Shown here: positions 1-32,956 of the stretch, piece by piece
How the letters are laid out: the number at the start of each line of letters is the position of its first letter
Numbering within the stretch: the first letter of the stretch is position 1
NCBI GenBank assembly: GCA_001799795.1
Contig: MGUD01000020.1
Coordinates: forward strand, 3,774 to 36,729
DNA from: Elusimicrobia bacterium GWC2_61_19
Lineage (GTDB): Bacteria > Elusimicrobiota > Elusimicrobia > Elusimicrobiales > UBA9959
Direction: 5' to 3'
Length of the DNA: 32,956 nt
The notes under the pieces: model-generated
Seen by the model: the letters and a program-made list of their open reading frames with translations, nothing else
Told to the model about the DNA's origin: nothing
Databases searched by the model: none
Program-made: the position numbers and the translations under genes

Positions 1-387
1 GGCCGCCAGCATGCGGCGGGTCCTGCGGCTGGCGCTCTCTATCCTGGCCGCCAGCTCTACGGGGTTGAAAGGTTTGGAGATGAAGTCGTCGGCGCCCAGG
101 CCGAATTCGGCGGCCTGTTCCTGCGGGCTGTTGTCGCCGCTTATTATGATCACGGGGATGGTAGCCAGGCGGGCGTCCTTGCGCAGGCGGGCCAGCAGTT
201 CGCGGCCGCCCAGGCGGGGCATGTTCAGGTCCAGCAGTATCACGTCCGGGGTCTGCAGCGCTATGCTTTCCAGCGCTGAAAGGCCGTCCTCGGCGGTGGC
301 CACATCCCAGTCCGTGCCGGCGAATACGCGGGTTATTATCTTGTGAAATGTCTTGTCGTCGTCGGCTACCAGCAGTTTCCTGTTCAT
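1..387 (-). CDS. Response regulator receiver protein (3' end cut by window)
   Basis: A partial reading frame of 129 codons runs off the left edge of the window. The visible part is a CheY-like receiver domain: the acidic pair at D9/D10, the phospho-acceptor D53 in LLDLNMPR, the conserved Ser in IISGD (about residue 83) and K105 in SKPF. No output domain is visible, so it may be a lone receiver or the N-terminus of a longer regulator. The start is fixed by a strong ribosome site, AAGGGGGAG, directly before ATG at 387. It sits 75 bp downstream of the hybrid kinase gene and has its own promoter with four 11-bp repeats (408-461), so it is probably controlled by the OmpR-type regulators of this cluster. 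Confidence 0.9.
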   Translation of the reverse strand, partial: MNRKLLVADDDKTFHKIITRVFAGTDWDVATAEDGLSALESIALQTPDVILLDLNMPRLGGRELLARLRKDARLATIPVIIISGDNSPQEQAAEFGLGADDFISKPFNPVELAARIESASRRTRRMLAA

Positions 388-407
388 AACTCCCCCTTAC
401 TATTAAT

Positions 408-461
408 ATTATAGCGGGGGGAGTTAACGGATAGTTCAGGTCCGGTTCAGATTTTCCTCAA
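408..461 (-). promoter_or_regulatory. Promoter with four 11-bp direct repeats (upstream of the receiver gene)
   Basis: Read on the minus strand, the -10 box TATAAT lies at 413-408. Upstream of it, hexamers of the form YTGARC begin every 11 bp: GTTAAC (428-423), CTGAAC (439-434), CTGAAC (450-445) and TTGAGG (461-456). The nearest unit starts 15 bp from the -10 box. An 11-bp direct-repeat array covering the -35 region is typical of activation by OmpR/PhoB-family regulators. The binding protein is inferred, not shown. Confidence 0.75.
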
Positions 462-462
462 A

Positions 463-2409
463 TCACGCCTCGGCTTCGGCCCCCTGGCCGCCTTTAAGCG
501 TCTCATCTATGGCTTTCAGCAAAGTGTTCACGGCGAAAGGTTTGGGAATGAACCTGTAGCCCATTTTATTCATTAGGTCCCAGTTGGCCTTTTCCTCCAG
601 GTAACCGCTGGTGAAAATGAGGCCGGCGCCGGGGCTTCTCTTGACCAGTTCGTCCACCACGGTCATGATCTTGCCGTCCCCCAGCACCATGTCCGAGAAA
701 ATAATGTCGAAACCGTCGCCGCGTTCCTTCAGGATGCCCAGGGCCTCCTCTATGCTGGCGGCTTTCTCCGGGCAATGGCCGTTCTCCGTCAGGGCCTTTA
801 CCGACAGGTTGCGCAGTACCGGGTCGTCCTCTATCACAAGTATCCTGGCCGCTAAGGCCCTGCTCTCCCGCCCGGGGGCGCCGGGCGCGGTCTCTTTCAG
901 CGGCAGGGGGCAGGCTTTGTAAGGCAGATAAACCGAGAATTCCGCTCCCTGCCCCGGTTCGCTCTCCACGGTTACCCAGCCGTTATGCTGCTTGGCCGCG
1001 CCGTACACCGTGGACAGCCCGAGGCCCGTGCCTTTGCCCCGCTCCTTTGTGGTGAAGAAGGGTTCGAAGATATGTTCCCTGGTGGCCTTGTTCATCCCGG
1101 TGCCGGAGTCCTTGACCGAGATCAGCACGAAGTTCCGGCCCGCCTCCTCCGGCCTGGGGGCCCGCACTCCGCCGGGGTCGACCGTGACCAGCCGGGTGCG
1201 CAGCGTTATGTTCCCGCCGTCGGGCATCGCGTCGCGCGCGTTCACCAGCAGGTTCATCAGCAGCTGGTCAAGCTGGGCGGGGTCCGCCAGCAGGCTCGGC
1301 AGGGCCGGGTCCAGGTCCAGTTTCAGCTTGATGTTCTCTCCGATTATCCGGGTTATCATCGTCTGTATGCCGGTTATTATGGCGTTCAGGTCGCAGGGTG
1401 TTTTCTGCAGGGCCTGCTTGCGGCTGAAGACGAGTAGCTGCTTTATCAGGGCGGCGGCCCTGGCCACGGCTTTGCGTATTTCCTGCAGGTCGTTCTTTAT
1501 CGGGTCGTCCGTTTTTATAAAATCCATCGCCAGCGTCGCGTAGCCCTCTATGGCGCCCAGCATGTTGTTGAAATCGTGCGCTATGCCGCCGGCCAGGCGG
1601 CCCACGGCTTCCATCTTCTGGGATTGCCGCACCTGTTCCTCCAGGCAGCGGTGGCCGGTTATGTCGTGAAAGATCCCCTGCAGGTACATCACCTCATCGT
1701 CTTTTTTCCTGGGGTACAGGGCGCCTTTCACGGTGAGACGGCCGCCTTGTTGGGAAACGAAGGTCGTTTCAATATCGGTCGCGTCCCGCCCGGCTCCCGC
1801 CTGCGCGAGGGCCTGCATGAAACCGGGCCGTTCCGTTTCCGCGGCCAGCTGTTCCGCTTTGAACGCGGGCGCGCTGCGCAGCCCGCAGCCGGTGGCCGCC
1901 TGGAACGCGGGATTGGCGTCGATTATCAGGCCGTCCAGGGAAACCAGGAAGATCAGGTCGGAGGAGGACTCGAACAGCTCCCTGTAGCGGGCCTCGCTGT
2001 CCGCCAGGCTCCGGACGGCGGCTTTCAGGTCCAGTTCGTTCTCATGTTCGGTAATGGCCGCGTTGATGGCGGCCGGCAGCCGCGCCAGCCTGTCCTTTAA
2101 AATATAATCCGCGGCCCCCATTTTCAGCAGGTCCACGGCCGTCTCGTCGCTGAGCGCGCCGGTGAGCAGGATAAGCGGCAGGCCCGGGGCCAGGTCGCCG
2201 CAGAGCCTTATCACGTCCCGGGCGTCGAAGCCCACAAGGTTGAAGTCCGACAGCACTACGTCGAAAGTTTCGGTTTTTAGCAGCCGCTCTACCTCGGGCA
2301 GGCTGTCCGTAAGCCGGATCTTGTATCCCGGCAGGGTCTTTTCCAGGGCCTTCATGACCATCTCCGAATATTCAGCGGAGTCTTCTATGTAGAGGATCTT
2401 TCTGGTCAT
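463..2409 (-). CDS. Hybrid sensor histidine kinase (REC-PAS-HisKA-HATPase-REC)
   Basis: This is a 648-residue cytoplasmic kinase with no membrane segment. The domains in order are a receiver (acceptor D55 in VLSDFNL, residues about 3-120), a PAS domain (about 140-255), a dimerisation/phospho-acceptor domain with H278 in GGIAHDFNN (about 265-335), an HATPase domain (N-box N386/N390 and ARDAMP, DSGTGM, and GKGTGLGLS near 459-467), and a C-terminal receiver (D573 in [10 protein letters not shown]623 in IPKPF, about 522-640). The AHDFNN motif is typical of PAS-linked kinases in environmental bacteria. Two receivers suggest a phosphorelay with input at one end and output or feedback at the other. 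The start at 2409 follows AGGGGAAATAT. The gene lies 47 bp behind the FlgO-like gene and probably shares its promoter at 3305-3358. Confidence 0.92.
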
Positions 2410-2456
2410 ATATTTCCCCTGCTGCGCCGCCGCCCTTCGTCACGCCGCGGTCTCTC

Positions 2457-3281
2457 TTAATGTATCCCGCAGCGGTCGATTACGGAATCTTCCTTGGCCA
2501 TAAAGGCCTCGAGCTGCTTCACCTGGGCCGCCTGCATGGCGGGGGTTTCGTCCTGGTCATGGTACATGGAGAGCAGCTCGTAGAACTTCTGCTTGGTCTG
2601 GAAGTCCTTGATCTCGCTGCCGGGGTTGCGGCTCAGGCTGCCCATGGTGAAACCGGGCTCTTTCATCTTGCGGGCCCAGTAGCGGGCTTTCAGGTCCACG
2701 GCCGCCTCATTAAGGCGGTTCATGTTCTTGAAGGCGCCCTGGCAGTCGAAGCCGTTATCGGCGGGGGCGTCGCGCAGGTCGCCGGGCATGGGGGCCATGG
2801 CCACGGGCTCGCCCCAGTTGATCTCGGGCACGGGGGGAAGTTCGGAGAAGCGGGCCTGGGACTTCATTTCCACGGCCTTAATAACGCGGCCGCTGCGGGC
2901 GTCCACCAGCTTGACCATGATGGTCACATCCTGGCCATCCTGGAAAACCGAGCCTTTGATGAAGGCCTGGGGGCGCATTTTGGAGGGCAGCTTGTTCAGC
3001 CAGCCGTCTTTGGAGCCGGTGCTGGCCTGCAGGGCCTCCTGGTCCAGCACTTCCAGGTCTTTCTCTCCGGCCAGGGAGCCGGCGGTCTTTTCCTCGGCAA
3101 AGCCGGCCTCGTTCCTGTCGCCCGAGAAGGAGCCCAGGGCTATACGGGTTATGCCGCTGGTCCTGGCGGCCAGGGCCATATTGGCGGCCATGGCCTTGTA
3201 GTCGGCGGCCGAAGCGCCCGACGTAAGGAACAGCAGGGCCAGGGCCTGGACCGCTAAAGTTTTTATATTGATCGTTTTCAT
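2457..3281 (-). CDS. Exported FlgO/CsgG/LpoB-like protein of unknown function
   Basis: The 274-residue product starts with a Sec signal peptide (lysine-containing start, hydrophobic core LAVQALALLFL, cleavage near ASA-AD at about residue 26). Residues about 30-145 resemble the FlgO/CsgG/LpoB fold: a conserved ITRIALGSFSGD strand, a region on degradable dosage-type partners (DLEVLDQEAL), then FIKGSVFQDGQ and MVKLVDARSGRVI, which match the usual 'G.v....d.v.v..rlvd..tG.v' pattern. The C-terminal 130 residues are unfamiliar and helical, with two cysteines (C180, C271) that could form a disulfide. There is no lipobox. It is the only exported product in the signalling cluster, so it may be the envelope output or a sensed partner. 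The start at 3281 is fixed by GGGGGAG. The family assignment is moderate. Confidence 0.72.
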   Translation of the reverse strand: MKTINIKTLAVQALALLFLTSGASAADYKAMAANMALAARTSGITRIALGSFSGDRNEAGFAEEKTAGSLAGEKDLEVLDQEALQASTGSKDGWLNKLPSKMRPQAFIKGSVFQDGQDVTIMVKLVDARSGRVIKAVEMKSQARFSELPPVPEINWGEPVAMAPMPGDLRDAPADNGFDCQGAFKNMNRLNEAAVDLKARYWARKMKEPGFTMGSLSRNPGSEIKDFQTKQKFYELLSMYHDQDETPAMQAAQVKQLEAFMAKEDSVIDRCGIH

Positions 3282-3304
3282 AACTCCCCCTTATCTGCAC
3301 TAAT

Positions 3305-3358
3305 AGTATAGGAGGGGGGGTTACGGGATAGTTCAGAACAGGTTCAGGTTTTCCTCAA
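3305..3358 (-). promoter_or_regulatory. Promoter with four 11-bp direct repeats (FlgO-like/hybrid kinase operon)
   Basis: On the minus strand the -10 box TATACT is at 3310-3305. The repeat units start at 3325 (CGTAAC), 3336 (CTGAAC), 3347 (CTGAAC) and 3358 (TTGAGG), an exact 11-bp period with the nearest unit 15 bp from the -10 box. The arrangement and much of the sequence match the promoter at 408-461. The first box contains the TGA stop codon (3357-3355) of the upstream kinase gene. The expected start site near 3298 leaves a short leader holding the ribosome site. Confidence 0.75.
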
Positions 3359-4116
3359 ATCGCCGGGGCGGCGGGCAGGTAGATCTGGAATTCGGTCCCT
3401 TTGCCCTCTTCGGTTCGCACGGTGAGCCAGCCGTTATGCTGGTTAACGGCGCCGTAAACGGCCGACAGGCCCAGGCCGGTGCCCTGGCCTTTGGGTTTGG
3501 TGGTGAAAAAGGGTTCGAAAATGCGCTCCAGCGTTTCCGCGGCCATGCCGCGGCCGCCGTCCTTTACCGACAGGAGGGCGAATTTCAGCCCCGCTTCCCG
3601 CGGATCGCGGGAGCGCACTTCCTCCGGCTTAAGCGTGACGGCCCGCGTGGCCAGCCGTATAAGGCCGCCGGTCGGCATGGCGTCGCGCGCGTTCAGGATG
3701 AGAACGTTCAACAGCTGGTCCAGCTGCGCCTGGTCCGCGGGCAGGGCCGGCAGGCCCGGCTCCAGGTCCAGCTCTACGCTGACGCCCGGCCCGTTCAGGG
3801 GGGCGGCCGCCTCTTTGGCCCTTTCGGCCGCGGCGTTAAGGTCGCAGGGCTTTTTGCTCAGGACCTGCTTGCGGCTGAACATCAGCAGGGCTTTCGTGAG
3901 GGCGGCGGCCCTGGCCACGGCCCGGCGGATCTCTTCCAGGTCCGGTTTTAGGGGGTCGTCCTCTTTAAGGGTGTTCAGTATCAGCGTGGAATAGCCCTCT
4001 ATGGCGCCCAGGATATTGTTGATGTCGTGCGACACCTTGGCGGACAGCCTGCCCATGGCCTCCAGCTTTTTCACGTCGGGGTTGATCAGGCCGGGTTTGA
4101 TCTCGGGTGGGGTCAT
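3355..4116 (-). CDS. Small soluble histidine kinase (HisKA-HATPase, no sensor domain)
   Basis: The 253-residue kinase has essentially no sensory region. The phospho-acceptor H30 (KVSHDINN) lies only 30 residues from the start and is followed by the dimerisation helices (to about 95) and a complete HATPase domain (NARDAMP, VKDGGRGM, GQGTGLGLS). It resembles the catalytic core of the hybrid kinase at 463-2409, suggesting duplication. It begins 9 bp after the OmpR-type regulator gene, in the same operon. Because the GAF/PAS kinase two genes upstream has a phospho-acceptor helix but no ATPase domain, this protein could supply the missing catalytic function in trans. That pairing is inference. Confidence 0.9.
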   Translation of the reverse strand: MTPPEIKPGLINPDVKKLEAMGRLSAKVSHDINNILGAIEGYSTLILNTLKEDDPLKPDLEEIRRAVARAAALTKALLMFSRKQVLSKKPCDLNAAAERAKEAAAPLNGPGVSVELDLEPGLPALPADQAQLDQLLNVLILNARDAMPTGGLIRLATRAVTLKPEEVRSRDPREAGLKFALLSVKDGGRGMAAETLERIFEPFFTTKPKGQGTGLGLSAVYGAVNQHNGWLTVRTEEGKGTEFQIYLPAAPAI

Positions 4117-4125
4117 AGAGGGTCC

Positions 4126-4818
4126 CTATTCGAACTTGTAGCCGTGGCCGGTCACGCTGGTAATGCGCGCGGCCATTTTTACGCCCAGCTTCTTCCTCAG
4201 GGAGGAAATATGCGTCTCCACCGTGTGCGGGTTGTCGTAGGTGGCCATGTCGTAGCCCCAGACCGTTTCCAGCAGGTAGGGCACGCTGAGTACGCGGCCC
4301 TTCTTTTCCAGCAGCAGCGTCAGCAGGTCGAATTCTTTGCGGGTCAGCGGCACCGGTTTGCCGGAGACCTTTACGCTGCGGGCCTCCGGGTCCAGTTCCA
4401 CCTCTTTATTCTTTATCCTGCCGGTCCTGCCCTCCATAGTCGCGCCGTAGCGGCGCAGCACGGCGTTGATCTTGGCGGTCAGCACCGGGAAGGCGAAAGG
4501 TTTGGTGAGGTAATCGTCGGCGCCCTTGTCGTAACCCTCCACGATGTCCTCGTCGTCGGTCCTGCCGCCGGAGATTATTATCACCGGCGTGTGCGCCGTC
4601 TTGGGCGCGGCCTTCAGGGCTTTGCACAGTTCAAAGCCGTCCAGCCCCGGCAGCTGCACGTCGGCTACCACCACGTCGGGCTTGGAGTCCCTGGCCATCA
4701 TCAGCGCTTCGGAGCCGTTGTCCGTGAAGATCACGGAGAAATCGTGGTTCTCCAGGTAGCGCCGCATCACTTCCAGCATTTTCCTGTCGTCGTCCACCAG
4801 CAGCACTTTTTTAGGCAT
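4126..4818 (-). CDS. OmpR/PhoB-family response regulator
   Basis: The 230-residue two-domain regulator has a receiver with D10/D11, acceptor D53 (VADVQLPG), the IISGG Ser and K106 (YLTKPF). After a linker follows a winged-helix DNA-binding domain (about 130-230) with the usual PLTRKEFDLL, YLLETVWGY, THISSLRKKLG and GHGYKF elements. Such regulators bind direct repeats about 11 bp apart as head-to-tail dimers, which fits the four repeat arrays in this cluster. The start codon overlaps the end of the upstream sensor gene by 8 bp, implying translational coupling. Confidence 0.95.
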   Translation of the reverse strand: MPKKVLLVDDDRKMLEVMRRYLENHDFSVIFTDNGSEALMMARDSKPDVVVADVQLPGLDGFELCKALKAAPKTAHTPVIIISGGRTDDEDIVEGYDKGADDYLTKPFAFPVLTAKINAVLRRYGATMEGRTGRIKNKEVELDPEARSVKVSGKPVPLTRKEFDLLTLLLEKKGRVLSVPYLLETVWGYDMATYDNPHTVETHISSLRKKLGVKMAARITSVTGHGYKFE

Positions 4819-6772
4819 TGCCGCCCCCCTGTCCGCCTATTTTGGGATTCCTGGCGAAGTCCTGGAATTTGCTGGTAAGTTCCGCCGCGCGCTGGACGGC
4901 CTTTATGATCTGGGAGATCTCGGTCTTTATCGGGCTTGTGTCGGTAAGGCCGTCGTCTATCAGCGTGGCGTAGCCGTTTATGGCCGCCAGGGCGTTGTTG
5001 AAGTCGTGGGCCATGGGCCTGGCCACTTCGCTCACGGCGTCGGCGGCGCGCGCTATGGCCAGTTCGGCTTCCATGCGCTTAAGGTCGGTTATATCGCGGG
5101 CGATGCCCAGCAGGCCGATGGTCTTGCCCTGCACGTTCTTCAGCGGGGTCTTTATGATGTTGACGTGCCGGCTGCCGGTGGGAAAGGCGTGGTGGTTTAT
5201 AAGGGACAGCGTGCGGCCGGTGCGTACCACCTCGCTGTCCGTGCGGAAAATTTCGGCCGCGGCCGTTTTGGGCAGATAGTCGGTGTCGGAGCTGCCTATT
5301 ATTTTCTCCGTGGTGGTGCCCAGCAGTTCGGCGCAGGCCTTGTTGGCCTTTACGTACATGCCGTTCATATCCTTTATGAAAATGGCGTCCTTGGCGGTGT
5401 CGAACACCATGCGCATCAGCGTTTCGCTTTCCTTCAGGCGCAGTTCCGTTTCGCGCTGTTCGGTGACGTCGCGTACGACGCAGGTGATGTAGGCGGGTTT
5501 TTCACCGTTAAAAACAAGGCCGCTTTTCTGCTCGGCGTAAAAGTAGGTTCCGTCCTTCCTTTTTGCCCTGAACGGCAGTATGGGCAGGGTGCGGCCGGTC
5601 CTCGCCGCGTTGGCGAGGGCTTTCGTCAAAAAATCCTTATCGTCCGGATGGGAGAACTCCAGAACATTATACCCCACCATCTCCCCGGGAGCGAAGCCGT
5701 AATCTTCCACCCTGGGGCTCATATAGGTTATCCGGCCGGTCAGGTCGGCGGTGTAGATAATGTCTTTCGACGAGGAGATGATGGCCTTGAACCTGGCGTC
5801 CTCCTCGCGCTGTTTGTCCTCGCCCAGTTTGCGCTGCAGTATCATGGCATAGACGCGGGCCAGCTTCTGCGCCGTTTCGAGGTCCTCCGGCCTGTAGTCG
5901 CCTGCGGGGTTGGCCAGCGCCAGCATGCCCAGCAGCTTGCGCCCGGACATGGCCGGTACGCCCAGGAATTTGTCTATTTTTACATGGCCGTGCGGGATGC
6001 CAATGGCCCTGCGGTCTTTGTCGGCCCCATTGGTGAGCAGCGGCTTTTTACGCTTCAGCACCCAGCCCCAGAGCCCGGTGAAGTCCTTGAAGACCACCGG
6101 TTTCTCCGCCATCCGGCACTTCGCGCAGGTTTCGGTGGTGAGGGAAGAGGTCATGAACCAGCCGGTGGCCGGGTCTATGTGGCCGGCGAAGCCGAAATCG
6201 CTGCCGGTCATGCGCCGGGCCTCGTCCATCACGGCCCGGGAGATCTCTTCTATGGAAATATTCGGGAAGGCCAGGTAGAGCTCTTCCACGTGCTTTACCG
6301 CGGAGGCGATGTCTTTCTCCAGGTTCAGTTCGGCGTCCCGCTTCTCGCCCGCGAGCCGCGCGGCTATTATCATGGCGGTGGTCTCGGTCAGGCGCCTGGC
6401 GGATTCTCCGGCAATGCCGGTTTTGCCGGCGCGCGCGAAAATATAACCCGTCCTTGCCCCGCCGTGCATGACGGGCGCGCAGAAGACCGAGCCTTTTTTT
6501 GTCCTTACCGGGCAGACGCGCGGGGAGGCCAGCATAAGGCGCCGTTCGGCCGCCGGGATATTGCTGAAGGCCGCAGTGGGGGCGCTATCCGGGCAGCCGA
6601 CGATGATGGCCAGGCCGCAGCCGCTGCCGAAACCGCCCGGGCCCGACAGGGTGCCCAGTAGCCGGCGCAGGAAAGGCTCAAGGTTGGTCAGTGAAAAGGC
6701 GGTGAGCAGCAGGGCCTGAAGGGTTTTCCCCGGAGCCGCCGGATCCTGATCTGTCATGCCGGTTTTTTTCAT
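4811..6772 (-). CDS. GAF/PAS sensor with phospho-acceptor helix but no ATPase domain
   Basis: The 653-residue cytoplasmic protein has a degenerate GAF-like region (about 20-145), a clear GAF domain with ETCAKC and GLWGWVLKRKKPLLTN (about 165-320), two PAS domains (about 325-450 and 455-575) and a dimerisation/phospho-acceptor domain with H589 in PMAHDFNN. It then ends 64 residues later, in IGGQGGGNA, with no N, G1 or G2 box of an HATPase domain. The next gene begins inside its last codons, so no remnant of a lost domain is left and this is a clean truncation rather than a frameshift. The protein could sense a small ligand or redox state and be phosphorylated in trans, for example by the 3355-4116 kinase. 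Confidence 0.9.
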   Translation of the reverse strand: MKKTGMTDQDPAAPGKTLQALLLTAFSLTNLEPFLRRLLGTLSGPGGFGSGCGLAIIVGCPDSAPTAAFSNIPAAERRLMLASPRVCPVRTKKGSVFCAPVMHGGARTGYIFARAGKTGIAGESARRLTETTAMIIAARLAGEKRDAELNLEKDIASAVKHVEELYLAFPNISIEEISRAVMDEARRMTGSDFGFAGHIDPATGWFMTSSLTTETCAKCRMAEKPVVFKDFTGLWGWVLKRKKPLLTNGADKDRRAIGIPHGHVKIDKFLGVPAMSGRKLLGMLALANPAGDYRPEDLETAQKLARVYAMILQRKLGEDKQREEDARFKAIISSSKDIIYTADLTGRITYMSPRVEDYGFAPGEMVGYNVLEFSHPDDKDFLTKALANAARTGRTLPILPFRAKRKDGTYFYAEQKSGLVFNGEKPAYITCVVRDVTEQRETELRLKESETLMRMVFDTAKDAIFIKDMNGMYVKANKACAELLGTTTEKIIGSSDTDYLPKTAAAEIFRTDSEVVRTGRTLSLINHHAFPTGSRHVNIIKTPLKNVQGKTIGLLGIARDITDLKRMEAELAIARAADAVSEVARPMAHDFNNALAAINGYATLIDDGLTDTSPIKTEISQIIKAVQRAAELTSKFQDFARNPKIGGQGGGNA

Positions 6773-6801
6773 TTATTTAAGTCCGTCCGCGGCCAGGAAG
6801 T

Positions 6802-7488
6802 CTATTCGAATTTGTAACCGTGGCCCGCCACGGCCTTTATCCGCTTGCCAAAGGCGCCGATCTTGCGGCGGAGGTTGGAGACATGCACCTCGACGGTGTG
6901 CGGATCGTTGTAGTCGGCCGTGTTGTAGCCCCACACCGCCTCCAGCAGGCTGTTAAGGCTGAGCACGCGGCCGGGGTTGGCGGTCAGCGTGTGCAGCAGG
7001 TCGAATTCTTTGGAGGTGAGCTTTACCGGCCGGCCCTTCATCTTTATGGTCCTGGCTTCCAGGTTCAGCTCCAGGTCGCCTTTCTTCTTGACGGCTTCCT
7101 TCTTTTTGCCGCAGGCGGCGCGCTTGAGCATGGCTTTTATTTTGGCCAGCAATATAGGGTAGGAAAAAGGTTTTACCACGTAGTCGTCGGCGCCGTAGCC
7201 GTAGCCGGCGACGTGGTCGGCTTCCGAGACCTTCTTGCCGGTCATTATTATCACCGGGATGCCCGCCAGCACCTTGTTCTCTTTGACGCGGCGGCAGAGC
7301 GTAAAGCCGTCCATGCGCGGCATTTCAACGTCGGTAATTATGATGTCGGGTTTGCCCGCGGGGGCGGCGGCCAGCGCCTCGGCGCCGTTGGCGGCGGAGA
7401 TGGTCTCGAGGCCGTGGTTCTCCAGGTACTTCTTCAAAATGCCAAGAAGCTCCGGGTCGTCGTCCACTATAAGGGCGCGCTCTTTCAT
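6802..7488 (-). CDS. OmpR/PhoB-family response regulator, probably leaderless
   Basis: The 228-residue regulator has a receiver (D10/D11, acceptor D53 in ITDVEMPR, K106 in VVKPF) and a C-terminal winged helix (PVKLTSKEFDLLHTL, LLEAVWGY, VHVSNLRRKIG, GHGYKF). It is a close paralogue of the regulator at 4126-4818, with a lysine-rich linker. There is no Shine-Dalgarno sequence before ATG at 7488. A TATAAT lies at 7500-7495, so transcription should start at or within a base or two of the ATG. It is the first protein gene of a four-gene operon reaching to 3355, 29 bp before the GAF/PAS gene, and directly follows the small-RNA pair it may control. Confidence 0.95.
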   Translation of the reverse strand: MKERALIVDDDPELLGILKKYLENHGLETISAANGAEALAAAPAGKPDIIITDVEMPRMDGFTLCRRVKENKVLAGIPVIIMTGKKVSEADHVAGYGYGADDYVVKPFSYPILLAKIKAMLKRAACGKKKEAVKKKGDLELNLEARTIKMKGRPVKLTSKEFDLLHTLTANPGRVLSLNSLLEAVWGYNTADYNDPHTVEVHVSNLRRKIGAFGKRIKAVAGHGYKFE

Positions 7489-7494
7489 ACCAGA

Positions 7495-7500
7495 ATTATA
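7495..7500 (-). promoter_or_regulatory. -10 box giving a probable leaderless start for the 7488 regulator
   Basis: TATAAT on the minus strand ends 6 bases before the ATG at 7488. The expected start site therefore coincides with the start codon. No good -35 element is visible because the upstream sequence is the U-run of the small-RNA A terminator. Readthrough from that terminator could also supply transcripts. Confidence 0.55.
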
Positions 7501-7514
7501 ATATTTTTACGGGG

Positions 7515-7714
7515 CAAAAAAGCGCCCCGCCGGAACATAACATGAGGTACAGTTGGCTTACTAAGGAGTGGTACTTGCTGTTGCCCGGCGGGGCTTTTAA
7601 AAAGCCAGCGCTGCAGATGCATAGAGCACGGACCCGAAGGCCCGAGTCTTGGGGGTTTGGGTTAGGGGGGCGCACCTACAACGCTGGAGATCTGTTTGTA
7701 AAGAACTAGACTAC
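7515..7714 (-). ncRNA. Structured small RNA, copy A
   Basis: A transcript of about 200 nt is predicted on the minus strand, from near 7714 (below the -10 box at 7726-7721) to a U-run at 7521-7516. A 9-bp closing stem pairs 7687-7679 with 7613-7605 and includes a U-G wobble that works only if the minus strand is the RNA. Inside it are a 33-nt C-rich segment (7676-7644) identical to copy B, and a UUCG-capped hairpin (7644-7629). A 17-nt segment reading GCUCUAUGCAUCUGCAG follows. The 3' half is a large hairpin with GCCCCGCCGGG arms (7594-7583 and 7533-7522), a loop containing ACUCCUUAGU, and the terminator U-run. No reading frame is apparent. I do not recognise a named RNA family. Confidence 0.72.
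7516..7594 (-). terminator. Large terminator hairpin of small RNA A
   Basis: The arms GCCCCGCCGGGC (7594-7583) and CCGGCGGGGCGC (7533-7522) enclose about 50 nt and are followed by six U residues (7521-7516). The loop holds the conserved ACUCCUUAGU (7569-7560). Confidence 0.75.
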
Positions 7715-7720
7715 CCGAAA

Positions 7721-7764
7721 AGTATAACAAAGGCCGTTCAAGAATCGCTCAAATCTTGGTTTAA
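7721..7764 (-). promoter_or_regulatory. Repeat-array promoter of small RNA A
   Basis: The -10 box TATACT lies at 7726-7721. TTGAAC starts at 7741 and TTGAGC at 7752, exactly 11 bp apart, with the nearest unit again 15 bp from the -10 box. A third, weaker unit TTAAAC at 7764 is one base out of phase. The same architecture occurs at three other promoters here. Confidence 0.68.
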
Positions 7765-7788
7765 GATATTCTTAGGACGTAAAAAGAC

Positions 7789-7868
7789 AAAAAAGCACCC
7801 CGCCGGATCTTCGTGGTGAGTTACTTGTGCCTGACTAAGGAGTCTTATCTGATGAGGCCCGGCGGGGC
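7789..7868 (-). terminator. Large terminator hairpin of small RNA B
   Basis: The arms GCCCCGCCGGGC (7868-7857) and CCGGCGGGGUGC (7806-7795) are followed by six U residues (7794-7789). Within the loop, GACU-CCUU-AGUC (7844-7833) can form a small hairpin displaying CCUU. Confidence 0.75.
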
Positions 7869-7995
7869 TTATAAATTAAGCCAGTGCTGCAGATGCATAG
7901 AGCAAGGGGCCCGAAGGCCCCGAGTCTTGGGGGTTTGGGTTAGGGGGGCGCACCGTACAGCACTGGGGATCTGTTTTTAAAGAGCTTCTTCCTAC
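7789..7995 (-). ncRNA. Structured small RNA, copy B
   Basis: This is a paralogue of copy A, about 207 nt on the minus strand, from near 7995 to the U-run at 7794-7789. The closing stem pairs 7966-7958 with 7889-7881. Compared with copy A one pair changes from C-G to U-A and another from U-G to C-G. The UUCG hairpin (7921-7906) changes its outer pair from C-G to G-C. These compensatory changes support the fold and the strand. The 33-nt C-rich segment (7954-7922) and the ACUCCUUAGU loop (7843-7834) are conserved, while the rest of the terminator loop and the 5' leader have diverged. The two copies probably arose by tandem duplication together with their promoters. Confidence 0.75.
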
Positions 7996-8001
7996 ATAAA
8001 A

Positions 8002-8055
8002 ATTATAACAGAACCTGTTCAGGAATCGCTCAAATACGGCTCAAAAGCCGTTCAA
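8002..8055 (-). promoter_or_regulatory. Promoter of small RNA B with four exact 11-bp repeats
   Basis: The -10 box TATAAT lies at 8007-8002. Repeat units start at 8022 (CTGAAC), 8033 (TTGAGC), 8044 (TTGAGC) and 8055 (TTGAAC). All spacings are 11 bp and the nearest unit is 15 bp from the -10 box. This is the cleanest of the four arrays and supplies the consensus YTGARC-N5. Confidence 0.78.
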
Positions 8056-8094
8056 GATTCGCCGCGGGTTTCCTACGACGGGCGCGGGAAATAA

Positions 8095-8100
8095 TATAAT
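8095..8100 (+). promoter_or_regulatory. -10 box of recG
   Basis: TATAAT on the plus strand, 19 bp before the recG ATG. The -35 region is weak. The expected leader is about 13 nt and lacks a Shine-Dalgarno sequence. The repeat array at 8017-8055 lies just upstream, so a bound regulator could also affect recG. Confidence 0.5.
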
Positions 8101-8119
8101 AGCTTTGCGGTAAAAAAAC

Positions 8120-10195
8120 ATGGCTTCCATACAGTTCTTAAAAGGCGTGGGCCCCAAAAAAGCGGAATTATTCGGCCGGCTCGGCATCGAGACCCTGGAC
8201 GATCTGCTTTTTTATTTTCCACGGGCCTGGGAAGACCGGCGCCCGGCCGCCGGCAGGGAACCGCTGCCTTACCTGGACCCCGTCCCCGTCGTGCGCGGCA
8301 AAATAAAAACCGTCCGCGACCTCTATACCTCCAGCCGCCTGCGCATCTTCAAGATAGTGGTGGAGACCCCCTACGGCGAAGCGGAAGCCAGTTTTTTCAA
8401 GCGCCACAGCCCGCGTTTCGACGTGTTCGCGCTGCTGCGCAAAGACCTTAAGCCCGGCCAGGTGGTGTGGGTCACCGGCACCCCCGAGGACCCGCTGTTC
8501 CTGAGCCGCCTGCGCGCCGACGAATATTACCTGGACTCGGACGCCGCCGCGCTGAAGATGCATATAGGCCGCATAGTGCCGGTGTACCCGCTTACGGAAG
8601 GCCTTACCGCCAAATTCATGCGCGAGGCCGCCTACGAGGCCGTCCAGGCCGGAGCCGAAGCCGTGGGGGATTTCCTGCCGCCGGCCCTGGCGCTAAAACG
8701 CGGGCTGGCCGCGCGGGACCTGGCCGTCAGGGCCGTGCATTTCCCGGCCAATAATTTCGAGCTGGCGGCCGCGCGCCGCCGCTTCATCTACGAGGAGCTG
8801 CTGCTGCTGGCGCTGGCCTGGGCCATAAAGAAGCGGCAGACCCGCAGCGTGCTGAAGGGCTTCGGTTACGAAATAAAGAAAAACCTGCTGACCCCTTTCC
8901 GCGAGCGCCTGGGTTTCCAGCTGACCGCGGCGCAGGCGCACGCCATAAACGAGATCTTCGCCGACATGCAGGTCCCCACGCCCATGGGCCGCCTGCTGGA
9001 GGGGGACGTTGGCTCCGGCAAAACGGTGGTGGCGCTGTCGGCCATGCTGCTGGCGGCCGAGAACGGCGGCCAGAGCGTGTTCGCCGCGCCTACCGAGATC
9101 CTGGCCGAACAGCATTTCCTTACTTTTGAAAGATTCCTGAAGGGCCTGGGGGTGCGCTTCGCCCTGCTCACCGGCCGGCTGAAGGCCGCCGAGAAGAAAA
9201 AGGTCCTGGCCGACCTGGCCGGGGGAAAAATAGACATCCTCATAGGCACCCACGCCGTTATCAGCGACGGGGTCAAGTTCAAGAACCTGCGGCTGGTGGT
9301 GGTGGACGAGCAGCACCGCTTCGGCGTGCGCCAGCGCGCGGCCCTGCGGGCCAAGGGCGACAAGGCCGACATGCTTATAATGACGGCCACGCCCATACCG
9401 CGCACGCTGTTCCTGGCGCTGTACGGGGACCTGGACCTGTCGGTCATCAAGGAAATGCCGCCCGGCCGCCCGCCGGTCAAGACCACCGAGGCCACCGAAG
9501 ACATTGCTTTCCAGGCGGCGGCCGACGAAGCGGCCAAAGGCCGGCAGGTTTATATCGTTTATCCCGTTATAGAAGAGACCCAGGCGGCCGATATGAAGTC
9601 GGTCAAGGCCGAATTTGAGCGGTTGAGCGTCTATTTCAAGGGCCGGCGGGTGGCTATGTTGCACGGGCGGCTGCCAGGGGACGAAAAAAAGCGCGTCATG
9701 GAAGATTTTGCCGCCGGCCGTATCGATATCCTGGTGGCTACGCAGGTTATCGAGGTGGGGATCGACGTGGCCAATGCCACGCTGATGGTCATTAACAACG
9801 CGGAACGCTTCGGCCTGGCCAGTTTGCACCAGCTGCGCGGCCGGGTGGGCCGCGGCCGGTGGGCTTCGCGCTGTATGCTGGTGGCGCACGCGCGGGCGGG
9901 GGACTCGGCCGACCGGCTGCGGGCCATGGTGCAGACCTCCAACGGTTTCGAACTGAGCGAGAAGGATATATATATAAGGGGCGCCGGCGAGATCCTTGGC
10001 GTGCGGCAGCACGGCGACATGGACTTTAAGATCGCCGATATGTCGCGGGACAAGGACGTGCTTGAGCAAGCCATCGAGGACCGCGCGGCCCTGCTGGCCG
10101 CCGACCCCGAACTGGTAAAACCGGAAAACGCCCCCCTGCGCCACAAACTCCGATCCCTCTACGCCGCCCGCTGGAACCTCATAGATCTCTCATAG
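8120..10195 (+). CDS. recG: ATP-dependent DNA helicase RecG
   Basis: The 691-residue length is normal for RecG, which remodels stalled replication forks and branch-migrates Holliday junctions. The N-terminal part begins with the helix-hairpin-like GVGPKKAELFGRLGI and contains the OB-fold wedge domain (about 55-200). The helicase core shows Walker A GDVGSGKTVV (G298-T302), the Walker B variant VVDEQHRFG, motif III MTATPIPRT, motif V ATQVIEVGIDV and motif VI HQLRGRVGRG. The C-terminal RecG segment (EILGVRQHGDMDFKIAD) is present. The start follows a short leader without a clear ribosome site. The stop at 10195 is followed after one base by the inverted repeat of the RAYT element. Confidence 0.97.
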   Translation: MASIQFLKGVGPKKAELFGRLGIETLDDLLFYFPRAWEDRRPAAGREPLPYLDPVPVVRGKIKTVRDLYTSSRLRIFKIVVETPYGEAEASFFKRHSPRFDVFALLRKDLKPGQVVWVTGTPEDPLFLSRLRADEYYLDSDAAALKMHIGRIVPVYPLTEGLTAKFMREAAYEAVQAGAEAVGDFLPPALALKRGLAARDLAVRAVHFPANNFELAAARRRFIYEELLLLALAWAIKKRQTRSVLKGFGYEIKKNLLTPFRERLGFQLTAAQAHAINEIFADMQVPTPMGRLLEGDVGSGKTVVALSAMLLAAENGGQSVFAAPTEILAEQHFLTFERFLKGLGVRFALLTGRLKAAEKKKVLADLAGGKIDILIGTHAVISDGVKFKNLRLVVVDEQHRFGVRQRAALRAKGDKADMLIMTATPIPRTLFLALYGDLDLSVIKEMPPGRPPVKTTEATEDIAFQAAADEAAKGRQVYIVYPVIEETQAADMKSVKAEFERLSVYFKGRRVAMLHGRLPGDEKKRVMEDFAAGRIDILVATQVIEVGIDVANATLMVINNAERFGLASLHQLRGRVGRGRWASRCMLVAHARAGDSADRLRAMVQTSNGFELSEKDIYIRGAGEILGVRQHGDMDFKIADMSRDKDVLEQAIEDRAALLAADPELVKPENAPLRHKLRSLYAARWNLIDLS

Positions 10196-10196
10196 A

Positions 10197-10226
10197 GGGG
10201 ACGCTCTTAGTTAATTAGTTTTCGAA
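10197..10226 (+). repeat. Left terminal inverted repeat of the RAYT element
   Basis: Thirty bases starting with GGGGACGCTC and ending in TTCGAA. They match 11308-11338 in reverse complement apart from one inserted base. The 9-base tip GGGGACGCT recurs in the palindrome at 17415-17498. Confidence 0.85.
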
Positions 10227-10262
10227 AGAAAAGCTCCAGCAAACAGGGAAAATCTTATTTTG

Positions 10263-10288
10263 CAACCCGACAGTAGGCTGTCGGGTTG
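10263..10288. repeat. REP-like hairpin inside the RAYT element
   Basis: CAACCCGACAG - TAGG - CTGTCGGGTTG forms a perfect 11-bp stem with a 4-base loop. Neither strand has a U-run directly after it, so it is a poor intrinsic terminator. It may be a structural recognition hairpin for the transposase, or the recG transcript end. Confidence 0.55.
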
Positions 10289-10356
10289 CTCTGCTATGCT
10301 ATTTGGGCATACGGAGTTGCGGTCGACACGGTCTGTTTGCCCGGCAAGGAGATATT

Positions 10357-11328
10357 ATGCCAAGACATGCAAGGATTAATGTTCCCGGTGCGCTTTACCA
10401 TATAATGACCAGAGGGATAGAAAAACGAAAAATTTTCCTTGGTGATGTGGACCGCCGTGACTTTATTGCGCGTTTGCGTAACGCGCTTGCGGAGCATGGC
10501 TGCGCCTGTTTTGCCTGGGCACTGATGCCTAATCATATTCATCTGCTGCTTAAATCCGGGAATGACGGGGTTTCAGAACTGTTGCGCTCCCTCCTGACCG
10601 GTTACGCGGTAAGCTTTAATCTGCGTCATAAGCGGGTTGGGCATCTTTTTGCCAACCGGTACAAATCCATAATCTGCGATACGGAAGAATACCTGCTGGA
10701 ACTGACGCGGTATATCCATCTCAACCCGCTGCGCGCAAAGATCGTAAACAGCATGGAAGAGCTAAGAGAGTTCCCCTGGTGCGGGCACGGCGCCATCTGC
10801 GGTGCGCGCGAGGCCGCTTGGCAGGATACACGGGAAATACTTCTGCATTTTGGCGACGCCCCGGCTGCCGCACGCAGAAAATATATCGAGTTTGTGGCGG
10901 ATGGCATAGGGAAAGACAAGCCCGGCAGCGGTGTCGGCGCCAAGCGACCGCAAGAGGGTGGCGGAGCGCGGATTTCGGACGAGCGGATCCTTGGATGCCA
11001 GACTTTTGTCCGGTCGGTCCTGGCTAAGCGGCCTGCCGCGGCGGATATAGGCGAAGATCTCCGGCTTAAATTCAACTTGGGGGATATTTTGGGCGTTTGT
11101 GCTGCGCAGTTCGGAGTAAAGGCGGAAGAGTTGCGGTCTGTGGGGCGTTCTAAAGGCGTGTCAAAGGGAAAAGCGCTGGCTATATTCCTGTGTGTAAACT
11201 ATCTTGGCCTGAGAAACTCGGAAATGGCGCGCCTTACCTGTATGCGTGACTCTTCCGCCAGTCTGGCTGCGCGCAGGGGCCGGTGTCTGGCGGAGCAATG
11301 CCGCATATTCGAAAAACTAATTAACTAA
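10357..11328 (+). CDS. REP-associated tyrosine transposase (Transposase_17/RAYT)
   Basis: The 323-residue protein is a single-stranded-DNA HUH transposase of the Y1 type. The metal-binding HUH motif is H60-I-H62 in MPNHIHLLL, and the catalytic tyrosine is most likely Y119 in TRYIHLNP. The N-terminal MPRHARINVPGALYHI is typical of this family. The C-terminal part (about 205-310) resembles the DnaA-type helix-turn-helix often fused to RAYTs. I chose ATG at 10357 because AAGGAGAT lies directly upstream. A longer frame from 10303 adds residues unlike the family. The base composition is less GC-rich than the neighbours, consistent with transfer. The reading frame is intact. Confidence 0.92.
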   Translation: MPRHARINVPGALYHIMTRGIEKRKIFLGDVDRRDFIARLRNALAEHGCACFAWALMPNHIHLLLKSGNDGVSELLRSLLTGYAVSFNLRHKRVGHLFANRYKSIICDTEEYLLELTRYIHLNPLRAKIVNSMEELREFPWCGHGAICGAREAAWQDTREILLHFGDAPAAARRKYIEFVADGIGKDKPGSGVGAKRPQEGGGARISDERILGCQTFVRSVLAKRPAAADIGEDLRLKFNLGDILGVCAAQFGVKAEELRSVGRSKGVSKGKALAIFLCVNYLGLRNSEMARLTCMRDSSASLAARRGRCLAEQCRIFEKLIN

Positions 11329-11338
11329 GAGCGTCCCC
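11308..11338 (-). repeat. Right terminal inverted repeat of the RAYT element
   Basis: Reverse complement of the left repeat with one extra T in the TTTT run. It contains the TAA stop codon of the transposase gene. Confidence 0.85.
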
Positions 11339-11350
11339 TACCTAAAATAA

Positions 11351-11380
11351 AAACCCCGCGCTTGCGACGCGGGGTTTTTT
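11351..11380. terminator. Bidirectional intrinsic terminator
   Basis: CCCCGCG (11354-11360) pairs with CGCGGGG (11368-11374) around a 7-base loop, with A-run on the left and six T on the right. It separates the converging transposase and pilin genes and can serve both strands. Confidence 0.9.
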
Positions 11381-11395
11381 ATCGCCCTCTTCCTT

Positions 11396-11914
11396 TTAGA
11401 AGGTCGACCAGGTGGCCTGGTTGCCGGTAAGGCTCTGGCCTTTTATGTCTTCATGGACGCAGTTCGCGACGAACGTGCCCCAGATGGCTGAGACCGTCGG
11501 GTCATTGAAATACGCCCAGCCGCCGCCGCCCGTGCCCAGGGGGTTTTCCACAACGCCCGTCCCCGTCGTCCCGGGGTCGAAAACTCCGGAGACGGAGGCG
11601 GAGCTGAAAGTCATCACGACCTTGCTGTCAGCATGCCCCGTCGTCGGCAGTTTTGCCATCGGTATTTCATTGATGTACTTGGCGTTCAGCAGCAGGCTGC
11701 CGGCGAAGTCGTCCGTCGGGAACCAACCCTCGTTGTCGCCGTAATACACCTGCAGCGCGCTCCTGACCGACGAAAGCGCGCCCTTGGTGGCGCCTTCTTT
11801 CGATTTGTTGATGAGGTCCGCGAACTTAGGTATCGCTATGGCCGCCAGGATACCTATGATCGCCACGACTATCATCAGCTCGATCAGGGTGAACCCCTGT
11901 CTTACCTTTTTCAT
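11396..11914 (-). CDS. Type IV pilin-like (pseudopilin) protein
   Basis: The 172-residue prepilin has a short basic leader (MKKVRQG) cut by prepilin peptidase before [14 protein letters not shown], with the conserved Glu at mature position 5. A long hydrophobic N-terminal helix follows. The helix end [17 protein letters not shown] and the [13 protein letters not shown] segment resemble pilins of Elusimicrobiota. The C-terminal globular part is Gly/Thr-rich with a single cysteine, so the usual C-terminal disulfide loop is absent. It could be the major pilin or a type II secretion pseudopilin. It is a single-gene unit with the strong ribosome site CAGGAGGT 9 bp before ATG and a terminator after the stop. 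Confidence 0.93.
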
Positions 11915-11983
11915 AACACTACCTCCTGTCGATAGCGTTTTCCCGGGATAATATATAAATGAGACCCGGTTCCGCGCTACAAC

Positions 11984-11989
11984 AGTATA
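11984..11989 (-). promoter_or_regulatory. -10 box of the pilin-like gene
   Basis: TATACT on the minus strand with TGAACG 17 bp upstream as a poor -35. The predicted leader is about 62 nt and includes the ribosome site and a TCCCGGGA palindrome. Confidence 0.45.
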
Positions 11990-12195
11990 GTGTAGCCCGC
12001 AGCGCTCCGTTCAGCCATCGCCGTTAGGGCACATTTAACCAAAGTTACAGCTTCCCCGCGCGCGAAGAACGCGCGTATATATACCATCGAATAGATACGC
12101 GGCGTTTTTTTGAAATTCTGTCAAGATTTAATTTCTCCAATGAAAAATAGCGGAATATTTGCGCTAAAAACAGGATATGGTGTAAAATATCCGGG
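11990..12195. other. Divergent intergenic region between pilin and nrdR
   Basis: This part of the 408-bp gap between 11914 and 12323 holds no credible gene. It is more AT-rich than the genes around it. It contains a GC hairpin CGCGCG-AAGAA-CGCGCG (12059-12075) and an overlapping CGCGTAT/ATACGCG inverted repeat (about 12072-12101). A 61-codon minus frame (12045-12230) has no ribosome site and no recognisable content. Confidence 0.5.
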
Positions 12196-12271
12196 ATACT
12201 ACTAATAGTGGTGGGGTAGGACTTAGACACAACTTATAGTGGTTTGCCGGACGCCTAGGATAGTATAGTAT
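12196..12271 (+). promoter_or_regulatory. nrdR-nrdD promoter with two NrdR-type boxes
   Basis: Two 16-bp imperfect palindromes, ATACTACTAATAGTGG (12196-12211) and ACACAACTTATAGTGG (12227-12242), have centres 31 bp apart, the three-helical-turn spacing usual for tandem NrdR boxes. A TTGCCG (12244-12249) and TAGTAT (12266-12271) 16 bp apart are a plausible -35 and -10. NrdR would thus repress its own gene together with nrdD. Confidence 0.72.
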
Positions 12272-12322
12272 GGGCTCCGACGCAGGGGACCCTTCGGCCC
12301 CAATGAAGACAGGGAACCAACG

Positions 12323-12784
12323 ATGAAATGCCCATTTTGCGGAGCGGAAGACACCAAAGTCACCGACAGCCGCGACTCAGCCGAAGCCTTTGAAACAAGG
12401 CGCCGGCGCGAATGCGAAAAGTGCGAAAAAAGGTTCACCACCTACGAGCGCATTGAGCAGCACCCGCTGGTCGTCATAAAGAAGGACGGCCGGCGCGAGA
12501 GCTTTTCCCATGACAAGCTTATGGGCGGCATCGTAAAATCCTGCCAGAAGCGGGAAGTCAGCATGGTAAAAATAGAGGAGGCATGCAGGGATATCGAGAA
12601 TATTCTGAGGAACGAGGACAAGAGCGAGATCTCCAGTAATCTGATAGGGGGGCTCGTGGCCAGGAAACTCAAGAAGCTCGACAAGGTCGCCTATATAAGG
12701 TTCGCATCCATATATAAGGACTTCGAAGACGTCACCGATTTTGAAAAAGAGATCAAATCGATTAAAACGAGGGGATTTAACTAA
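12323..12784 (+). CDS. nrdR: Transcriptional repressor NrdR
   Basis: The 153-residue length is typical. NrdR senses ATP/dATP and represses ribonucleotide reductase genes. The N-terminal zinc ribbon has C3/C6 and C31/C34 (KCPFC and ECEKC) with the RRRREC basic strip. Residues about 49-139 are the ATP-cone (VIKKDGRRESFSHDKL onward). It is the first gene of a two-gene operon with nrdD, which begins one base after the nrdR stop, and its promoter carries two matching boxes. The ribosome site is weak (CAGGGAACC). Confidence 0.96.
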   Translation: MKCPFCGAEDTKVTDSRDSAEAFETRRRRECEKCEKRFTTYERIEQHPLVVIKKDGRRESFSHDKLMGGIVKSCQKREVSMVKIEEACRDIENILRNEDKSEISSNLIGGLVARKLKKLDKVAYIRFASIYKDFEDVTDFEKEIKSIKTRGFN

Positions 12785-12785
12785 A

Positions 12786-15700
12786 ATGAACGAATTTTTT
12801 CCTAAAGTAATAAAGAAACGCGACGGCAAAGTGGCGCCTTTCAACCTGGACAAGATAAAGGCCGCCATCTACAAAGCCGCCTACACGCTGGGCGGCCGCG
12901 ACGAGGATAAGGCCGTGGAAGTGGCCAACGAAGTGGCCCGCCGCCTTAATAAAAATTTCACCGCGCACAACAAGATCCCCAACGTGGACGATTCTAACGC
13001 CGTCTGCGTGGAGGTGCTGCGCGAAAAGGGCTTCGACCGCACCGCCGACAAGTTCGAATCCTACTCCCTGGACCGCTCCCGCGTGCGCCGCAGCGGCCTC
13101 ACCGTCAAGAAGAAGGCCGGCCGCGCCGACATCACCGACCAGATGCTGCTGGTGCAGAGCATCACCAACGAGACCATCGAGGCCTTCGACCGCAAAAAGC
13201 TGGCCGACGCCCTGGAGAAGGAATACCAGCTTTCCCGCGACCTGGCCGACATGATAGCCAAGGAAACCGAGAACGACGCCTACGAGCTGTCCGAGAAATA
13301 CGGCACCAAGAACTTCGACACCCAGTTCCTGCGCCGCATTTCCGAGGCGCACCTCAGCATGATGGGCATCCCGCTCAAGAACTCGGCTCTCGCCATGCCG
13401 CTGTCCACCATCGACTCCCTGGTGTTCGGCAGCAGCAAGGAGAATTCCAACATCACCTCCAACAACCCCGAGGCCGTCAACCTCGGCATCGCCGAATACG
13501 TGCTGAAGCAGTTCAACCTGCGCAAGGTGTTCAGCGAGGAGATCGCCGAGGCGCACAACAGCGGCACCATCCACATCCACGACCTGGGCTACCCCCAGCG
13601 CGTGTACTGCAGCAGCCACTCCATCGAATACATCAAGAAGTACGGCCTGGACAAGATCGTGTCCAACCTGCAGAACAAGTCCCAGCCGGCCAAGTCCGCC
13701 ATGGTGCTCAACGGCCACATCCAGACCTTCCTGGCCTCCATGCAGAGCCGCTACGCCGGCGCGCTCGGCTTCGGCTTCCTTAATATCCTCTACGCCCCCA
13801 TGCTCAACTGCCCCGAAGTGCTGGTGGAAGGCGAGCTGGAAGGTAAACCTGTCAGGATAAAGAAAGACACCCTTGAGGCCATGGTGGAGGCCGGCACGGT
13901 CAGCTGGACCGACGGCACCGCGGTCCCCTACTTCAAGAAGACCGGCGAAGTGCGCACCCTCAACAAGCTGTCCCGTAAAGAGATGCGCCAGATCGCCCAG
14001 AACCTCATCTTCTCCGCCAGCCAGAACGCCTTCAGCCGCGGCGGCCAGACGCTGTTCATCGACTTCAACATGCACACCGGCGTGCCCCAGTACATGCACA
14101 ACGTGCCCGCCATGGGCCCCGGCGGCAAGTACATGCTGGAAGACAAGGCCGGCAACGTCGAGCTGGTGGACGAGGCGCCCCGCTACAAAGGCGTGGAAGG
14201 CGATTCCCGCAACGGCGACGTGGTCCACCCCGACGATGGCAGGCGCTTCATCACCTACGGCGACCCCCGCATGGTGAAGACCGCCCAGGAATTCGCCATC
14301 GAGCTTATGAAGGTGTGGGAGGACGGCGACAAGTACGGCATCCAGTTCGCCTTCCCCAAGTGCGACCTGCACGTGAGCCGCGAAGCTTTGGAGAACCCCG
14401 ACGAGCGCGAAGTGTACGATTACGGCTGCCGCCTGGCCACCAAGAACGGCTCCACCTACTTCATGTTCGACCGCGACGGCGCCGGCGCCACCCTGGCCCA
14501 GTGCTGCCGCCTCAAGGAAAAGGTCACCGACCCGTACCTGCTCAAGCACCCGGAGAACATCCGCTTCACGGGTTTCCAGAACGTCACCATCAACCTGCCG
14601 CAGGCCGCCTTCAAGGGCAAAACCCTCAAGGGGACGCTGGCGCAGATAGACAAAGCCATCGACCTGGCCGTTAAGGCCCACCTGCAGAAGAAGGCCTACA
14701 CGCAGACCCTGCTGGACACCGACGGCAGCCCGCTGCGCTCGCTGGGCATACCTTCCGACGACGGCACGCCCTACGTTAACCTGGAAAAGGCCACCTACAT
14801 CATGGGCCTCATCGGGCTTAACGAAGTGGTGCAGTACCTCACCGGCAAGGAACTCCACGAGAGCAAGGACGCTTACGAGACCGGCCTGCAGGTCATCGAC
14901 CACATGCACCAGACCATCAACGCCATGCGCGCGCTGTACGGCCTGAAGATAACCCTGGAAGAGACCCCCGCGGAATCGGCCACGCAGAAGCTGGCCAAGG
15001 GCGACATGGCCCGTTTCCCCGAAGCGAAGAAGGTGATCAAGGGCGACCTGAAGAAGGCCCCTTATTACACCAACTCCGTGCACCTGAACCCCGGCGCCAA
15101 CGTCTCCATCCTGGACCGCATCGAGCTGCAGAGCAAGTTCCACGACATGATCGAGTCCGGCTCCATCATCCACGTGTACTGCGGCGAGTCCCAGATCCCG
15201 CCGGCGTCCATAGGCGAGCTGATAGAGAAGACCTACCGCAACACCCGCGCCTCGCAGGTGACGGTGTCGCCCGAGTTCACGCACTGCAACAACTGCCACA
15301 CCAACTACTTCGGCTTCAAGGATAAATGCGGCCGCTGCGGCAGCGAGGACATGACCAAGCGCACCAAGATCGTGGGCTACTTCTCCAACCTCTCCGGCTG
15401 GAACGATTCCCAGCTGGAGATAAGCCGCGCCCGCGAGGCGGTGGCGCACCACTACGCCGACTTCGCCCCCAAGGTGAGCTGGCTGCACGAGAAGGACGCC
15501 TCCAAGAAGGTGATGGTATTCGGCAAGGCCGGCTGCGGCATGTGCGAAGAGGCCAAAGCCAGCCTGACCAAGGCCCTTAAGGAAAAGGGCATGGAGATCC
15601 CCGTGGAGTTCCACGACCTCACCACGCAGGAAGCCCGCATGGTGGCGGCCCGCTGGAACGTCCCCCTGGACCCCATCCCCACCGTGCTGGTAAAGAACAA

Positions 15701-15806
15701 CGGCACCGCCACCCGCTACGAGCTGGAGTTCAAGCGCGGCAAACCGGTGCACCGCAAAGAAGTGGAATACTACAAGATGATAGAAGGCGCCTACGCGGTG
15801 AAATAG
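12786..15806 (+). CDS. nrdD: Anaerobic (class III) ribonucleotide reductase NrdD fused to a redoxin domain
   Basis: The enzyme reduces ribonucleoside triphosphates under anaerobic conditions using a glycyl radical. The 1006 residues comprise an N-terminal ATP-cone (about 3-95), the ten-stranded barrel core, QCCRL with C573/C574 as likely active-site cysteines, a zinc site C834/C837/C848/C851, and the glycyl-radical loop with G864 in IVGYFSNLSGWN. The last 100 residues form a glutaredoxin/thioredoxin-like domain with C917-G-M-C920 and a cis-proline-type PIPTV segment. This is a probable built-in reductant instead of formate. I chose ATG at 12786, preceded by GAGGGG inside the nrdR end. A longer frame from 12741 would overlap nrdR. 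Confidence 0.95.
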   Translation: MNEFFPKVIKKRDGKVAPFNLDKIKAAIYKAAYTLGGRDEDKAVEVANEVARRLNKNFTAHNKIPNVDDSNAVCVEVLREKGFDRTADKFESYSLDRSRVRRSGLTVKKKAGRADITDQMLLVQSITNETIEAFDRKKLADALEKEYQLSRDLADMIAKETENDAYELSEKYGTKNFDTQFLRRISEAHLSMMGIPLKNSALAMPLSTIDSLVFGSSKENSNITSNNPEAVNLGIAEYVLKQFNLRKVFSEEIAEAHNSGTIHIHDLGYPQRVYCSSHSIEYIKKYGLDKIVSNLQNKSQPAKSAMVLNGHIQTFLASMQSRYAGALGFGFLNILYAPMLNCPEVLVEGELEGKPVRIKKDTLEAMVEAGTVSWTDGTAVPYFKKTGEVRTLNKLSRKEMRQIAQNLIFSASQNAFSRGGQTLFIDFNMHTGVPQYMHNVPAMGPGGKYMLEDKAGNVELVDEAPRYKGVEGDSRNGDVVHPDDGRRFITYGDPRMVKTAQEFAIELMKVWEDGDKYGIQFAFPKCDLHVSREALENPDEREVYDYGCRLATKNGSTYFMFDRDGAGATLAQCCRLKEKVTDPYLLKHPENIRFTGFQNVTINLPQAAFKGKTLKGTLAQIDKAIDLAVKAHLQKKAYTQTLLDTDGSPLRSLGIPSDDGTPYVNLEKATYIMGLIGLNEVVQYLTGKELHESKDAYETGLQVIDHMHQTINAMRALYGLKITLEETPAESATQKLAKGDMARFPEAKKVIKGDLKKAPYYTNSVHLNPGANVSILDRIELQSKFHDMIESGSIIHVYCGESQIPPASIGELIEKTYRNTRASQVTVSPEFTHCNNCHTNYFGFKDKCGRCGSEDMTKRTKIVGYFSNLSGWNDSQLEISRAREAVAHHYADFAPKVSWLHEKDASKKVMVFGKAGCGMCEEAKASLTKALKEKGMEIPVEFHDLTTQEARMVAARWNVPLDPIPTVLVKNNGTATRYELEFKRGKPVHRKEVEYYKMIEGAYAVK

Positions 15807-15814
15807 GCGTCTGC

Positions 15815-15934
15815 CAGGCGGCCCGGGGTAGAAAAAACAGCGTCGCGCACACCGTGCGCGCGCTTCCGGCTCTCGGCTGCCGCGCTTACGTAAGCGGCAG
15901 CCTCCGAGACGGTTTTTCTAACCCGGGCCGCCTG
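15815..15934. repeat. 120-bp branched palindrome (three-way-junction type)
   Basis: A 24-bp imperfect outer stem pairs 15815-15838 (CAGGCGGCCCGGGG then TAGAAAAAAC) with 15911-15934. Inside are two hairpins: GCGCAC-ACC-GTGCGC (15845-15859) and a longer one at 15871-15909 with TCTCGG/CCGAGA, CTGCC/GGCAG and GCTTAC/GTAAGC arms. The right outer arm contains TTTTT, so it may also end nrdD transcripts. It could be a REP/MITE-like insertion. Confidence 0.75.
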
Positions 15935-15967
15935 TCATCCGCGGGGAAATAAATAATGGAGGGGTGG

Positions 15968-15983
15968 CCGGGGAACACCCCGG
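15968..15983. repeat. Short GC hairpin upstream of nrdG
   Basis: CCGGGG-AACA-CCCCGG forms a perfect 6-bp stem. No U-run follows, and it lies 48 bp before nrdG in an otherwise AT-rich stretch that probably holds the nrdG promoter. Confidence 0.5.
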
Positions 15984-16030
15984 ACAGGCCCCCGACTGGG
16001 CATCTTGCGTTTTAATTTAAATATTTAAAT

Positions 16031-16756
16031 ATGAAAATAGGCGCGGCACTTGGGTTTAATCTTATCGACTATCCCGGCAGGATAGCCGCCGTGGCTTTTA
16101 CACCGGGGTGCAACTACCTGTGCCCCCATTGCCACGCCGCGCCGCTGCTGGCCAACGCCAAGGATATAGGCGACGCCGGCTTCCTGGAGTACCTCGAAAC
16201 CGTAAAAGAATGGGTCACCGGCGTAGTCATCTGCGGCGGCGAACCCACCCTGCAGCCCGACCTCCTCCCCTTCATAAAAGAAATACGCAGCCGCAACCTC
16301 GCCGTAAAACTCGACACCAACGGCAGCCACCCCAAAGTCCTCGCCCAGCTGCTCGCCCAGGGCCTGGTAGACTACATAGCCATGGACGTAAAAGGCCCCG
16401 AGTCCCTCTGGCCCGCCACCGCCGGCGTGCCCGGCCACCAAGCCGCCATGCTTGAAAGCATCAAGCTGGTCTGCCAGTTCCCCGTTTACGAATACCGCAC
16501 CACCATCGCCCCCGTCATCCGCGCCGACAACACCATCTCTTTCCTTACCGCCCCCGAAATGGCCGCCGCCGCCCGATTGATAATTGAAACCACCGGCAGC
16601 CCGGCCCACAAATACTACGTCCAGAAATTCATCCCCCGCAAAGACGGCCTGTTGGACGCGCGCCTTGAGGCCTTCCCCGAAACCCCCATACAGCTTTTAC
16701 AGGACATCCACAAAGAAGTCCTGAAACATCTGCCGAACACCCAGGTAAGAGGATAA
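16031..16756 (+). CDS. nrdG: Anaerobic ribonucleotide reductase activating enzyme (radical SAM)
   Basis: The 241-residue radical-SAM protein would install the glycyl radical on NrdD. The cluster-binding motif is C27-N-Y-L-C31-P-H-C34 (CX3CX2C). GGEPTLQ follows at about residue 74 as the SAM-contacting motif, and DTNGS at about 97. The N-terminus GFNLIDYPGRIAAVAFTPGC is characteristic of this NrdG subgroup. Its position after nrdD supports the role, although a 224-bp gap with a large palindrome separates them. The start follows an AT-rich stretch (TTTAAATATTTAAAT) with no ribosome site, so it may be leaderless or weakly translated. Confidence 0.92.
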   Translation: MKIGAALGFNLIDYPGRIAAVAFTPGCNYLCPHCHAAPLLANAKDIGDAGFLEYLETVKEWVTGVVICGGEPTLQPDLLPFIKEIRSRNLAVKLDTNGSHPKVLAQLLAQGLVDYIAMDVKGPESLWPATAGVPGHQAAMLESIKLVCQFPVYEYRTTIAPVIRADNTISFLTAPEMAAAARLIIETTGSPAHKYYVQKFIPRKDGLLDARLEAFPETPIQLLQDIHKEVLKHLPNTQVRG

Positions 16757-16760
16757 AATA

Positions 16761-17204
16761 ATGAGCAAACTAGAAATAGCCGTACAGAAACTCCACGCCG
16801 ACGTGAAAATGCCCGCCTACGCCCACGAAGGCGACGCCGGCCTGGACCTTTACTCCACCATTAACCACACCCTGCAGCCCGGCGAGCGCGTGCTCATCCC
16901 CACCGGCCTGAAGATGGCCATCCCCCACGGCTACGAAGGCCAGGTGCGCCCCAAGAGCGGCCTCGCCCTCAAGCACGGCCTCACCGTCCTCAACACCCCC
17001 GGCACCGTGGACGCCCCCTACCGCGGCGAAGTCGGCGTCATCCTCATCAACCTGGACCCCAAAGCGGCCTACGAAGTAAAAAAAGGCGAGAAAGTCGCCC
17101 AGATGGTCTTCAATAAAATAGAATACGCCACCTTCGTCGAGGCCGCCGACCTCACCGCCACCACCCGCGGCGAAGGCGGCTTCGGCAGCACCGGCAAGCA
17201 TTAA
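16761..17204 (+). CDS. dut: Deoxyuridine 5'-triphosphate nucleotidohydrolase (dUTPase)
   Basis: The 147-residue trimeric-type dUTPase hydrolyses dUTP to dUMP and pyrophosphate, preventing uracil incorporation and feeding dTMP synthesis. Motif 1 is GDAGLDLYS, motif 2 PKSGLALKHG, motif 3 GTVDAPYRGEVGVILIN with the catalytic Asp, motif 4 KGEKVAQMVF, and motif 5 RGEGGFGSTG at the C-terminus. It starts 4 bp after nrdG with AAGAGGATAAAATA as ribosome site, so nrdG and dut form one unit ending at the terminator 17233-17260. Confidence 0.97.
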   Translation: MSKLEIAVQKLHADVKMPAYAHEGDAGLDLYSTINHTLQPGERVLIPTGLKMAIPHGYEGQVRPKSGLALKHGLTVLNTPGTVDAPYRGEVGVILINLDPKAAYEVKKGEKVAQMVFNKIEYATFVEAADLTATTRGEGGFGSTGKH

Positions 17205-17232
17205 GCGGCCCGTCCTACGCAGGCCCAGGAAA

Positions 17233-17260
17233 AGCCCCGCGCGATCCGCGGGGCTTTTTT
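17233..17260 (+). terminator. Intrinsic terminator after dut
   Basis: AGCCCCGCG (17233-17241) and CGCGGGGCT (17247-17255) form a 9-bp stem with a 5-base loop, followed by TTTTT. An A-run on the left allows some minus-strand function. Confidence 0.92.
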
Positions 17261-17414
17261 GCCGGCCGCCAGACAGTGATCAATAGGCACTAGGGCCAGG
17301 GCGGATAGGCCATTTTACTGGAGAAGATGGGACTTTGTGTCCATCCGGAGCCGGGGGCCGGCTGCTAGAATATCAGTGTTGAGCAATGCTTTAGGGGGGG
17401 CGAGGGGGGGGCGA
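17261..17414. other. Gene-free spacer with a G-rich tract
   Basis: No gene is visible. A GATGG...CCATC inverted repeat lies near 17328-17347. Two units of G7-8 followed by CGA, then GGGG (about 17394-17418), form a G-quadruplex-capable run abutting the MITE-like element. Confidence 0.5.
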
Positions 17415-17498
17415 GGGGACGCTGATGAATTGATTCCTAATTATTATCCAACAAGAAGCGACTAAGCCTTGATTAGGAAACAATTCATCAGCGTCCCC
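17415..17498. mobile_element. 84-bp MITE-like palindrome sharing the RAYT tip
   Basis: The ends are inverted repeats of about 27 bp with one mismatch: GGGGACGCTGATGAATTG (left, from 17415) and its complement (right, to 17498), followed by TTCCTAAT. The central 30 bp is unpaired. The first nine bases GGGGACGCT are the same as the tips of the RAYT element at 10197-11338, but the rest differs. It is too short to encode a protein and is probably mobilised in trans by a RAYT. Confidence 0.7.
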
Positions 17499-17510
17499 TA
17501 CATCCCCACC

Positions 17511-19814
17511 CTACATCCCCAGCGCGACATCGGTGACGGGGATGCCTTCGGTTTTGGCGGTGGCGGACAGGGTGGCGTCTTTGGTGAGGATGATGATCTG
17601 CCAGCCGGTGGTCTTGTGGAAATTGCCAAGCAGCTTGATGGCGGCCCGCTCGCGCGCCGTGTCCAGCGTGTAGAACGGCTCGTCCAGCACTAAGAGCGCA
17701 GGCGCCAGGCCTTCCGGCGTCAGCCGCGCCCTGTGCGCTATGGTCAGCCGCGCCGCCAGCATGAACAGGTCACGCATGCCCGAAGAAAGATTTTTAACGG
17801 AGCGCTTTATCCCGCCCGCGTCGGTAACCGCCGCGCCGGCCGCGTCGAAGACTTTGAACTCGGCGTAAACCTCGGGCAGCACGGCCCTTAAAGTAGTGGT
17901 CACTTCTTTGCCCAGCGTCTCAAAAGCCATGGCCGAAGTTTCCGCCAGCCGCGTGAAGGCGCCGGCCGCCAGGGCGTAGGCCTTGGCCTGCAGCTCCAGC
18001 TCGGCCAGTTCCGCTTTCTCCAGCTCCAGCTCGGTCTCCGCCTGGTTCAGCCGCGCCGGCAGGCCGCCCAGCCGCGCCTCGGAGACGGCCCGGGCCGTGT
18101 CCAGCGCCGCGGTTACTTTATTGAGCGCCGCCTCGGCCTCATGCGCCTTTTCGGCCAGCCCGGTGAGTTCGTGCCGCAGGCGCGCCAGTTCGGCGTCGGC
18201 GCCGGGGGCCGGTTCCACGCCGCGCCGCTCCAAGTCGCCGTTCTCGGCGAAAAGCTTGTCCTTGAAATCTTCCTCGCTGGCGCAGCCAAGGCCGCCGGCC
18301 AGGGCCAGCACCCGCTGTTCCATGTCGCCTGCGCGGGCCGCAAGGCGCTTGTGGTCGGCCGCCTTGGCCAGGTAATCGTCCTCGTCCGCGCAGCCCAGCG
18401 CCTTAAACCAGGCCGCCACCGCGTCCGCGGCCTCTACGGCCGCCTGAGCGCGTTCGGCCGCGGTCTGCCCGGCCGCTGTTACGCCGCCCTTAAAACCGAG
18501 TATCTCGGCTTTTTTTGCCTCGCAGGCCGCATTGGCCGCCTGGTGCTCCGCCTGCGCTTTGGCGATAAAGGCCCGCGCGGCCTCCAGGCCGGCGGTGGGG
18601 AAAGTTTCCGGCGAGACCGCCGCCCAGTCGCCGGTAAAGCCGGCCAGGAAAGCCGCTACTTCTTCGGGCGTGTGCCCGGACAGCGTTTCTGTTTTGGAAA
18701 GTTTTATGCCCGCCCAGGCCGCCGCCGCTATTATGCCGGCCGCCGCCACGTAGGGGATAACGCTGTCGCCGCCGCTAAAGCCCACCAGTGCCGCCAGCGC
18801 CGCGCCGGCGCCCCAGATGCCCCAGCGCATCTTCTTGTCCACGCCCACGGTCACCCTTTCAGGTTCGGCGGCGAACTGCGCCACCCGCGCGGAGAACCCT
18901 GCGGCCAGATCGCTCTGGAGCTTGAACGTCTTAGCGCGCTGCTCCAGTTGCTCAAGCGCGGCCTCGGCGGCAGCTAAAGCCGCCTGCTTTTCGGCCAGGC
19001 CGGCCTCGCCGGCGGCGGCTGTCTTTTCGGCTTCCAGTTGCGTTTCCTTTAAAGGTTTGTAGCCCGGCACCCCGTCCTCGGCAAAGGCCGCCATGGCCGC
19101 GGCCGCTTCGCGCGCTTCTTTAAGTTCGCGCAGCGCTTTAAGCCCGGCCAGCACAACGGCGCGTCGCACCGCGTCCGAGAGTTTCTCTATCCCGGCCGTT
19201 AAATCCTTAACCTCGCCGTTCCTGGCGTCCAGCTCGGCGGCCCTTTGCGTCTTTTCTTCCGTCAGGCGCTCGGCTTCGGCCGCACTGGCGATAATGGCGT
19301 CGTGCTCGTTCTTCAGCGCCGCTATGGCCTGTTCGCGGTCCTTTATGGCTTCGCGCAGGCGCCTTATGCCGGCCTGCACCGAACCTTTGCGCACGCTTTC
19401 GGCCTTGTCGGTAAGCCCGGCCGCCAGCTGGGCCGGGTTAAGCCCGGCGTTGAGCAGCGCGTTCTCGGCCGCCAGCGACCAGGCCGAATCGCTTTTGTTC
19501 TCCGGGTGATGCACGCCCAGCTCGCCGCCGCGTATGGCGAAGATCTCTATAAATTCATTGTCGGTGAAGGCCAGGGGGGAGGCGCCTTCCTCCCAGACCA
19601 GGGCGGCTTTGCGCAGCGCCGTGTAGCGGCCGGCCAGGTTCTTCCACAACGGCCGGCCCTCGTGGCGCGACTCCGCGCACAGCGTGTCGAACAGCGCGTC
19701 GAAGACGGTGGTTTTGCCTGCCTCGTTGGGTCCGGTTATAACGGTGAAAGGGCCAAGGGCCAGCTCGGTCTTGCGGAACTTGCCGAAGTCGGGCATGTCC
19801 AGGCGGCTTATCAT
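17511..19814 (-). CDS. SbcC/Rad50-like ATPase with central membrane segment (YhaN-like)
   Basis: The 767-residue protein has an N-terminal ABC-type half with Walker A GPNEAGKTT (28-36), long Ala/Glu-rich coiled coils (about 165-310 and 400-640), and a C-terminal half with the signature LSSGMRD (676-682), Walker B LLVLDEPF (707-714) and a D-loop-like TLDT. Between the coils (about 331-373) are two hydrophobic segments rich in Ala/Gly where Rad50 has its zinc hook. This arrangement matches the YhaN type of Firmicutes rather than classical SbcC. It overlaps the phosphoesterase gene by 4 bp (ATGA), supporting a two-subunit complex. The likely role is DNA-end processing or recombination, possibly near the membrane. 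Confidence 0.88.
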   Translation of the reverse strand: MISRLDMPDFGKFRKTELALGPFTVITGPNEAGKTTVFDALFDTLCAESRHEGRPLWKNLAGRYTALRKAALVWEEGASPLAFTDNEFIEIFAIRGGELGVHHPENKSDSAWSLAAENALLNAGLNPAQLAAGLTDKAESVRKGSVQAGIRRLREAIKDREQAIAALKNEHDAIIASAAEAERLTEEKTQRAAELDARNGEVKDLTAGIEKLSDAVRRAVVLAGLKALRELKEAREAAAAMAAFAEDGVPGYKPLKETQLEAEKTAAAGEAGLAEKQAALAAAEAALEQLEQRAKTFKLQSDLAAGFSARVAQFAAEPERVTVGVDKKMRWGIWGAGAALAALVGFSGGDSVIPYVAAAGIIAAAAWAGIKLSKTETLSGHTPEEVAAFLAGFTGDWAAVSPETFPTAGLEAARAFIAKAQAEHQAANAACEAKKAEILGFKGGVTAAGQTAAERAQAAVEAADAVAAWFKALGCADEDDYLAKAADHKRLAARAGDMEQRVLALAGGLGCASEEDFKDKLFAENGDLERRGVEPAPGADAELARLRHELTGLAEKAHEAEAALNKVTAALDTARAVSEARLGGLPARLNQAETELELEKAELAELELQAKAYALAAGAFTRLAETSAMAFETLGKEVTTTLRAVLPEVYAEFKVFDAAGAAVTDAGGIKRSVKNLSSGMRDLFMLAARLTIAHRARLTPEGLAPALLVLDEPFYTLDTARERAAIKLLGNFHKTTGWQIIILTKDATLSATAKTEGIPVTDVALGM

Positions 19815-20911
19815 TTGGCCTCCCGGAGCTTGGCGGCCAGTTCTTCCAGCCCGTACTGCCGCGCCAGCAGCCAGCAGCGGTAATCCCTGCCCTGCTCCGC
19901 CGCCGGCTCTATCTTATCCATTTCTTCTAAGAAAGCTTTCGTAAGACTGTGGGTGGACAATTCCGCCGCCACAACGGTGTCGGTGTCCACAATGGCCAGG
20001 CGGGCGCTGTCTTTAAGCCGCGCCTGCAGCGCCGCGGCCGTGGCCTTGGCGGCGTGCTCGTCCTCTACCACACCGGTAAGCGTTATCTTCACCAGGTCCA
20101 GCGCCGTGGCCGCGGCGGCCGCCTTGTCGGCGTCGGCCGGGTTAAGCGCGCCGGCCAGGTCCAGCGGCAGGCGGTATTCCTTGAACAGCCCGGCGGACTT
20201 CAATTCCACCGTGCGCACGGCGGGGGCGGCGTCGCCCAGGCGCACCACGCAGACGCGCCGCGGCCCCGCCTCGCGCGGATGGGCCCGCCACACCCGGGCC
20301 GAACCGGGGTAACAGGCCAGGGCCCGGCCCAGCGCGGCCTGCCGCCCGGCGTGCACGTGGCCCATGGCGGCGTAATCCACCTGGTAGCGGCTGAAAAGAT
20401 CGTCGTCTATAACGCCGGCGCGGGCGTCGGTTTCTTCCTCGGGGCCGGTATAAATAGTGGAGTTGAGCGCGTGCACCACGGCTATGCGCGTGGCGCCGGG
20501 CTTTTTTGGGGGGACCGGCCAGTCGCGGTAGCCGTCGTAAGACTCGGCGTGCGGCACGCAGAGGAATTCCAGCTCCCCGGCCTCTATCAGCGAGAAAGGC
20601 CGCGCCGCGGCGAACAGCAGGGGGTCCAGGTTATAGGCGGTCAGGTCGGCGGTGGCGCCGCGGCCTTCGTGGTTGCCGGGTATATAAATTATGGGGACGC
20701 CGGCCTCGGCCAGCGGTTTGAACTTAGCGCAGACCTCGGAGCGCAGCGCTTCGAAATCGCCGAAGGAGTCGAACATATCTCCGGCCAGCACCAGCGCGTC
20801 CGGCTTTTCGGCCAGGGCCAGGGAAATTATTTCGTCCAGCACGCCGTAGCAATAGGACAGCTCTTCGCCGTCTTCTATATGCAGGTCAGCCGCGTGAATA
20901 ATTTTAGCCAT
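19811..20911 (-). CDS. SbcD/Mre11/YhaO-like metallophosphoesterase
   Basis: The 366-residue protein has calcineurin-type phosphoesterase motifs: AADLHIED (I), LAGDMFDSFGD (II), IPGNHEGRG (III), VVHAL (IV) and GHVHAGR (V). All expected metal ligands are present. The C-terminal about 120 residues would hold the capping and ATPase-binding parts. It is translated just before, and coupled to, the YhaN/SbcC-like ATPase, which is the usual order for Mre11-Rad50 type nuclease complexes. It is divergent to the 5'-nucleotidase gene across 95 bp. Confidence 0.9.
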   Translation of the reverse strand: MAKIIHAADLHIEDGEELSYCYGVLDEIISLALAEKPDALVLAGDMFDSFGDFEALRSEVCAKFKPLAEAGVPIIYIPGNHEGRGATADLTAYNLDPLLFAAARPFSLIEAGELEFLCVPHAESYDGYRDWPVPPKKPGATRIAVVHALNSTIYTGPEEETDARAGVIDDDLFSRYQVDYAAMGHVHAGRQAALGRALACYPGSARVWRAHPREAGPRRVCVVRLGDAAPAVRTVELKSAGLFKEYRLPLDLAGALNPADADKAAAAATALDLVKITLTGVVEDEHAAKATAAALQARLKDSARLAIVDTDTVVAAELSTHSLTKAFLEEMDKIEPAAEQGRDYRCWLLARQYGLEELAAKLREAK

Positions 20912-21006
20912 TCGCCTTGTCCCTTATTATATTTTTTATTGGCCCCCGCCGCACGCCCGCGGCTGTTGAGCCCCTACCCCTACATTGCCTACAATATCCA
21001 TGTCCT

Positions 21007-22569
21007 ATGAAAAAAATATTCCTTTGCCTGACCGCCTTACTGGTTCTGACCGCGCTGCGCGCTACGGCCGCCACTTTAGCCGTTTACCACACTTCCGACG
21101 TGCACGGCTGGTACTCGGCCCGCCCCGCCCTGTGGGACAACGCCAATTCCACCCGCAGCATAGGCGGCTTTCCCGCCCTGTCGGCCCTGCTTAAAAAAGA
21201 AACCACGCCCTATATCCTGCTGGACTCCGGCGACATGTTCCAGGGCACGCCCGAAGGCATCCTCACCAAAGGCCTGGCCAGCGTTATCCTGATGAACCAG
21301 CTGCGCTACGCCGCGGCCGTGCCCGGCAACCACGACTACGACTATAGCGAAGCCCGGCTGCAGGCGATGGCCGTGCACGCGGCCTTCCCTTTGCTGGCCG
21401 CCAATATCTACGTAAAGAAAACCGGCGCCACGCCCGCCTACCTTAAGCCTTACACCATTGTTGAGAAGGACGGCAAACGCCTAGCCGTGCTGGGCCTGGC
21501 CGGCAAACACACCGCCGCCTCCACCCTGCCCGAGAATGTAAAGCACCTGGACTTCCGCGACGAAGCCGCCGAGGCCGCCCGCTGGCTGCCGGTGATAAAA
21601 AAAGATAACCCCGACGCCGTAATAGTGCTGGCCCATCTGGGCCTTAGCGAAGACCTCTCCCTTAAGCGGGTGGATATCTCCACCTGGACGTTCAACCCCG
21701 CGCCCCCCGGTACGCTGGCCGTGGCCAGGGCCGCGCAGGGGATAAACCTGGTGCTGGGCGGACATAACCACACCGCCTTCCTCAACGGCTATCACGACCC
21801 GGTCTCCGGCGCCTGGCTGGGCGAAAGCGGCTACGGCCTTTCCTATGTGACCCGCGCCGAAATGACTTTCGACGACGCTACCGGCAAACTGACCGGCATG
21901 GACGTAAAGCTTATCCCGCTTTGGACCGACCAGACCGGCGAAGACCCCGTGGTGCTGAATATGCTTTCCGGTTTCAACGCCGACGTCGAGGCTGCGATGG
22001 GTAAAGTGATCGGTAGCGCCGCCGCGGACCTTAAATTCTCGCCGGACGGGCTGGATTCCGGCATCGGCGGCTGGCTGTGCGATATTACGCGCCAGGCCGC
22101 CGGCGCCGACATGGCCTTCCACAACACCAAGGCCCTGCGCGCCGAAATAAAAAATGGCCCGGTGCGTCTGCGCGACCTTTACCAGGCCATGCCTTTCGAC
22201 AATACCATCGTCACCATGCGGCTTAACGGCGCCCAGATCAAAAAGCTCATGGCCGACAATCTGCGTCCCGACATGAGCTACATCCAGGTGTCCGGCCTTG
22301 AGGTCGGCTTTAAGCGCGGCCCCGGCGGCAAACCCGTAGATATCCAGCTCAAGCGCAACGGCCTGCCTGTCGGCCCCAAAGAGGTCTTCCTGGTGGCCAC
22401 CAATAATTACCTGGCCGGCGGCGGCACCGGCGGGGACGTCTTCGCCCGCGGCAAGGATATAAAAGACACGCTGGTGCAGGTGCGCGACGTGATGATAAAG
22501 GCCTTCGAGGCCGGCCCCGTCACCGCGCCCAAAACAGGCAGGATCGTCCTGACCCGTTCGCCCAAATGA
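21007..22569 (+). CDS. Secreted bifunctional 5'-nucleotidase/2',3'-cyclic phosphodiesterase-type enzyme
   Basis: The 520-residue exported protein has a signal peptide (MKKIFLCLTALLVLTALRATA, cleavage near residue 21). The metallophosphatase domain (about 22-270) carries HTSDVHGWY, LDSGDMFQG, GNHDYDY, VLAHLGLSED and GGHNHTAF. The C-terminal 5'-nucleotidase substrate domain (about 330-515) includes DSGIGGWLCDITRQAAGAD, FHNTKALRAEI and RDLYQAMPFDNTIVT. Enzymes of this UshA/CpdB class release nucleosides and phosphate in the periplasm. I chose ATG at 21007 because it gives a proper signal peptide. The frame extends to 20917 without one. The stop overlaps the next start (ATGA). Confidence 0.9.
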   Translation: MKKIFLCLTALLVLTALRATAATLAVYHTSDVHGWYSARPALWDNANSTRSIGGFPALSALLKKETTPYILLDSGDMFQGTPEGILTKGLASVILMNQLRYAAAVPGNHDYDYSEARLQAMAVHAAFPLLAANIYVKKTGATPAYLKPYTIVEKDGKRLAVLGLAGKHTAASTLPENVKHLDFRDEAAEAARWLPVIKKDNPDAVIVLAHLGLSEDLSLKRVDISTWTFNPAPPGTLAVARAAQGINLVLGGHNHTAFLNGYHDPVSGAWLGESGYGLSYVTRAEMTFDDATGKLTGMDVKLIPLWTDQTGEDPVVLNMLSGFNADVEAAMGKVIGSAAADLKFSPDGLDSGIGGWLCDITRQAAGADMAFHNTKALRAEIKNGPVRLRDLYQAMPFDNTIVTMRLNGAQIKKLMADNLRPDMSYIQVSGLEVGFKRGPGGKPVDIQLKRNGLPVGPKEVFLVATNNYLAGGGTGGDVFARGKDIKDTLVQVRDVMIKAFEAGPVTAPKTGRIVLTRSPK

Positions 22570-23870
22570 AAATAATCGTTCACCGCGGGGCGCAGGAAAT
22601 AGGCGGCAACTGCATAGAGCTGCGGTCCGGCAAGTGCAGGATACTGCTGGATTACGGCGCTCCGCTGGCCAAGATCGACCCCGTGACGCATAAGAGCGTG
22701 CCGGCCGCGCCCGAAGAGACCATCCTTAATATCCCCGGCCTTTACGACAAAGCCCCCAATCCCATCCTGGCGCTGATCATCTCTCACACGCATGCCAGCC
22801 ATTACGCCGCGCTGCTCGCCAAACCAATTAACCCAGGCATAAAAGTTTACATGTCGGAGATCATGGAAGACGTGGTGCGCATAACCACAAAAATGCCGCG
22901 CGACGGCAAAAAACTCCCCGTCGGCATCAACTATTTCCGCCGCAATCATAAATTTATCGTGGGCCGTTTTGTTATTACGCCTTATCTTATGGACCACACC
23001 GCGGCGGAGTCCTTCGCTTTTCTGGTGGAGTCGGAAGGCAAGCGGGTGCTTTACACCGGCGACTTCCGCGACCACGGCAATAAGGCCAGCGCTTTTAAGC
23101 AGTTTTTGGCGGCCGACATGGGCCCCCTGGACGCCCTGATCACCGAGGGAACGCAGGCCGACATAGAAAAAGGCCCGGCCGAGACCGACGTGATGGCCGA
23201 GATAGAAGCCAATCTTAAGGACCGGCGCGGCGCGCTTTACGTTATGTGCGCCGGGCAGGACATCGGCCTGCTTACCAGCCTGGCCTTTCTGGCTAAGAAT
23301 ACCCGGCGCTACCTGGTGGTGGACGGTTATACGGCGCTGCTGCTGGAGCGGGTGAAAGCCCTGGCGCAGAAGCACGGTGTGGACCTGAAGATCCCCAGCC
23401 TGGACACCGAGTACCTGCGCATTATAAGGAATAACGCCACGCAGCGCATCTACCAGCTGACCGAGTACGCCGAGACTTTCAGGCGGATGCGGCCCAGGCT
23501 GTTCGGCTGGGACTGGGTGCGGGAGAATCTGCCCCGCCTTATAATCCCGGTGCGCGCCAACGCGCAGCTATGGGTGGGAGAAGAGATAAAAGATTTCAGG
23601 GGCGCGGCCTTCCTGTATTCCGACTGGGAGCCCTACAGCGACGAGGACGGCATGCAGGAAACGCTGGAATGGTTCAAGGCCAAAGGCCTTATGGCCGTCC
23701 CCATGCCGTCCACCGGCCACGCTTATTTTGCCGCCATCCGCAAACTGGTAGAAAATAAAAGGCCGCGCTACGTCGTGCCCATCAACACCGAGCACCCTGA
23801 AAAATTCACCAAAGCCTTCGGCAAGCGCGTCCGCCTCCTGAAGAACGGCGAAGAATTCTACCTGGATTAA
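22566..23870 (+). CDS. RNase J-like metallo-beta-lactamase-fold protein with altered metal motif
   Basis: The 434-residue protein begins VHRGAQEIGGNCIEL, the start typical of RNase J and related exonuclease-fold proteins. Motif III-type DH (D143/H144 in YLMDHTAAES), motif IV YTGDFRDHG (D166) and the C-terminal STGHA and NTEHP segments are present. The central signature, normally HxHxDH, reads H74-T-H76-A-S78-H79, so the metal-bridging Asp is replaced by Ser. This may lower or change hydrolase activity. It is translationally coupled to the 5'-nucleotidase gene, suggesting a link to nucleotide or RNA turnover. No separate promoter is seen. Confidence 0.82.
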   Translation: MKIIVHRGAQEIGGNCIELRSGKCRILLDYGAPLAKIDPVTHKSVPAAPEETILNIPGLYDKAPNPILALIISHTHASHYAALLAKPINPGIKVYMSEIMEDVVRITTKMPRDGKKLPVGINYFRRNHKFIVGRFVITPYLMDHTAAESFAFLVESEGKRVLYTGDFRDHGNKASAFKQFLAADMGPLDALITEGTQADIEKGPAETDVMAEIEANLKDRRGALYVMCAGQDIGLLTSLAFLAKNTRRYLVVDGYTALLLERVKALAQKHGVDLKIPSLDTEYLRIIRNNATQRIYQLTEYAETFRRMRPRLFGWDWVRENLPRLIIPVRANAQLWVGEEIKDFRGAAFLYSDWEPYSDEDGMQETLEWFKAKGLMAVPMPSTGHAYFAAIRKLVENKRPRYVVPINTEHPEKFTKAFGKRVRLLKNGEEFYLD

Positions 23871-23893
23871 TTCGCCGAGGTCGAGCCTTTTCT

Positions 23894-25117
23894 TCACTCC
23901 TCGTCGGCTTCGGGGATGCGGGTGAAGGCTATGCGCAGGGGGACCAGGCCGGCGGATTCGTGGGTGGCGCCGTAATGCAGGATGTCTTTGCCGAATTTCT
24001 CGTTTATCTGGTCCAGGGTTTTCGTCAGCCGGTCGCGGCGCAGGTCTTCGAACAGCGACGGAGCGTGGAAAGCTTCCGGCACCAGGCCCGTCATTACAAC
24101 GCCCACGGCGTAAACGCGGCCTTCGGGCAATTCCTTCCACAGCGTTTTAATGGCGTGGATAAAAGCCAGGGTGTCCTGCGTCTCCATTAAATTACAGCGG
24201 GCCTGCCAGCCGTCCTGGTCCAGAAATTTCACAAATATCTGTATGCCCGAGGCAAAAAAGCCCTCTTTGCGCAGGCGCGTGGCGGCTTTATCCGTAAGTT
24301 TCTTTAAAATGCGCATGGCGCCCGGCCTGTTGCGCAGTTCCGGCGGCAGCACATGGGAATGGCTCAGGGACTTCTGCTCCGTTACCTTCTCGACCAGCTG
24401 CTCGCCGCGCAGCAAATGCCACATCTCTTCGCCGCTCACGCTGCCCCAGGCCCGGCGCATTTCTTCCGGCGTCAGCGCCAGCAGCTGCGCCATGGTGCGC
24501 AGGCCCTTCTGGTTAAGCCGGGCTTCCATTTTGGCCCCGACGCCGGTAAGGTCGCGCAGTTTCAGCGGGTAAAGCGCCTGCGGCAGGTCGCAGGGGCGGA
24601 TAACGGTAAAGCCGTCGGGCTTTTTCATGTCGCCGGCTATCTTGGCCAGGTAGCGGTTGGGCCCCAGCCCGATAGAACATTTCAGCGACGAACCCACCGT
24701 ATCCCTGATGGTGGCCTTGATCTTGGCCGCCAGCTCCGTGGCCGCTTTCACGTCCTGCTGATAGCCGGTAAGCCGGCAGGCCATTTCGTCAATGGAACAG
24801 ACGGAATCCACCGGCACGCAGGCCTCCACGGCCTCCACTATTTTATTGTGGTAATTGATGTAGTTGGCGTGGTCGCCCACTATAAACTTCATATCGGGGC
24901 AAAGCCGCCTCGCCTCGCCCACCAGGGTGCCGGTCTTCACCCCGAAGGCCTTGCCCTCGTAGCTGACGGCGATGCAGCAGGTGCTGTCCGCCAATAGCGG
25001 CGCCACCGCCACGGGCTTGCCCCGCAAAGAAGCGTCCAGCTCCTGCTCCACCGAGGCGAAGAAGGAGTTCATATCCACATAAAGCCAGTTTACAAGGTTA
25101 GCGGGATCTTGCGGCAT
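23894..25117 (-). CDS. Y-family (DinB/UmuC-type) translesion DNA polymerase
   Basis: The 407-residue Y-family polymerase has the palm metal ligands D15 (YVDMNSFFASVE) and D110/E111 (CSIDEM), the nucleotide-binding VSYEGKAFGVKTG (about 51-63), the thumb helix-hairpin-helix LTGVGAKMEARL, and a C-terminal little-finger domain ending in LRIAFTRIPE. The canonical Y-family catalytic acidic residues are all present, so it should be active, inserting nucleotides opposite damaged bases. It diverges from E. coli DinB, and I do not assign a symbol. It follows the protease gene by 24 bp on the same strand, so it may be the last cistron of that operon. It converges with the RNase J-like gene, and no terminator is evident in the 23-bp gap. 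Confidence 0.9.
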   Translation of the reverse strand: MPQDPANLVNWLYVDMNSFFASVEQELDASLRGKPVAVAPLLADSTCCIAVSYEGKAFGVKTGTLVGEARRLCPDMKFIVGDHANYINYHNKIVEAVEACVPVDSVCSIDEMACRLTGYQQDVKAATELAAKIKATIRDTVGSSLKCSIGLGPNRYLAKIAGDMKKPDGFTVIRPCDLPQALYPLKLRDLTGVGAKMEARLNQKGLRTMAQLLALTPEEMRRAWGSVSGEEMWHLLRGEQLVEKVTEQKSLSHSHVLPPELRNRPGAMRILKKLTDKAATRLRKEGFFASGIQIFVKFLDQDGWQARCNLMETQDTLAFIHAIKTLWKELPEGRVYAVGVVMTGLVPEAFHAPSLFEDLRRDRLTKTLDQINEKFGKDILHYGATHESAGLVPLRIAFTRIPEADEE

Positions 25118-25141
25118 GGTAGCGGACTGTTTTTACGCTGG

Positions 25142-25969
25142 TTATTCTTTGATCAGCCGGGCGAGCATCTCTTTGGCCCGGTTTATGGGGATGGCGAAAC
25201 CGATGCCGGAGAATTCCCCGGCCGGGGCGTAGCTCGCCGTGTTTATCCCTATAACTTCGCCGCGGATGTTAAGCAGCGGGCCGCCGGAATTGCCGGGATT
25301 GATGGCCGCGTCCGTCTGGATCACGTCCAGGTAGGTCCCCTGGCCCAGCGGCAGTTTTTGACGGGGGGCCGAGATCACGCCTACGCTCACGGCCTGCGCC
25401 AGCCCGGCCGGGCTGCCCACCGCTATGGCCCATTCCCCGGCGCGCAGTTTGGACGAGTCCCCGAGGCGCGCGCAGGCGAGCCCTTTCTTTCCTTCTAGCT
25501 TTATCAGGGCCAGGTCCGCGCCCTTGTCCTGTTCCAGCACGCTGCCGCTGTAGCTTTTTCCGGGCTCGCCCGCGAAGGTAACGGTGATAACCTCCGCGCC
25601 GTTCACTACGTGCGCGCTGGTAAGGATATAGCCGGCCGCGCCCACCACCACGCCCGAGCCGGTGTTGGGCACCTGCCGCCCGGTATGGGTTTCGGCCCTG
25701 CCGGCCCGGTGCGGCGCCGTAGGAAAAAAGTACCGCCCGAACATCTCTTCCGGCTCGCGTTCCAGCGGCGCCCCGTCGTTGGACGGCCCGCTGCCGGCGG
25801 TGATCGCCGCCACCGCGGGCTTTACGCCGGCCGCCGCCCGCACGAACGCCTCCTGCAGGTTCAGCGCCTCCGCGGGCGCGGCCCAGGCCTGGGGGGCCGG
25901 CTCCGCCGCGGCCCGCGCGGGCAGGGCGGCCGCGGCCGCCAGCAGAACGAAGAGCGCGCGGTCGTTCAT
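25142..25969 (-). CDS. Exported HtrA/Deg-like serine protease without PDZ domain
   Basis: The 275-residue exported protease has a signal peptide (hydrophobic ALFVLLAAAAALPARA, cleavage about residue 22). The trypsin-like domain shows the full triad H120 (LTSAHVV), D152 (GADLALIK) and S228 (NPGNSGGP), with the HtrA-style NTGSGVVV start and GFAIPINRAKE end. It stops right after the protease domain, so the C-terminal PDZ domains that regulate DegP-type enzymes are missing. A proline/alanine-rich segment (about 22-50) precedes the catalytic domain. The start codon lies one base after the secretin gene stop, so it is co-translated and may process the giant protein or the secretin. Confidence 0.93.
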   Translation of the reverse strand: MNDRALFVLLAAAAALPARAAAEPAPQAWAAPAEALNLQEAFVRAAAGVKPAVAAITAGSGPSNDGAPLEREPEEMFGRYFFPTAPHRAGRAETHTGRQVPNTGSGVVVGAAGYILTSAHVVNGAEVITVTFAGEPGKSYSGSVLEQDKGADLALIKLEGKKGLACARLGDSSKLRAGEWAIAVGSPAGLAQAVSVGVISAPRQKLPLGQGTYLDVIQTDAAINPGNSGGPLLNIRGEVIGINTASYAPAGEFSGIGFAIPINRAKEMLARLIKE

Positions 25970-25970
25970 C

Positions 25971-27902
25971 TTAGTACCAGAGGAAACCGAGCACGCGCTT
26001 GATGGAACCCACCATGCTGTCGGAGTTGTGCCATTCGTCCAACTTCAGGTCGCCGCTCTGGAATTCTTTATAGTACTTGCCCTTGTAGATCTCCTCGTAG
26101 ACCGCGTCCAGGTTGTCCTTGGTGTCCAGCCCTTCCTTGGCCTTCAGGGCCTTCAGGTGCGCCACCGCCGCCGGCCCCTTGCGCATCGCCTTCCTCAGCT
26201 CCTTGGCTTCGGCGGGCGTCATGTGCTCGGCGGCGCGGTGGGCCTTCTGCGGGCAGATCAGGATCATCACCGACTTCTTCATTTCCTGCTCGGTCTTGTT
26301 GGAGAAGAGCGACTGGATGATAGGGATGCTCTGCAGGAACGGAACGCCGCTTTTGGCCTTGCTCGTCTCGTTCTCGGACAGGCCGCTCAGGATCAGGGTC
26401 TCCCCGAACTTCATGATGGCCGTGGCGTCCACGGAAGTTTTGGAGGTCTGGGAGAAAGAGTCGAAGCCCAGCTTCTCGCTCTTGGATTCTATGAAGCTGC
26501 GGTCGGCGTGCACCTTGATCTTTATCGTCTCGTTGTCTACGAAGGTGGGCGTGACCGACAGGTTGATGCCCACCGGCACGTCCACCAGGGACCCGTCGGA
26601 GTTGTTGCTGTTGAGCTGCACGTGCAGCACGGCGCCGGAGTAGAACTGGGAAGTCTGGTTCTCCACGGCCAGCAGCGAAGGCCGGGCCAGCACCTCGGCC
26701 TTGTTCATGCCGTCGTTCCAGATGTTCAGGTTATAAGTCATGTTGTCCAGCGCAAAGGTGGGCGCCACGGTGGTGGACCGGCCCGACGTGCCCCCCGAGC
26801 CGCGCGCGTTGACGTATTTGTACGCGTACAAAGTTCCGGTCAGCGTGGCCTTCAGGCCTGCCAGCAGGTTGATGCCCTTGGACTGGGTGCGGCTTTCTTC
26901 CGTGCTGAGCAGCACCACGTCCACCAGGGTCATCTTGGGCTCGGCTTCGTCCAGTTTGGTGGCGGTGCTGAAGGGAGCGGGGGCGGGCCCGGGCGGGAGG
27001 CTCTGTGCCGAATTCTCATTGCTGTCGTCGTAGTTCTCTTCCTGGCCGGCCACGTCCAGCGGTTTGCCTTCCGCCTGTACCGGGGCCTTAAAAACCCCGG
27101 GGTTGGCCGCCTGCACTATGGCGGGGTGCTGGCGGTGAAAAGCCTTCCAGTCTTCTATCCGGTTCCTCAGGTAGGCGGTGGTCCATTCCTGGACGGCGCC
27201 GTTGTTCTTTTTACCGGCCTTCAGCCCGGTCAGCGCCTGGTACTTAAGAAAACCTTCTTCGGCCCCTTTAAAGTCCCCTTTGGCGGCCCTGGTCAGCGTG
27301 GCCAGGCGCCAGCCCGAAGGGTTGAGCGGCTCGGCGGCCGCAGCTTTCTCCGCGGCCCAGCCGGCCGTTTCCAGGCTCTGCTCGTAATAGGACGCCGTGG
27401 CGAGCGCTCTCAGAAATTCCGCGTCCCCGGGGACGTAGAGCAGGGCGTAAGAGAACTGGTTCTGCGCGTCCTTGTAGCGCTTCTGGGAGAAGTAGACGTG
27501 GCCCAGGAAGTAAGAGGCCCAGTAATTATCCGGGTCGAAGCGCAGCGCCGTAGCGTAGCCCGACTCGGCCAGGTCCAGCATGGCCTGGTCGCCCGAGAGC
27601 GAGCTTAAGTGATAGGCCAGGGCGTTGAGGAAGTGCAGGTTCCCGTTCACCGGGTCTATCCTCAGGCCGGCCGCGAAATTTTTACCGGCCGCCGGGTAGC
27701 GGCCCTTGCGGATGTTCTTGATCCCGTCCCTGATGGACGCGCTTACCTTGCTGTCGGAGGGGCTGCGGGCGACGTCGTCGAGCATCCGGTCTACCGAGGG
27801 GTTCAGGGGGACGCGCCGGGCCGTTTGGGCCGTGGACGCGCAGCCCGTGAAGGCGGGGGCGAGGAGGAGCAGGCTGAGGAGAGGGCAGGTTATTTTTTTC
27901 AT
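25971..27902 (-). CDS. TPR-containing secretin-like outer-membrane lipoprotein
   Basis: The 643-residue product starts with a lipoprotein signal (lipobox FTGC, C21). TPR-like helices occupy about residues 60-215 (for example YWASYFLGHVYFSQKRYKDA). A Pro/Ser-rich linker follows, then a secretin domain (about 330-553) with VLARPSLLAVENQTSQF, GINLSVTPTFVD, FGETLILSGL (499-508) and VPFLQSIPIIQSLFSNK, ending MILICPQ. The last 90 residues are charged and specific to this protein. Secretins form gated outer-membrane channels for type II/IV pilus and secretion systems. The N0/N1 domains are not obvious, and TPRs in the same chain resemble a built-in pilotin. ATG overlaps the stop of the giant gene (ATGA). 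An upstream extension to 28220 is antisense-free shadow and is rejected. Confidence 0.87.
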   Translation of the reverse strand: MKKITCPLLSLLLLAPAFTGCASTAQTARRVPLNPSVDRMLDDVARSPSDSKVSASIRDGIKNIRKGRYPAAGKNFAAGLRIDPVNGNLHFLNALAYHLSSLSGDQAMLDLAESGYATALRFDPDNYWASYFLGHVYFSQKRYKDAQNQFSYALLYVPGDAEFLRALATASYYEQSLETAGWAAEKAAAAEPLNPSGWRLATLTRAAKGDFKGAEEGFLKYQALTGLKAGKKNNGAVQEWTTAYLRNRIEDWKAFHRQHPAIVQAANPGVFKAPVQAEGKPLDVAGQEENYDDSNENSAQSLPPGPAPAPFSTATKLDEAEPKMTLVDVVLLSTEESRTQSKGINLLAGLKATLTGTLYAYKYVNARGSGGTSGRSTTVAPTFALDNMTYNLNIWNDGMNKAEVLARPSLLAVENQTSQFYSGAVLHVQLNSNNSDGSLVDVPVGINLSVTPTFVDNETIKIKVHADRSFIESKSEKLGFDSFSQTSKTSVDATAIMKFGETLILSGLSENETSKAKSGVPFLQSIPIIQSLFSNKTEQEMKKSVMILICPQKAHRAAEHMTPAEAKELRKAMRKGPAAVAHLKALKAKEGLDTKDNLDAVYEEIYKGKYYKEFQSGDLKLDEWHNSDSMVGSIKRVLGFLWY

Positions 27903-30900
27903 TTTGTTAATTCCAGTAGTGTGCTGTCGTTGGGAACGATGTTGCAGTCCGCTATGCCCGCTTCCACGTCCTGGGTGGACCCCGTGGGCGGGGCGGGCAG
28001 GGTCATACAGGCATTCCTGGGCGCGATATAGAACTGGTCGGCGTTGGCCGACTTGGAGTTGATCCGCCAGAACATGTCTTCGCCGCGGTCGCAGGCCCGC
28101 AGCGCCAGGGTGGTCGCCTTTTCCTGGGGGTAGACGCAGGCGCCGGTTTCGGTATGTACCAGCCGGATGTCGCCGTCCACCTCTTCGATGTAGTTGAACT
28201 TCTCGCTGCCTTCGCCGCACTTATGCGCGTAGAGCTTTATCTCTTTTTTGTCCGGCGTGATCTGCAGCGCGTTCTCCGTAGTCTCCACCACGTCCAGGCA
28301 CAGGCCGTTGGCCGCCTTTACCATGGATTCCACCTTATGCCAGGTGGGCTTCTCCGCGTCGGCGATATCCCTGAAGGTCTGGGAATCGGTGCCCAGGCAG
28401 CTGGTCCACACGGCGAACGCCGACTCCGGGTTGGCGTCCTCCTTGTTGAAGTGCAGGCATTTCTGCGAGGCGCGGTTGACGATCTCGTCGTAGAACCCGT
28501 CCGCCGAGATGATCTTCCACTGCTCGTGCAGGTCGTCCGCGTCGCACTGGGCCAGGATCAGCGGCTCGAAGCCGTCCCGCTCGTCGCCCTGGCGGGCCTT
28601 CAGGCAGAGCCCCTTGTTCTTGAGCTCCACGTAGCCCGCGGCGTCGTCCTTCAGGGCCGTCGTGCTCCACTGCTGCACGTCCGCGTCCTTGCAGGCCAGC
28701 TGCACCACGTTCAGGCCGTCCTTGGAGACGGCCATGCAGAGGCTGCTGTGCCCGATGGCGAGATAAGTGTTCTGGTACTGCAGGCTGTTGGGCATCAGGT
28801 CGCTGACGTCCATGCCCTCCACCAGCTTCAGGTGCTCGTCGGCCTGCTCCGCGAAGGCTTTTTTGTACTTCGCGGTGCCGTTGTCGAAGGAGTCCATCAC
28901 GGCCTTATACTTCTCCTCCTGGGCTTCCACGGCCTGGCGTACCTTGTCTTCAGCGTCGGCGATCTGCGAGGCGATGTGGGAGTGCACCCAGCGCGCCGCG
29001 GACGGTGAAAGTTTGCTCAGGGCGTCCTCGGTCAGCTTGTCCATGGCCAGCGCCGGCAGCAGCGCGAAGGACCCCGCGTCGAACTGGGCGTTGGCCTCGT
29101 TGACCGGGATCTTCACCGCGAAGAATTCGTGCATCGGGGCGCCGGCCAGTTTGAACTGCATGTCCAGCACCAGCGGGTCGTTGTGGGTGACCATGTCCTT
29201 CAGGTCGCCCACGATGAAGGTCTTGTCGATCTCCAGGGGCATGTCGGAAATGGCCTTCTCCAGCACGGTCTCCAGTTCCTTCAGCACGAAGTCTTCCACG
29301 TCCTCGGCTACCTTGACCACCGCCTGCGCCACGCTAAGGCCGGCGCGTTCGATGTCGCGCTCGGCCAGCAGGGCCGCTACGCGCGGGTCAAGGTTGGTGG
29401 CGGCCGCCACGGCTTTTTTGGCGGCGGCCAGGGACTTTTCGGCCACTTCGTAGATCACCCAGGTGGCCCCGGCGGCTATGCGCCAGCCCGGGGAGCACGC
29501 CCAATGCGTCCAGCGCGAACCGCAATGGTGGGCCTGGTGGTTCTCGTGGTCGTATCTGTCGTACAGGGAATCCACGCGGCGTCTGGCGGAATCCAGGGCG
29601 TCGTCGGCCCGGTCCTTGGCCTTCTGGTCTTCTTCTTTGAGCTTCTGGATCTTGGCGGTGAGCTGGTTCACCTTGTCCATCGCCTCGTTCAGAGCTTTGC
29701 CGTCGGCCTCGAATTTGGCCTTGGCGGAATCCCGCAGATCTTCCACGCCGCGCTTTACCTCGGCCTTCATCCACGGCACCAGCGTGGACTGGAACTCGCC
29801 GACAACGCTGATGCCGGCGTTCTTGTCGAAGGTGCCTTTCTTCAGGTCGAAGCCGTCCATGGTGACCGTCAGCAGCGCGTTGCCGAACGCGCCCAGCTTC
29901 TCCGTCATGTCGAAGGAGAAATGCGGCGGCTGGATGTCGATCGCCACCTTCTGGGGCGCGCCCAGCAGGTTCACGTTGGCGTTGATGACGTACTTCGGGA
30001 CCTGGTTGAGGGAAATGTCGATGGTGTTGTCCGTGAATTTCAGCACTTCCAGGTCGATGTCGCCGATGGCGCCCTTTATCCTGAGGCCGCCGGGCCCGCC
30101 GGCGCCCGTCACGTGCCCCAGGTTCTTGTTCATAAAGAAGAAGTTACCGGCGAAGGCGAAGCCCTCGCTCACCAAGCCCAGCTGCGGGTCGCTCGCGCCC
30201 GGGGTGGCAAAGGCCAGCTGGGCATTGTCTATCTCGAAGTACGGCACCGGCAGTTTGGCGATGCTGCCCGCGGGCACGCCCATCAGCGTTTCCGTGATCT
30301 CCATCAGCGCCGGGATGCCGAGCGGGTTCACCTTGCCGGCGAAAGCCACGCCGTCGGGGAGGCCGTCCTCCAGCGGAACCTTTACGCTCATAGCCAGGTC
30401 CACGTCCACGCAGTCTTTGGATTTCGGATCGTGGCAGTTGCCGTACTGCTGGTCGCCGGCCAGGCCGAACTGCACCTCGCCCACGGGCGTTATGGCCACG
30501 TCCATCTTAAGGTTGTTAAGGGTCAGCCCTTTTATGCCGAAAGGCCGCTGCCAGGGTCCGTTCTTCTCGCCCAGGATCTTTACCCCGGCGCCGGCCTCGC
30601 CGAACTGCAGTTCCATTTCGGTGGTGAAGTCCAGCGTCTCTTTGCCGGCTTTCACCAGCACGGCGGTGCGCAGGCCGGCGTAAAGGTCCGCCCCGGCCCA
30701 CTGGATGAAGTAGGCCGGCGGCACGCCGGGCTTGAAGGTCATGATCTTGCCGGGCAGGCCCTTGGCCGAGCCCGCGTTCTCCATGGCAAGCGACAGCATT
30801 ACACCGGGCGCGCCCTGGAAAACGCCGGTTACGGCGCCCATTATTATCGCGTCGTCGTGCACGCCGATAGCGTTAAGTCCCTTACCCACCACGCCCATGG

Positions 30901-32956
30901 AATTGGCGTCGAACTCGGCCAGCAGGCCTATGCCGTCGGGCAGGGTGACGGGCACGTTGGATTTTCCGAGGATGCCGTCGAACATGTCCTTGGCGATCAC
31001 GCCCAGCGAATTGCGGTCGGCTCCCTTCAGCCCTTTCTCGGACAGGATCAGCGCCGCGTTGGGGATGGTTATGGCGGCTAGCGGCTTGATGTTTTTGGCC
31101 GCGGGCAGAAGTTCCGTGAGCTTGAAGTTCTTCTGGTTGATAGCGAAGATCCAGTTAGGCGTCGCCGCGGCGCCCGCGTTGAACATGTAGGCGTTCACCT
31201 TGTTGCCGCCGATAACGGTTTTGGCTTCTATGCCGTTGACCGACAGCTTCAGCTGGTCCAGCTCGAATTTGTCGCCGGAGGGGATGTTCTTGCCGCCGGG
31301 GAAATCGGCCAGGCGGAACTTGCCGTCCAGCTCGAAGTAGTCCAGCGTTATCTTCCCGTCGGCGCGTTTTAAGGCGGCGGAGACGGCCACGTTCCTGGAA
31401 CCGATCAGCGCCGTGGCGAAGAAGGCCAGGCTGCTCTTGGCCGCCGCGTCCTTGCCGTCCAGCGCGAACTCGAAGCCGCCGTCGGCCAGGGTCAGGCCCT
31501 GCACGCCGAAGGGCTGCTTCCAGGCGCCTTCATACAGCGCCAGCAGGCTTAAGCCCCCGCCGGCGCCTTTGTCCAGGCTTACCAGGGCGTCCAGCTTCTC
31601 GCCGATGCCGGCCCCGACGATGTCCACCTGGAACTGCACGGAGACGTCCAGGTCTCCTTTAGGTTTGGAGGCCGCTATGGCCGCGGGCACACGCGCCCAA
31701 AGGCTGCTCTTGTTCCTTGCGTCGCCGCCGATATTAAGGGTAACCGGTCCTTTTACGGTAACCATGCCCGCGATGGCGGGGAGGGTAGGCAGCGGGAGGT
31801 CTACGCTGAGATCCAGCCCGGCCAGCATAGCCTGCTTGTCGGCTTCGGCCAGCGCCGCGCCCGGGGTCATGCCTTTAAAGGTGTTCTGCGAGAGCGTGCC
31901 TTTGACGAACACGCTGGGCACGGGCACCCCGACGGTCTTGAAAGCGTCGCCGAGCCGGCCGGCCTTGGCCACGGTGATAGTGGCGGCCAGGTTCACGCCT
32001 TCCGACAGGTTCAGCGACGTGTTAGCCGGCCACGTTACCAGTTTGGGCAGGTCGCCGGGCAGGTCCGCGGCCGTAACCGCGCGCGCAGGCGAGCCCGCGG
32101 GCTGGACGATGAACAGCGCGTTTTCCATGAAAAGGTCGTTGACCAGATGCCCCTGCGCCGCCGGGATAAAGGTGGCGGCCGAGAGCGTGTTAAAGAAGAC
32201 CGCGACGTAGGCGCCTTCGGCGCCCTGGTTGGCGTGGGCGATAACGTCCACCTTCACGCCGTTCAGCCGGGCTTCGGCTTCCACGTTGGCGCCGTCCAGG
32301 CTGATCTTATCTACGGCCACCGCGTTAACTGCGGGCAGGCCGGCCAGCGGGGCGTAAAGATCCGCCAGCACCATGCCGTCGGCCGTTACGGTGGTCACGG
32401 GCTTGTCGCCGCGCGTGCGCGTGAACTTCACCGCCTTGCCGTTGAGCGTGCCGGCCACCTGCACGGCCGCCGGGGACACGCTGACCAGGTTCAGGGCCAG
32501 CGCGTCGAAAGCCTTAAGGCCGCCCGCCTCGGGCACTATGTCCTTGAGGGTAAGCCCCTCGCCGGTGGCGGTAAAGGCCGCCGCCGGGCCGAAGTTCTTG
32601 GTAACCGAAACTTTCTTGGAATTAAGCTTCCCCTCCACCACTATGGCGTCCGGGGTATAGGCCAGGCTGTCGAAAGCGAAAGCCTTCAGGAACGGCACGT
32701 CCGCCGCCTCGGGCACGAAGTCCGCCAGCTTCAGGTCGTCGCCGGTGACCTTGATGCTTTTGGCCGCGTTGTCCCGCACGGCGGCTACGTTCTTGTTTCT
32801 CACCGTGCCGCTCACGGTCAGGGTCGCGTCGGTATACTCCAGGCTCAGGAAAGCGAAAGAGTTCAAGAGCGGGATCCTGGCGGTCTCCGGGATGAAGTCG
32901 GCCAGCTTAAGGCTGTCGCCGGTCACGGTGATGACCTTGGGGGAGAAGACCCAGAC
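27899..32956 (-). CDS. Giant repeat protein with coiled coil and two C-terminal ricin-type beta-trefoils (N-terminus beyond window)
   Basis: The frame is open to the right edge (1685 codons visible), so the start is missing. From the N-terminal side it shows four tandem repeats of 59-60 residues starting at 32926, 32749, 32569 and 32389, each like VTGDxLKLADFVPEA. A long beta-rich region follows, with two copies of a W-x-x-PFG-x-x-GLTL motif (near 31500 and 30535). Next comes a charged coiled coil (about 29770-29580), a His/Cys/Trp-rich break (about 29566-29451) and a second helical part. The C-terminal about 300 residues hold six Cys-paired subdomains with QW/F motifs (VQQWSTT, HEQWKII), consistent with two ricin-B-type beta-trefoils that bind sugars. 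No membrane segment is visible. Coupling to a secretin gene suggests it is exported or surface-exposed. Its function is unknown. Confidence 0.85.
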   Translation of the reverse strand, partial: VWVFSPKVITVTGDSLKLADFIPETARIPLLNSFAFLSLEYTDATLTVSGTVRNKNVAAVRDNAAKSIKVTGDDLKLADFVPEAADVPFLKAFAFDSLAYTPDAIVVEGKLNSKKVSVTKNFGPAAAFTATGEGLTLKDIVPEAGGLKAFDALALNLVSVSPAAVQVAGTLNGKAVKFTRTRGDKPVTTVTADGMVLADLYAPLAGLPAVNAVAVDKISLDGANVEAEARLNGVKVDVIAHANQGAEGAYVAVFFNTLSAATFIPAAQGHLVNDLFMENALFIVQPAGSPARAVTAADLPGDLPKLVTWPANTSLNLSEGVNLAATITVAKAGRLGDAFKTVGVPVPSVFVKGTLSQNTFKGMTPGAALAEADKQAMLAGLDLSVDLPLPTLPAIAGMVTVKGPVTLNIGGDARNKSSLWARVPAAIAASKPKGDLDVSVQFQVDIVGAGIGEKLDALVSLDKGAGGGLSLLALYEGAWKQPFGVQGLTLADGGFEFALDGKDAAAKSSLAFFATALIGSRNVAVSAALKRADGKITLDYFELDGKFRLADFPGGKNIPSGDKFELDQLKLSVNGIEAKTVIGGNKVNAYMFNAGAAATPNWIFAINQKNFKLTELLPAAKNIKPLAAITIPNAALILSEKGLKGADRNSLGVIAKDMFDGILGKSNVPVTLPDGIGLLAEFDANSMGVVGKGLNAIGVHDDAIIMGAVTGVFQGAPGVMLSLAMENAGSAKGLPGKIMTFKPGVPPAYFIQWAGADLYAGLRTAVLVKAGKETLDFTTEMELQFGEAGAGVKILGEKNGPWQRPFGIKGLTLNNLKMDVAITPVGEVQFGLAGDQQYGNCHDPKSKDCVDVDLAMSVKVPLEDGLPDGVAFAGKVNPLGIPALMEITETLMGVPAGSIAKLPVPYFEIDNAQLAFATPGASDPQLGLVSEGFAFAGNFFFMNKNLGHVTGAGGPGGLRIKGAIGDIDLEVLKFTDNTIDISLNQVPKYVINANVNLLGAPQKVAIDIQPPHFSFDMTEKLGAFGNALLTVTMDGFDLKKGTFDKNAGISVVGEFQSTLVPWMKAEVKRGVEDLRDSAKAKFEADGKALNEAMDKVNQLTAKIQKLKEEDQKAKDRADDALDSARRRVDSLYDRYDHENHQAHHCGSRWTHWACSPGWRIAAGATWVIYEVAEKSLAAAKKAVAAATNLDPRVAALLAERDIERAGLSVAQAVVKVAEDVEDFVLKELETVLEKAISDMPLEIDKTFIVGDLKDMVTHNDPLVLDMQFKLAGAPMHEFFAVKIPVNEANAQFDAGSFALLPALAMDKLTEDALSKLSPSAARWVHSHIASQIADAEDKVRQAVEAQEEKYKAVMDSFDNGTAKYKKAFAEQADEHLKLVEGMDVSDLMPNSLQYQNTYLAIGHSSLCMAVSKDGLNVVQLACKDADVQQWSTTALKDDAAGYVELKNKGLCLKARQGDERDGFEPLILAQCDADDLHEQWKIISADGFYDEIVNRASQKCLHFNKEDANPESAFAVWTSCLGTDSQTFRDIADAEKPTWHKVESMVKAANGLCLDVVETTENALQITPDKKEIKLYAHKCGEGSEKFNYIEEVDGDIRLVHTETGACVYPQEKATTLALRACDRGEDMFWRINSKSANADQFYIAPRNACMTLPAPPTGSTQDVEAGIADCNIVPNDSTLLELTK
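32210..32926 (-). repeat. Four tandem 177-180-bp coding repeats
   Basis: Units begin at 32926, 32749, 32569 and 32389, separated by 177, 180 and 180 bp. The protein units share a G-D/E-x-L-x-L-x-D-x-x-PEA start, a central hydrophobic segment (FAFDSLAY-like) and a V-x-G-x-L-N-x-K end. Similarity is clearest between units 1 and 2, and unit 4 is the most diverged. The residues before 32926 look like the end of another unit outside the window. Confidence 0.75.

Follow-up and report, generated by a model that had tools for sequence, protein, structure and literature searches.

Two Tandem RNA Genes on the Minus Strand

The window, i.e., the whole stretch of 32,956 nucleotides of Elusimicrobia bacterium GWC2_61_19 that was analysed, contains two predicted RNA genes of approximately 200 nt each, arranged in tandem on the minus strand between positions 7516 and 8055: the upstream copy A (7789–8055) and copy B (7516–7764), promoter repeats included in both. 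An initial annotation of this DNA had proposed paralogous, structured small RNAs in tandem on this strand, which was borne out by the two modules, their covarying fold and their homologues; the interval given there, 7515–7995, covers both transcripts but leaves out the promoter of copy A. The same strand carries an OmpR/PhoB-type response regulator (6802–7488), which domain search and a conserved neighbourhood point to as the likely controller of the RNAs, and a GAF-PAS-HisKA sensor lacking HATPase_c (4811–6772, domain search), the conserved partner of the regulator; recG (8120–10195, plus strand) is divergent from the RNA genes. A Y1 transposase with a DnaA-C domain is located at 10303–11328.

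Each copy starts with direct repeats of 11-bp period, followed, 9 nt further on, by a -10 box, a boxA and the 5′ strand of a stem (P1), and continues with a 20-nt C-rich strand, a hairpin with a UUCG loop (P2), the 3′ strand of P1 and a terminator that combines a long-looped, GC-rich hairpin with a U-tract. In copy A, four TTGA(A/G)C-type repeats (8017–8055, pattern search) precede the -10 element TATAAT (8002–8007), the boxA GCTCTTTAAAAA (7974–7985), near-identical to the 16S rRNA leader element of the genus, the P1 5′ strand (7949–7966), the C-rich single strand CCCCCCUAACCCAAACCCCC in a one-sided bulge (7929–7948), P2 (7906–7921), the P1 3′ strand (7881–7897) and the terminator (7789–7870), whose loop contains UMAGNC repeats. 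Copy B has two in-register repeats and a looser third one 12 bp upstream (7736–7764, pattern search), the -10 element TATACT (7721–7726, read from the sequence), the boxA GTTCTTTACAAA (7695–7706, motif search), the P1 5′ strand (7671–7687), a C-rich strand with the same letters as in copy A (7651–7670), P2 (7629–7644), the P1 3′ strand (7605–7621) and the terminator (7516–7597). P1 was defined by folding and covariation, P2 by folding and pair conservation, and the C-rich strands and terminators by folding.

The copies are 82% identical (query positions 7–205), with a mean column identity of 86% in a wider alignment, and their longest identical blocks comprise 36 nt (GGTGCGCCCCCCTAACCCAAACCCCCAAGACTCGGG, which includes the C-rich strand) and 19 nt; both identical segments had been noticed before, at the too short lengths of 33 and 17 nt. 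A terminator had also been assigned to each module and, in fact, the same stem and U-tract are present in both, but a consensus scan flagged only that of copy B, since the loop of copy A is longer than the scan allows.

Secondary Structure and Covariation

The full modules folded with z-scores of -2.7 and -3.8. P1 comprises 15 modelled pairs, with 98.0% of the cells paired in 44 distinct sequences. Double-sided changes were observed in 11 of the 15 pairs, with none of 500 shuffles as good, and the covariation score of P1 was 0.390, against 0.226 ± 0.010 in shuffled alignments (0/500 as high) and 0.06–0.15 in slid ones. Covariation exceeded every slid control and, on four of five measures, every shuffle, the fifth measure being reached by 2 of 500 shuffles. 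Fifty of the 64 copies have P2 with its UUCG loop, in 21 distinct versions, each of the six pairs nearest the loop being formed in 20–21 of these 21. The pair exchanges that the initial annotation had described in the closing stem (C-G/U-A and C-G/U-G between the copies) are real; the UUCG hairpin, where it saw a further exchange, is independently supported, but that exchange comes with a 2-nt length difference.

The conserved centre of this fold is the C-rich one-sided bulge CCCCCCUAACCCAAACCCCC, a strand of 20–24 nt that, given the covariation, P1 and P2 would together hold out; an unpaired C-rich segment within a structured RNA, as in sX13 and GsrN, is thus predicted and covariation-supported. 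In genera g11, g12 and g13 the sequence of P2 differs but the fold is kept, with P2 stacked on P1 and the C-rich strand as a one-sided bulge (z-scores of -6.6, -6.1 and -6.3, respectively), and one g10 copy, L177, has a stem capped by one long C-tract loop (z -6.1), so that the core domains of these four genera, one copy each, range from -6.1 to -6.6. A U-rich stretch directly follows P1 in the g13 and g10 copies (weakest in L176), indicating that the second hairpin is not always needed. By eye, a hairpin with the same loop motif precedes P1 instead in g2 (L044), and palindrome-rich REP-like inserts are seen after P1 of one RNA copy at L006, L010, L011 and L021.

The plus strand reads GGGGGTTTGGGTTAGGGGGG, which would suit a sequence that acts as DNA, as a plus-strand G-quadruplex or a recombination site, and not as RNA. 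Nevertheless, the stems covary as RNA pairs, and many G-U pairs within them are valid on the minus strand only, in agreement with the minus-strand wobble noted in the initial annotation; moreover, promoter, boxA and terminator are in register with the minus strand, and the single-stranded presentation recurs in other scaffolds. We consider an action as DNA very improbable.

Distribution of the Family

A DNA search of 150 relatives showed that almost every member of the genus has the element, usually as a tandem pair. A covariance model (R1) of the P1/C-rich/P2 core was built from 46 sequences, taken from 64 core copies with near-duplicates omitted (44 distinct rows in the covariation count; L002 was dropped, being the same locus as L001), and run on 340 genomes of the phylum, many of them incomplete, with stricter filters. 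R1 matched in 49 of the 340 genomes, all within the Elusimicrobiota family of the window (31/32 genomes of the genus and 18/27 of the family's other genera), and in none of the 281 phylum genomes outside it. Two of the 31 genus matches (G008 and G020) are a different C-rich hairpin; G020 also has a truncated copy of the RNA type found in the window, hereafter class I, at a contig end. Class I copies were not found in G001 and G008, which places this RNA in 30 of the 32 genus genomes, and it is present in seven other genera (g2, g3, g8, g10, g11, g12 and g13), within g8 in only two of four genomes. The g4 match is weak (35.7 bits, G034) and was left unclassified.

No match at the gathering cut-off of Rfam 15 was obtained with the whole window, in line with the failure of the initial annotation to recognise a family. 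For positions 7450–8150 the best minus-strand match was sX11 (12.9 bits against a cut-off of 70, E 9.2), and nine other loci gave only sub-threshold matches at these RNAs, that of lowest E being BSnc120 on the opposite strand of L045 (E 0.0011, 31.3 bits against a cut-off of 114); the single match exceeding its cut-off there, 2dG-II in L207, is a separate element. Membership of an Rfam family, sX11 and 6S included, was rejected, as nothing at these RNAs reaches its cut-off. 6S RNA, whose bubble resembles an open promoter, is not among the matches listed up to E 10 in 7450–8150 or up to E 1 in the nine other loci, and this result, together with the one-sided, C-rich bubble, argues against a 6S identity. 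The covariance-model search of relatives and Rfam that the initial annotation had recommended thus retrieved homologues in the genus and in other genera and none in Rfam, and these homologues, on whose existence that annotation depended, covary strongly. By sequence and covariation, the two copies belong to a real, new RNA family.

Promoter and Neighbouring Two-Component System

The promoter pattern TTGARC-N5-TTGAAC-N9-TATANT, searched with up to one mismatch in 32 genomes, gave 56 matches in 29 of them, 47 at these RNAs, and none when reversed. Five of the nine other matches precede a NifU-like gene (L211, L212, L213, L215 and L216; one gene identified by domain search, the others by similar printed sequence), which may belong to the same regulon as the RNAs, since similar TTGARC direct repeats lie at equal distance from its -10 box. 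A promoter for each module had been proposed, and it stands as 11-bp repeats plus a -10 box; a canonical sigma-70 promoter was rejected, because the consensus scan found 0 sites (mean of 0.7 in shuffles). The lack of such a site fits an activator-dependent promoter, and we take the layout as one in which an OmpR/PhoB-type activator stands in for the -35 box.

The neighbourhood was read in nine loci of other genera, eight of them with the motif, from the 18 other-genus genomes matched. An OmpR-type response regulator and a GAF/PAS sensor adjoin the RNA in the window and in seven of the eight motif-bearing loci (at L036 only the PAS part of the sensor lies within the stretch read), the RNA being upstream of these genes in g3, g8 and g11 and downstream in g10 and g13; at the g12 locus (L222) the RNA is present with no OmpR-type regulator beside it. 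The regulator of the window scores below the cut-off of every NCBIfam model among the matches listed (25 of 95). Judging from promoter layout and conserved neighbourhood, the neighbouring regulator probably switches on the RNAs: in its active form it would bind the 11-bp direct repeats and recruit RNA polymerase to the promoter lacking a -35 box.

A -10-like TATTATAAT box ends 6 bases before the ATG of the regulator (7486–7503), and this short distance suggests that the regulator mRNA is leaderless. The sensor counterparts in L221, L223, L224, L225 and L226 also lack HATPase_c, and a separate HisKA+HATPase protein is encoded in the same gene row of the window (3355–4116), which suggests that it forms a split kinase with the sensor.

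BoxA Leader Element

Among the 67 copies whose upstream sequence reached 110 nt or more, GYTCTYTA is present within 115 nt upstream of the C-rich strand in 56 copies as an exact match (background of 0.010 per 115 nt) and in 66 with up to one mismatch, the latter count being weaker evidence, given its background of 0.15 per 115 nt. No 16S gene was found in the window's own genome, so the comparison with rRNA leaders was made in four same-genus genomes, and in all four leaders GCTCTCTAAAAAA lies 252–270 nt before 16S; an rRNA-leader match is therefore located near the 5′ end of these RNAs. The boxA of copy A fully matches GYTCTTTAANA, the consensus described for gamma-proteobacteria (PMC5725501). 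Unlike the boxA of rRNA leaders and suhB, that of the window precedes a short, terminated non-coding RNA, a class that the published survey states to have left out of consideration (PMC5725501). The element, known from rRNA and some mRNA leaders, is thus now observed on a short non-coding RNA. Such a transcript, untranslated and with a C-rich strand devoid of G, would be expected to recruit Rho, a problem that protection by boxA would remove: on the nascent RNA the element would be the NusB/S10 signal of rRNA leaders and would probably shield the C-rich, rut-like RNA from Rho.

As boxA is an antitermination signal (PMC5725501), and as the RNA is upstream of the regulator and in the same orientation in g1, g3, g8 and g11, the RNA could also be a cis-acting leader, in which boxA-modified polymerase would read through the terminator(s) into the regulator operon, by attenuation or antitermination. 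This is disfavoured by the loci in which the RNA lies downstream of regulator and sensor (g13 and g10), and also by the g12 locus without adjacent OmpR-type regulator and by a g8 locus (L224) where a 211-aa ORF without Pfam match separates RNA and regulator. In the window, moreover, the tandem copies each come with a separate promoter and terminator, and a -10-like box of the regulator's own stands immediately before its start codon ATG; we regard a cis-acting leader as improbable.

The C-Rich Strand on Other Scaffolds and Its G-Rich Complement

Searching the complement GGGTTTGGGTTAGGG with up to one mismatch in 32 genomes gave 68 matches, against 4 for the reversed control. Seventeen lie outside class I RNAs: 5 in a G-rich 3′ UTR and 12 in other C-rich hairpins (6 of a second type, 5 of a fourth type and 1 before another receiver-like gene, L208). 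The one or two hairpins folded per type gave z-scores of -3.6 (second), -3.8 (third) and -1.7 and -2.1 (fourth, hence the weaker by folding), the remainder being judged by eye. A pattern for the second type, with matches in 34 of 59 genomes and 1 reversed-control match, retrieved mostly class I copies and was excluded from the counts. The third type is a short hairpin with the loop CCTCCCTCACCCTACCCCCC and a TTGACA/TAGAAT-like promoter, present once per genome in 21 of 32 genomes (0 control matches) and not found in the window's own genome (1.11 Mb, 66% complete). The latter has 11 three-tract C arrays in its 1.11 Mb, with a strong stem only in copies A and B, according to a pattern unable to detect the third hairpin type.

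In 15 of the 21 third-type loci, the G-rich element GGGTTAGGGRGG, or a version with one mismatch, lies 135–188 nt upstream of the hairpin (expectation of 0.0015 per 420-nt stretch; 0/21 for the reversed pattern and 0/21 on the other strand). Eight of these loci were read further upstream, and in these the element lies between the end of a receiver-type regulator gene and a terminator-like hairpin; the two regulator genes submitted to domain search encode HTH_17-receiver proteins. Duplexes of the element with the third-type loop are predicted at -27.6 to -34.9 kcal/mol (computed without shuffled control), and by eye it could pair with as many as 17 nt of class I. The exact 14-mer GGGTTAGGGGGGCG has six matches outside class I in 59 genomes, against three for the reversed control; four of the six are this 3′ UTR element and two lie near possible gene starts (L141 and L142). 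In the window's own genome (66% complete) it was not found outside the two RNAs.

Hfq was not detected in any of the 59 genomes (control search positive in 5 of 14). To look at start sites, the C-rich seed was scanned against 901 predicted start regions of the 1.11-Mb own genome, together with one reversed and eight permuted seeds. The real seed gave 144 sites below -18 kcal/mol (reversed 144, permuted 106–163), 96 below -20 kcal/mol (controls 64–94) and 53 below -22 kcal/mol (controls 31–59), so that the excess at start regions is at most marginal, save one best site of -34.4 kcal/mol (L284, position 6974), against -32.6 for the best control. G-runs occur at about double the frequency immediately before starts, an excess that may partly reflect the choice of starts, which favours G-rich sites. 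Generic anti-Shine-Dalgarno targeting is not supported, nor is broad targeting of ribosome-binding sites, the scan showing no clear enrichment; a specific target set is possible. The protein start at L284 (YNPDAELAKGA) resembles one located just downstream of a fourth-type hairpin (L206).

The main rival to target pairing, which we favour, is a protein decoy, in which the C-tract strand would titrate an RNA-binding protein in the manner of CsrB/RsmZ. These RNAs titrate the protein CsrA, are regulator-driven and carry repeated motifs in their loops; the present RNAs share the latter two features, although by eye we noticed no ANGGA array in them. Candidate ligands would be C-tract binders such as Rho, a KH protein or a cold-shock protein. 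The C-tracts with their A/U spacers are kept while tract number and spacing drift between genera (C6-C3-C5 in g1, C6-C5-C5-C4 in g12, five tracts in the g10 copies L174 and L175), and the looser spacing of g10 is no less compatible with a protein ligand than with long pairing. A decoy would also suit the G-free g1 strand, the persistence of the strand on differing scaffolds and the start regions without clear target enrichment. On the other hand, the 20-nt g1 strand is nearly letter-perfect, which exceeds the need of C-tract binding alone, one C-rich strand per RNA makes a small sponge, and the conserved G-rich complement in the 3′ UTR is left unexplained.

The terminator loop may be a second binding module, and its repeats would perhaps bind the decoy's ligand too: 75 UMAGNC motifs occur in 39 terminator loops (those of 89 with the core upstream), against 4.2 in mononucleotide shuffles, an excess that also speaks for a decoy, although common descent of these homologous loops accounts for part of it. 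The rest of the own genome showed no clear enrichment of UMAGNC arrays (double motifs: 9, controls 6 and 4; triple motifs: 1, controls 0 and 0), and a genome-wide protein site was rejected for that reason. Weighing these points, we consider a protein decoy unlikely, if less so than a cis-acting leader.

Relation to Known Small RNAs

In the one open-licence library consulted, where relevance was judged partly by title, no small-RNA study of Elusimicrobia or Elusimicrobiota was found, and the nearest published cases are sX13 and GsrN. The C-rich loops of Xanthomonas sX13 are described as pairing with G-rich mRNA motifs without Hfq (PMC3771888), and those of Caulobacter GsrN as pairing with G-rich mRNA (PMC5869019). 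The family would work most like these two, by analogy: all are strongly structured RNAs with exposed C-rich segments for which complementary G-rich elements exist, and the Hfq independence reported for sX13 (PMC3771888) parallels the lack of detectable Hfq here. The C-rich segment, however, is one long strand in a one-sided bulge, and not the apical C4/C5 loops described for sX13 (PMC3771888), and boxA leader, tandem copies and adjacent response regulator likewise distinguish the present family. This distinction from sX13 and GsrN is drawn from their descriptions, with sequence compared through Rfam, where no family matched.

In its control, the family appears to resemble csRNAs and OmrA/OmrB. 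The streptococcal CiaR csRNAs are multicopy RNAs with the promoter repeat TTTAAG-N5-TTTAAG, csRNA1 having 93 nt (PMC8186281). The resemblance to them pointed out in the initial annotation holds for the multiple copies and for the direct repeat of a two-component regulator with 11-bp period (PMC8186281), and so does the remark that the present RNAs are longer (approximately 200 nt); the repeat, however, is TTGARC-N5-TTGARC, which speaks against membership of the CiaR-dependent csRNAs, and boxA and adjacent regulator genes are further differences. Enterobacterial OmrA and OmrB are tandem siblings of 82–88 nt under EnvZ/OmpR that interact with Hfq (PMC4211561). Tandem arrangement and an OmpR-type regulator, here adjacent, are shared, but the ends of OmrA and OmrB are near-identical and their middles variable, whereas the longest identical block of copies A and B is internal; with Hfq not found in 59 genomes, an OmrA/OmrB-type assignment was rejected.

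Proposed Function

We propose, with a probability of about 0.5, that copies A and B represent a new family of Hfq-independent, trans-acting small RNAs, regulator-controlled, whose C-rich bulge would pair with G-rich RNAs. Once transcribed, and ended by the terminator hairpin, the RNA would base-pair through its bulge with a G-rich RNA, the best candidate being the conserved G-rich 3′ UTR element of the HTH-receiver regulator gene in relatives; G-rich ribosome-binding regions may be further targets. BoxA, the conserved neighbouring regulator, the other C-rich RNA types and the 3′ UTR complement go beyond the initial annotation. The results add a conserved, covariation-supported RNA family to Elusimicrobiota and, on circumstantial evidence, tie a two-component system to RNA output in bacteria without detectable Hfq.

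Since a nearly identical C-rich strand is carried by other hairpin RNAs with other promoters, one G-rich target set would receive several inputs, and the one strand on several scaffolds with its complement in a regulator 3′ UTR makes a concrete, testable network. A more speculative reading, which we hold to be rather doubtful, is one of convergence: in a bacterial family without detectable Hfq, RNA scaffolds unrelated to each other and driven by different promoters would each have arrived at one and the same C-tract strand, recognised in trans by a shared partner, either a dedicated protein that binds C-tracts (Rho being a possibility) or a hub RNA rich in G, such as the regulator 3′ UTR. If true, this would be an RNA signalling network specific to the lineage, with boxA allowing the main RNA to evade the factor by which it would otherwise be terminated.

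Many of the third-type promoters (L285–L305) carry a TGTRAC-N4-GTYACA palindrome, which is reminiscent of CRP/FNR-family sites. A separate element, a 2dG-II purine riboswitch (76.9 bits against a cut-off of 60), is located near a C-rich hairpin locus, at positions 1566–1637 of L207.
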